From: Diphasiastrum complanatum
Lineage: Eukaryota; Streptophyta; Lycopodiopsida; Lycopodiales; Lycopodiaceae
Direction: 5' to 3'
Assembly (NCBI GenBank): GCA_029204225.1
Contig: CM055107.1
Span: 7,890,472-7,954,471 of the forward strand
DNA: 64,000 nt
Shown: piece by piece, positions 1-64,000 of the stretch
How the letters are laid out: each line of letters begins with the position of its first letter
Numbering within the stretch: the stretch's first letter is position 1
Position numbers and translations under genes: made by a program
Notes under the pieces: model-generated
Told to the model about the DNA's origin: nothing
Databases searched by the model: none
The model's input: the letters and a program-made list of their open reading frames with translations, nothing else

Positions 1-9
1 AGCCTCTAT

Positions 10-391
10 ACTTTTATGGAATCATATGCAAGATGTGAACATTTCATCATATTCTATGCAAAGAGTAGATCAATTTTGTTTTTTACCTCATCTCCATCAG
101 AGTTCAAATAAGAAAGTTATGACATATCAAAGATTGTTATCATACATTTGATCATGTGGCATATCTCCACCACACGCCAATCTGCAATTGTTAAAGAGAA
201 GAAGTCTACTGGCACGTCATGGTGATATGCCAAGTCATCAAATGCCACATCATCAATGTATGATAACGATATTTGACATGTCATAACTTTCTTATTTGAA
301 CTCGGATGAAGATGAGGTAAAAAGCAAAAATGATCTACTCTTCACATAGAATCCAATGGAATGATCAAATCTTGCATATGATTTTATAAAA
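10..391. repeat. Foldback (long inverted-repeat) element
   Basis: The two halves are reverse complements of one another over about 165-185 bases, separated by a short loop near 185-215. Shared arm landmarks include AATCATATGCAAGAT at the outer ends, AGAGTAGATC, and TTCAAATAAGAAAGTTATGACAT followed by TTATCATACAT further in; the inner part pairs GTGGCATATC with its complement. Arms differ by scattered substitutions and a ~15-base indel. This is the structure of a foldback or MITE-like element, or of a hairpin small-RNA precursor. The left end may extend out of the window, so the true length is not certain. Confidence 0.75.
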
Positions 392-1049
392 AAGAATTGA
401 AAATTTCTAGAAAAGTTATTGTTGTTCTACTCATCGTTAGATTAATGGATGATTTTATTGTAGATGATGTTTTGCAACTTCTTGCAAATTTGCCCTCCTT
501 AAATCATGTAAGTTTGTTTAAATATGGTTTGCTCGATATATTACTATTAACCATAACTACTAAGAGTTGGGTAGTTAGGAGTTTACGGGCAGCATGTATT
601 ATCAAATCACAAGACCTGCCCACATCGAGAGTTTCAAAATTTACACAAATATTACCGAAAAACTCCAAACATTTTCAGACCGACAAACTATGTTACATAA
701 CTTCACAAGTATAAAAAATTTATTGGGCCACATGTACACTAAACGGTTGAACAGTCAACAAAAGCACCTTGACAAATGGCCCTTTTGGTGGACTACCTCT
801 AATGTCTCATGCATAACATAAGTAGTTAAATTCACACATAGATGGATGGATTACTACATAATATGGTAGATATGTCTGATATCTAGACTGAAATCATCAT
901 TTCATGTAAAAAACTGAAATAAATGATAGCCTAGAAAATTGTCTTGTATTTTGGTTTATATGACAGCTTTTCAAAACTCATCATTTATGCCAAACATGAT
1001 GTTTTCTTAGGTTTATGTAGATAAGTGGGTCTAGGGCGGATTTTTCGTC

Positions 1050-1215
1050 GAGGGATTGGTCTTGTTGGAAGATCCCCAGTGGGAGAAGGGCCCACACTGT
1101 CCTTACACGTGAGTGATCAGGGTAACGCCGCATCCAATCCCGAGGGCCATCCCAATTACCCTGTTCTCCCTAGCCAATAAGAGTTTTCCAGGCTCTCAGA
1201 GATATGGCCACCGTG
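1050..1215. repeat. Dispersed repeat, copy 1 (second copy near 44.2 kb)
   Basis: This stretch and 44,155-44,330 share an ordered series of words in the same orientation: GGGATTGGTC, CGTGAGTGA, GCATCCAATCC, ATTACCC, AGCCAAT, GAGAGT/AAGAGT and CAGGCTCTCAGA. The similarity is diverged but collinear over ~150 bases. It is probably a fragment of an LTR or other interspersed element. No coding potential is seen; the bases around it (830-2,000) show only short AT-rich sequence. Confidence 0.55.
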
Positions 1216-1789
1216 AGATGAGATGGCTACAAACGTTTTAGCTAGATTCGAGCTTTGGTTTTGAATTTGGTATGATTATAAATACAAGCTTCTTAGATTT
1301 TGGTCTTTGGTCACTAGGGACAGTCCTGCTTTGATAATCTGGCTTTTGTTATCATCAGTGTGGCCTTTTCTTTGTAGTCGACATTTTTCTTTCCTTCAAG
1401 CAGTGGCTCAAGTGTCCACGTTTCATTCTGCCTCATCGACTCGATCTCCTCCGACATTGCTTGCTTCTAAAATTCACCTTATGGACTCTGGATAGGTTCT
1501 TGATATGTCGCCGGCTCCTCAGCGTAGCCATTAGAAGAGGTCTCATTATCAAAAAGACCCTTTAAGAAATGCCATGTAGGATAAAGAAAAAAATCAAAAT
1601 AAAAAAATAATAATATTGTTTATTTGCTTGCCCCCAACACTCCTGAGGATCTCCAACTCCCAATGATCTAACTATAGTGTCTATTGTCACAGTTAAGAAC
1701 TCTAAACTGTTCATAGTCTAACTTGTCTAAATTCAAAAATATTTTCCCTCCATTGGTTACGAAGAGGGCAATCTTCTCACTGGATCTAG

Positions 1790-1950
1790 AATATGGCCGC
1801 CATCCCCAAATTCAAATTAGGAAAAAAAGTAAAATGTATAAATATGCATTCCCTCCAGTAGAATAAAAATTTGAGTGCCTTCTCCAAATATGAATGCCAT
1901 CTCCACATTGGAATGAAAATTTGAGCGCCATCTCCAAATTTGAATCAGAC
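1790..1950. repeat. Short degenerate repeats with GCCATCTCCAAATTTGAAT
   Basis: Variants of a ~35-base phrase, AATTTGAGYGCCATCTCCAAA, recur three to four times in direct orientation. Looks like a small decayed tandem array. No gene is visible from 840 to 2,600 apart from meaningless short open frames. Confidence 0.4.
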
Positions 1951-2127
1951 AGAAAAGCAAAATCAATGGATTGATGGTACAGAGTATATAATATAATAAA
2001 AGATAAGTACTTTGTTTTGTTTTAAAAAATTTGTTCTTAGTACTTTGATGCGTTTAATTACTTTCTTGTTTTTTCTGATGACAACATTGTATTATCTACA
2101 TTTGGATATCCCTACTGATTTGGCACC

Positions 2128-2218
2128 TTTACAGAGAAGGGGAGGCAAAGGAATTCCAATCTTTGCTGAGGATCGAATAGGGAAGAGGAGGCAAAGGAAT
2201 TCAAATATCTGCTAAAGA
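2128..2218. repeat. Two-copy tandem duplication (~46 bp)
   Basis: The phrase GGGAGGCAAAGGAATTC followed by CAAT/AAAT and TTGCTGAGGATCG / TCTGCTAAAGATC occurs twice back to back. A minor local duplication within anonymous sequence just upstream of the decayed gene family member. Confidence 0.5.
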
Positions 2219-2838
2219 TCATTCTCGTTATAGGGTAGAAGGAAAGAACAACTTGGATTTGTGGACAAATGGAACATTATATTCTCAAGATCCCAGCACT
2301 CTGACTCATCCCACATTCTCGTCAATAACTAATCTAGTTATATGGATATGCAATGGGCATACTGGATTACTAGGATACTGTGAGAGATTGAAGAATCATG
2401 GAAATTAGTTCTATATGATGAAAATTCACATTTTAGAATGTAAGTTGATACGGATATCCTCTTATTGTCAGAATAGAGATTGTCTTCTCCAAAAGACCTT
2501 AGAGGAAAACGAACAACTTAAAAGAAATAATGAATAATTACACCAATATAACAATCGATATCAAATACAAACTAAAGCAAATGCAATCAATCTTACAATC
2601 TATTCGAATTGAAAAGTTACAATTACTGAAGGATGTGGAATTCTAAGAAGAAGGCTAGGAATAAGAAGCGAAAGCAACAAAGTTGCAAGGATATTTAAAC
2701 TCTTTCAAAAAGGATGTTATCGAAATAGAAGGATTCATGCATTCAAGTAAGCATGTTCTGATTTTTGTAACTTTATCAATGACATATGGATTTATTTCAG
2801 CTACGGTGATATTTTGCCAACTATCTGTTTTTTTGCAG

Positions 2839-4431
2839 ATCTGCATTAGTAGCTCCTCGGAATATTAAGGACAATGCTTCACTTGGAATATCGTTGGGCT
2901 CAATATTGACAGGCAAATCCACTGAGTGTATCATTATGAACAATAGGAGTTCCAATGTAAAATGCAAATTAACAGAGTCTTTGATGGTGGACAATCAAAA
3001 AAATTTAGATAAGACTATAGTTCAAGGTGCTTCTGATTTTGTAGGTATTAGCAGGGAAGCATATGCAACAATATTTAAACTTATTAGAGAAGCTTTTAAG
3101 TAAGTTCAAATTAGAAAAGTACTAATCCCAAGGTCATATCACTTGAAGAAAGAGAAGGATACATTAAACATAGGTATGCATAAGATTATCGGTAACCCAT
3201 TTCATATTGAGGAGGTGTATGAAACTGATGGAAGTTCAATATCTTGTAGTTCATCAAACAACTTATTTGTTGATATAAATTACTTGCTAAGATACATCGT
3301 CACATTCTATGATATAACCTTTGAAAAGGTGAATGGCAAAATAATCATGGTACTTAAGCTAAATGAGTTAGAAATTGTAAAAGGGTAGAAGATGGAGAGT
3401 GTTAGTATAGCTCTCATGAATGGTGCACTATCACAAACAGTGGAACAAGGAGATTTCAGATTTAGTGTCCAGTCCGAGAATGATATATGGTGGTTGGCAG
3501 CGTTTCAAATAATTTTTCTCTTTATTACATTATTTTCAATGGATAATATAAATTCATATTAAGCTAAGTTTGAATTATTGTTTGGATAGGTATTGAAGGA
3601 GGATCATGATATATTATCATGGATATTCTCTAGGACATCTTACCCTAGGATCATCAAGGACCATATGGATGGAGGATTTCTCAATGTTCCACAAGTTGGA
3701 GACTTCAATGTTGAATGGCACTTAGCAAGTTATTTGAAAACATTGAAATGCATGTATAATGTCTCTCACGATGCTACATCCAAACACCCTTGTTTATACT
3801 ACATGAAAATGGCAAAAGATGTTACTAGGAGTACATGAATTACTAGAGAATATGCAGATCCAAACTGGAAGCATGTGCTGCCCATTCCCTTGAAAATTGT
3901 GCATGTTTGCACTCTTCATGTAGAAGTTAGATTAATAGAAAAGCTCATTTATCTTCATATAGTTTTTGCTTGAAATACTAAGCCAACATCATCCTCGAAG
4001 GAAGCTATCTCGAGATTAGAAGATGTTTTATCGAAAGCAAGACTTCATAAGGGACGTGTCAAAATACAGAAAGATGAAAAGCTTTCAGAAAAGACAAGAA
4101 ATATGCTTACTAAACCAAGCATAGGAGGAGCAAAAGCACGTCAATTCCTATCAAAACATACTGGTAAGGCTTCAAAATTTAACACTCAGTCTGGATGGAT
4201 ATCATTGCTGCCACTCAAGGTTTCGAGAAGAGCGGCAAAACTAGATTACTAAAAGTTGATGTATGGAGAAAGCTTGATAGTATGATTGAAATTTTAAGAA
4301 AAGATAAATTTTCTGATATTGACAAGAAAGCTGTACAAAATACTTGTGTCGAGTTTGTTGGTACAGTATCAAAAGCATGGGGAGAAGATCACATCACTCA
4401 TTACATGGTTAGTATAAATGCTTCGAGATGA
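2839..4431 (+). pseudogene. Decayed multi-exon gene of an uncharacterised family
   Basis: A chain of open blocks on the plus strand reads as one damaged protein. Block 1 (2839-3103) follows a good acceptor TTTTTTTGCAG and has ISREAYATIFKLIREAFK. Block 2 (3143-3388) has LLRYIVTFYDITFEKVNGK. Block 3 (3593-3838), after a TTTGGATAG acceptor, has DFNVEWHLASYLKTLKC and CLYY. The same reading continues past the stop at 3836 with WKHVLPIPLKIVHVCTLH and VRLIEKLIYLHI, then a final block (4195-4431) with CVEFVGTVSKAWGEDHITHYM. Several stops and at least one lost frame show it is broken. The pattern of an acidic DLKTL.CMYN..CLYC segment followed by PIPL.RVHVCTLH.....EKL.HLH reminds me of large uncharacterised proteins of seedless plants, algae and some animals, possibly transposase-derived, but I cannot name a function. 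Confidence is good that it was coding and low on identity. Confidence 0.5.
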
Positions 4432-4969
4432 TTTTAATACTCCTTATATATTTTGATCCAAGCATAAGACTGACATTATGATTTTGACATGTGCAACACA
4501 TAATAAGAGATCATACAACATTTTTTGCAAACACATGGAAGCCTGAGTGTCTAGTCATCACAAGGGATGGAGAAGTCACATTGGCAAGCACGGGCAGCAT
4601 TTCATCAACATGGAGGAACCAATGAAAAATGAAACTACATTTATCAATTATTTCAATGGTTCTACCGTAGAGTTCAGATTTGACAAATAACAAAATCCAT
4701 AGAATATATCAAGTTTAGAAAAGCATGCAAGTTCACGCATGAAGAGAAAAATTAGAATATTGCTGAATAACAGATTACATTCTTCTTGAAACTGTGCCTT
4801 TTCTACAAATGATTTTAATATAACAAAGACATTCAGTAATCATTGTCATCAAATTATGACAAGTTCAGAAAAGCAAGAGAGAAGAGCATCATAATCAAAT
4901 GATATGTACTCAATGTAAATGTATTAATTGTATCATAACATAAAACAAAGTGTTCACTCTTCATCATCA

Positions 4970-5585
4970 ATTTTTGTATCTCCTTCTATGCCGATGAAAG
5001 AATCCCGAACCACTTCAGTATCAAGGGTGTCAATAAGGAAGTGACTAATATCTTTAAAGGATGATGGAACTGAGGATGAGGCCATTTGAGGATCAGAAGC
5101 GATAGCTTTTTCATCATCCGAGATCTAAACTAGCAGGAAAAGTATAAAACCAGTCTAGTATTTAAGAAAACGACATTTTCTTTTACAGATAGGACACATC
5201 ATAGTGTATCTAAATTGTTCAAACAATCTAGTAAACATTCTGTCTAGTCTTTGCTTGAACATCGGGAAGAAATGAACAAGACCAGTAAAATGCATGAATG
5301 AGAGAGGACCTATGGAGATAACATGTATACTAGCTATATCCCTGAATCTAACATAGTATTTGTAAATACTGCAGAACTAGGTTGCACAGTCTTGCAAACA
5401 TGTAGATATGGGCGAAATAGTGTGTGAAAGTAGTCTAAGTTTTTAGTCATTCCAAGATCAGTAAGAAATACACTTAGGGTGCTCTCACGGCTAGATCCCG
5501 AGGACAACACCATGGCTCTCAGGTAGATATCGCTTCTGTGCGTGGGGTAAGCAAACAGGAAAAAAGAGATTGTAAGAACGCACAC
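4970..5585 (-). CDS. Possible minus-strand coding unit, unknown
   Basis: Weak candidate. On the minus strand an open frame runs 5585-5334, with a plausible internal start near 5513 (MVLSSGSSREST). A second open stretch follows in another frame (about 5330-5157) with QRLDRMFTRLFEQF and CPICKRKC. A third open stretch (about 5128-4970) encodes an acidic, serine-rich tail ending IEGDTKIDDEE and a stop. If these are exons, two introns are needed; the junctions are not convincing. No domain is recognised. Its interest is position: it would point away from the H3-like gene with the CACGTG array between them. It may equally be noncoding. Confidence 0.2.
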
Positions 5586-5744
5586 AGGAGTGATATGTAC
5601 GAAAACTGTAGTTGGGATATCGCATTAGTGTGTAGACAAAAGACTAGCAACAATAGATACTATAAATAGTGCGCAGAAAAGCAATTTGCCATGAAAATTG
5701 AGAAAAAAAAGTAAAAAATTAATCGGGTTGCATGTCTTTTATAG

Positions 5745-5944
5745 GCAATTTTCACACGTGTGGGTCAATGGTCAACCAAACACATGTTGCCTCCTAATGG
5801 TTCGTACAACTACACACGTGTGATCTGACTACTGGACACGTGTCACGAGTTCATCAAAAAATGTGACACGTGTCGCCTCCCTAATGGTCCATACGACTAC
5901 ACACGTGTGATATGACTACAGGGCATGTGTCACGAGGTCATTGG
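5745..5944. promoter_or_regulatory. CACGTG-rich ~88-bp tandem array, left part
   Basis: Direct repeats of ~87-89 bases each carry ACACACGTGTGAT.TGACTAC and GGACACGTGTCACGAG or close variants (starts at 5812 and 5899). CACGTG is the plant G-box core bound by bHLH and bZIP factors; at least five perfect CACGTG cores lie here (5757, 5815, 5837, 5864, 5902 approximately). The array is interrupted at 5944 by the Copia element and resumes at 10301. In the pre-insertion sequence the next unit start would be 89 bases after the one at 5899, so the period is kept. Regulatory function is inference. Confidence 0.6.
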
Positions 5945-6554
5945 TGTCAGAAATCGAGAGGTTAGTGAGCAGAATCTTGAGCAGGTTCGTATAGGATCGG
6001 AAACGCCACAAACAACAATAGAGTATTCAAATTGAATGATTTAGACAAATGCACAATGAAATGATACTGTAGTAGGACTAAAAATTTGCACTCTGATTAA
6101 TATCAAACAGTGAGTACATGCTTGAAGTGATAACTTTAGCTTACAGTCATTGAGAGTGATAACTTTGGTTGTAGAAACTCGAATAATCAGAAGAAGTAAT
6201 CTGATGAGATTCTAGGATTGATATCCTACAAAATATCTACAACTACCTTTTGTTGCAGTTATTACAATTGCCTCATTATAGTTAATGCATGTACAAAGTG
6301 GACAGACTATCAACGCGAAGTCGTTGGGTCGGCGACAGTATCAAAATTTACAAGTATCAAAAAATGTACAAAGATTTGAAAATACTGACTCGAAAAATAT
6401 AGAATTTTTCGAGTCGATCCGATATAAAAAATTCCTAGAAAAGATTTGATTCTGAATTTTTCAATCCTCTGTTCATAATTCGAGCTTTCTGTTTTTGGTT
6501 TTTCATGATGCTCATTATTGAATGGATTTGAGACTGAGCATCGAAATCCAACAC
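5945..6554 (-). repeat. Copia LTR (3' LTR of the minus-strand element)
   Basis: Same length as the right LTR (610 bases). Starts TGTCAGAAATCGAGAGG, ends GAAATCCAACA. Differences from the partner LTR are scattered substitutions, so the insertion is old rather than recent. Confidence 0.88.
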
Positions 6555-6599
6555 TCTTCCTTAATTTGGATCTTGAAAACTTTTGATTTTTAGATTCAA

Positions 6600-6767
6600 C
6601 ATGTCGTTGAATCTGAGGTGGTGCTCCTTTGATAGAGCCTTTGTGAAGTAATCTCCTGCCATTGATTCTGTCCTACAGTAGACTAAGGATATATCTTTGC
6701 TTTGTACTTTCTCTCTCAAATAGTGATATCTGATTTTGATATGCTTGCTTCGAGAATGAAATCTTGG

Positions 6768-6865
<98 letters not shown>

Positions 6866-8026
6866 ATGGTGCTTAAGTTGTCACAAAAGATGGTTGTTGG
6901 ATGTGATTGTGCAAGGTTGATTTCTGCTAGTAGGTGCCTCAACCAAATTGTTTCCTTTGTAACATTTGTGTCAGCAATGTACTCTAATTCAGTTGATGAT
7001 AATGCTACTGAGGTCTGCTTTCGGCTGTTCTAGGAGATCGGTTCTTGATTGTATAGGAATACCAATTCATAAGTAGACCTTCTAGAATCGATATCTCTTG
7101 CCCAATCTGCATCTGTGTATCCTTCAAGTACGTTGGTAGGTTGGTTGTCTCCATAACGTATGCTAAGATGTTTGGTTGCCTGAATGTACTTCATGACCTT
7201 TGTGAGCACTTTCCAATGAGTTAGACCTGGATTCGATAGAAACTGGCTGAGTGAACTGATTGAATATGCAATGTCACGGGTCGAGTGCAGATCATTGCAT
7301 ACATTAGTGAGCCGATGATGGAGTGAAATAGATATTGTTTCATCTCCTCCTAATCTGCCTCAATTTGAGGATATTGTTCCTTTGACAACTTCAATCCAAA
7401 GTCAAGTGAAAAGAGACTTGGTTTGTAGTTGGCCATTCCATACTTTTTCAGCACATTTGTGAGATATCGCTGTTGGTTGATGAAAATCGGACGACTAGAT
7501 CAAATTCAGAAAATTTTGATTCCGAGACAGTAGTGGGCTTTTGGACCCATATCAGTCATTTTGTACTCCTTGGCCAGCATGCATTTCGTTTCCTTCATCA
7601 GATCCAGATCGTTACTAAATAATAGTGTATCATCTACATAGAGAGTGACGATGATGAAGAAATTTGATACAGAGTTGAAGTAGACATTCGAGTGTGCTGA
7701 GTTTGGAATGAAACCATTCTAATAAGGAATGCATTTATTTTTTGGAACTAGGCCCTAAGTGACTATTTCAGTCCATAGAGTGCCTTGTAAATTTTGCACA
7801 CAAGGTGTTGTTTTCCTCTCAACTCATATTCTTCTGGTTGTGACATAAATATTTCTTCTTCAATGGTCCCATTGAGCAAAGCGATCTGGACATCCATTTG
7901 ATGGACTTCGAGATCTACTGCAGCTGCAAAGGAGAGTAGCAAATAGAACAAAGCATGCTTGAGTATTGGGTTGAAGGTTTCAGAATAATCCAGATCTAGA
8001 ATCTGGGAATAGCCTTTGGCTGCCAA
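6600..8026 (-). pseudogene. Copia reverse transcriptase / RNase H remnant
   Basis: The segment 7763-8026 (minus) encodes RT: AAKGYSQILDLDYSETFNP, then LEVHQMDVQIALLNG and ALYGLK, all Copia RT landmarks. Downstream in other frames are FIIVTLYVDDTLLF (about 7612-7655), which contains the catalytic YVDD, and the RNase H part near 6,870-6,900 (CDNLSTIA). At least one frameshift follows ALYGLK and stops are present throughout. RNase H is disrupted by the GA tract. Acts, when intact, in copying element RNA to DNA in virus-like particles; this copy cannot. Confidence 0.82.
6771..6863. repeat. (GA)46 microsatellite inside Copia RNase H
   Basis: An uninterrupted 93-base GA run. On the minus strand it reads as Leu-Ser repeats immediately after the RNase H signature CDNLSTIA and before SKISFSKQAYQNQIS, which still resembles the normal downstream HSRSKHIKIRYH block. 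The dinucleotide tract therefore expanded within the coding sequence of the domain. Confidence 0.9.
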
Positions 8027-8340
8027 AGCATATTAGATGATTCAGAAGTTGAGGTATGACGAGCTTGACTGTTGGAAGAATAACAATGGCTGAGTTTGTA
8101 GAGATCTCTACTTCTTCTCCCAAAAGCTAGAATTTTCCAAGTTTTGTTAAGGATAGTGCAACCGATTGTATCGAATTTAACCCTTCGATCTGAATCAATG
8201 ATTCTGCTAACTGAGAGTAGATTCTTGGTCAGATTTGAGATGTGGAGAACATTGGGAAAGAAATGAGTAGGAATTTTACCCTTAAAACACATATTTGATA
8301 CAAGATTCAAATTTCTTAGTTCTTTCAACATGCCAATCAA
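7996..8340 (-). pseudogene. Copia pre-integrase (GAG_pre-integrs) remnant fused to RT
   Basis: The minus-strand frame contains VLHISNLTKNLLSVSRI, the conserved phrase between protease and integrase in Copia polyproteins, and continues to GRRSRDLYKLSH. It then meets sequence overlapping the RT start (WQPKAIPRF against the RT frame AAKGYSQI). The whole zinc-binding and catalytic integrase is absent, so the deletion joins these two parts near 8030-8060. Confidence 0.75.
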
Positions 8341-8499
8341 ATCTCAAAAAAGCTCTGCCCTGCGGCCTTATGATCTTTCCAGATTCAATTAAGAATTTGA
8401 GAGTGGCAAAAAGTAGTTATTAGTTTCTTGTTGACAATAACCTTGACTTCACCTTTCTGAAATTTGACTCTGACTATTTCTTTACCTTGAATTGAATGT

Positions 8500-9553
8500 G
8501 ATGAGTTGTCTCCAAGTTGCACAACTCGAGTGGGTGAAAGATTTATAATCTTTGAACCAGACTTGATGGTGAGTCATGTGTTGAGTTGCTCCAGAATCGA
8601 GATACCAGGAATCGATATCCTATTGTTTTCCGACCTTGGTCATAAAGGCTGCTTCATCTTCCTCATGTTGTTGTATCAAAAAACTAGTTGAGGCTGAATT
8701 TGCTTGTTGTTGGAAGTGCTTCTTCTTCTCATTCTTGAATTTTAAAGTTCTGTAGTCCTTGATCTCAAGTCCAATTCTCTTGCAATATCTGCAGAAAAGC
8801 TTCTGCTTTGGTTGGAAAGATGAAGAGTTCGAATTCGATCCTGAGTCTAAATTCAACCCAGAGCTAAAATTTGAGACTTAGTCAAAATTTGATCATGACT
8901 GCATATTGCTCTCTTTTTTTTGGATCTAAACTTCTGATTTTTGGAATACAGAGCATGAGGATCCGACTGTGTACCTAAGGAGGTTGCAGATCTTCTGGCC
9001 TCCTCTTGTTGAAGTAATAAAATCACTCTTGAAAGGGTGATCTTCTCTTGGATCAAAATTTCTAGGACCCAGTTCTCATAGGCCTCATGAAGACTCGATA
9101 ATAGAGTTATAACAACATCAGTATCTTCAATGACTGAGCCAGTTGCAGTCATTTGCTCCATAAAATTTTGGAAAGTGTTGATGTGGATCGAAACATTTGT
9201 TGCTTCAGACATTCTCAAGGTGAAGAATTTTTTCCTCAAATGCAGTTTGGAGGAGATGTCCTTGATATCATAGAGTGTTGCTAGGATGTCCCATGCATGC
9301 TTAGTAGTCTTAACAACTCGTATGTGACTGATTTGATTGTCTTTGATGTTGAGGTGATCATGACAAAAGCCTTGTCATCTTTCAGTCTCCATTTGGTGAT
9401 AGTGGCTACATGACCTCCAAGTTTAACTTATGTGCCATCAACAATGTCCCACAGTTCCTTGGCTAGTAGTATGACCTTCATTTTGAATTTTCAAAGATGG
9501 TAGTTTCTTCTATCGAGTCTATCAATTAGAGAAGAATTAAAAGACGAATCCAT
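8500..9553 (-). pseudogene. Copia gag and protease remnant
   Basis: On the minus strand from about 9553, MDSSFNSSLIDRLDRRNYHL begins a typical Copia gag, with stops soon after. The open part 8853-9239 has SEATNVSIHINTFQNFM and LLSSLHEAYENWV, the usual UBN2-type gag pattern. The zinc knuckle near 8,780 (CRYCKRIGLEIKDY) has lost its His and last Cys. The protease signature WYLDSGATQHMTHH is readable near 8,570-8,625. Non-functional overall. Confidence 0.8.
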
Positions 9554-9678
9554 TCTGGTTGAGCAAGATCATCGGTAGAAACAATTCGAGATACTGTTGG
9601 CTATGCGCTTGCTAGGACGCGTCTTGATATAAACAAGACTTGATAATCCGCAGTAAAATACAAATTACTGCACTGTCC

Positions 9679-9690
9679 GCTCTGATACCA
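9679..9690 (-). other. Copia primer-binding site
   Basis: Plus strand reads GCTCTGATACCA, i.e. TGGTATCAGAGC on the minus strand, complementary to the 3' end of initiator tRNA-Met, directly adjoining the right LTR at 9691. Confidence 0.85.
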
Positions 9691-10300
9691 TGTCGAAAAT
9701 CAAGAGGTTAGTCAGCGGAAGCTCGAATAGGTTCATGTAGGATCGGAAACACCACAATAAATAGTAGAATATTCAAATTGAATGATTCGGACAAATGCAC
9801 AATGAAGCTATATAGTAGTAGGACCAAAAATTTGCACTCTGATTAATATCAAATAGTGAGTACAATGCTTGAAGCGATAACTGCAGCTTACAATCACTGA
9901 GAGTGATAACTCTGGCTGCAAAAACTCAAATAATCAAAAGAAGTTTCTAATGAAGATTCTAGGATTGACATCCTACAAAATATCTACAACTACCTTTTGT
10001 TGCAGGTATTACAACCGCCTCATTATAGTAAATGCTTGTACAAAGTGGGCGGATTGTCAATGCAAAGTCGTTGGGTCGGATTTTAGATCATCGACAATAT
10101 CAAAATTTACAAGTATCAAAAAATGCACAAAGACTCAAAAAATACTGACTCAAAAAATATAAACTTTTTGAATCGATCTGATATAGAAGAATTCTCAAAA
10201 AAATTTGATCCTAAATTTTTCGATCCTCTACTCAATGAGCCCTAGTTTTTCAAGATGCCCATTAAGAAATGGATTTGAGACTGAGCATCAAATTCCAACA
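9691..10300 (-). repeat. Copia LTR (5' LTR of the minus-strand element)
   Basis: 610 bases, TGTCGAAAATC to AATTCCAACA, collinear with 5945-6554 and followed by the ATTGG duplication. Confidence 0.9.
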
Positions 10301-10480
10301 ATTGGTAGGAAACATGCCATGTGACATCTCCCTATTGCACCATACGATAGCACATGTGTGACCTGACATCCGAACACATGTCACGCAATCATTGCATGGA
10401 TAAGGCGACACATGGCAGAATCTCATAAACTGATAGTTTGCACGTGCGACAAGACGTGTGTTCGCACGTGCGAACCGTTT
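10301..10480. promoter_or_regulatory. CACGTG-rich array, right part, upstream of the H3-like gene
   Basis: Continues the array cut by the Copia insertion, with more diverged units (CACATGTGTGACCTGACA, ACACATGTCACG). It ends with a perfect 14-base palindrome TTCGCACGTGCGAA and a second GCACGTGC close by (10,440-10,480). The H3-like start codon is about 320 bases further on. Presence of G-box-like palindromes just upstream of a gene suggests a promoter or enhancer, but this is inference. Confidence 0.5.
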
Positions 10481-10797
10481 GATAAAAGTCCTCGACCCCG
10501 AGACACTTTTCTTCAATTTTTTTTTGCTCCATCTTTCCGCATATTGCTCTTGTGCGACGGTAGGTTATGTGCACTTCTATCTATTATAATTCATATGCAC
10601 AAATTTGATATACTGTACCTCCGCATATCGCTATGGTAGGACCCTCTTCTATTTGTGTTTTACTTGTTATACTCGTTGCGCATAGAAGCGATATAACTTA
10701 CTGTCCATACATATTGCTTCTCTACAACCATCATTACACCCTTTTTCATCATATTTCATTTCTCATGCACAAGTCCAATAGCCCTCTGACTACCAAT

Positions 10798-11972
10798 ATG
10801 GATAGGAGAAAGCAGACAAAGAGAGATTTTTTCTCTACTGATACTTCCTCAGAGCCTATTGTTGCCATTAATCCACCCAGACAAACTAGAAGGCGCAACT
10901 GTAGTAAGTGGCTATATGATATTCGCAAATACCAGAAATCCACCAAACTCCTAATTTCCAAAGCACCATTTTACCATGTTATCCGCCAGATTACCAAGGA
11001 AGATCTCGGTAGTATAGTTAGGTTTACACCCGGGGCACTTCAGTGCCTTCAAAAGGCTGCTAAGGATTATCATAGCCTCTTTTCTGAGGACTCATTTTTG
11101 CTCGTCATACATGCCAAGCGAGTTATGATAATGCCTAAAGATTTTCAGCTACTATACAAGATGAGGGATAGATACTCAAAATTACATATGGGTGAGCCAG
11201 CTGCTCCCAGACCCGCCGATCCATTAGATAGGACATACCTCCCTACCAAGAGGCCCATGAAGCAGCCAACCCCCAAGAGAACCCCGAAGAAAGTAAGGAG
11301 GGTCGTTAATCCAGAGTCTCCTTTTGTAGATAATATAGATACTGCTACATTTGATTTGGTTGTAAACATAGCTACAACCATTTTGGATAATTCAGTTATT
11401 TTTGTAGATTCTTCTCATCCACCTCCTCCTCTTCCTTCTCATCCACCTCCTCCTCATGCAATTTTTTATACATATATAGATTTTGATGATTATCTTAAAT
11501 TTGAGAGTGACATGTATGATGTTGTAGATAGAATTGGAGTTCCATTTTGTTTTAGATTAGAGGAACTTGATTTCAGTATAAATTATAGGATTATTGATTG
11601 TTTGGATCTAGAAAATAAATGGGCTTTTATCAGTGATGCTGTGATAGAGTCTGGGGACACACTCTTGCAATTTGACATTGCAAGAGATTCATCGAGTGAA
11701 ATTTTGGTGCTCAACAATTCTTTCCTTCAGGCAATTAAGGAGAAGAATGACAATTTGTCACAATGTCTATTTAGTGGATATACACCAGTTACAAAATATC
11801 TGTTTAGTGGATGCACAGCAGTTACAAAATATCTGCTGGTGTCTTATCACTGCAAGTAAGTCAATTTAAATGTTTTTTGTTATTTATAGCTTTATTATTG
11901 GCATTATCATTTGAGGTATTTCTCAGAATTGTAGCTAATGGACTCTCTATTTTATTTTGCAGTGAGCACTAG
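10798..11972 (+). CDS. Divergent histone H3-like protein with long C-terminal extension
   Basis: From ATG 10798 the protein opens MDRRKQTKRD, matching the H3 tail start (M.R.KQT.R, with K4 kept). The histone fold follows: IRKYQKSTKLLI (alphaN, identical core), PFYHVIRQI (alpha1), VRFTPGALQCLQKAAKDY (alpha2) and IHAKRVMIMPKDFQL (loop 2 and alpha3). Residues equivalent to H3 H113, R116 and D123, used in the H3-H3 four-helix bundle, are kept; C110 is Leu. Loop 1 is one residue longer than in H3 and lacks K79. The tail is ~10 residues shorter and lacks the ARKS motifs at K9 and K27. After alpha3 come ~220 unfamiliar residues: a basic Pro-rich linker (KRPMKQPTPKRTPKKVRR), HPPPPLPSHPPPP, then an acidic, aromatic region. 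A donor at 11856 and acceptor TTTTATTTTGCAG at 11962 would give a last exon 11963-11972; unspliced it stops at 11859. The frame is open upstream to 10633, but M56 (10798) fits the H3 N terminus. Centromeric H3, a transposon-captured H3 or a specialised variant are all possible. Confidence 0.75.
11776..11841 (+). repeat. 33-bp in-frame duplication in the H3-like gene
   Basis: Two consecutive 33-base units give the related peptides FSGYTPVTKYL and FSGCTAVTKYL near the C terminus. The duplication keeps the reading frame. Confidence 0.75.
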
Positions 11973-12339
11973 AGTTTAAACTTGATCTCTATCAGGAGAT
12001 CTATAGAGAATGTTATTAAACTTTTTTGTGTAAATATTGACTCGGTCCTACCGATTGTATGTAAATATATTCCATCAGAGACTCCCATGCAATTGAATGA
12101 GAGATCATTAGTCTGGAGGTAAATTATGTCCTTCTCATCAACATTTTGAAATCAACAATCTATTGTGTTCTTATCATTGTGTGGTTTTCCATTATTGATG
12201 TCTTGTGTGCTGAAATTTTTGTAGTCACCCTAGCAAAATGATTCATTCAGTTGTGGGTGGTACACTTTGTACAATGCAAAGTTGCTTTTTGAGCAAGATG
12301 TTGATATTTCAAAGGTAATTTATTTTGTTTATTATTGGT

Positions 12340-12831
12340 TTTGGAATTGTGATTCATTTTTCTATTCGAAATGCTTCTTTTGTAGAAAGAAGGGGCATTA
12401 TGCGTCTGAATGCTACAAGAGAATAAGAGCACAAGTGGAGAAGGACAAACAAGGAAACCTTGCAAAGGAGGAGGAGGAGGATGAAGTAGATGTATTCTTG
12501 ATGGCATCTACATCCTCACCAACAAGCAATAGCAATTCAAGAGACAATTGGTGGATCGACAATGGGGCTAGCTCCCACATGTCTTGTGAAAGGACTTTTT
12601 CTCAACTTTACACTCATTCAATGATGCTAAAAAGTTTGTCTTTACTGCAAATGATGAAGAGTGTAGGATAGATGGTGTTGGCACCATCTCTTTGTGTCTA
12701 GAATCCTCAAAATGCATGGATCTAGAAAATGTCCTTTATGTACCATCAATAACCAAGAATATGCTTAGTGTTGGTCTACTCTTAGAAAGTGGTTTGGATG
12801 TCCACTTTAAGCATGGGGTTTGCTTCATCGG
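12340..12831 (+). pseudogene. Copia gag end / protease fragment, 5' half of a split element
   Basis: Plus-strand frame with a complete zinc knuckle CFFCRKKGHYASEC, an acidic stretch, then a protease signature WWIDNGASSHM (usual D-S/T-G; here D-N-G). A frameshift near 12,660 leads to VLYVPSITKNMLSVG, the standard phrase before the pre-integrase region. Homology stops sharply at about 12,831. The expected continuation reappears about 3.9 kb away at 16,735, so the element was split and partly deleted. Confidence 0.8.
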
Positions 12832-12990
12832 ATTCTGATGTGCACTTTAAAAATTGTTTGCCGCCAGAATTTTTCGATCACCGGACTTCTAGTTTCGAAT
12901 TTTTTGCCTATCAGATTCCGATGCGTTGAATTGTGACGGATTATAAAATTTCCAAAAATCTGTCGGACGTCCACGTCGGAATCTGCATGA
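12825..12990. repeat. Segment with TCGGATTCCGAC / GGACGTCC palindromic motifs
   Basis: Contains CATCGGATTCTGATG, ATCAGATTCCGATG, GTCGGACGTCCACGTCGGAATC. The same vocabulary occurs at 21,313-21,480. It may be LTR edge sequence of an unnamed family. No coding sequence. Confidence 0.4.
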
Positions 12991-13265
12991 TATGTTATTA
13001 TGATTGAAAAGTTTTGAAAAGAGTTTTGAGGTACATTCAAGCCACAAAACATCACGCGTTTTGTTATGGTGAAAATTCAGTGGATGCATAAAGTTTGGAA
13101 GCTTGTTCATAGTCAAATTGGAATGAAGATGTGAATACTAGAAAATTCACTTCTTGCTACTTGTGCTTTATTTTAGGAGGGCCCATTTCATGGAACATCA
13201 AACATCTAACCTTAGTTTATCATCAAACCATAACAAGCTATTAGTACTAAATACCTTAGCAAACA

Positions 13266-13493
<228 letters not shown>

Positions 13494-13689
13494 CTTCCTT
13501 TTCTCAATTTCTCTCTCTTTATCTTTCTCTCAATGTCAATCAAAACTCTCACTTTCACTCCCACTCTTCTTTTCTTCTTCACTCTTGCTCTTCTTATCTT
13601 CTTTTCAAAACAAGGATGACTCAGGCCAACAATTCTCTACTCCAAAATTGTGCAGCCTTTCTTTCTAGCAAATTTGTTTTTGCCAAAAC

Positions 13690-14035
13690 TTCATGGGTGT
13701 GGCATAGCCACGCATGGTAGTGCGATGCCCAAGAATGAAATTTCCATCACATTTGGTAAACAAAGAGAAAATCCATTATGTAGTATTGCCACACACGACA
13801 ACATTTGAAAGTGCGTGTGGTTGTGCCAAGTTAAAAAAAGAACTCTATTGTTTCTTAGAATTCCAACGTGTTGCTTTTCGACAACTAGTTTGGGTGGTTG
13901 CATCGTGGGTAGATGTGCCACGCACCTGATTTTTGAAAATTCTAGTAGCTAGAAAGGCTTCGACGCTTCGGTGTGGCAGTGTCCCGCCATAGTTACCACG
14001 CACATAGCCACAAGAATAGCCACGCTCATTGTTAG
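13690..14035. repeat. Cluster of GTGTGGC / GCCACGC words
   Basis: At least eight occurrences of GCCAC(G/A)C or its complement, some paired into hairpins, for example GTGTGGCATAGCCACGC at 13,696. No gene is recognised; the surrounding 14,036-14,620 is anonymous apart from a C-rich run near 14,480. Confidence 0.4.
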
Positions 14036-14619
14036 AATTTCTTTGGCTCTTTCACACTTCTCATACAAGCTTGGATAGCCCTTTTGAGAACATTTGGATG
14101 TATGGTGAGGCCTACACTTGCAAACTTGGACTTGAGGCCTATCATGAAGGAGGTGGCATTAGCATAATATTTCACATATATTGCTTTCAGATATCAATAC
14201 AAATTCAATCAATAAAAAATCTCTTCAACATATCAGTTAGATTCAGTTCAATTGTTCATTGCACAATGTCTCCTATAGTTCCAATCGATGCTAATACCTA
14301 CAACTTCAATATGCAATAGTTGGGGCACATACATTAGGGCTATCAATATTGAATAAAATTTGGTGACACCAATGGATTGAAAGCATAACTTGCATTGTAA
14401 GGAGAGTACCCCAATGGATACAAATTTGAATATGCATAAAAAGAATGGTATTATTCTATTCGATCGAGAGGAGAAAACCACCCCACCCCACCCCCCTCTG
14501 GCCGCTTTTATTGTTCCAAAACGAATGCATCTTGATGTAGGAATATCTCAATGTGTGAATGTCTTTGGCCCAAATGCTTAGTTCATGCAAGAATAGGAGC
14601 AACACTTGATGAAGCTTGG

Positions 14620-16395
14620 TGGATTTAATCTAGATCCCAATGTGGTATCGCATTATTTACAAAATCAAAGGCCTCAAATCTATTTCTCGTTTAATTAATC
14701 CTTTACTTCTTGGTAATTTCTCGAATATAAGACATCAGACTGATTTATATGATTCTTTCCAGCATTAAGTTATTCTTCTAAAAGACTGTTATGTCATATA
14801 ATTTACTACTTATGTGAATAGACTTGGAATTCAGATAAATTCTATGGTTTAAGTGTTTCAATTATTAAACCTAGAATATCTCTTTTTGCATAAATGGTTT
14901 TTGATGGAATGGTAGTTCTGTCACTTGGGTTGAAAATAATTGAAGAGGAAGTCATTATTACTGACTTTTCTTGGATTTGGGTAGTTTCATATATCATCTT
15001 TCCAGTTAACTTTTATTGAAATTGATAATTCCTTTGAAAGGAGGGGTGAAGTGGTGGAATAAAATTCTATTTGGGAATCTCTGGGTTGCATAATGTTTGG
15101 AAGAGAACCAGATGTAGTATAGAAATGAGATTTGATTTGAAAGTAATTTCGGATACATTCAGAGTAAGATACCTAATTGAAACTTTTTTAATAAGAGAAA
15201 TTCTCTAGGGATTGTGTAGACAATCTGGAACTAGAACAAGTTTGATATTTGAATCATTATCTATAAGTAGTACTGTAAAAGGTCAAAGGTTACTAATTCC
15301 ATTTTGATTGAAATAGAAGTAAGTTTGATTAGAATTTAAGTCTGAGAGTTTTGTATTTGATCAACCTAATCTTAGTTTTAATACTAGAATCAGTGAGGGG
15401 TTGATTGAGTGGAAGAAATTATGCTATTAGAGAAAATTGGATTGGAAAACTGTTGAGAATGAATTTTATTCGTCTCAGAGATTTATGGATATGTTATTTA
15501 CTAATGAGAAATGGAAAATATTTTGTAGCTGAGTTACAAGATCTCAGTGAGATATGTGAGTAACATACGTGGGTTATGGAGGAATCTACTAGATAAAAAT
15601 GTGTTTATGTACTGGGTCATAGTGAGATTATTCACATATGTGCACGATTAATCTTGTATGAATCTACTGTGTATTCTTGGTTACTAGAGCTATTTGGTGC
15701 ACTTAACCTAGTCGATGAACATGAACATATGATCAAGTATTGTTTTGACAGATACTTGCAGAGTTAACGGATCTTTCTATGGAAGATTTATGAGTTGACT
15801 AATAGATGATTTGGATAAGGATCTAAATGGGGTGTTATGCTAGTATAATTAAGATCTGCACCTAGACATTTGAGATTTCTAAATCATTGGCAATTAACTT
15901 GAGTAGTTGATTACTCCAAGATGAAGTTAATTGGTAAAACGATTAGTGTGATGGGAAATTCACCAGGAACTGATGGTTTGTTAATTATATTGTTTGTAAG
16001 ATGCATGATTAGTGAATCATTTGGTTTCATCAGTTAAATTTGTATGCATTGGATATACAATATTCTTGGAATAGAAAATTCCTCAGTTAAGGAATAGACT
16101 CAGTTCTTTAGTGATTGTATCCCAGAGAGCTCAATTGGATAGCAAATCATAATGAATCCAAAAATAATATCTGAATTGATATTCAGTAGGACTTTGGGTA
16201 TCTAGATTTGATTCTAGATTGTAATCTAGAGCTTTTTTTGCAGTTGAAGATGATTGTCATTTTAGTATGCGTTCAGTCTTTAATTACCCGTGATCAATAA
16301 AACTTAAAATCTTGCACTTCAGTTAAAAAATCATGTTTGAAGAATATTTCTAAATCCAGTATTTTCTTAGTGGAAAGGTATTCTGTAAATGATTA
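14620..16395 (+). repeat. 1.8-kb dispersed repeat, copy A
   Basis: Collinear reverse complement of 50,760-52,565. Shared words include GTACTGGGTCATAGTGAGATTATTC, GATCAAGTATTGTTTTGACAGATACTTGCAGAGTTAAC and TGATTGTATCCCAGAGAGCTCAA (each quoted in part). No long open frame is preserved and no protein family is recognised in any frame. It is inserted between the halves of a broken Copia element. It may be a long LTR or a non-coding transposon. Bases 16,396-16,734 show nothing identifiable. Confidence 0.8.
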
Positions 16396-16734
16396 TGGCT
16401 TTGGATTCCAGAAAATTATGATTGACAAATCATACGAATCTAAATATTTATGATTAAGGGATCACAAATAGATACTTAAATATTGTCAGAGGATTATAAG
16501 GAATTATAATGATTCTTAAGTGTGACAATTAAGTCTTGGTCTATTAATTGAGTAAGAATTCAGATCAGTATTTTGAACCTCTTTACTCCAATATTATTGA
16601 GAACCTATGGATTTCACAGATATTCTCACAAGATAAGTATTTTACTTGTGGAGAATTTAATTTATCTAGTAAATGCTATTCTACAGGCGGTTTGGCTCCA
16701 TAGTCTCTGTTATTGTGTTCTCCTATCCTCATCT

Positions 16735-17010
16735 TAGGGGCAATCCTTGAGGGTCTTTATATGTAGCCTCTCAAAGGCTCGCAAGCAACCATTTGCTAAC
16801 TCTTCTATTAGATCTTCTAAGTCATTAGATCTCATTCATAGTGATGTGCACTCTTTTTCACAAGTATCTAATGGAGGTGCATTAATGTATGAATCTTTTA
16901 TTGATAATTACTCTAGATACATTTGGATTGAGCTTTTGGATTCCAAAAGTAAGATGTTTGAGTTTTTCAATAAGATCAATAAGCAAGTAGTTCGATCCAT
17001 AAACAACTAG
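16735..17010 (+). pseudogene. Copia pre-integrase / integrase N-terminal fragment
   Basis: Plus-strand frame with ARKQPFANSSIRSSKSLDLIHSDVHSF and DNYSRYIWIELLDSKSKMFEFF, corresponding to the zinc-binding end of pre-integrase and the first catalytic Asp region (HSD) of Copia integrase. It ends at a stop at 17,008. Same strand and domain order as 12,340-12,831, so probably the displaced second half. Confidence 0.8.
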
Positions 17011-17899
17011 ATCCATAAGTAAGTAGCCTTGCTGAGATGAAAATACTTTTTGATTTCAATATTAGAAAAATCCTGCCAAGTTGTGGTGATTTTTAGACTT
17101 ATGTTTCTAGCATAAGTAATATTGATAATCATAGAAAGTGCACATTGTATGATCATGTTTGTAGTGATCATCATGAGACATGGAGGTCTCAGATTTCCAT
17201 CAAGGAGGAGCATGCACATCAAGAAAGCGAATGCCTCAAGGTCAAGCATCTACATGAAATTTGGAAGGAGTCAATCATCATCATGCTTTTATCAAGTTAG
17301 TTTTGAGGAGTGTTAAAATTGGCAAAAGCACTATGACTGTGACATATATATCTAGCACAAATAGGATAAGTTATCGATGAGATATAGCTCGTCTTTGTAG
17401 GATATCAATAGGACCATCATCCTAAGTGTCAAACAAAGTGATGGACAAAAGAGTGCACATTGGAGAGAGTGGAATGCTGCATAAGTCCAAGATCTTCTCG
17501 GAAATAGTACCCTTGAAATCCAAGATCACATTAGAGGAGTTTTGAGTTCCAAAAAGACCCTTTAAGAATTCGTGCAAGATGTAGTTTATATTATTAAAAT
17601 ATTATAGCACTAATACTTTTGACTTGCCATAACTTTTTAATTGTAGCTCAGAAGTATATCATCTAACATATCATTGGAAAGCTCTTGTTGAGCGCTTTCC
17701 AATGCACTAGACTCTGCTAAATTTGGACTTGCCACAAAAACGTTATGCCATTTTTAGTGTGGAATCAAAATGTGGACTCAAAAAGTTACGTTATGTAGAT
17801 TTCAAATTTGAGTGTTTTGATTGGTCCATGTGTAAGAAAAAATTGAGAAAAATTAAAAAAAGAATCCTTACAAAGTTTGGATTTAGAACTCCTCTAATG
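17011..17899. other. No recognisable gene
   Basis: AT-rich sequence with short open frames only. Some of it may be decayed integrase, but no motif is readable. Confidence 0.5.
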
Positions 17900-18720
17900 T
17901 CACATGGGTGATTGAAGTCAAATCTGAATTATCTTGAGCTACTTAAATTTGAGCCACTTAAATGTCCTAAAGCTAATTCGATAAGGTCCAAAATTGACTT
18001 ATATATGATGATGGACATCAAATTTGAGTTATTTCGTGTGATAGGGGTAAACCCCATCGATAAGGAGTCAAAATCGATGAATCTTAATATACTAGATTCA
18101 AAACTAGTTGAGTCTGATTTCTTGATCAGCCATGTCAAGTGATCAACACCAAAATCACACGTTAGGCATCGATTTTGAGCTATTCTGAGTGATAGGTACC
18201 AAATTCAAGCTATTTCAATGTCTTCAAGTCACTATTCTATTGGTTTCGTCACTCAATAGACAATCTCGAGTGATAAAGGCCAAAAATACAACTATATTTA
18301 ATGATAGATAGCAAATTTGAGCTATCTGATGTGATGGGGATTAAATGTCAACAATAACTGGTGCAACAAAATATACTAGATTTGAAGCTAGTTGAGTCTA
18401 ATAACTTGATGAGCCATGTTGGGTGATAAAAAAAAAAATTACACATTAGGCATCAAATTTTGGCATTCTCAAATGATAGGCAACACATTTAATCTATTTG
18501 GATAAAATCCCTCAAAGTTGATCACTCTATGAGGAGCCTCAAGTGAGAAGTGCCAAAATGGGACTTTTTACATTGATAGACATCAAGTTTGAACTATCTC
18601 ATGTGATGCTGGTTAATTATGATTACTCAATGGGCTATGTCAAGCGATAGGGACCAAAATAGAGTTGTTTCACATGTAAGTATCAAATTCAGGTTACTTG
18701 GAATTTCCCAAACTCGTGAT
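17900..18720 (+). repeat. Degenerate short-repeat DNA (TTTGAGYTAT...GATAGGG family)
   Basis: Phrases such as CAAATTTGAGTTATTTCGTG followed by GATAGGGGTAAACCCCATCGA, and GAGCTATCTGATGTGATGGGG, recur at intervals. The same phrases occur in this orientation at 42,885-43,280 and reversed at 35,390-37,460. The copies are too diverged to define a fixed unit here. Confidence 0.65.
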
Positions 18721-20230
18721 TTTGATGATTTTTTAAAAATGACAAATATGTATTAATTATTGCTTAGTTTTCTAAATAGTTAAAAGAAATCGCACTTCTA
18801 TTTCATAGTTTGCTTGAATGTGCTTCTTTTCTTCGTGAATTACACAATGTCATATTCATTCAAGCATATTGACATTGGTGTGAATGTTTTAGTGATAAAG
18901 ATATTTGTGGATCTTGTTAAATTTGTGTGTACATCAATTTTGATTGTATATTTTGACAGGTGTATTTTGTCAATATCATTAACATTTTTGTTAAAATTTT
19001 GGAAAGATAACTCATGAGGAAAGAATATCTTGCTCTCAATTCTCAATCTTTGAACTAAATTCATAGACAGCCTGATAGGATAGCAAAAAATTAATATTGT
19101 CAACCTCATTCTTGGTTACGGCCCAGAGAATCATTAATATTCTCCCTCACCAATCCGGTCAGATTTTTGAAAATCATCTTCTGAAATCAATATAAGTTTT
19201 CATTCGGTAATCAATGAGACTTAACCGTTTCTCATGCATTTACTGGAAAAGTAGCCAACAAATGGGAAATCCATTACCAAACAGACTTTTTCAAAATGCA
19301 CCAAAAGTTCAAATCTTGAATAACCAAAATTTGTGAAAGTATTGTACTTTAGGACCATAAATGGATCTACAAAATATCCACAAGAGTGATTGGATGCTTG
19401 CTTAACAATCTATCAAAAAACTAGTCATCAAAAAGTTGATCTAGATTGGCAATTTGACAAACAACAAGCATTAACAATCAAAAGCATTGATCAACATTGA
19501 AATCCAAGCCCACACGTGTGTACTACAGGTTGTAGTACGGCCTTCAACCTGAGAAACAAGTAGAAATTGATTTGGTTTCATTTGGATCACAAAAACTCAA
19601 TGTACATAGTGAACTAGCTTGAGATTGCCAATGAGCTCCAAAATTTTTCTATCTTCTCACTATGGGAGCTTGGAATACATAGCAAATTCGACTTCCTTCT
19701 TGAAGTTAGGTGGATTTCCAGCATGTAATAAGGAAGTTAACTCACCCTTCTTGCCCTTAAAATGAAACCCTAGCCTAGATCCTAGAGTTATGCTTGGTAG
19801 GTAGCTAGTTGGTCAAATTTTCACCTTAAACTTAGGTGTAGGTCCTATAAAGTAGGGATGACCACCAAATAGACATGACCAACTCTCTTGACTTGACCTA
19901 ACCTACATTAGGATGGGTTTCCCATGTGGCATTATGGCCTCACATGTGCGGGACCCACTTGTGTACACAATTTACACTATTCTACATGGTTTTTGATCAA
20001 GCTAGATTTGTCAATTTTTGGCAATTCTTCACACTCCTCCTCAAATTTAGCTTGATCTATCTACAACTCTTTTGCTAGATGAATGAATGCTTTTAGAAGA
20101 GTCTAAAAAGTCCAGCTACAGACAAGGAACTTTTGAGACTCCAATAGAGAATGATGTCCATGAAAGATCTTTCACCACCTCTTAGAGGATCCCTTACAAG
20201 ATGTTCCATAAATGTGTCTATATACATGTA
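18721..20230. other. No recognisable gene
   Basis: Anonymous AT-rich sequence. A small hairpin GTACTACAGGTTGTAGTAC lies near 19,520. Part may be flank of the Copia fragment that begins at 20,245. Confidence 0.5.
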
Positions 20231-20244
20231 GCACACTTCAAAAA

Positions 20245-21225
20245 CTATACATCATGCCAAGCCATGGATTCCAAGGCATTTTGTGCACTTGAAGATACAT
20301 CAATTAAAATTTTAAGTGCATAAATAATGTTGCCAAAGACAACTTGCCTTGCTTGATCCATATGATTGAGCCTTGATGGCTCCATCTTGATACTCAAGGT
20401 TCTTCTTGGAGTCCTTGGGTCTTGAGCTTGCTCCTCCACTTGACTTGACTCCAAACCTTCAATGAATTGATGAATGTATTGGTCCAAAGCTATTCCTTCA
20501 AGTTTACAAATCTTCCACTCTTGAAAGATCACATTTCCACCATTGGCAACTTCTTTGATGGAAAACAAGTAGATTCTACAATCTCTACTTGAAGAGCAAA
20601 ACACTACCATTATTCCTATCATTGAAATAGGATAATCTTTGGTCCTTACATTGGAATGATCATGCTCAAAGCATGTGGACCCAAAGATTTCCAATACAAA
20701 TGATGTTTCATCTTTTATGACTCTATTCAAACTATTACAAAAATAGTTATCCAATGAAATTGCTTTATCAACAACAAATGTAGATTTCAAAGCATCCCAT
20801 TTCATTGTCTTGCCATACAAAGTAATAAACACCATGAATCTTAAAGGTAAGAAACAAGTCACCTCATGTCTACTACTACTTTCCAAAAAGTACTCAAAGA
20901 TAGTAGACTCTCCAATGCTCACCACCCTTGCAAGATGCACACTTGAATGGACAATTTGCATGCAATTTGATGACTGGGCCATTGTCATTGAGGACTCCCT
21001 TGGAACTCTCATGCTTTGAGGCTGATCCTCAAGATCTTACTCCTTTTGATGCTCCTCCTCAATGCAAGCAAGATCACACTTTGCCAAGATCTCCTCTTGA
21101 GTGATCTCCTCCTTTGCCAAGCTCATTCTTTCAAAAGCAACACTAGCTTCCAACTTAAACAATCTTCCATGTTTAAATCCCTTTGCAATGCAAACATCGG
21201 GGCAAGCTCTCACATGACTCACCAA
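20245..21225 (-). pseudogene. Probable decayed Copia integrase C-terminal region
   Basis: A minus-strand frame runs from 21,225 to 20,245 with a single stop at 21,037-21,039 (both parts are in the same frame), about 327 codons. The middle reads LEIFGSTCFEHDH, then ISMIGIMVVFCSSSRDCRIY and GGNVIFQEW. This follows the order of the Copia integrase tail (VFG.TCFVHDH, IFVGYS...KGYKCY, DVTF.E), though most key residues are altered. EEQAQDPRTPRRT fits the variable linker that follows. The assignment is tentative; it is one of the longest non-repeat open frames in the window, so an unknown gene cannot be excluded. Confidence 0.45.
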
Positions 21226-21290
21226 AAAGAGTACTTTTCTAATCTACTTTCTTACAATAGTTCTAAGAGATTTGATATGGCGTGGCATTT
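21185..21290 (+). pseudogene. Copia protease scrap, opposite orientation
   Basis: Plus-strand reading IGASSHMTHQKEYFSNLLSYNS resembles the Copia protease site (D-T-GASSHMT) with the catalytic Asp replaced. It abuts the minus-strand integrase-like fragment, making a head-to-head join of two elements. Confidence 0.45.
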
Positions 21291-21312
21291 TTCTTTTTTA
21301 AAAAAATTATGT

Positions 21313-21480
21313 GTCATCTGACGTGGACGTCAGAACTCGGACATTCGTCAAATTTCGATGTCCACATCAGCAATCCAAAAGCTTGTCCACGTCGTCTGGC
21401 ATTTGGCATCCGGGCCTGAACCGACACGGACGTCGGATTTCGACATGTTTGGAGGACGTCAGAATCCGACGTCTGTTTCA
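21313..21480. repeat. GACGTC / TCCGACGTC palindrome cluster
   Basis: Several ACGTC-containing words (ACGTGGACGTC, ACGGACGTCGGATTTCG, GGACGTCAGAATCCGACGTC) within 170 bases, related to 12,825-12,990. GC content is higher than around. No gene; 21,481-21,860 is anonymous. Confidence 0.4.
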
Positions 21481-21859
21481 TTTTTTCGAATTCGCGCGAT
21501 CCAGCAGCTTCTTTCTCACTTTGTTTTGTGTAGGTTGGAGCAATTGAAGGCATCTTTGGAGGGATTATTGTGTTGCGATTCTTGAATATCAGTTCATGCT
21601 TTGGATGCTTTGAGGTTGGTGCTTGGAGATATTGAAAGCTTTTGAAGTTTTTGTTTTGCTTTTTGTTTGAAAGATAAAGTTTGTTTTGTTTGTTTTTGTG
21701 AAAGAAAGTGAAGAGAGAAAAGATAAGTGTTTGAATAGATAGTGTTAAGTTTTAAGTGTTTGAATAGATAGTGTTAAGTGTTTGAATAGATATTTGATTT
21801 AGAATTTAGGGTAACATATGAATAGTTAGTGTTAATAGAATGAAGATTCAATAGAATGG

Positions 21860-21861
<2 letters not shown>

Positions 21862-21919
<58 letters not shown>
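21862..21919. repeat. (GA)29 microsatellite
   Basis: Pure GA run that directly abuts a 54-base segment repeated at 25,711. Confidence 0.93.
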
Positions 21920-21923
<4 letters not shown>

Positions 21924-22136
21924 ACATTAAGTAAGAGCCCACCGTCTCTACTGATAGGCAGAAGTAAGAAAAAGAACTTTTAGAAAACCAACAAATCCTC
22001 TAGATCAGAGGAACTGTCAACATTTGGCACCATTGCCCATTGAACTCTAACACCTTCTACATCAGAAACCCGCAACCTTTTCCATGCTCTGCCCGTCCCC
22101 TCACGATCACATCTTAACCGGAGGCCGCCCCTCAAT

Positions 22137-22360
22137 CGACGCCCATCAGTCAAATCTCAACTGATGCTATGAGTTAGATCTTGATCGACGCCATTAGTCA
22201 GATCTCGATCGACACCATCAGTTAGATCTCGATCGATGCTATCAGTCAGATCTCAACCGACGCTATCAGTCAAATCTCGACCGACGCCATCAGTTAGATC
22301 TCGATCGATGCCATCAATCAAATCTAGACCGATGCCCTCAGTTAGATCTTGACCGACAGT
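22137..22360 (+). repeat. 24-bp tandem repeat array
   Basis: About nine imperfect units of consensus GATCTCGATCGACGCCATCAGTCA (quoted in two parts: GATCTCGATCGA and CGCCATCAGTCA). Units differ by one to five bases; spacing is 24 in the central units, and degenerate copies continue to about 22,440. In one frame the unit reads D-L-D-R-R-H-Q-S and stays open over the last six or so copies. Confidence 0.85.
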
Positions 22361-22785
22361 TTTTTAACAGATCTCGACCGACGGGTCCCTATCAGATCTC
22401 AACCGAAGGAATTCGATCAGATCTCGACCAAAGCAATTAGGTCCACAACAACTGACCACCCCCTCACCACCTTACGACTACACTCAGACCTTTCCACCGC
22501 AAACCATCTCCTACTCAAGCCACATCCACCCTTGAACATTCATCCTGCACTCCTTCTCAACCACCTTCCACCTCCATCAGCCATTCCAATCCCAGTAGAC
22601 CACAACTAACCGCAATAGTCCACACTAAACCATCAGCCTTTGAACCGCATTAACCTGCATTCCATCGAATTTATCGCACTCACCCGGCTCCACCGCAATC
22701 AACGCCATAGATCGCAACACATTGCAATCGACCGTTGCAACCACAATTGCATCGTAGAAACCCAACCTTCCAACTCCGCCACTGA

Positions 22786-23328
22786 TTGCACTCCCATCAC
22801 AAACTTCCACATTCCCTAGCACTCAACCGCATAGACCGCATTCCATCACATCAACACTGCATCCTCATCAATGAGTTTCAAACTACCCTGAAGTCTATCC
22901 AAAGCAGTATGCTTGGTCAGCCAAACACTGCACAGGTACCTTATAGACGAAAACCAATATGGTGCCCACACTGTCGGGCTACGCATCCTGCTGATGCTTG
23001 TCCTTCATATCGGCCTATCCAAGCACATACAGTTCAACAATATGAAAAACAACCATCACAGTCTAGACATTCCTTGACTTATCATGACTACCTACTAGAA
23101 AGTCCAGACCCACTAGCCATACAAGATGGCTACGCCGTTATACAACGGCCACTGCACACCAGATGTTTCATCTGTGGTGAAACCGGCCACTTCATGGTTG
23201 ATTGTCCAGTTAAGACCCAATACCATGCTGAGTGTCCAGACTGTATCAGAAAACACAGTTTCAAAGACTGTCCAAAACAACCAACTAAGGTCCTACCTGC
23301 CCGTGACGTCAGTTATGAATCACAATAG
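22786..23328 (+). CDS. Gag-like protein with three zinc knuckles
   Basis: Open for 180 codons. It contains three CCHC-type units: CPHCRATHPADAC (C-x2-C-x3-H-x4-C), CFICGETGHFMVDC (canonical C-x2-C-x4-H-x4-C) and CPDCIRKHSFKDC (x3 variant). Zinc knuckles bind single-stranded nucleic acid in retroelement gag proteins. The preceding frame from about 22,349 (LTDLDRRVPI) may be the rest of gag, separated by frameshifts. No protease, RT or integrase follows. A host nucleic-acid-binding protein of the CNBP kind is less likely given the flanking LTR-like context. Confidence 0.55.
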   Translation: MHSHHKLPHSLALNRIDRIPSHQHCILINEFQTTLKSIQSSMLGQPNTAQVPYRRKPIWCPHCRATHPADACPSYRPIQAHTVQQYEKQPSQSRHSLTYHDYLLESPDPLAIQDGYAVIQRPLHTRCFICGETGHFMVDCPVKTQYHAECPDCIRKHSFKDCPKQPTKVLPARDVSYESQ

Positions 23329-24218
23329 GATCCTCACGACAACACAACACGAGCACCATAGCACCCAAAAGCTCAACTTGCTGCTCACTTGAGAAGTTTC
23401 TTGCAAACTTCTACATTACCAAGCACTACACCAGCTCCATCATGCAAACAGACACTAATATGAACTGAGTCCTTGTCAAAAGAAAGTGAAACCGATATTC
23501 CGTTATGTGCTCCAATGTCCAACCAAGAGCAACCTCCACAGGGAATCGATAGTTTTTCTCCCCTTCTACAACCTCAAATCTATCTGTCTTTACACATGCT
23601 GATCAGATTTCCAATGTGCCAATTCACAATAAATCTACGATTCGGAAATCCATATAGAGATTCGGTTCTAAATCTCTTGTTCAACAAGGTCCTCAAGACA
23701 TAGTACCTCAACCACACCTGCATCTCAAGCTATATCTTACAACATCTGCTATCAATGATAGTAGATTTTCATGTCACCTACCCTGCCTTGTTTTGACAAG
23801 GGCATGTCAGAGTAAGTTTCATCACTCTACAAAACAATGGCATATTGCAACTGTCAAGGTAAATTATCAATGTTGATGAATGCAAGTTTTGTTCGACAAG
23901 TGCTATACAATTCTCACTCTTTGTCACGTTTGTTTATTTCCTTGTTTCTCTTCACCTATTCTTCAAATTCCCTTGTACAGAAGTTTAGGATTCTTGAAAC
24001 ATATGCGAAACCCATGTCAAATTAGAGTTGATTTCTGCATCTCATTACCATATTTATCTTCGAGTCGACTACAACAAGATCGAAACAAATTTAGTTAAAA
24101 ATTGTTCCATATTTAGACCAATCACATGTTCAACGTGTTTTCAACTACGTGTTCCACATGCCAATCCAATCCTAAGCATGACCAGTTACCAGTACCAACA
24201 TCCCCACCAACCGATTTT

Positions 24219-24240
24219 GGGGGGGGGGGGGGGAGGGGGG
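24219..24240 (+). repeat. G-run (G15-A-G6)
   Basis: Fifteen G, one A, six G on the plus strand; strong intramolecular G-quadruplex potential and a likely sequencing or assembly trouble spot. Confidence 0.95.
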
Positions 24241-26484
24241 AAGAGAGTGGATCTGCTTGGATCCACTGGAGCAGTTGAATTGCCAACAACAACACCAACA
24301 AGATCAACAACCAAGGTCACAAACCCAAAGTCGACAACGACAAGGCTAAGAAGACAGATGGACAATCCAAAGTGACTCGATCAGAAGAAGTATCCTAGTC
24401 ACGACGAAGATCCTTCAGAAAAGGGAAACACAAGCATTGGAAATTGTGAAGCTGCTGAGAGCTCTCCAATTTTGAGAATGTCAACCAATTGCAGCAGTAA
24501 GACATTATGGTTAAACTGCGGCAATTCGTGAAAACAGTTTTTGTGATAAAGACTGGTGACAATAAGCACTTGGTTTTATGTAAGCGAACGAGGATCTACG
24601 CTTTTTCAAATGACGATCGAAGATGCCAATACAAAGCGGAGCGACATCGTCCAATATGAGTTGCAGTGGGTCCTACAACACATTAGGGGTGGGATGATGT
24701 TGGCTGATTATGACCAATCCCTAAGATACTCGGACAAAGCAACTCAAGAGCACCTCTCACCTTAGATCGAGGAGGTCTCTGAGAAGATGAGACGAACGAA
24801 GACTGAGAGCCGAGAAATGCTAGTTAGGAATGGCAAGCAAGAACTGTGTAACCCTCGTGGTGAATCCCGGAAGATGGAATGACCATGTAGGAACTAGTAT
24901 TTCTAGGCAAATGTAATAAATCCAAGTAGACCCCTCTTAAAGAAAGTAGAGTGAGCCACCTTTTGATGGTGACCTCTAGTGGAGAGCATTATTCCACTTG
25001 TAAATTGTGAAATGTGAAAATTCCACTAGGATGCCACCTAAGGAGATCTCTTGCTTATTTAAGAGACTCCCTCTTTGAGTAGAGGAGCTTTTTGTGAATT
25101 GTATCAACTCCATGCTGAAATGAGTGCATCCATTGAGTTCCTTGATCATTCTTGTTTCTTGAGTGATGTATTTATGATCTTGCCCTTCCCTCCTTTTGTG
25201 TGTGGTTGTGGATTGTAGAGTGGATTAGATTTGCTGCTTTCTTAGAGTGGATTAGTTTCTTTTCTTGTTTGTGGATTGTTGTAGGAACCAACATTCAGGT
25301 AAACTAAATAGGCTGGATCTGTGGTGTAAATCTTGCATATTCTCTAACATTCCAGTTTTTTATGTTCTTGGGGTGTCCAAGAATCAAAAGGCTAGTTGGT
25401 TTCTTGATTCTTGAAATGCTATAGATTAGTTCTTGTTTCTTGTTTTGTCAATTTATGCAAGTGTAGCTCAGTGCAAGTAAAGTAGTGTAGGATCTGATTG
25501 TAGTTCATTTTGCAGCAAAGTAGAAGTAGGAATCCATCGTTGTTCAACTGAGCAGTAACGTAGATCATTTGTTGAACACATTGGCTTGCATTTTGGTTGA
25601 TTATGCATGTGCATTCAGTTCAAGAGTGACCCATCCGGATGTCCTCTGACAAGCAGGACATAATACATCAACAAGAACCCGTCCCTTCTGCCTGATTTTG
25701 GACTTGAAACAAGAAAGAACATTAAGCAAGAGTCCACTGTCTCTGCTGATAGGCAGAAGAAGTAAGAAATGTGTGTTGAATATAACTTTTTTGTTTTTTT
25801 TTTCTACGATTGTCTAAAGCATGAAAGAAGGTACAATATTATTACAAAATGAAATCACGAAAAAGAGCACAAATGCTGGAGCAAAGACTTAGTGGAACAT
25901 CATCGTCATCAAGTTCTGGTGCCCAGCCTCGACCTAAATCGCAAGTACTATTTATTTATTTGTTTAAAACTTAAGATTGTATTTATACACATAAATTAGC
26001 TTGTAGCATTAAGCTAATCATTCTTGTAATTGTAAAATAAAATTAGTATCAACAGAGCTACAATGAAAAGATATATTACGAGTGCAAACAATGCAAAGGA
26101 TTGAAAATTCGCGAAAGACAAATAATGGTGCAACATCTGTTGAAGTTTGGAAAGCACATTGCCCGACATGGATTTGGAGGTACATTTTGACTATTTAGTA
26201 CTTTTTTTATCATACACTTGTTTATAATTTTTTTGAAGAAAAAAAAAAAAACTAATGCTTGTATAATATTTCACTCTTGCAGAATAATACATTGGTGTCA
26301 GTGTCTTATAACACATCGATTGACAATCTTATTGATAGGATAAGAAATATCGATTTTGGATCATCTTTGGCATTAGACGAAGATCTTGTTGATGATCATA
26401 ATGATGTCACTAGTTACTACACACCTCATGATGTGGAAGTTATGCATCTTTCCATTCCACATGTCACTCACTCCACCACACCTC

Positions 26485-26690
26485 ATATAGATCTTTTCAT
26501 AGAATCTATTCATCCCAAGATATCACCACACATAGATTCTATTCATCCCACGACACCTCACATGGATTCTATTCATCCCACAACACCTCACGTAGATTCT
26601 ACTATGGATTCTATTCATTCCACAATGTCACCACACATAGATTCTATCTATCTCATGACACCTCACATCGATTCTATCTATCCCACATAC
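26485..26690 (+). repeat. PHIDSIHPTTP coding minisatellite
   Basis: Seven or so imperfect units of about 30 bases (CCACACATAGATTCTATTCATCCC and variants) encode PHIDSIHP-type peptides. The array is in frame with the upstream exon; one unit is partial. Confidence 0.8.
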
Positions 26691-26939
26691 CTTGTGTAGA
26701 ATCTCCTCTTCTTCCTATCCCATCTAGATCTACTCCATTAAAAAAAAAAAGAATACGACTTGGATGCATTTTGACAAGGTTTGAAAATGAACAACCAAAT
26801 TTACGTACTATTGACTTATCCAAGAATGTTTAAAATTCATTGACTGAGTCTCCCCTTTCTCCCTACCTAGACGCATTTTGATTAAGCCCTTTGATAGAAA
26901 GAAATATTCATGCTGGCGTGATAGAATACCACCACCATT

Positions 26940-27494
26940 ATGTGGAACATCATTTTCATATTTGGGTCATATGTACGTGATCAAGCCAGTGAGCACTTTC
27001 CTAACGCGAGATTGGATTTATTTTCTTTGACTAGCATTGATGTCCCTTTGAATATTGTTGTCACATTAATGCCTTATGTAGGACCTCGATATAATTGGGG
27101 TGATTGGCATGCTCTATGTCATCACCAATGGAGAATGCAGGTTTACATCTTGAATGCCAATGCTTGTTCTTTGGAAAAGTGTCGTGTGCAAGGAGAGAAT
27201 GTTTTGAAATCACATCGTATGTACATTGATGGGCGTCCAGAAAAACATGGCAATATTGTTGCATATATAAATAATTCCATTGGTCACCCTTCATTAACTA
27301 ATTGTGATTTTGAGGAATGTGCCAATGGAAAGGAAGAATACTTTTCTAGAAACTCAAAAGGTACATACGTAATGGTATGTGCGATAAGGCCCATTAAATG
27401 TGGTGAAGAGCTATTCATCAAATATAGCTTCAATCCTCCTCTTCCAAGATGTGTACAAAAGGCTTTGAGCCAAACTCAAGCATGTACCTTGTAA
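26940..27494 (+). CDS. SET-like domain fragment within the CACTA unit
   Basis: Open for 184 codons. The C-terminal half fits the SET-I to SET-C order of lysine methyltransferases: YIDGRPEKHGNIVAYINNS in place of the (R/A)-FINHSC motif, TNCDFEE for the PNC part, an aromatic/basic stretch, TYVMVCAIRPIKCGEELFIKYSF for the (hydrophobic)-A-x-R-x-I-xx-GEEL-x-x-Y motif. The Cys of NHSC is absent, so methyltransferase activity is doubtful. It lies in the same strand between N-terminal and central transposase blocks, so it may be a normal part of this CACTA family's long protein or a captured host exon. The start codon is only nominal, since readable sequence continues upstream in another frame. Confidence 0.5.
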   Translation: MWNIIFIFGSYVRDQASEHFPNARLDLFSLTSIDVPLNIVVTLMPYVGPRYNWGDWHALCHHQWRMQVYILNANACSLEKCRVQGENVLKSHRMYIDGRPEKHGNIVAYINNSIGHPSLTNCDFEECANGKEEYFSRNSKGTYVMVCAIRPIKCGEELFIKYSFNPPLPRCVQKALSQTQACTL

Positions 27495-28401
27495 ATATCA
27501 AAATACATTTTATCTATTTAGTGAGAGCAAGTTATAATGAATGTCAATTAATTGTTTTTTTTTATATTTCATATTGCATGTCTTAATTTTAGTTTTAATT
27601 TTCATGAATGCCAATCTTATATGTTAATTGATGAATATTTGTTTCCCATATTTGAAGGACTATGAATCATCATCTAGCTCTAGTGATGATGACAATAGTC
27701 ACTCCATATCCAAAACAAGATTGGCATACGATGGGCCACACATAAATCAACTATCACGTCGTGAGTGTATGAGATTGAGAGCCATGATGAAAATAGATGA
27801 ACAACAATGTGCCAAAACAGATCAGCATCGATCTTTTTTTTCAGAATCAAGATCAAGTGCCGAAAATGATTTTTGCATTCAAGATGAAGTTGAAATCATG
27901 AACAACTTGATAAATAACGTCTATGAGCATCATGACGTGTAAGTACGCACTGAACATGATAGTGAATCATTTATTAGTGTCAAGGAAAAAAAATTGAGAG
28001 AAGAATCACACACACCATTATATGCTGGAGCAAAGACATCTCGTTTGGCAGCTTTGTTGCTTATATTGAACCTCCAAACAAAATATAAATGGAGTGATAC
28101 AAGTGTTACATCCTTATCTGGGTAAATAAGATTGAGATTTTTTGTAAAGGTTTTAGTAGATGTGTTGTTCAAGTCAAAAGTTTTAGTTGGCTAGATGATC
28201 TTTTATTTTATATTATGAAAATTCATTTGATTATGTACAGGTTATTGTACAAATTACTCCCAAAAGGAAATACTATGTTAGAGACAAGAGGTGAGGCACG
28301 AAATATGTTGAGTGCAATGGGAATGGACTATACATTGCATCATGCTTATCCAAAAAAATGCATCTTATATCGTGGTGAGTATCGGGGGTTAAAAGCTTGT
28401 C

Positions 28402-28840
28402 CTATATGCGATACTCCTCGATATCGAGATGAATTACATTTGATGTAGCCATTGCTTCTACCCACAATTGTTTTGGTGCTTTCGCATGAGCCATCATACA
28501 TCTTGCAGCCTCCATCAGTGTACGATTCCTTCGTTCAGCTATTCCATTGTGCTGAGGTGTATAAGATGTAGTTTTCGTGTGCATAATACCTCGATCAGTA
28601 CAATAAGCTTTGAATTCATTGGAAATGTACTCACCTCCACGATCTGTGCGAATTTGCTTCAGCTTATTGCTTGTCTACTTCTCAGCTCAATTTGTATACT
28701 CAACAAATTTCTCGAAAGCTTCAGATTTGGTACGAATAAGGAATACTACAGCGAACTTGTTGAAGTCATCAATAAACGTAATGAAGTACTTTGCATCACC
28801 CAACGACAATACTCCAAATGGTCCACAAATATCTGAGACT
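28402..28840 (-). pseudogene. Copia integrase core fragment
   Basis: Minus-strand text reads GPFGVLSLGDAKYFITFIDDF, ending the deletion junction with gag; then KLKQIRTDRGGEYISNEF (second catalytic Asp region) and TTSYTPQHNGIAERRNRTLMEAARCM with the catalytic Glu, then KQLWVEAM. Frame changes near 28,680 and 28,590. The stretch beyond 28,448 belongs to CACTA sequence. Confidence 0.85.
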
Positions 28841-29500
28841 TCTTAGAAGATTTATTCTTTTGAGTAAATAGAGTATTTTTTGAATCACCGTTGTCGTCAT
28901 AGCATTCACGAGCTTCTATTCCCTCCTTCACTCTGTCTATTGCCTTTTGAAGTGTCAGTATCGCATCTTTCGCCAATAAGGTTCTTGTTGTGTAGAATGA
29001 CCTGGGTAGGGCTTGAAGAAAATAACTTAGCCGTTTTTCCTTAGAAATTGTATTTTCTGCACTAGAATTTTGCAAGGAAATAAACAGATCTTTAATCTTT
29101 CACACGAATGTGTTCAGGTCTTTGTCGTCCCATTATAGGTTAGTTAATTGGTCTTCCAAGAACATGATCTGATTACGAGATCGAGTCTCATTCTTGGTTT
29201 GCAATTCTTCCCATAAATCCTTTGTGTTCAAAATTGATGTAAGATCTAGCATTATGTTGTCATGCACTAAAGACGCAATAATTGCTATAGCTTTGTCATT
29301 TTTTAAACTCATTCTCGAAGTTCTTTGCTAGGAGTAGCTTCTGGCTTCTCCTCAATTGGTTCTACCCACTACCATAGACCTTTGCCCTTCAACAAGAATG
29401 AAGTCTTTAATTTCCAAATCAAGTAGTTTGAACCTTCTGGGTCCAAGATTGTAGTGATCTTAGCTTGAATATTGATGATAGACGACATCTTTTAATTCTG
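28746..29500 (-). pseudogene. Copia gag fragment
   Basis: Minus strand includes LSYFLQALPRSFYTTRTLL and KAIDRVKEGIEARE, typical of gag (UBN2-like) before the zinc knuckle. Upstream the text has stops. It runs directly into integrase core sequence at about 28,840. Confidence 0.7.
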
Positions 29501-29590
29501 AATAACCTCCAAATAGTGGCTTACTGATGGATGTACAAAGAATGCTGAGAGGGATGAGAAGATACCATTGTATCAACTTTAATTCTGTAT

Positions 29591-29602
29591 GCTCTGATAC
29601 CA
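29591..29602 (-). other. Copia primer-binding site
   Basis: GCTCTGATACCA on plus, adjoining the LTR start at 29604. Confidence 0.85.
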
Positions 29603-29603
29603 T

Positions 29604-30546
29604 TGTAGGAAAATATTAATTATTCTTCCACAGAGAACACGATGCAAGTTTGAATAAATCAAACTAATATCAGTGTCTTCAATTGGGATTGTATCTGATC
29701 TATGTACTAATAGAACAATATTAGTTCTGATTGAATATGCATGTGAAAATTATATGCGAAAGTAAGAGACAATTTAAGACAATTTAGACAATAAGAAACT
29801 ATCGATCAAAAACAAATTTTTATAACTCTGAATCTAATTCATCAATATACATCTCTTGCTGTCTTATCTCGTTGTTGTGTCTCTGATTGAGTGAGTGTGT
29901 TACAACGAGTAGTGCACATGTATTTATATTGCTACAGGACAAGTCTTTTGGCCTTTCAATGTTGTAACAGTAGATATCTAACCGTTTACGATAGTTGATA
30001 TTCAAATAGACGCTTTGTTTTCAGGCTCGAATAAATTCTGTTCGCGAATTATTTGCGACAGTCCATCTCTTCGTCTCAGCTTCGTGGTTCGCAAATTGTT
30101 TGCGACACTTGTCCCTTCACAACATTTTTGTCTTTCGCGAATTGTTCACAACAAATGACAATTCTTGAGCTTGAAGAAGAAATCTAGAATATTTCGCGAA
30201 CTGTTCAAAATAGTTTCGCAACAAGTGAGCTTGAACAACAGCCCAGTAGATTTCGTGAATTATTTGCAACAATTTCGCGACATTTGAGGTTTGAACAAGA
30301 AACAGAATATTTTGCGACAAGATTCTGTTCGTGAATCTTTCAATCTTGAACAAGAAAGCCACAAGCTTCTACAAGAATCTGTTTCGCAAATCTTTCGAGA
30401 TGACTGCAAGACAAAATTCGTGAGTCTTTCGAGTTGGTCAGGAATAGAAATGTTTCGAGTTTGCGTTCGTTTCTTTCTCATCCTTTTTCAAGTAAACTGC
30501 ATGCTTTGTTAGTAGAATCAAGATCTGTCTGATCAGTTGGTCTACA
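29604..30546 (-). repeat. Copia LTR with TTCGCGAA-type repeats
   Basis: 943 bases between TGTAGG and GTCTACA ends (TGTAG/CTACA inverted termini). The centre (30,030-30,470) holds about ten degenerate copies of TTCGCGAATTGTTTGCGACA, many containing the palindrome TTCGCGAA. The outer end is set from the inverted termini only, as no second LTR is present. Confidence 0.6.
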
Positions 30547-30677
30547 CACAACGGTAATCATAGTAGATTGTAAGCATTCATTCCAAAAAGTAAAGCACAA
30601 CATACATCATTCATTATCAGTGAGCTACCATTTCTCAAATCATTCTCACCTTTGTTTGCAGGAGAGCAAGAATGAGG

Positions 30678-30679
<2 letters not shown>

Positions 30680-30758
<79 letters not shown>
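30680..30758. repeat. (GA)39 microsatellite
   Basis: Pure run of 79 bases in anonymous sequence 130 bases beyond the Copia LTR. Confidence 0.95.
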
Positions 30759-30759
<1 letters not shown>

Positions 30760-31296
30760 AAGAAAGCATGAGAAAAACTGAATAGGGTTGTGTGATTTTC
30801 CTCTTTATAGAACCAGAGGATACTTAGGTATTCTAAGTGCAAATTACTGCTCACCGTTAGATTGACTGTCCAAAATATGCAGAGATTCTGGCCATTGAAA
30901 GATTCACGACTTTTTCACCAATTTTTTAAGAAAACTTTTTCTATTATGTGGGGTCTTTTATTATAGTAAGGCATTTTTTCCCCCCACTAGTAAATAAGCT
31001 CCATCTAACATCCCATCTCGGGAAGAAGATTTCAAAGCCCTGACATGCAACCACTATTCTGCTCACAAACCAAGAAACCAGAATATAACAACCATAAACT
31101 ATCCTTTCGAGTCCACAAATGGAAAGTTGTCAACGAACACACAATCCATAAAATCATTCCAAAACCGATTCAACCAGAAATAGGGAAGAACATCTACTTA
31201 AAAGACCACCGTTTATCGAAATTCACTGAATTTTCATCGACACAATTCCACCACGCTTTGGTCCACACTGAGCTTCTCACAAGCTCCAATTGGTTG

Positions 31297-31309
31297 CTCT
31301 GATACCAAT
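31297..31309 (-). other. Isolated Copia-type primer-binding site
   Basis: Plus strand GCTCTGATACCAA, i.e. TTGGTATCAGAGC on minus. The adjacent sequence (31,310 on) may be an LTR, but the second LTR and any internal domains are not visible. Confidence 0.5.
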
Positions 31310-31731
31310 AAAATGTTTCCCAAGACTTCCAATTAGGAATGAGCGCCAAAAACACAATAAGGGAGTGTTGTGGACAAAACCGACCCAACCAATCCTAGAT
31401 CGTCCTATCTAGCCCCCGCGCACTAGGGAGTATGGCAAATCTCTATGATAGGAAGCGCTTACCAATCTGATAACATAACGGCTGTAGACTCTCAATGATC
31501 CTAATGGACACAGGAGAGGGTATATAGAGAGAGTAGCTCCCCCCCTACATGTCCATGCACTGAATCCACATGTAAGCATGCTATCAACTCATGCCTAACT
31601 CCCATGCATGTCCACTGTGTGTAGGTATCCCTAACTCATAATAACAAAGACCCATGCATAGACACAGTGCATGTGCATCCTATCCCATACTAGGATGCAA
31701 CACACATGCCCATACTGCTGCATGCAGTCCC

Positions 31732-31832
31732 TTCACTCTGATTGGCTATTAAAGTACCATTAGGATCACTATCTTGACCATCAAGATCACTTTGTGTTTC
31801 TTGAGGTCAAGGTGTGTTTCCCAACTTAAGAA
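31732..31832 (+). repeat. Direct repeat, copy 1 (with 32,328-32,428)
   Basis: About 100 bases starting CCCTTCACTCTGATTGGCTAT and including ATCACTATCTTGACC and TTTGTGTTTCTTGAGGTCAA; the copies are ~90% alike by eye and 596 bases apart. Between them are anonymous sequence and a T32-(GA)37 tract. Confidence 0.8.
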
Positions 31833-32136
31833 GGGGTTATGTCGTGTAGTACATAGAAAGCTTCGATCCAATAGGGTGAGGGCTAAGCGACAAAATATTA
31901 GGGGGGATCTAGGCTTGCTAAGGTTGTCAATCTTAGCTTTCGATCGGATCATGGAATAGCCTATATTGGTGTGGCATTCATCTCGGATGCTATCTCTCTT
32001 TTGGCCTTCTCAGTTTCGTTTATTTGTGCTTATCTAGGCATTCTTGGCTCTAGATCTTTTCCTTAGGAGGTTGGTCTTCTCAAGGGAGGTGAACAGTGAA
32101 AGAAACCCTATCTACGGATCTTAGTGATCACTCCAT

Positions 32137-32245
<109 letters not shown>

Positions 32246-32327
32246 GGACAGAGTTTTATTAGGAAGAGTAGAAGATTTTCAAATACAAGGGAAATGGCTC
32301 TCTCTTATAGATTTGAGAGGTGAGCTC

Positions 32328-32428
32328 CCTTCACTCTGATTGGCTATTGAAGTTCCATTAAGATCACTATCTTGACCGTCAAGATGTCTTTGTGTTTCTT
32401 GAGGTCAATTTGTGTTTCCAACTTAAGA
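32328..32428 (+). repeat. Direct repeat, copy 2
   Basis: Second copy of 31,732-31,832, same orientation. Confidence 0.8.
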
Positions 32429-34020
32429 ACTTACAAAAGCTAAGTTAAAAATACTTTATTGAATAATTGTGCTCCATGGCACTTATTAGCCTAAGGCCCA
32501 ATGTTGGACTCACACACGCAAGATGCCAACTGGTCGCCTGTTTCTAATACTTCTGACTCTCTACTTTATTGTTTGGGCTTGTTCCAGAAGCCTCTTGCCA
32601 TATTCTAGAATATTCCATGTCGTTCCCAGAATCGGACAACAGAAATTTTTGAAGATAGAAATGTCGTGGAGGACATGGCGATGCCAACTGATACAGCTCA
32701 TGAACAAGATTGTGATGTCATGTACTACTAATACATTAGTGTTTATCAATGCATCAGAATAGCCATTGTAAGCTTTGTAGGCCCAAAAGGAGCTATTAGC
32801 CTTAATAACAAGGCGATTCTCTCTTTAGGCCCTTCAAAGTAACTAATAAGGATAATAGGCCAATAAGGGCCCAATGTAGTTTAAATAATACTTAACAAGG
32901 GCTAACTATCCCTCAAGATAGTTAAGTGAAGTAAGAGCATTGTCTATAACTAGGCAAGAGACATCATTTTTTGAATCTTTTGGCTCATTTGCAAGTGAGA
33001 TCTTCTAGCTTTCTTCTTGTGAATGTGAGCCATAGGGATTTCCATTGCTAGGTCTCATGTGCCTTATCTACATGAATCCATACTCATGTACATTGGTTTG
33101 TACTCTTCTTTTCATTTCTATTGTGATTCCACTAAGATCTTTGTGTTTCTAGCTTTCTATGAATATGCTATCTTGAATGCTTTGTACTTTTCTTGTTCTT
33201 AGCTTTACTTCCATTGTAATTGCTAATTGCTTAGATTTGACACATGACATTTCTTGGGATCAAAGCTTAGATCCTATATTCATGATGATTTTATGTGAAT
33301 TTCATTAGATTTGATGAGTTCATTGTTTTTGTAGCTTTCTTTTTGCTAATTTTTAACTTTGAATTTTTCAGGTCTGCTCAGACCAATTTTTGACACTCAA
33401 TTTCATTTTTCATTTCTAATTTGATTTTATAGACTTGTAGATCTTTGTTTTATCTTTCATTTGCACCAATTTGCAAGGCATTTGGATAAGAGATGCAAAA
33501 GTTATTGCACTTTTCCCAAAAGGTATCAAATAGGTGACTAGAATTTTGCTTTCACTTGATTTGAATTTTTCAGATTTGATCTGAGTTTTTATTTCAAATT
33601 TCTTTACATAAGATTTTAGAGCATTGTCTGAGCTTTGATCTGATCCATATGGCAGGTCATTTGGATTAGTATTCAAAAACTTATGACAAATCTTGATTTG
33701 TAGCTTTAGTTTTGCTAGTTTTTTTCCTTCAATTTTCAGACCTATTCTTGTGATTTATTTGACCTATCAAATCACCTCAATCATTGATTTGATCTATAGG
33801 CTGATAGAGCTTCTTGTTAACTTTTCAGAGGTGATTTGGATCAATATTCAATAAGTTATGATCAAATTAGTGGAGATGGTCAAACTAGCCAAAATTTTGA
33901 AAACAAATTTACAAGTGAAAGAGAAGCATTTCAAGTTTTCAATTTTGAAGTTTCATTTCCTTGTAAATATTTTTTTGAATTCTTCATTTTGAAGTTCAAC
34001 TATAGAAAAAAAACAAACGT
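32429..34020. other. No recognisable gene
   Basis: AT-rich sequence with recurring TTTTCAG and TTTGATCTGA words from 33,350 to 33,850, perhaps a decayed LTR. No conserved protein motif in any frame. Confidence 0.5.
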
Positions 34021-34079
34021 AACCTCACCTACCCACAGCCATAACCTAGCTTAAACCTGCCCTATTCCTACCCTAACCC

Positions 34080-34190
34080 TACTCGGCTACCCATTTAAAC
34101 ACTCGGCTACCCACTGAAACACTCGGCTACTCGGCTACCCATTCAAACACTTGGCTACTCGGCTACCCACTCAAAGCCTCGGCTCGGTCC
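34080..34190 (+). repeat. ACTCGGCTACCCA minisatellite
   Basis: Seven or so occurrences of ACTCGGCTAC, five of them extending to ACTCGGCTACCCA and followed by YT.AAAC; unit length is 21 with 9-base internal duplications (ACTCGGCT). Directly precedes the aminopeptidase pseudo-exon. Confidence 0.8.
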
Positions 34191-34293
34191 ACTTCCATAC
34201 TATTTCCTTATTTCTTCCCTCTCACGATCAGTGTGATGGATGCTGCTGATGGCATTGACCGATTCTCAGAAGCACCAATGGGATCCACGTACG

Positions 34294-34757
34294 AAACAGA
34301 TTCAAATCAGGCTTGCCAAAATGCACATGCGAGTGACATCAGTTGTGCCATCAAGGTACTATCCCCCAGAATCGCAAAGATACATAAAATCGGCGTGTAA
34401 TTCTGCACAACTTTCTGGTTTTGGAGCATGGTGGATGATGGCAGCATTTGACCCAACTGAAGATATTGTTTCAAAGCTCAACCCCATAAAATGCTGTTGC
34501 TTTGACCGAAATTCCTCCAACTTATCACTCACAGAAACTTCTGTCAACTTTTCTTCCTCGGTGCGCTTCCGTTTGTGAGATCCATTCTCTAAATAGTAGC
34601 CTACAGCACCATAGAGCTCTTGCATCTGTCCATCAAGCCATGCCAAATAAGAGACAATAGCAACTCCATCACGAATGTGTGCATTTCGCAATCCTTCAAG
34701 CTCCACAGGATGGTTTAGAGCCTTTGCAAGGGCAATTGGTGACTGCTGCAAGATGAT
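34294..34757 (-). pseudogene. Aminopeptidase P1 (Xaa-Pro aminopeptidase) exon remnant
   Basis: Minus-strand exon, acceptor TTGCATGTAG then codons from 34757, donor GTACGT at 34293. It encodes SPIALAKALNHPVELEGL, NAHIRDGVAIVSYLAWLD, LTEVSVSDKLEEFRS, LSFETISSVGSNAAIIHH and YLCDSGG, followed after a TAG stop (34359-34361) by YLDGTTDVTR with the two metal-binding Asp, then a one-base loss before VHFGKPD. This is the linker and N-terminal part of the M24 metallopeptidase domain of cytosolic aminopeptidase P1, which removes N-terminal residues next to proline. Intron-like borders suggest a genomic, not processed, copy. No other exon was found nearby (the SPIALAKAL exon should have neighbours), so it looks like an isolated captured or relict exon. 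Confidence 0.8.
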
Positions 34758-35389
34758 CTACATGCAACTTGGTGTATATAATTAGACTTGCAAGTAGCAA
34801 GTCAACCCATATCAATGCGGCACCACTTGTATCAAATTTCGAAAAATATGACATGTTCCTACATAGGAAAATTGTAAAATTTCCTAGTTAGAGACTATTT
34901 TTACAAGTTTAGAAATCTATTTGGACTCCTTTTAATTGAGACAACATTTTTCCTAGTTAAAAAATATACACATTAGAAAATGTATGTGTACAAATTCTAT
35001 CTAGGAAAACATCAAAATTCCTAGATACATTTGCACCATCTTTAACTAGTAAAAATATTTCCTACTAATAAAATGTATCTTGGCATATATTTCATCTCGG
35101 AAATCCCTTGATCTAACTAGGATTTTTCTAAAAAAAAAAATGTATGTGATATCAAGTTAATTTAAGAAAAAAATTAATTTTCTAAATACATTTTGAATTA
35201 TGAATTAAAAAACATTCTTATGTATTATAAAGGCATGCCTTTTTCACTTGATATACCTCAAAATCGATGCAATATATCAATTGAGATACAACTTTGGCAT
35301 GCAATACACAAGGTTGTTTATAGAGTGATCAAATTCAAAGAATATCGAGCTGCTTTCAAGCTTCAAATCATTCAAAGTTGATGCATGTC
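34758..35389. other. No recognisable gene
   Basis: Very AT-rich, with repeated ATTTCCTAG / CTAGGAAA words between 34,850 and 35,130. Confidence 0.5.
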
Positions 35390-37460
35390 ACCCAAAATAG
35401 CTAAAATATAATGCCCAACAAGCGATTTGGTGCTTATCATTAAGCATAGTTCATCAAATGATCAAAATTAACCAATCTCAATGTTAATAGCTTCAGATTG
35501 TTCGAGTACGATCCCTTATCAATGGAAGTATTTCCTATCACTTCAGATAGCTCAAATTTGATATCTATTTTTCAAGATAGCTTGAATTTAATGCCTACAC
35601 ACAAGAATGCTCAATTTTGATCCTCACCTGTGGACGTGGCTCATTGAGTGATCAAATTTGACTAATATCAACTCCAGTACATTGTAAATTGGTCATGTTT
35701 GATCTCTTGTTGTTAGTGTTGACCCCTATGACACAAGATATCCCAAACTTCATTTCACTTGATATCAATCAATTTTGGCCCTTAGAGTGTTCATTGAGTG
35801 ATTAAATCAAATGAATTCTAAACTTAGGACAACTACATAGCTCAAATTTCACACATATGACTTAAATTAATGCTCAAATTTAATGCATAACATGTAATTT
35901 TGGACTTTGTTAGTTGACATGGCTCATTGACTGATCAAGCTAAATCATTTTTAAGTCTAGTACATTTAGATTGTTTGAATTTGATTGCCTATTGATGAAG
36001 TTGACCCCTATCATCGAATCGATTGGTTGAGAGGTTTAAAAGAGAATGTCATCATTGGTTGAATGATTCCCACTGGTACTGGATGTGAAGGAATAATTTG
36101 GCAAAGAGATAGCTTAAATTCAATGTATGTCATTCAAGATGGCTTGATTTTGAACATTATCACTCAAAAATGTCCATTAAGTGATGAAATTAGAAGAATC
36201 TTGTGTCCAAGTCTAATAATTGACTAATATTGACTCCGGAACATTTAAATTGCTCATGTTCGATCCCTTGTTGATAGAATTGATCCCTATGACACAAGAT
36301 ATCCCAAACTGTATTCACTCAAGATCAATCAATTTTGGCCCTTATCGCTCAAGATTGTTCGTTGAGTGATTATATTATATGAACCCTAAGCTTAGGGCAA
36401 CTACATAGCTCAAATTTCACGCATATGACTTAAAATAGCTCAAATTTGATGCATAACATGTAATTTTGGACTTAATTAGTTGACATGTCTCATTGAGTGA
36501 TCAAGTTCAATCATTTTTTAAGTCTAGTACATTTAGATTGTTTGAATTTGATTGCTTATTGAGGAAGTTGACCCCTATCACATGAGATAGCTAAAATTCA
36601 ATGTATATCACTCAAGATGGCTTGATTTTGGACATTATCACCCAAAAATGTCCATTAAGTGATGAAATTAGAGGAATATTGTTAGACTAGAACCAACTTG
36701 ATGTCTACATGTCTCAATAGCTTCAGTTCAACGCCTATACTACAAGTTAGTCTCTAACTACTTAACATGGCTCATCAAGTGATCAAACTCAATTGATCTC
36801 AATTTTAAAACATTTAGATTGCTTGAGTTCTATCTCTCATTGGTGGAATATGTTCCTATCACTTGAGATAGCTCATAATGACATCTGCTAAAAATAGGTC
36901 AATTACCTCTTTAGATTCTGTTTGAACATCTACAAATCAATACTCTAATTTAAACTATGACAATGAATGATGAGTCACTTGAGACCACTCAAATTTGGTC
37001 CCTAGTGCTCAAGAATGATGAAATCAGATGAATTTTGAGCTTAGGATCACATAGCTCGAATTTCATTCACATGACTCAAAATAGCTCAAATTTAATGCGT
37101 AGCATGTAATTTTGACTTTTATTAATTTACATGCTTAATTTTAGTCATTCGCGAGTCCAATATGTTTAAGTTTCCTTGAATCTAATTCCTTCTTGACGAA
37201 GTTGACCCCTATCACATGAGATAGGTAATATTCAATGTATATCACTCAAGAAGGCTCCATTTTGGACATGATCACCCAAAAATTTTTATTAAGTGATGAA
37301 ATTAGAGGGATCTTGAGTCCAAGACATTAAGCTAGCACATGGATACCACTTGCAATAACTCGAGTCTAATACATATACTACAATTTAGCTTTAACTCCTT
37401 GACATGGCTCATCTGAGTGATCGATCTCAATTCCAAAGCATTTAGACTCCTTGAGATCTA
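35390..37460 (-). repeat. Degenerate satellite-like array, ~2 kb
   Basis: Dense imperfect repeats of phrases such as CCTATCACTTGAGATAGCTCA, AAATTTGATGCCTATC and CATTGAGTGATCAAAT. A higher-order unit is visible: the block beginning TGACTAATATCAACTCC at 35,659 recurs at 36,221 (period 562) in near-collinear form over ~370 bases, and again partly from about 36,780. The opposite-strand versions occur at 17,900-18,720 and 42,885-43,280. No coding sequence. Confidence 0.75.
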
Positions 37461-37759
37461 TCTCTCATTGTTGGAATTGGCTTCTATCATCATCTTATCA
37501 GTCTGTATGGAATTCGAACATCTTCATCTGGGTGGTCAAGGTCGTTCCCTTTGTCGATGTGGGCAGGTCGTAGTACTATCTGTTGAGGACCTCGTAGTTG
37601 ATTGGATATTCATCAGTCATCGTTCTTGCCTCGTCAAATCTGACATCTTTGACAGTCTTTACTTCATTGGTTTGAGGCATGTATATTCTGTAATAGGAAA
37701 AATGTACATCATATCCAACCAAGACTTCTATTTTGAAGATAGACTGTCATACTGCATGC

Positions 37760-38548
37760 TTATGACCAAAAATCCTTTGGTAGTTTCATCTCAGCTAGCA
37801 TAGATCTGGCACTTTCCACAATCGTATGATTCTTGCGCTCAGCTACACCATTGAGAGCAGGAGTGTGAGCTTGCGTAAATTGTCTTTTAATCCCACATTG
37901 ATCACAAAGATCATTGAAGTCATTAGACTTGTACTCACCTCCACTATCTGATCTTAGGACTTTGATCTTCCTACCTGTCTGATTTTCGACCAATGCTTTG
38001 AAGCTCTTGAAATTGTCAAATGCATCTGATTTCTTCTTCAAGAAGTAGATCCACGTCTTACATGACATATCATCAATAAAGGTCATGAAATAGAAGGCTT
38101 TACCTAAGGACATGGTCCACTTAGGCCCGCATAAATCTGTGTGGATTAAATCCATGATGTTCTTTGCTCTTGCAACACCCCCTTTATTGAACTTTTCTCG
38201 ATGCTGCTTCCCATATACACATGATTCACACATCAATTTCAAGTGGTCTTCAATGGTAGGCAATCTTGTTACCATCTCCAATTTTCTCATCAAACTGAGA
38301 CTTCCCAAGTTCAAGTGACCAAGCCTCTTATGCCACAACTCAGTTTGCGATGGAATGGATGATACAAGTCCATGTTGCCTCTTGATTGTAACATTCAACC
38401 TGTACAATTTTGTATTGGGCTCCCTTACTCCATACGCAATAACTTTGAACTTTTGGTTCACATCCTTCACAAAGCAACGATCATGGGTGAATTCTACTTT
38501 CAACTTTTGATCAGTAATGACTCCAACAGAAAGTAGATTTTTCTTCAA
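37760..38548 (-). pseudogene. Copia pre-integrase and integrase, well preserved
   Basis: 262 codons open. Pre-integrase: NLLSVGVITDQ, ELWHKRLGHLNLGSL and CESCVYGKQHREKF (the zinc-binding HHCC unit: H in WHKRLGH, C-x2-C). Integrase core: HTDLCGP (first Asp), VLRSDSGGEY (second Asp), NGVAERKNHTIVESARSM (Glu). All three catalytic residues are present. It is followed by frame-shifted C-terminal sequence, so no complete polyprotein can be made. Confidence 0.88.
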
Positions 38549-38565
38549 ACCTGGTACGTAAAGTA

Positions 38566-39026
38566 CTACCTGATCATCCTGCTTTTGCCATCAGGTAGTT
38601 GGATTGAAACGGTTTCTATCCCCTTGATCTTGCACACCTCACCATTTGCTTGTGAAACGGACGTTCCATTATCCAACACTTTCAAGCTATTGGACCAATT
38701 CTTGTTACCTGTCATGTGTCTTGTGACTCCCGAGTCAATATACCACGCTTGATCATCTTGATTAGATGACAATGTAGATATGAAGATGCTAGAGTCTTCA
38801 ATTTCACCCTCATGGACAAGGTTACCTACTTGTTTTGGTTTCCCCTTGCCTTGTTCCTCCAGGAATTTGCGACATTCACTCTTCCAATGGCCCTTTTTAC
38901 CACAATGGAAGCACTTGTCTTTCTTCTTGGTCTTACTGGAAGATCCCTCATCCTCCTGAGTCCTGGCAAATTGCTGCTTAGACTACTTCTTGCCCTTGCC
39001 CTTGCCTTGTTTTTGGTGTGTCGCAA
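38566..39026 (-). pseudogene. Copia zinc knuckle and protease
   Basis: The zinc knuckle near 38,880-38,930 is readable in part (CGKKGHW..EC..F). The protease frame (38566-38772) has AWYIDSGVTRHMTGN with the DSG catalytic triad, continuing to VSIQLPDGKS. Stops separate it from gag and from integrase. Confidence 0.8.
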
Positions 39027-39156
39027 GTGCCTAATCGTCAGTATTCTGACATCTAGCTTTCACCATTTCTCGTGGTTGCTCTTCTTGCATCAAGATTCCT
39101 GTGAGCTCGTCAAAGGTTGGCAATCTTTCTCTTGATGTTATTCCGCTCACAAACAT

Positions 39157-39591
39157 CTAATAGGGTTCTGCAATGCCGCACAATGCATTGTGTACCAGCT
39201 CCACATCACGTATGCGCTCACCAATAGAATGCAGTTCATCCCTCATTGTCTTGATTCTGGTCATATACGTTTGAATCTGCTCTCCTTGTTCCATTCGGGC
39301 ACTATTCAGCTTTGACTTCAGAAATATGATTCTAGACGGATTTGACGTCTCGAACTGCTCCTTTAGCACATCCCATGCCTGTCTGGGTGTAACAGCATCA
39401 CAAATGTGGGTAATGATGTGATCCTTCACTGACAAGTTAATGAAGGTCAAAGCTTTTCTCATCTTTTTGTCGAACACTTTGATATCCGCTTTATTTGGCG
39501 GCCTTCTCTCATCACCTGTGACGACTTCCCACACGTCTTTTTCCATCAGTATGTTTTTCATTTTGAATTTCCACACTGCATAGTTGATCAT
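39157..39591 (-). pseudogene. Copia gag
   Basis: 145-codon open frame: INYAVWKFKMKNILMEKDVW, AWDVLKEQFETSN and LKSKLNSARMEQGEQIQTYM, followed by LHSIGERI. This is the DUF4219/UBN2-type Copia gag. The expected start a few codons further upstream (MANMGESI..., about 39,640) is in another frame. Confidence 0.85.
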
Positions 39592-39679
39592 CCCGAGTCC
39601 AATTTGCTACTTTCACTCAAAATGGACTCTCCCATGTTTGCCATCGCAAAATTGCTTGAAACTTCTGCCGTAGGCTAAA

Positions 39680-40404
39680 AGCAGTATGTTGAGACCAACT
39701 GTGATGTCAGAAGTTTTAAATGATGACCTACACTTTTTCCCTTACCAGGCCACTCGTCGCTTTTCCACCAATTTGAAAGCCAAATCAGCGTCGCCTTCTG
39801 AAATGCACTCAGTCGTCAACTCCCAACTACGTGCCCAGTGGAATGGTGAAATCACTTTTGGCGCACTCCGAACACTTTCTCCTCTACAATCAATCTATTT
39901 TGCTATATCGTACTTGCAGGTACAGTTCGGGTGCCCTTCGTTTGGAGGTTATAGACTTTTGTTTGGGTCAAAACGGACAAAGGACCCAAAAATAGGGATT
40001 TTCCTTGTTTCTGAACTGTTTCTTCACCTTGAAGAAACTTCACTCTTCACTTGTGAAGGGACCTAACTCAACTTTCACTTTGAAATTTTTTAATGAAGTT
40101 GAAGGCCAAAATACACTTCAAGACCCTTCAACCTTTCATGGGCTCTTTAAGTTGTCATCCAACGGTCACTTCACATCCACGGTCTAGATCACTCCTTGAG
40201 AAATCAATCTCCACCGTTCATTCGTATCTCTTCTCAATCCTGCAGCTGTGATCTTTCCATAACGCTGAATCAGGGTACTCTGGCCGCTGGACCCTTTGGA
40301 GCGCTACAGCTCCACTCCCTTCACCGCGCGCGACAGCCTCCTCGCGGCCTCCTTCTTCCTTCAAGCTTCCAAGCTTGCTAGTTATGGCATCTCTTATTGT
40401 TAAC
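39680..40404. other. No recognisable gene
   Basis: Sequence with higher GC near 40,320 (CCGCGCGCGACAG). No motif recognised; short open frames only. Confidence 0.45.
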
Positions 40405-42172
40405 TGATATTTTCACACGAAAAATCGGGCTAATATTGAAGTTTAAGTTTGCAATAATTGAAGAAAACCGGCATGTAAAACCCGGTTATTTGAGAAAAAT
40501 CGGCTCAAATTTGCCTTAGAACTGGGTCCCAACCCATCCTAAAGTGGCTAGACACAGTTTAAAAGTAAGTAACTGACTTTCGAAAAAACCGTCAAAAATA
40601 TTTTGTGGTCAAGTTTTGTAAGACCGAGCCAAAAGTGCCGGTCCACCTAGAATTGGGTCCCAGCCCACCCTAAATGAGGCTAGAGCAAATTTTGCGGCCT
40701 TAGAAATGGCCGGTAAATATTTTACGACTTTTCAAAAAAATGGCCAGTGGTAAAAGAATAACCGATATGACCATGCTAAAATCTCACCATGTACTGAGTC
40801 CATTTTTACTAATATATGATCACTCACTGTATTTTGCAGGGAAACCCTGTTGTCGTGGGAGCCCTAGTCATGAATGCCGAAAAATTCCACAGAAAAAAAA
40901 ACCGAGAAAGAAAAGTTTCGAGTAAAAATGGGACCGGGAAATATGGATTCAGTGTCAAGGAGTCACAGAAGCCCTCACGGCAAAGTTTGGGCAATTTACG
41001 GGCAATGAACGAAATGTGCGGGCCAAGTGGTTACCCAACAGGCCAAAAATTCAGACAAATGAGCAGTAGGCACACGGCCCTTGAAAAATCCAAGAAAGGC
41101 CGAAAACATAGGTACCCAAAGAAAAACGAAGGCTGCCTACTAAAAATAGGGGTTGAAAAAGGGCCTCACCCAAAATTTGGATAATAAATGCCAAAACACC
41201 TTGGAGGCTATAAAAATTGGGAGGTACACCCACTAGCCATTGATATTTTGGGGTTCTAGGGTGTACAAAAGAGAAAACTTGAATGGCCTCCCTAGCCTTT
41301 GACAAAAATGGCATCTTGGCTAGTTTTGGAAGAGAGCCTTGAATGCACCACTACCCCACTCTCTTATGGAGGCCACTAGGTGTACTATCAAATGGGTTGA
41401 GGACAAATGGCAAAGAGGGCTTGAAGGGCATGAAAATTGGCAAAGCCTCATTTTGAAAGGGGACACTTGGGTTTTCCTATAAAAAGGAGCCAACTCTTTG
41501 TATTTGTGGATGTGTGTTGAGAGTTAGTGTATTTGGAAGTTAGTGCTTTTGGATGTTAGTGCTTTTGGCTGTTCATAATTTGAGAGTGGAGTATAGTTGG
41601 ATGATGATGTGATAGTTTTGATGTGATGTTGGTTGAAAGTTTTTTAGAGTTGAAAGTTTTTGGAAGATGGGTGCTTGCTTGAGAGATCTTTGTTCATGAG
41701 TAGGTTTGATTCCTTGTAAGTTTGGTTTGATGGATGGTTAAATGTTGCTTTTGCCTTGTAGTATGCTTATGCATTGGTGCAAGTATTGTCTTGCATAGTT
41801 ACTTGTGGAGTGATGGATGTTTGGGGTTGAATGCTTGTTAGTGGATTGAGAGTAGACTCACTTGTAGTTGCTAGCAATGGATAGGTTGGGTGCCTGTGGC
41901 TTGGTTTGAGAGTTGTGTTTTTTTCCTCCAATTAGTTGATTGATTGTTGGAGGCTTGACTGGGTTGATAGAGCTTTTGTTTGCACTCCTTGGGATTGAAT
42001 CTATGCTTGTTGATGGGAAAAGTGGGTTGTGCTTGAACATTGAAAGTAATGTGAGTGTTTGGTAGTAGTTTTTGCGTAGTTGCTTGTAGAGTGAGGGATG
42101 GTTAGAGTTGAATATCATTGTTGGTGGATTGAGACTTGGTTGCAATTGACATCAATGATTAGGATGGGTGTT
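40405..42172 (+). repeat. ~1.77-kb inverted-repeat arm 1 (probable long LTR)
   Basis: Collinear reverse complement of 46,385-48,175. Starts TGATATTTTCACACGAAAAATC. Contains AACCGGC/AACCCGG words near the start and a TATA-like TATAAAAAGGAGCC near 41,480, as expected of an LTR promoter. Its right end holds a two-copy tandem repeat (~290-base period: GTTACTTGTGGAGTGATGG at 41,800 and GTTGCTTGTAGAGTGAGGG at 42,080). No PBS or polypurine tract adjoins it, so it may be a solo or truncated LTR. Confidence 0.75.
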
Positions 42173-42230
42173 TGTGGCTTGGCTTGGAAGTGTGCAATGC
42201 ATAAAAGCCGAAGCTGTTAAAAACATAGTT

Positions 42231-42285
42231 CATTTTTGCAGACTGTCGCGACACTTAGAGTATTTTTGCAGACTGTCGCGAAAGT
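42231..42285 (+). repeat. Two-copy TTTTTGCAGACTGTCGCGA repeat
   Basis: ATTTTTGCAGACTGTCGCGA occurs at 42,231 and 42,262 with a third partial copy after. Minor local duplication. Confidence 0.7.
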
Positions 42286-42609
42286 AATGTATTTCTGCAA
42301 ACTTGTTCTAAATGCTAATTTCATGGAAGTCCTTGAAGATGGCCAAGTCTTTCATGACTTCAAATTATTGAACTTAACATCTGAACTTGAAATCATGACA
42401 GGATTGGTTACCCTTTGTTGGAGATCAGCCGGAAGTCCGTTGTAGACATTCTTCAAATAATTTGGCTGTCTAAGTTTGGGATTCCTGCAGGTATCATATG
42501 AGCAGACATAGAACCAAAGTTGGTTTCACCTGACCCTAGATGAATGATCAATAAATGTGCAAGAAGAATCATGAAATAGAAATTAGTCATTCACCAAGGA
42601 GGAAACTAT

Positions 42610-42890
42610 GAGATTAATTTCCAAGAGTCCCCCTTAAGGTCACGGTTGGTGTCTTGGTATCTTCATCAGGTTCAGCTTGTTGAAGAATTTCCGGTGCTTG
42701 ATCCTGGGAAGTGCTTTGGTAAAAATGTCTGCGACCATTTCTGTTGTGGAGTAGTATTGAAGGATCACTTGCCTTGAGAAAACTTTCTCCTGAATGAATT
42801 GATACTGGATTTCTATGTGCTTGGATTTGCCAATACAATACTTGCATCTCCTAATGATGCAGTTGGCATTGGACCACATAGATCGCTATG
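42610..42890 (-). pseudogene. Copia RNase H C-terminal fragment
   Basis: Minus-strand frame with CKYCIGKSKHIEIQYQFIQ, ILQYYSTTEMVADIFTKAL and RKFFNKLNL, the Copia RNase H tail (SKHI-I-YHF-RE, DI-TK-L). It starts and ends in unrelated sequence. The 3' LTR that should follow (below 42,610) is not recognised. Confidence 0.8.
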
Positions 42891-43280
42891 AGCAAACTAG
42901 AGTGACAAGTGCCAAAATGGGGCTACCTCGTATGATGTTGGTCAATTATGGTCACTAAGGATCAACTATGTCGAGGGATAAGGAGAAAAATCATAGCATA
43001 GGTATGAAAGTCAAGCTATCTTGAGCGAGAGTCGTCAAATTTGAGCTATCTGAATGTCCTAAAGTTGAGATTCCTCTAATTTGATCACTCAATAAAAAAT
43101 ATCATCTGATAAGATCAAAAATTGACCTATCTCTGATGATGCACATCAAATTTGAGTTATCTCGTTTGATAGGGGCCAACTCCATCGACAAGGGATGTGA
43201 TACGGGTCAATTCCATCAATAAACTGGTCGAACTTGGGCAATCAAAATGTCTTAAATTTGAGATTGGTCAAGTGTAATCA
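42885..43280 (+). repeat. Degenerate short-repeat DNA, same family as 17.9 kb
   Basis: CAAATTTGAGTTATCTCGTTTGATAGGGGCCAACTCCATCGA (read in parts) matches the 18,000 region closely and the complement of 37,200. Confidence 0.7.
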
Positions 43281-43292
43281 ATTGATGAACTA

Positions 43293-43568
43293 TGAGTTAG
43301 AATTAAAGTAGAATCACTGTGCCACTGTATTGTGGGTCCTATCAGTTGATAAGGATCAGTTGGCCTCGCCACGAGGCAAGTCGATGGGACACACGTCCCG
43401 TCAACGGCAACCTGGGTCATGCATGGGTTGCCTGAGTGAACAACTATATGTACAGTGTAATTTCATTTTGAGAAATACAGTTGCTATGTGAGCTTGCTGT
43501 GGAGAGTGTTTTCTGTCTGTGTGTCTGTGTAGCATAATTTGTGTTCTTGTTCGAAGCAAATTCTAAGT
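43293..43568 (+). repeat. Copia 5' LTR (short, isolated)
   Basis: About 276 bases ending directly before a plus-strand primer-binding site. Ends show weak inverted termini (TTAGAATT / AATTCTAA). The matching 3' LTR is not in the window. A leader of ~350 bases follows with no gag. Confidence 0.55.
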
Positions 43569-43580
43569 TGGTATCAGAGC
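43569..43580 (+). other. Copia primer-binding site
   Basis: TGGTATCAGAGC, plus strand. Confidence 0.88.
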
Positions 43581-44154
43581 CGTACAGGGAGTGTACACAA
43601 TACAGCATCGTCGTTGAAGAGAGCTTCGGAAGAACTGTCTTCTGAGAGTTCGGGGTTTACGGCGGGTTGAAGACGGAAGGAAAAACACTGGTGCAGAGAG
43701 TTTAGCACACAGAAGCCTGGTGAGCTTGAGACTGTGTGAGGATTCAGAGACAAGGGTTGTCGGCTGAATCAGAACCTCAGCAATCGGAATTTTGAAATTT
43801 CGAAGTAGGCTATTTGGTGTTTGCAGTCAGTGTGCATTCAATCGGACACCGTTTGACAAACGGATTAAAGCATCAGAGTTCAAGCAGTAGGGTGACCTCA
43901 GAGCAAAAGGATAGGCCTATCAGAACACTATGAATTGGAAGCCAAGAAGATATTTATGTGAAAAACCTTGGTTGGGGTTTTGGGAGCACAAAATCAGAGA
44001 TTGCTCTCCATTCTGAACTGTTTTGCAAGCTGTGAAAATCCAGAGGAGGACGCCCTAGCAGTGCGAATCAGACCAGTTGAGGCCGTGGACAGCCGCGGCC
44101 CAGAGAGAGAGAAAGATGGTTGAGGAATCATAAGCGTTAGGGCCATTTCCGGTA

Positions 44155-44330
44155 GGGGATTGGTCCAGCCAAAACGTCCTAAAAAAGTCAAGGGGCACCA
44201 CTACTGATGGTGGATATGCCCTACGTGAGTAACGAAGGTCCTGCCACATCCAATCCTGGGGGCTTCCTCTATTACCCCGTGCTCTCGAGCCAATGAGAGT
44301 GTTCTAGGCTCTCAGAAGTATGACTGTAAG
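44155..44330. repeat. Dispersed repeat, copy 2
   Basis: Same-orientation partner of 1,050-1,215. No gene is recognised from 43,600 to 46,380; the stretch 45,500-46,100 is rich in GGCAGG words. Confidence 0.55.
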
Positions 44331-46384
44331 GAGGGGGTGCTAGTACTTTTGATGCAATGATTCACTAGCTTTCTAGGGTCCTAGTTCCGGAAAATTTCTG
44401 ATCACTAATTCACGTTAGGATCTTGCTAATATCTCTTTCCCCATTGAATTCGGCTTACAGTTAGTAAAAAATCTTACATGGGCTGGAAACCGATTTACTA
44501 TCTATGATGTGCTCGTGGGGTGCAAGTTGTATGCCTGCTTTGTTTGCTAAGCGGCGGTATTTTCGCCGACCGTCGGGTCTAGGTATTTCGCTAGACGATA
44601 CCGATGGCGGGTGTGACTAGTGTGACGCTTAACCAAGGCGGTGTATTTCAACCGTGAATAGTGGACGGCCCGCTCTAGTGTCTCACAGAGGTCGGGTCCA
44701 ATTAATACGCTTCATAATGGAAAAAATGTAAGAAACACTTCAAAAACTTGACGATTCCATATAGCTGTTTAATAAATCTAATTGAGCAAGATGTTAACTA
44801 CCCAACTTACGGTTCTCTCCATACAACACATTCTAAATCAGTAGGAAACAAAGTTATTTACTTAACACTTTCCCTAAACAAGTTGGAAATAGGCAATCAT
44901 CGTTCTAATTAGCCATGCCGCATCTGTTTAAAAAATATTACGATTCCGGACTGAATGTGAATTTGTGCTAAAAATGATTCACTATAATGCACAATCGACC
45001 CATACTCTACAACAATCCATTCACTAGTTAGGTACTTGCAATTACTAAACTCAAGCAAACAACATTCTCATTGCAAGCAAGTGATTTTGAGTTCATAATA
45101 TCGGTAAACCCACAAATACGCATCGACCTGATAATTCAATGTCTACTTGTTCAAGAAAAGGATCACAATCATTTAGGTCCCAATAGGGACATGGCAGATT
45201 ATTGAAATGATTAGGTCCTCATACAGTTACACAATGAATTCTCAGTATCCTATCATTCATTCAATGAGCGAAAGCAAATACGGACGTCAAACACCCACAT
45301 TCCAATTGAAAGCAAGTAAACACGAGAATAAACATCGATGTGAGGTAAACCCATACCTCAGTGTGAGAGAGAAACCACAAATCATAGAGGCACTAGTTAT
45401 GAATGCCGCTTTTGGTTTGAGGTAGCCTTGCCTTCGTCCTTCAAAGAGCTGCTTGATCAAGTCAACATGCGGATTAGATCAGAGAACAAGTAATCAACCA
45501 AACTTTGTCTCAGATTGGCGGAAGAATCGACAACTCAATGAACAAAGGCAGCTTGCAAACAGGTCTGAGAGGGCTCCAGCGAGGGCTGGCTGAAATTAGA
45601 ATTGCAGGTCTGATTTTTTCTGATGTAGGGCCGCAGATATGTCTTAGTAGACAACAGGCAGAGGTGGGCAGTGTTAACAGTCAGACAACGAACTGGTACA
45701 GGCAGCGCACAAAGGTAAGGCGGTAGGCAGCGCATAGTACTTGCACATAAATGAAGGATCAACGAGCAGAGGCAGTCAGCAGGCAGATCGCAGGGCCAGC
45801 AGGTAGGTCGCAGGCCCCTCTCTTGCAGAAAAAACAGCAGGGTAGTTCGCACTAGGATTTGAAAGATTGCTATAGAGGAGCCGCAGGCAGACAAGTGTAG
45901 GTAGTAGGCAGGGTACTGCTGGAAACTATGATAGATCGCCGCTACATCCGCAGTCTCGGGGTAATCGCTATAGCAGGTTGTAGTAAGACCCCAGGTGGAT
46001 TTAGCAGCAAACTTGAATATTGTCAGAGGGCTCCGTTGACAACGCTTGAACTATCTGTGCTACAATAGTCGATGTCACAGTCGATGTCACAGGCAGCTTG
46101 AACATCATTTGACTTGCAATGTGCTTACTTCCTCATAAAAGCCAAGCTCATATTCCATCACATTCAATGCTACATGAACACTACTTCTTCAAAATACAAA
46201 ACAACCAATCACTTGAATTACGACAAACATTCAACCATCATCTACTTAACAAGCAAGGAAAAGTGTTAGTACACCAAAAACTTGCCTTAGGCAAGCACCC
46301 AACTAACACATGCAACGAACTATGAACACCCGAGTATCAATGATGGGTTCTCACACTATGCTCAATTCTTAATTGGAAGGAAAG

Positions 46385-48175
46385 CACAAACACCCATCCT
46401 AATCATTGATGTCAATTGCAACCAAGTCTCAATCCACCAACAATGATATTCAACCCTAACCATCCCTCACTCCACAAGCAACTACGCAAAAACTACTACC
46501 AAACACTCACATTACTTTCAACGTTCAAGCACAACCCACTTTTCCCATCAACAAGCATAGATTCAATCCCAAGGAGTGCAAACAAAAGCTCTATCAACCC
46601 AATCAAGCCTCCAACAATCAATCAACTAATTGGAGAAAAAAAACACAACCCTCAAACCAAGCCACAAGCACCCAACCTATCCTTTGCTAGCAACTACAAG
46701 TGAGTCTACTCTCAATCCACTAACAAGCATTCAACCCCAAACATCCATCACTCCACAAGTAACTATGCAAGACAATACTTGCACCAATGCATAAGCATAC
46801 TACAAGGCAAAAGCAACATTTAACCATCCATCAAACCAAACTTACAAGGAATCAAACCTACTCATGAACAAAGATCTCTCAAGCAAGCACCCATCTTCTA
46901 AAAACTTTCAACTCTAAAAAAACTCTCAACCAACATCACATCAAAACTATCACATCATCATCCAACTATACTCCACTCTCAAATTATTAACTCACAAAAG
47001 CACTAACAGCCAAAAGCACTAACATCCAAAAGCACTAACTTCCAAATACACTAACTCTCAACACACATCCACAAATACAAAGAGTCAGCTCCTTTTTATA
47101 GGAAAACCCAAGTGTCCCACTTCAAAATGAGGCTTTGCCAATTTTTATGCCCTTCAAGCCCTCTTTGCCATTTGTCCTCAACCCATTTGATAGTACACCT
47201 AGTGGCCTCCATAAGAGAGTGAGGGAGTTGTGCATTCAAGGCTCTCTTCAAAAACTAGCCAAGATGCCATTTTTGTCAAAGGCTAGGGAGGCCATTCAAG
47301 TTTCTCCTTTTGTACACCCTAGAAGCCCAAAATGTCAATGGCTAGTGGGTGTACCTCCCAATTTTAGAGCCTCCAAGGTGTTTTGCCATTTATTATCCAA
47401 AGTTTGGGTGAGGCCCTTTTTCAACCCCTATTTTTAGTAGGCGGCCTTCGTTTTTCTTTGGGTACCTATGTTTTCGGCCTTTCTTTGATTTTTCAAGGGT
47501 CGTGCGCCTACTGCTCATTTGTCTGGATTTTTGGCCTGTTGGGTAACCACTCGGCCCGCACATTTCGTTAATTGCCCGTAAATTGCCCAAACTTTGCCGT
47601 TAGGGCTTCTATGACTCCTTGACACTGAATCCATATTTCCCGGTCCCATTTTTACCCGAAACTTTTCTTTCTCGATTTTTTCTTCTGTGGTTGACTTTTT
47701 TGGCATTCATGACTAAGACTCCCATGACAACACGGTTTTCCTGAAAAATACACTGAGTGATCATATATTAGTAAAAATGGACTCAATACATGGTGAGATT
47801 TTAGCACGGTCATACCGGCTATTTTTTTACAACTGGCCATTTTTTTGAAAAGTCGTAAAATATTTATCGGCCATTTCTAAGGCCGCAAAATTTGCTCTAG
47901 CCTCATTTAGGTCGGGCTGGGACCCAATTCTAGGTGGACCGGCACTTTTGGCTCGGTCTTACAAAACTTGACCACAAAATATTTTTGACGATTTTTTCAA
48001 AAGTCAGTTTCTTACTTTTAAACTGTGTCTAGCCACTTTAGGACGGGTTGGGACCCAGTTCTAAGGCAAATTTGTGCCGATTTTTCTCTAATAACCGGGT
48101 TTTACAGGCCGGTTTTTCTTCAATTATTGCAAACTTAAACTTAAAAATTAGCCTGATTTTCCGTGCGAAAATATC
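46385..48175 (-). repeat. ~1.79-kb inverted-repeat arm 2
   Basis: Reverse complement of 40,405-42,172, so close that the same 95-codon antisense frame (MQPSLNPPTMIFN...) survives in both with a few differences. End GAAAATATC at 48,175 mirrors the GATATTTTC start of arm 1. Confidence 0.75.
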
Positions 48176-48886
48176 GGCGAACATTGGCGACTACCACTGG
48201 GTAGTATGGTCCCCATACGACAGACCCAGAGTCTCTGGTTTTGCAGACCAGCTCCTGGTGGTGGATTAAGTTAGTGGGCTCAGCACCCTTGCTAGGTGAT
48301 GCTAACCACAGTGAGTTGGTAGGATGTCTTCAACAGCTTCCTACCCAAAGGCCATCGATTTAGCCCTTAGGATCCACCTGCAACCGGATTGGAATTAACC
48401 ACAGCATCTTTGAACAGTTTGGTGTCTTCATACCTGTAAAAACCCACCTGTGACCTAAATGGCAAATGCTCCCAATTCCATCAGATGTAAGGCAATGCCC
48501 ACTTTCGGACCCATGCATGGAGGGGGATATCCAAATGCAAATCTCAGGATTGGAGATGGGATGATATGGATGAAAGTCATCAATATTGTGTCTAACACCG
48601 TGTCATTGATGTGTGTGTGAATGCATACGCAATGAGGCTTTAGTGCCCCAACTCTGAAACCGGTCCAGACTGGTGATTACCAACTTTTTTTTTTTTTTGT
48701 TTAGACATTCAACTTATACTCTCTAAGAACTGATTCAACAGGGAATAACCATCTAGTCTCCTCTCTGTACTGACTCTTCTCTCAAGCCCTATATTCTGAC
48801 AGTAGTCCATGTAAGACAACTTACTATTGAGCGGTTTCCCCAACACGCGCTTAAGTCTAACATTCATCCATCATGCACTTACATAA

Positions 48887-49035
48887 AAGCCAACTCAGAA
48901 ACGTAACAAGCTTAACCATTCAGACTTAAGAAAACTGGAATCCCAACCAACTCGAAAGCCAACTCAGAAACGTAACAAGCTTAACCATTCAGACTTAAGA
49001 AAACTGAAATCCCAACCAACCCGAAAGCCAACTCA
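48887..49035 (+). repeat. 69-bp tandem repeat, 2.1 copies
   Basis: Units start GCCAACTCAGAAACGTAAC at 48,889, 48,958 and (partial) 49,027. Near identical. The rest of 48,176-50,750 has no recognised gene; short pyrimidine-rich runs near 50,460-50,580. Confidence 0.9.
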
Positions 49036-50759
49036 GAATCCGTCCTCAAAAGGTAACCAAAGGCAAAGACAAGCCACACATGAAACCCGAGGCATAGTGG
49101 TCGCCAAACTGACCAATTGGCATAGCGGCAAGCCACACGTCGATGACGAGGACCCTTAGGCACCGGTGACACAAAAAGGTTGTAGTAAGAGTCCTTCCAC
49201 TTGGACCAGTCCCGGAGGCGAAACCGAAATGGTAATCATCCCCAAGGATCAACTTTATTAGATTTGGAAGAGGTTACATTCATACATAGACTGACCGGTC
49301 TCGAGGCCACCAACACGTGTTGGGCATTGTGCCTGGCTCGTGCTGGTAGAGGGAGCTGAGGCTTGGCAACTGGACTCCTGGTGCTGGTTGAGCTGCCCAA
49401 GTTTCTGTCTGCCGGACTCCCCCTATAGTTCTGATATGATTCGGCGCACCCCCTCTGTTCTGAAACATAGTGCTTTCTGGTAAAGCACGCTTTTTAGGAC
49501 TTAGTTTTTATTTCGCTGATTAAGCCTGGCAAGCCTGGCAGAATCAGTTTGGCTCCCGGACATGGGTCCCGGGAGCCGTTCCGGCGGCAGAATCAACTTG
49601 CTTCCTTACTAGGCCATGACTCGAGCTCCAGAGCTAGCTCATGACTTGTGACTACTTGACTGGCTCACCACAGGTCAGAGGCTCAGTCCTTGACGTTCTA
49701 ACTTGCTCTGGGACCTTAGGGAGCGTCACCCCTTAGAGTCTTATAGGGCACATTGGGTGCACCTGAGTCAGCTTTACAACAGCAGATGGGAGGAACACTC
49801 GGGCCTTGGCAGCCTGAATGCCAAAGGGAATAAGCCCAAGGTAATAAGGTCTCTATAGGTGAATTTGCGGCATTGAAAGGTTGCATGAATAGTAAGACCC
49901 ATAGGTGTCTGAGAGCAAGGAACATGAAGCAAGGGAGGGAAGCTTGTTAGGTGGAAAAAAAGAGGTGAAAACTCGAGAACAACTAGTGTGGTCAACAATT
50001 TGTGATCGAAGCAAGCAAGAAGAGTTTGTGAAAGAAGAGATGTGTGCAACAAGCGTAGCCGGCTCGCATGAGGAAGTTGCCACATGAGCAAAATCAGCAA
50101 ACGATGACATAGAATTATGGTCAGAAGCAACAACGATCCGTGAAGATAGCTCACAAGAGATGTATATGAGGCAGGATCAATCGAGAGGACAGGAGGGAGG
50201 CTAAGAGTAACTTGTTGTCGCCCTCAACCACACCATCACTGGTGTGTGAAGGCATTCATGGTGATGCACATACGTTGCTATCTCCCACTGCCATCATCGT
50301 TTGCTAATCTTCCTTGTAATTGAAAACTCTTTTTTGGTTTCCAGGGGAGGATCAAACTTGACAATTTTTTTTTTTTTGGATGCCAAGGTAACCTTTCCAA
50401 CCGTATGACTAGGCGGCAACATTAAAATGAACCAAAATATTTTCGCGCTCACTTCGCTCTTTTCCTCCTCCTCTGCTTCGTCTTCTTTGTTTAATCACTT
50501 TGCTTCTTCTGCTTCATCTTCCTCTGTTTGATAACTTGTTTCTTCTACTGGCTTCTTCTTCGTACACAATCGCTTGCTTTTCTTTAAATTTTACAAGGAC
50601 CATGATGTTGTAGCGCCACCATCGTTAGGAATAAAATGTGTGTCGTATCCTTTGATCTGTTCAGATATTAACTACAGAACCTCCTGTCAACGGAACAAAA
50701 TCACCTTCTTTAAGCATTACAAAAGACATGAAAAACTCACGATTGGTGCTAAAAAAAAA

Positions 50760-52565
50760 TTTATTACTAAGAGTCATTACGAAATCTTTTTCACTAGGAA
50801 AATACTGGATTTTAGGAACATTCTCTAAATTCTTTTACTGAAGTGTGAAATTCAAGTTCTATAAACCACTAGTAATTAGAGACTGATCGCAATGTATCAA
50901 AAATGACAATCATCTTCACTACAAAAAATTTTAGATTACAATCCAGAATCACATCTAGATATCCAAAGTCCTGGTGAATATCAATTCAGTTGTTATTCTT
51001 GGATTCATTATGATTCGTTATCCATTTGAGCTCTCTGGGATACAATCACTAATGAGCTGAGTCTATTTCTTAATTTAGGAATACTCTATCGCAAGAATAT
51101 TGTATATCCAATGCACATAATTTAACTGATGAACTGAAATGATTCACTAATCATGTGTCTTATAAGCAATATAAAACAAAACCATCAGTTTCTGGTGAAT
51201 CCTCTTCACACTGATCGGTCTACCAATTAACTTCATCCTGGAGTATCTACTCAAGTTAATTGTTTATGATTCAGAAATCTCAATGTCCAGGTGTAGTTTT
51301 AATTATACATGTATAACACCACATTTAGATCCTTATCCAAATCATTTATAAGTTAATCCATAAATCTTTTATACAAAGATTTGTTAACTCTGCAAGTATC
51401 TATCAAAACAATACTTGATCATATGCTTATGTTCGCTGACTAGGTTAAGTACACTAGATAACCTTAGTAACTAGTATTACACAGTAGATTCATACAAGAT
51501 TAATCGTGCACATATGAGAATAATCTCACTATGACCCAGTACATAAACACATTTTTATCTAGCAGATTCCTCCAGAACCCACATATGTTACTCACATATC
51601 TCACTGAGATCTTGTAACTCGGCTACAAAATATTTTCTATTTCTCTTGAGTAAATAACATATCCGGGAAATCTCTTAGATGAATAAAATTCACTCTCAAC
51701 AGTTTTCCAATCCCACTTACCTCTAATTACATAATTTCTCCCACTGATTAACCCCTCTCTGATCCTAGTACTTAAACTAAGATTAGGTTAATCCAATATA
51801 GAACTCTCAGACTTAAATTCTGATCAAACTTACTTCTATTCCAATCCAAATGAAATTAGTAACCTTTGACTTTTTATTGTACTACTTATAGATAATGACT
51901 CAAATTTCAAACTTGTTCTAGTTCCAAATTGTCCACACAATCCCTAGTGAATTCTTCTTATTTTGAAAAGTTCCAATTAGGTATCTTACTCTGAATCTGT
52001 CCGAAATTGCTTTCAGACTAAATCTCATTTCTATATCGTAGTTGGTTCTCTTCCGAAAACTATGCAACCAACAGATTCCCATATAGAATTTTATCCCACC
52101 ACTTCACCCCTCCTTTTAGAGAAATTATAAATTTCTATAAGTTAACTGAAAAGATGATATATGAAAATATCTAAATTCTAGAAAAATCAGTAATAAGTGC
52201 TTCCACTAAAGGATTCACCACATTACACACAAGACTTTTCCTTCAAATATTTTCACTCTGAGTGATAGAAACTACTATTCCATCAAAATTCATTTATGCA
52301 ACAGAGATATTCCATGGTTTAAGAAATTGAAACATGTTAACCTTAGAATTTATCTGAATTCCAAGTCTATTCACCCAAGTAGTAATTTATATGACATAAT
52401 AGTCTTTCGGAAGAATAGCTTCATGCCAGAAAGAATCATATAACCAGTCTGATATCCATATTCGAGAAATTACTAAGAAGTAAAAGATTAATTAAGAAAG
52501 CGAGAAATAGATTTGAGGGCCTCTGATTTTGTAAATAATGAGATATCACTTTGGGACCTAGATTA
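50760..52565 (-). repeat. 1.8-kb dispersed repeat, copy B (inverted relative to 14.6-16.4 kb)
   Basis: Collinear reverse complement of 14,620-16,395, about 80% alike by eye with many small indels. No open frame common to both. Confidence 0.8.
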
Positions 52566-55090
52566 AACCTCAAAATTTTCCAAAATACCCCACATTTGAT
52601 CGAATGGTTTTCTTCTTTCCCATATCGCGACTAGGTACTAAAAAAACCATTGATCATCAGATCTTTACAATCCTATATTTTCTTTCCAAAATTATTGACG
52701 TCTCATACCATCAGCTTTTCCTTCCAGAAAATCCTTAACCGTCTTATCTGATATTCTAGAGATCCATTGATCATAGCTATCCTACAATCACTATAGGAAA
52801 TTCTCTTGTTCCCAAACACTAGAGAATCCATTTATTTGGATGATTGGCATGCCTATCAGATGGATACCCAAAATCCACATCTGATTACGTGACTTACACA
52901 GAAGAATTAACATGGTTCAATATTACATCCTGATCCTTTCTGGTTGATGATAAGCTTCAAACCCCTATTGATGCATCAAATCTAGGGATAAGCTTCTGTC
53001 AACTAACAGATCCAATGTAATCCACGTATCAGATTCCACTTCTAACCTTACAATTGACATTCAAAAATGCGGATAACTCAGTGATTACAAAGATATCAGT
53101 TACGAATTGAACTGAATGAATTTTAACCAGAAAATTAATAACCAGTATTAAGCAATAATGTACAGAGATTACTAAAATCGTAACTGCGAAATACATTTCT
53201 CGATCACACTTACTACCTCTGATGTCCACTCATCTTCCTTCAGAATTTTCAGTTCTTTGAAAATCTATTTCAGCTAAGATACCAAGAAGACGTAACAAAA
53301 TTAGTAAATGTTTTAAAAAAATTAATTACTATAGGAAAAAGTCCAAAACAATTTCATTTCTATCCTATACCTGGGTTGAATATAATTCATAATAGGATTT
53401 TATTGGAAATGAAATCCGTTATGTAATTTCTATTATTCCAAAAAAAATTCTTTTTATTGACTGGTTTGACATTACTCTGTTAATATTGACAAAACCTATC
53501 CAAACATAGAATATGAAATTACATGAATGGAAATTCCACCAATAGGATTTCAGTAATTCTTGAACCGTATCTTGTCAGATTTACTGACTAGATAAAGAAT
53601 ACTATCGCCACTCATCCAATCTGGTCATTTCATTTTGTCTGACGATTTTAATTCAAATTTAACGAGTTTTTTGCACAAACGTTCACTTGACTGATTATTA
53701 TCGATCAACATCGATTAGAAAACTTATCAGACAAGTAATTGATTCCCAAATATCAAATGAAAATTCAACCAAAAAAGAATGAAAAAATCAAATTTTAACT
53801 TTCAATTTGGGAGTTCAACTCCAAAATTAAAAAATGACAGCACAGTAAAAACTGTTGGCAATTCATTGCGGTTCATTATGTAAATTTTAACTTATCTATC
53901 ACCAAAAAATAATTTAGACTTAGTGAAAACACTGTGATCAATTTTTGACTGATAAACTCAGTTTAATCAATTCACTAATCTAAACTGATTCCATAACAAA
54001 AAAAATGACCAAAATTTTGATTTTTTCCAGAAAACTCAAATTTTGCTTTATTTTACGCAATTCAAAAATTTTGACGAAAATACTGTTAGTACAAAAGACA
54101 ATCGAAGTCGAAAAAATCGAAACATTGTCCGGACGTCTACGACTCCTCAGTTTCTGATCAGACAATGGTTGTCTTTGACGCCTGAGGAGCTCGCGTTATC
54201 ATACTGCTTCCAATCTCAAAATTGATGCTACCAACAGTCTTAAACCATCAATTAGACTTCCATGAAGCATTCATACTGATCCTAAGATGCAGTATAGGCT
54301 GAGAACAAAGATTTCTTGATTTGTAGAAGTCAAAATAGCTTCAAACTTGATGGAGATGGTGCATAAGCCACCGACCATCATTTCACAGGTCTGATAGCTT
54401 GTTAGGAAGGTAAAAAGGAATGCTAATCATGCTGTAATTAATTCCAGAATGATCTCCTTATGGATCTGGAGAGATCCATCCCCCAAAAATCACCAAAAGT
54501 GGTCATTTTTTGAACTTTTTTGACTTCCTACAAGTTCAATTGCTGGAATTATTGGTTCTAACTTCAGAGAAAGCTACAAAAGACTTTTGTTCCCTCTTTA
54601 CAAGCTCTACATGGTGTTTTATAGCCACCTACTATCCAACTTTATGAAAAAACAAGCAAAAATGATTACTTTTGGCTATTTTTCGATTTTTTCATCACCA
54701 TAAAGTGAAAATTCATGACATACAACTCTTTCTCTAACACATGCAAACCCATTTACAGAATTACAACCATCTAATTGATCTGATCTTGCTGGAAAATTTA
54801 TGTCGCATTGAAAAATCATCTCACCTCATATTTCACTATAAGCATACAGTGATTTCAAACGTTCTGCTAGTCCTGCTTCAGTTTTTGCATTGAGCACACC
54901 AAGATTTTCAGTCTTAAAGCTCTAGTCCCAAATTTTGGAATGAGCATGAAGAGAAATTATTACATCTCATGCTTAACTAGCTATTATCTGAAGTTAACCA
55001 TACCAGTTAAACATTGGGCAAGGCAAAAACTCAAAAAATAGTGACCAGAAATTACTGGTTTGCATTCTCTCTCCACGTAGTCTCTCTCTA
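52566..55090. other. No recognisable gene
   Basis: AT-rich. A short inverted word pair ACTCCTCAG ... CTGAGGAGCTC (54,140-54,190) could form a hairpin. Otherwise nothing readable. Confidence 0.5.
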
Positions 55091-55102
55091 AAGTGAAATT
55101 TC

Positions 55103-56380
55103 TTAAAGGGCCCATTTTGAGTCCATATTTCTACTAATGAGATATGTTGTCTGTACATCCATTTGATGTATCTCCAAATCTGCTACAACAGCAAACGATA
55201 ACAAAAGTCGAATAGAAGAATGCTTGACTACTGGACTGAAGGTCTCAATGTAATCGACATTGTATACCTGAGAAAATCCTCTAGCGACAAGTCGGGCTTT
55301 TCTTTTGTCGATGCTTCCGTTTGCTTTGTAATTGACTTTGAAAATCCATTCGCAATCAACTACATTTCTACCATGACAAGCGTTCATGTCTGGTTCTTGA
55401 TAAGAGATAAATACTCTTTATCCATAGCTTCTTTTCAGAGATCATAATCGCGCTAACTGAGTGCCTCTTCGACAATCGTCGGCTCTTAAAAAAGGTAGGC
55501 TGCAGACTCGTCGATATACCTGGCAGGTGGTCTGTTGGTTCTTGATGATCTTCTGGAGATTAGAGGAAGCTCATCATTTTCATCATACTGTAGTTGTTGA
55601 TTTGCAACATCACCATCTTTGGATTCACCGTTGAAATGTTGTTCGTCAAAAGTGGATGAGCTTGGACCTTCAATGGGAATAGTCGACTGAGGAATTCGAA
55701 GTTCAATATGTCTAAAGAGTTAGACAAGTCGGCTACATGGGCTTTTTCTTTTCCCTTAAGGTTGATAATCTGATCTTCGATGAAGATGACATCCTAGCTA
55801 GTGAATATCTTCGACTCGATGGGATCGGACAATTTGCAAGCTATTGCGAATGAGGTGAATAGTGTTTGGAAATATTTCCAAGGTATCTAGTGGGTTCTAG
55901 TAACAATCTTTTGGTCTGATTTCTGCTATGCGAGTTCAGTAGATCTTTCTTAAATATTCCTTCTGCATTAATGTCATTGTTAACATCTTCAAAGTGACCT
56001 AGAAGAATATTCCATATTCTAGGATACCCTATCCTTTCATTCTCATGTAACTATCGATCACTCAGTAAATCGGATTGTTATTCACCACTCTCGGAGATGT
56101 TCTAGCAAATTCGACAATTTTCAAGTGATTGTCGTTTTCTGCATTGGGTAGTACTGAGTAGTTCAACTTGTGCGTTCTCTTTTCGATTCTAGGTGATGTG
56201 CTCCTATGTCGACTCAATTTCAACTAGACATGCATCTACATTCTTGCTTGAGGTTGGCATGATATTCATCATGCAATCGGTGGTTTCTTGTGTGTCACAA
56301 CTAAAAATTTGCCTATTCAACAAGGTCCTAGTCAGGTCCTAGGATCATTGTCTTACTAAATACTGATATTGCCCCTTTTT
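55103..56380 (-). pseudogene. Copia fragment: integrase tail to reverse transcriptase start
   Basis: Minus strand. The segment 55,103-55,387 has VVDCEWIFKVNYKANGSI, KARLVARGFSQVYNVDYIET and LEIHQMDVQTTYL, the start of Copia RT (the first catalytic Asp is in MDV). It ends by fusion to unrelated DSKWAL. Upstream to about 56,380 frame-shifted text resembles the integrase-RT linker (PPARYIDES-like, EEAL). No LTR seen. Confidence 0.8.
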
Positions 56381-57129
56381 CTGATATGATTTGTAAAGTG
56401 CGTACGTACCTGAATCCATTACTTGTGTAGCTTTTTCTACTTCCCATATTGAGTCATTACTTTCCACTATACCCATCCTTTCTATTATATCTCAACACTT
56501 CATTTCACAATACTCCCCATTCCCATTATAATGCCCCGACCCAACTTTGTTTTGACAATTGTTGAATTTTTATGCCTATCATTGGTCAAATTGCCTTTCA
56601 TAGTATTAGGGGGAAGTTTTTGAAACTCACGGTATGATCCTCACAATACTAGTCAGTGGAAATTTTAGGTATGGCTTGAATTTTCGCCTACGTCACATTA
56701 CTGTATGGGGGAGCCGACATAAGGATTTTGATGCTGATTGTTTAGGTAGACCCCAAAAAGTGATATTATTAATAATGTTTTCATACACGTAGGACGCCAA
56801 ATATATTTTCCTCTTGATGTTCATAGTTAACTCCAACAAGGCTTGGTGGAGAGCTTGTTGTGTGTGGTGGAGGTCTTCAAGTTTGTGCTAGCCTTTATCT
56901 TGGGGCCGGCCTAGGAAAGCAATTTTTTGGGATTTCTTGGATTGCATGGTGGAGTGAAAGTGTAAATGGGAGATGAGATTTTGTTCAATGGAGTTTAGTG
57001 GAATTGGTTGGGTAATTCAGGTAGTCAGTGCTCTTTCTGTGGAAGTGAGAGTGTGATGGTGGATAAAAAATCAAAAGAAATAAAATGATAAAAATATAGA
57101 GAGAAAAAGATATAGAGATAGATAGATGG

Positions 57130-57248
57130 GTGTGTGTGTGTGTGTGTGTGTGCGCACTAGTGAAGTGTGCCTATCGATGACGGACGGCCGATGGTGTATG
57201 TGTGTGAGCGCGCGGGGGCGTGCATGAGAGAGAGAGAGAGAGAGAGAA
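57130..57248. repeat. (TG)11 and (GA)11 microsatellites
   Basis: TG run at 57,130-57,152 and GA run at about 57,227-57,248, separated by a GC-rich spacer (GAGCGCGCGGGGGCG). Confidence 0.9.
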
Positions 57249-57595
57249 TATCAGCCACGTGTTTTGTAGACACGTGTGGCCTATCTAGTAGCTGAAATTT
57301 GATATTAAAATGGACGCTTGTCGAAAATCAGACGGCAGTTGGTCAAATTTGGGGCTAGCCTCCTCGGCCCTCATCTGCCTGGTGGTGGGGGCTCATTCAC
57401 AAACTAACCCTTTTTCGGACGGTTCATCATTACCGGCCCCATACCCATACGCATGCCATGCCCATCCATGTCCATGTATTTAGTTTTTGGCTTTTTCCCT
57501 GTGTGTGTGTGTGTGACGTTTTATGCCGGCAAAGCATGACACTTTTTTACTACAGCTCACACATTCTCTCTCTAAAATAGTACAATATATATACA

Positions 57596-57600
<5 letters not shown>

Positions 57601-57637
<37 letters not shown>
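57601..57637. repeat. (GT)18 microsatellite
   Basis: Pure GT run of 37 bases upstream of the GDSL gene; 56,400-58,500 otherwise has no gene. Confidence 0.95.
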
Positions 57638-57640
<3 letters not shown>

Positions 57641-58504
57641 TATAAATAAACTACATCAACAATAGGGAATCATTTATTAATTAATCAAGGTAAAATCACG
57701 AACCCAAAATATTCACTTTTGGAAGAAAAAAAATTAAGTATATAACAATAAAATCAGCATTTTAAATTCGAGAACATAAAATCATTGCAAGACTAGACCC
57801 ATGATTTCTAGAAACCCAACCATAAAAATGGCTCGACCTCACCCTCATTTATTGCAAAATGACCAAATGAAAAGATTGGTGAAAACTGTCATTCTCTTAT
57901 GTGAAGGATGGCAAATGCTATCCAAAATGGCATGTATGGTCAAACTTTACGAAACTTCCTAGAAAAGCCAAAGCAATATGGAATATTTTGTGAAAGTCTA
58001 TACAAGTTTTCACGCAAGTGAAAGTGCCATAAAACTTTATGGTATAGGTGTTTTTATAAGCTCATTGGCTTTTACAAATTTTAAGTCTCTTCATAAATAC
58101 ACTATATCAACAACATAGAAGACTTTGATGATTAATTAGGATATAATTACCTACCTTGAACACTTGTATATAATAAACAAAAGCTAAGTAGCCAACAATC
58201 AAAACAACATCCGATGATTTCTAGGAACTAGAAACTTCCTTGGGAATCAAATGCACTTGATGATAAAATATAGGATATTCATATCAATGATAGGGAATCC
58301 TTCAGTAATTAATTAAGGTAAAAATATCCACATTGAGATAGTAGCCAACAATGAAAACATCAAATAAATCCAAGAGGAAAAATACATTCCAAAACTACAT
58401 CAATGATTCCTAGAAAGTCATAAACTTCATGGGGATTCTGAAAAGCTTGAAATACAAAAAAGATTCGGCAATGTATTTGTATCTATGTATGTAAAGCCAT
58501 AGAT

Positions 58505-58520
58505 TTTTATATAAATATGT
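58505..58520 (+). promoter_or_regulatory. Possible TATA box of the GDSL gene
   Basis: TTTTTATATAAATATG about 280 bases upstream of the ATG at 58,797. The distance allows a 5' UTR of ~250 bases. Not confirmed. Confidence 0.3.
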
Positions 58521-58796
58521 AATCTATAAGGCCATATGGCATAGAAGCTGAACGAAGGCAACAATCATACTTGTGTGTGCTCAAAGACTACTACTACTAT
58601 AGTTTGCACTTCAGTTATTTGTAGTCCATAGAATGATTTGTGTGTGATGTGAGCTACTATAGTACCACTTGAAGTACATCATCATTGCCAATACTAGAAA
58701 CCTCACTCTTGCAACCATTTTTACATGATTTGATTGAAGATATTCAGAAGTGACAATCATCACTAGAATTGAATTATCATTTGGAAATATAACATC

Positions 58797-60581
58797 ATGG
58801 ACTTGTCAATGAAGGAAATATATCAACTTTTAAAAATATCTCTACTCTTGATATTAACCGCCTGTACTGCAGGTATGTTGAATGTAGATCATGTACCGTT
58901 GATTTCATCTATTGTTGTAGATGTACTTGTTGATTTTATCTATTGTTGTAGATGTACTTAGGTATGTTGAATGTAGATCATGTACTGTTGATTTTAACAA
59001 TTGTTGTAGATGTACTTGTTGATTTATCTATTGTTGTAGATGTACTTGTTGATTTTATTAGAAGTTATATGTTGATGTGTCAACTAGCCTTGTGACATTG
59101 ATCAACTTGAACTGTCAACTACTTTGTTTGACCATTATGTACTTCCACTTTCAGAAATGGTGCATGGTGAGCAACTATTGCCATTGTTTGCTTTTGGAGA
59201 CTCGCATTTGGATACTGGAAATGCTAATAGTTCCATAATTTCACGAAAATTCCCATACGGTGTTTCATGGCCTGGTTTTCCAACTGGACGCTTCTCAGAC
59301 GGTTACACCCTCACTGATTTGATTGGTATGCCTTCTCTCTTTAATCTTCTAGTTATGGCAATTCTCAATCTTTGAGACATTGTATGTTCTCACATAGATG
59401 TTATTTCTCCACAGTTAAGAGAATATTCTCTTCTGCTATTTCACACAAATACTTGGATAATTCTCGCAAGAATGCCATTAAAGGAGTAAACTTTGCTATT
59501 GGTGGCAATGGAGTGTTGAGCAATTCGGAGACGAGTTTCAGTATGCAAGTCGACCAACTCCAAAGCATTATACCACTCTACAAAGTTGCCCAAGCAAAGA
59601 TTCTAGTAATTGTGTCTTTTGGAGCAGATAATTATATAAACCACCTTCAAAACAATGGCTCAATATCGGTACAAATTTCTATGTTCACGCTTTCCATTTT
59701 CCATATAGATACTCAACAGTTACATTTACACGTAAATGCAAGCATTTGAATCCACCTTTATTTCATTGATTCTCTAGCAAAGAGGAGTTGATTGTTGATT
59801 ATATATGTATCAGGGATTGTCAGCTTTGGTCGTTGAAGTAGTTGATGAGATCATCAGTAACTTGCAACGACTTTACAAGATGGGACTGAGAAGATTTGTG
59901 GTATCGAATCTCGGGCGCCTCGATTGCTTACCTATTGAGACAGCTTCTCTATCCTATAGCCAGTGCAGAACAGAAATACAACCTCTAATAGCATTTCACA
60001 ACCACTTATTGGTGCAACATATTAACACAATGCTGGAGAATCTATCAGATGCAGAATTTGTCATCTTAGATCAAAACAAGGCATTCTCTTTTGTCATGGA
60101 CAACGCGAGTCTACTGGGTAATTTGAGACCTCCATCAACACCTTCATATCTACCTACCTTGATAATGTGTTAGCAAAATTTAGTCAATCCATACCATGCA
60201 ATTTCTTTATATGCAAGTGTGATATACAGTATTGTGAAAAATGCTAGGCAAAATATCATTCTAGCTTAATACTTGTATGGGGAGAACTTTTCATGTATAA
60301 AATGCTTCTAACACATTCTGATCCATAGGCTTCACATATGCTCTTGTGTAGGTATCAAGGAGGTTTTCAAGCCTTGTTGTATGGCAAAGATAGGGCAAGC
60401 TAAGTGTGGAGAGATAGGTAAGCAAGGAGAGCCTCTATACAATCTTTGTTCCAATCCACAAAACTATCTATTTTGGGATGACAAACATCTCACTCAAGCT
60501 GGATGGCAAGCGATCACCTCTGTTTACTACAACTCCACCTTGACAACTTTGCCGAGCTGGATGTTGACAAAATCACATTGA
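58797..60581 (+). CDS. GDSL esterase/lipase, five exons, secreted
   Basis: Exons 58797-58872, 59155-59325, 59415-59668, 59814-60117 and 60352-60581 join in frame through GT-AG introns to 344 residues (the family is usually 350-370). Residues 1-25 form a signal peptide with core LLKISLLLILTACTA. Block I LFAFGDSHLDTGNAN holds the nucleophile Ser42. Block II GVNFAIGGNG (106-115) carries the oxyanion Gly. Block III is FGADNY (151-156); the usual family form is G-x-N-D-Y, so Asn and Asp are swapped. Block V FWDDKHLT holds Asp311 and His314. GLRRFVVSNLGRLDCLP is the typical mid-protein motif. The family hydrolyses ester bonds of lipids, cutin precursors or acylated sugars in the apoplast; the substrate is unknown. 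The spacing from block I to block II is about 10-15 residues short. No stop or frameshift breaks the model, so it is probably a real gene. Confidence 0.85.
58892..59057 (+). repeat. ~31-bp tandem repeats in GDSL intron 1
   Basis: Five to six units of TTGATTTTATCTATTGTTGTAGATGTACTT (read in parts: TTGATTTTATC, TATTGTTGTAGATGTACTT), interspersed with two copies of GGTATGTTGAATGTAGATCATG, one of which contains the real donor. Confidence 0.85.
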
Positions 60582-61640
60582 TATATTTCTATATCAACTT
60601 GTCTAGTGTGCAACTTAATCTCTTATATTCATGGGTGACCAGTGGAGATTAAATAACAAGTGATTTGAGCTTATTTCCTAAATGTGTATTGTAGCACTTT
60701 CAAAAGTGCCTAATATGTATTATTTAAAGTTTAAAATCATTGGTAATTTAATGCTAAAATTAGTCTATTTTCATTTATTTTGTTGTGTTTAGAATAATGA
60801 TAATCCTCAAATCAACAGATTTTGTGTGCACATTGTTTTTTCAAATTTGAATCACCTTTACAATAGACTTAACATTCATAGTATTACTACTATGTTTGCA
60901 ATTAGCTTATACTTTTTGTATCATACGTTTAGTACTCGTATGTTATCCTCATTCTTGACCCATTAAACATTCTACTCAACCAAAGTTGTCATACACAAAG
61001 TCCATTGCTCTTGATAGTCCCATATTGTTAAGACAAGTTCAGAACATGTCTTCAACATTCAAAACATTCTACGAAATGTATGAATCTCAGATTAGTTTGT
61101 CATTTACAGTCAAGCTTTTTATCCTACTTACACTATGATTTATGATCCTATTTGTTACATACTTTTTTGAGATCACAACCTCATACATTAGTGTAGTTGT
61201 TGTTCTTGATACATAATAACTCACAATAATGATGATAAAGTCACCAATATAAAAAAGTGAACCTACTCATTATTATCTAATTTACGAATTCTATCATATC
61301 TCTTACCAAAAAAAAAAATTGCAAAAGTTTTTGAGTAAACAATTTGCAATTTATTAAATTTGCTTATTTAGACAAAATAGGTACTTGTACAATGAAGCTT
61401 GCAAATGAGATTTTAACTTTTAAATTTTAGATGAATTAACGAAAAATTGTAAATTCAATAGTAGATAAATGATAAAAGAAAGTGCATAGACATGGACTCA
61501 AGTATTTAATCTTTGGAGAATATATCTATTAAGACATAAAAGAGATACTGTAATGTATTTATTTTATTGTTTAATCGTTTATATTATGATTTTTACATTG
61601 TGTCATTATATACAATTTATTTTTTGATATAATTGCTTGT
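60582..61640. other. No recognisable gene
   Basis: AT-rich downstream flank of the GDSL gene. No clear polyadenylation signal was identified. Confidence 0.5.
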
Positions 61641-61799
61641 GCAAATGGAGAGCTGTTTATTGATTTTATTGATGCAAAAAAAGGAACTCAAAAAATGCAA
61701 ATTTCAACTAGAACTCTGGTGACAAACTGATAAAAATTTTGAACGATTCACGAACAGTTTCGCGAAACTCGAATTATTTCTGTCGAGAATAATTCATGT

Positions 61800-62150
61800 T
61801 GGATCAATCAAGCTCTGTAACACAACAAAACAAAACGAGACGAAATCTAGACGAAAATGAAGCGAAGCGAAGCGAAGCGAAACTTAAACGAGCTTTGACA
61901 TTGATTTATGCTGGAAGCATAGAGATTGTGAAATGACACGAAACGAAACGAAGTGCAAGCATTCGCGAAAAAATCAATCAGGCTCTGTAACGAGATGACA
62001 CGAGATGAAATGAAACATGACGAAATGAAACGAAATGAAACGAAACTTAAGTGAGCTTTGAAATTGATTTGCGCTTATAGCCAAGTGATCGCGAAGCGAA
62101 ACGAAGCGAAACACGAAGCGAAAGCATTCACGAACAAAATCAGTTCATCA
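61800..62150. repeat. ~178-bp tandem repeat with CGAAA minisatellite
   Basis: Two units: each begins ATCAATCA(A/G)GCTCTGTAAC, has a variable run of GAAACGA / GAAGCGA words, continues GAAACTTAA(A/G)(C/T)GAGCTTTGA(C/A)ATTGATTT, a second CGAAACGAA run, and ends GCATTC(G/A)CGAA. Likely part of an LTR of the Copia element beginning at 62.8 kb, as the position fits the 3' flank, but LTR ends were not identified. Confidence 0.75.
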
Positions 62151-62789
62151 AGAATTCAGATATGATCAATGGTCACTGCCGGCTATATCATTCCTACAAT
62201 CCTTCAAAGTGTAGACAGACACTGCTGATCTACGTTAACAAGTTAATATAGCATTCAATGAAATCAAACCAATGTGCAGAATTGAATAAACAAGCGAATC
62301 AGATACACGAATAGTAGCAGACAAAAATACATTTAAGATCATACAATCATACAGATTAATATTCGCATAACAGCTACAATATTATTAATTGATCTTCTGA
62401 TTTTTTGAGCACTGTGCGACATAACACACAGTGCATTGGCGTGAGAGAAATACAATTCTCTCATGAATAATGTCTTGCTTACTAGCAGACTTCTGGATCT
62501 ACAGATCCTCTACAAAATTGTCTCGCTCACAGGCGGACTTGTATTCTGTATTTTTTGTCTTTTTCTGACTTCTTATCTTGCTTACAGTATTATGCATCAA
62601 ACAGAAAGTATATAGTTCACAAACTTTTTCATGTCGCGTCACGTAACTTTCAGATTAGAAGAATTAAACATCTATAATTAATCACGAATTACAAGAGTGG
62701 CAGATTAGCCACAATCTAGAGTACCTCTGCTAATGTCATGATATCTAATCAAATATTTGTAGGCCATGGTACTTGGCTGATCTTTTTGG

Positions 62790-64000
62790 TCATTTGTGGA
62801 GCAAGAAGGATTTTGTGTCATGAAATAATTTTGTGTCATATGTCACGAAATTGTTTTCAAACAATTTTGTGTGTCTTTTTTTGTCAAAATCAGAGTGGAG
62901 AGCTAGCAAGGCTTTGGCACTAGAAATATTTTGTTTCTTCAGCTCCCTCTCAAAGCATGATAGCTTGATGACTCCAAGACTGCTTCGTTGTCTCTCGAAT
63001 AGACCTTTGTCTAGGGCCTTTGTGAAAATGTCAACAACCATGTCTTTCATTCCAATGAAAGTAGTCTGCAGTATCTTCTTCCCGATCAAATCCCTTATTA
63101 AGTGGTACTTGATCGCAATGTGTTTCATCCTTGAGTGAAACACAGGGTCTTTTGTCAGATGTATTGTAGATGTGTTGTCCATCTGCAAAAACAGAGGTTC
63201 ATTCCTCGTTTCACCTAGTTCGTCAAGGAACTATTTGAACCAAATTATTTCGTTGGCCATCTTTGCTGCTGCAAAGTACTCTGCTTCGTAGGATGACTGA
63301 GCCACAATGGATTGCTTCTTGCTGACCCAAAGAATTGCTACTCCTGACGCGATGGTGCATCCTCCTGAGATACTTTTGTAGTCATCCTTGAGGGATGCCT
63401 AGCTAGTATCACTATAGGAAAGCATCTGGAAACCTGCATCACGACAATAACACAAACCAAAATCTTTTGTTAACTGAAGATATTGCAAAATTTGTTTTGC
63501 AATCTTCCAGTGTGTTGAGCCTGGATTTGTGCAGAATTGGCTCATCTTGAACACGACATAAGCAATGTCAAGACGTGTGTTAGCTGCAAGGTACATCAAT
63601 GATCCTATCAGTTTTCTATATGGTGTGAGCTACATCAATTCTCTCTCTTCTTTAGTCCTTGAACAATTTTCGTTCGTTAGTACAGTTTCTGCAAGCATTG
63701 GAGTATTCGCTCCTTTGCAATTCAGCATCCCAAAATCTTCTAGGATTTTCTAGGTATATCTGGACTGATGAAAGTACAATTTAGCTCCCTCATAGTCCAT
63801 GTCAATCTGTAAGCCAAGATAACACATGGCTTCTCCCAAATCTACAATCTCGAGATGTTTCGAGATATCATCCTTCACTTCAGCAATAAGCTTCTCACTC
63901 TTGCAGAGTATCAGAGTGTCATCCACATACACAGCTACAATGATGATCTTCCCCTCTATAATTCTTATATAGACATTGGAATCAGCCATTAGTGGCTTAA
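62790..64000 (-). pseudogene. Copia reverse transcriptase (C-terminal) and RNase H
   Basis: Minus strand, runs off the window's right edge. 63,750-63,989 has IIIVAVYVDDTLIL (catalytic YVDD), HLEIVDLGEAMCYLGLQI and LYFHQSRYT. 63,399-63,599 has YLAANTRLDIAYVVFKMSQFC and ILQYLQLTKDFGL. 62,790-63,188 has MDNTSTIHLTKDPVFHSRMKHI and DMVVDIFTKALDKGLF (RNase H end). Stops separate the parts. The N-terminal RT, integrase and gag should lie beyond 64,000. Confidence 0.88.

What the first reader, a model, noticed from the sequence alone, without database searches (positions are those of the whole stretch)
10798..11972. Histone H3-like protein with a ~220-residue extra C-terminal region
The sequence keeps M.R.KQT.R of the H3 tail, the alphaN IRKYQKST core and the IHAKRV.IMPKD.QL signature, yet the rest of the fold is strongly diverged. 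It loses the ARKS motifs at K9 and K27 and K79, has one extra residue in loop 1, and does not stop after alpha3. A basic proline-rich linker, a PPPP block and an acidic aromatic region follow with no known counterpart. Canonical H3 ends about ten residues after alpha3, so a C-terminal fusion is unusual. Possibilities are an odd centromeric H3, a reproductive or stress H3 variant, or a captured H3 in a mobile element. The open frame of 350 or more codons with a likely spliced end argues against simple decay.
Basis: partly seen in the sequence, partly recalled or inferred. Interest (0 to 1): 0.9.

Follow-up and report, generated by a model that had tools for sequence, protein, structure and literature searches.

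The report
Transposon-encoded histone H3–SUMO-protease fusion
The odd histone H3 gene is a decayed copy of a gene carried by an abundant plant DNA transposon; an intact relative encodes a histone H3 fused to a SUMO-protease-like enzyme, a combination I did not find described and that may help the transposon resist silencing.

Summary
The H3-like ORF is real (353 aa, Pfam Histone 7.9e-21) but is not a host histone gene. It lies in a dispersed repeat with inverted ends CATTAGAGGAGTT...AACTCCTCTAATG: 36 of 39 non-self scored places share the right end (29 within 5 bases), and 17 of 40 share the left end within 4 bases. The repeat also carries a putative transposase and two unknown genes. All 115 places scored by protein search match across H3 and extension. 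The 'unknown' extension is the start of a four-exon gene: splice sites are conserved, exon 2 supplies NDHW, exon 3 SPQQNDSFSCGW. The one fully open copy seen (L050) matches Pfam Histone (1.5e-24) and Peptidase_C48/Ulp1 (7.9e-9). So the family encodes an H3–Ulp1-type protease fusion. Selection over the family is purifying, strongest on the H3 core (median dN/dS 0.20 among 25 copies not chosen for intactness). The window copy is dead: stops, deletions, no exon 4. Best guess at function: a chromatin-docked anti-silencing deSUMOylase; inference only. Known kin: H3-carrying hAT elements in fungi, Ulp1-carrying MULEs in plants; I found no description of a fusion.

The parts
1529..12371 (+). Remains of one copy of the H3-carrying transposon (left end present, right part lost), split by an LTR retrotransposon
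   Evidence: Left edge: 17 of 40 scored places start at 1526-1529. Homology to other copies over 1526-3765, 3887-5945 and 10301-12371.
1529..1566 (+). Left terminal inverted repeat, CATTAGAAGAGGTCTC...AAAAAGACCCTTTAAG
   Evidence: Matches the reverse complement of the right end of other copies...GGAACTCCTCTAATG; aligned with the MITE right end.
2000..4430 (+). Decayed exons of the element's putative transposase gene
   Evidence: ORF pieces at 2810-3100, 3104-3385, 3590-3835, 3974-4249, 4183-4428, related to L050:575-1498/1700-2272 and to P0005-P0016. No Pfam domain, so 'transposase' is inference.
4990..5729 (-). Decayed gene A of the element (unknown function, divergent to H3)
   Evidence: tblastn of L041 ORFs; no Pfam domain over its cut-off.
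5945..10300 (-). LTR retrotransposon (copia by my reading of its ORFs, not tested by Pfam) inserted into the element; LTRs 5945-6553 and 9691-10300, 82% identical; target duplication ATTGG (5940-5944 / 10301-10305)
   Evidence: minus-strand ORF pieces.
10798..11855 (+). Exon 1: H3-like tail and fold, basic linker, PPPP block, N-terminal part of the protease domain
10906..11178 (+). H3 histone-fold core (about residues 37-127)
   Evidence: PF00125, PDB H3 alignment, alignment.
11464..11855 (+). Start of the C48/Ulp1-like region (FYTYIDFDDYLKFE...YHC)
   Evidence: 69% identical over 113 aa to the same stretch of L050.
11856..11962 (+). Intron 1 (GTAAGT...TTGCAG)
   Evidence: Splice sites conserved in 5 of 5 aligned copies.
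11963..12118 (+). Exon 2 remnant: catalytic-His region; TAG at 11970-11972 where L050, E48 and E44 have TGG, and a 31-nt deletion
12225..12314 (+). Exon 3 remnant: SP*QNDSFSCGWYTLYN (Gln/Cys motif kept, TAG before it, 15 nt lost)
12372..12835 (+). Copia-like gag-pol fragment that cuts off exon 4 and the rest of the element
   Evidence: Homology to other copies stops at 12366-12372 (copies reaching that far); gag/protease-like reading is mine; matches to retrotransposon-like stretches of E42 and E43.
17529..17899 (.). 371-bp non-autonomous element (MITE) with the same inverted ends; flanked by TCA on both sides
   Evidence: the pattern with exact 13-bp ends occurs 1241 times in the genome, control 0.

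Best explanation
What it is: a dead copy of one gene of a multi-gene, probably cut-and-paste DNA transposon that is repeated more than a hundred times (scored; thousands of first-look candidates) in a 1.74-Gb plant-like genome. The element has inverted ends, a putative transposase (+), gene A (-), the H3 gene (+) and gene B (-). The H3 gene has four exons and encodes about 490 aa: a short K4-like tail, a diverged H3 fold, a basic proline-rich linker and a C48/Ulp1-type protease domain. How it most likely works: the H3 half pairs with H4 and enters, or docks on, chromatin, best at the element itself. It lacks the K9 and K27 sites that mark silenced chromatin. The protease half removes SUMO (or a related modifier) from silencing factors nearby, so that the element can be transcribed and move. 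Shown by sequence: element, fusion, splice sites, catalytic motif, purifying selection over the family. Inferred: chromatin incorporation, SUMO as substrate, anti-silencing role. I give the identity about 0.9 and the mechanism about 0.35.
For: Repeat family: 115 of 115 scored places (9103 first-look candidates) match over most of the ORF, many over residues 1-336, on most large contigs; 28 of 115 have no stop. Shared ends; TIR; 1241 short derivatives with exact 13-bp ends, control 0. Fusion: L050 exons 5057-6066, 6174-6360, 6473-6577, 6678 on, open to 491 aa, Histone 1.5e-24 (87 bits) and Peptidase_C48 7.9e-9 (36.1 bits, cut-off 20.7); best PDB sequence match yeast Ulp1 1euv, E 0.0027, aligning HW and PQQ...CG. 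The protease part belongs to the family, not to one copy: exon-1 part in 30 of 30 loci L009-L038, exon 2 in 21 of 30, exon 3 in 19 of 30; Cys kept in 16 of 17 exon-3 matches that cover it (the set holds near-duplicates). Selection: among 25 copies not chosen for intactness, median dN/dS 0.20 (core) and 0.57 (extension in exon 1), against 0.72 and 0.78 for the whole ORF in the two wrong frames; among open ORFs the core gives 0.08-0.14 against the window in the 4 of 10 pairs where dS is not saturated. H113 and D123 of the H3-H3' contact, R83 and R116 are invariant in 11 rows, R69 is Arg in 7 of 11 (numbering recalled). C48-bearing VANDAL elements (KIU) lower methylation of their own kind in Arabidopsis (PMC13317346, passages).
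Against: No transcript, protein or chromatin data. Only one copy with a fully open spliced gene was seen (L050); of four copies spliced the other three carry stops, and two of these have lost the Cys (E44 Tyr, E48 Phe). The acidic catalytic position of Ulp1 seems to be Asn in most copies. PF02902 matches only profile positions 82-203 of 217. Both structure models failed (pLDDT 31 and 34). In the youngest pair, window and L010, the core has 5 nonsynonymous and 0 synonymous changes, i.e. no constraint (the extension has 3 and 4). Extension dN/dS between L048 and L050 is 0.61, so constraint there is weak. 87 of 115 copies carry stops. The 'transposase' has no Pfam match. The target duplication rests on one good MITE.
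Confidence: 0.6

Rival explanations
1. The H3-protease protein serves transposition itself, not anti-silencing: the H3 half tethers the transposition complex to nucleosomes (target choice or self-avoidance) and the protease matures or releases the transposase.
For: It sits together with a putative transposase in one element; the H3 core is the most constrained of the parts measured.
Against: No sign of a polyprotein; insertion-site preference was not measured.
Confidence: 0.25
2. Passive hitch-hiking: the element captured an H3-protease gene by chance and it does nothing for the element; the selection seen is left over from a host gene.
For: Gene capture by plant elements is common (PMC13317346, abstract opening and passages); 87 of 115 scored copies carry stops; the core of window and L010 shows no constraint.
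Against: Constraint is seen between element copies: core dN/dS 0.16 and 0.21 for L048/L050 and L044/L048. No host gene of this form was met, but no dedicated search was answered and host exons could be hidden among 6325 candidates.
Confidence: 0.2
3. A centromeric H3 (CENH3) captured by the element, which drives it to, or interferes with, centromeres.
For: CENH3-like letters by my reading: RFTPxALQ, AAEDY, KDFQL, one extra loop-1 residue; weak, sub-cut-off CENP-T and CENP-S matches.
Against: The tree does not group the family with CENH3; it is a long branch of its own (100/97), with long-branch warnings and unsettled bootstrap. Loop 1 is only one residue longer. Copies are scattered over the contigs.
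Confidence: 0.12
4. A single host H3 variant gene with a fusion, or an assembly artefact.
For: The ORF is open at the window place.
Against: More than a hundred dispersed copies with the same joint, and shared ends.
Confidence: 0.01

Closest known systems
H3-carrying hAT transposons of fungi (Pseudocercospora fijiensis; Pyrenophora tritici-repentis 'H3L')
   Same: A DNA transposon with inverted ends carries an H3-like gene and has multiplied it to tens or hundreds of copies (PMC6710886, abstract and first part of Results; PMC3538342, passages).
   Different: There: hAT transposase; in P. fijiensis an 8-bp target duplication, mostly truncated H3 copies inactivated by RIP; in Pyrenophora H3L full-length and with ESTs; no protease domain on the H3 is mentioned in what I read. 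Here: a plant-like genome, other ends, an H3 fused to a C48 protease, constraint over the family.
Kaonashi/KIU Ulp1-carrying MULEs (VANDAL) of plants
   Same: A plant DNA transposon carries a C48/Ulp1 domain; KIU-carrying VANDALs lower methylation of their own kind (PMC13317346, passages; PMC6117577, passages).
   Different: KIU lie in non-TIR MULEs and belong with VANC-type genes; no histone is mentioned in that review. Here the protease is fused to H3 and the element has short inverted ends.
P0051, a 391-aa protein of a public contig (source label lgn)
   Same: H3 fold followed by Peptidase_C48 (1.9e-38 and 4e-15).
   Different: Closer to canonical H3 (131.9 against 87 bits); C48 parts only about 25% identical; its genomic setting is unknown, so it may be an independent fusion.
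CACTA (EnSpm) transposons
   Same: Ends CATTA differ from CACTA by one base (CACTA ends recalled); a 3-bp target duplication is suggested by one MITE.
   Different: No Transposase_21/TNP2 match; ends do not read CACTA.

Membership tests
Histone H3 | Histone fold over the family cut-off and closest to H3 | tested here: met
   Window 75 bits, L050 88 bits, cut-off 26.4; PDB H3 4e-18.
Histone H3 | Tail with K4, K9, K27 contexts and end after alpha3 | tested here: not met
   K4-like MDRRKQT kept; K9/K27 contexts absent; in L050 the protein goes on for about 365 residues after the fold.
CENH3 | Groups with CENH3 in a tree | tested here: inconclusive
Peptidase C48 / Ulp1 | PF02902 over its cut-off | tested here: met
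   36.1 bits against 20.7, in the one spliced copy scanned.
Peptidase C48 / Ulp1 | Catalytic His, Gln and Cys | tested here: met
   NDHW, PQQND, SCGW in L050; Cys in 16 of 17 covered exon-3 matches of the 30-locus set; lost in E44 and E48.
Peptidase C48 / Ulp1 | Catalytic Asp after the His strand | tested here: inconclusive
   Mostly Asn (KMNS) in the copies listed; Asn could serve, and the alignment there is uncertain.
Peptidase C48 / Ulp1 | Cleaves SUMO | not testable with these tools
   Needs an enzyme assay.
TIR DNA transposon | Fixed ends that are inverted repeats | tested here: met
TIR DNA transposon | Target-site duplication | tested here: inconclusive
   TCA on both sides of one MITE with exact ends, TGC in one weaker pair, none in two weaker pairs; chance 1 in 64 each; more flanks could not be fetched.
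CACTA | TNP2/Transposase_21 domain | tested here: not met
   No match in the ORFs scanned.
hAT or MULE (as in the fungal H3 and KIU elements) | hAT or MULE transposase domain | tested here: not met
   No match in the element ORFs scanned; the transposase of these copies is incomplete.

The most novel reading that the evidence does not exclude
A transposon that encodes its own enzymatic histone: an H3 variant without K9/K27, fused to a deSUMOylase, which is built into nucleosomes on the element and strips silencing marks there. It would be selfish DNA that edits its own chromatin from inside the nucleosome.
Probability: 0.3. Interest if true: 0.95.

Novelty: new variant of a known kind. Interest (0 to 1): 0.85.

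Why it matters
Transposons are known to capture histones (fungi) and Ulp1 proteases (plants), but a selected fusion of the two offers a direct, testable model of how selfish DNA fights chromatin silencing: dock as a histone, cut SUMO. It also gives a natural histone-enzyme fusion whose H3 half has diverged under constraint, useful for asking which H3 features are needed for deposition. The abundance in one genome (1241 short derivatives with exact ends; 9103 first-look candidates for the protein) suggests that the element was very successful.

Tried and rejected
Host H3 gene, single-copy variant, assembly artefact: rejected by the repeat evidence. Viral origin: no relative of the H3-extension, of P0016 or of P0051 was confirmed in IMG/VR contigs by these pattern scans. 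CENH3: not supported (23 redundant rows were left out before the tree). Structure prediction of the exon-1 protein (11 rows) and of the putative transposase (4 rows) gave pLDDT 31 and 34 and was not used. My first guess that the repeat began at 10301 was wrong; 10301 is the edge of the LTR-retrotransposon insertion. The idea that segments left of 2954 in E41 belong to the element was dropped: by my reading they are gypsy-like. Papers: ten searches, listings and openings of abstracts seen; none of the listed titles or abstract openings describes an H3-Ulp1 fusion or an H3-carrying plant transposon; only openly licensed PMC papers are searched.

Full report
The observation. The ORF at 10798-11859 encodes 353 aa. 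It matches Pfam Histone at 7.9e-21 and solved H3 chains at 4e-18. The genome, unnamed, has 1.74 Gb and canonical H3 genes as well (13 matches of 163.7-165 bits; five translated to 136 aa).

It is a repeat. The DNA of 10798-11972 gives 47 match rows when 40 of 1819 first-look candidates are scored, 73-99% identical apart from itself, many over the full length. The protein gives 115 of 115 scored places (9103 candidates), 63-73% identical apart from the window and one segmental copy, mostly over residues 1-336; 28 of 115 have no stop, 87 have. Many ORFs cluster at about 331 and 340 codons. These counts are lower bounds, and some pairs are probably duplicate contigs.

The ends. With a query from L041, 36 of 39 non-self scored places end at query 1224-1239, 29 of them at 1224-1228; the other three begin at 1226 and run outward. 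With window 1-2600, 17 of 40 scored places start at 1526-1529; two start at 1536 and 1541, two are the window and its segmental copy, and 19 belong to another repeat at 3-808. The left end reads CATTAGAAGAGGTCTC, the right end of L041 GGAACTCCTCTAATG. A 371-bp element with the same ends lies in the window at 17529-17899, flanked by TCA on both sides. The exact pattern CATTAGAGGAGTT-N330-360-AACTCCTCTAATG occurs 1241 times in the genome, control 0. I take the element as a DNA transposon with inverted ends and abundant short derivatives. Of the other pairs of ends found in held sequence, all with more mismatches, window 59476-60608 has TGC on both sides, and pairs in L044 and L029 show no duplication.

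Anatomy. In the H3 sense the element holds a putative transposase gene (+), gene A (-), the H3 gene (+) and gene B (-). The putative transposase is related to 12 database proteins out of 687 candidates, the best 97% identical to L050. They share KLDE......G.K.ERVS.T..N, and the four longer-reaching ones HL..D.K..K.M.G...GAN....CIYC. No Pfam domain matches over its cut-off. In the window this gene and gene A are decayed. An LTR retrotransposon (5945-10300, LTRs 82% identical, target duplication ATTGG) splits the copy, and a retrotransposon fragment cuts it off after 12371.

The extension. Downstream of the ORF, five of five aligned copies keep a GT donor and an AG acceptor. A second and a third intron follow. 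In L050 the four exons stay open for 491 aa. That protein matches Histone (1.5e-24) and Peptidase_C48 (7.9e-9, 36.1 bits, cut-off 20.7). Against PDB sequences the best matches are yeast Ulp1 (E 0.0027) and another Ulp1-like protease (0.005), which align the HW and the Q...CG motifs. The protease region of exon 1 is found in 30 of 30 loci L009-L038, exon 2 in 21, exon 3 in 19; this set contains the window place, its segmental copy and several near-duplicates. Of 17 exon-3 matches that cover the Cys, 16 keep it. E44 and E48 have lost it and carry stops. Exon 2 often has TAG for the TGG of HW, as in the window. The acidic partner of the His seems to be Asn in most copies. So the unknown extension is a C48/Ulp1-type domain, perhaps an active protease in intact copies; activity is not shown.

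The window copy. Exon 1 is open, but exon 2 has TAG at 11970-11972 and lacks 31 nt, exon 3 has TAG and lacks 15 nt, and exon 4 is missing. The segmental copy L010 shows the same damage in exons 2 and 3; between the two, the H3 core differs by 5 nonsynonymous and no synonymous changes, the extension by 3 and 4.

Selection in the family. Among 12 open ORFs, chosen for being open, the window against the 10 others (L010 apart) has core dN about 0.2 with dS of 1.6-2.6 in four pairs and saturated in six; extension dN/dS is 0.27-0.33. Medians over usable pairs are 0.20 (core), 0.35 (extension) and 0.46 (tail). Among 25 copies not chosen for intactness the medians are 0.20 (core, 299 pairs) and 0.57 (extension, 298 pairs), against 0.72 and 0.78 for the whole ORF in the wrong frames. 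For that set, 6 of the 30 loci were dropped beforehand: the window's own place, which is represented by the window ORF, and near-duplicates L013, L016, L026, L031, L035; L010 was kept. Exons 2 and 3 show lower dN/dS and few stops in the expected frames in rough sliding windows. Pairs are not independent, and old and new branches are mixed, so this shows past constraint in the family, not the state of any one copy.

Relatives elsewhere. A profile of 11 rows finds 70 proteins among 4079 candidates, all listed with a histone domain; the largest coverage is 40% of the query, so none covers the extension. P0051 is another H3-C48 protein, but its H3 is nearer to canonical and its C48 only about 25% identical. 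A second H3-carrying repeat type exists in the same genome (L045-L047): H3 at the end of a 306-391-aa ORF, with a gene related to gene B at 31% identity. IMG/VR scans confirmed no relatives. In the tree the element H3s form one group (100/97) on a very long branch, not joined to CENH3; most of the tree is unresolved.

Known systems. Fungal hAT elements carry H3: 784 H3-like copies in P. fijiensis, mostly truncated, RIP-inactivated (PMC6710886, abstract and first part of Results), and H3L in Pyrenophora (PMC3538342, passages). Plant KIU elements carry Ulp1, and KIU-carrying Vandals direct hypomethylation of their kin (PMC13317346, passages; PMC6117577, passages; VANC work PMC5735166, passages). 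The present element shares one half with each and was not found to be a member of either by transposase domain or ends.

Mechanism. The H3 core keeps H113 and D123 of the H3-H3' contact and R83 and R116 in 11 of 11 rows, R69 in 7 of 11 (numbering recalled), so it could pair with H4 and sit in a nucleosome. The tail keeps a K4-like start, MDRRKQT, but no K9 or K27 context. A C48 enzyme brought to chromatin in this way could take SUMO off silencing complexes. This fits the KIU precedent, but every functional step is inference.

Noticed in passing
L045, L046, L047 (C5:63204301, C4157:6801, C17:36121001): A second repeat type with an H3-like domain at the C-terminus of a long ORF with polyproline runs, next to a gene related to gene B of the window's element.
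   Followed up: partly
window 17529-17899: MITE with the ends of the H3 element; 1241 exact-ended matches of 356-386 bp in the genome.
   Followed up: yes
window 26940-27494 (+): ORF of 184 aa with a SET-domain match (4.9e-8): possibly a fragment of a SET-domain methyltransferase gene in a retrotransposon-rich window.
   Followed up: no
P0051 (391 aa, source label lgn): Near-canonical H3 fused to a C48 protease in another public contig: either an independent fusion or a wider class.
   Followed up: partly
window 1-2600 and 9300-12829, and C16:8673695 onward (L010): About 98% identical segmental copy 0.78 Mb away on the same contig, carrying the same damage in the H3 gene.
   Followed up: partly
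window 12-808: Another abundant repeat whose first 380 bases also match its own copies in reverse, i.e. with an internal inverted repeat.
   Followed up: no
window 5793-5854, 5880-5941, 10331-10392: Three copies (87% and 69% identical to the first) of a 62-nt repeat upstream of the H3 gene, possibly promoter or protein-binding repeats of the element, as VANC target repeats are.
   Followed up: no
L048 (C23:10789001) and L049 (C24:1835601): 99.8% identical over about 10 kb; C24 may hold sequence duplicated from C23, or an alternative haplotype.
   Followed up: no
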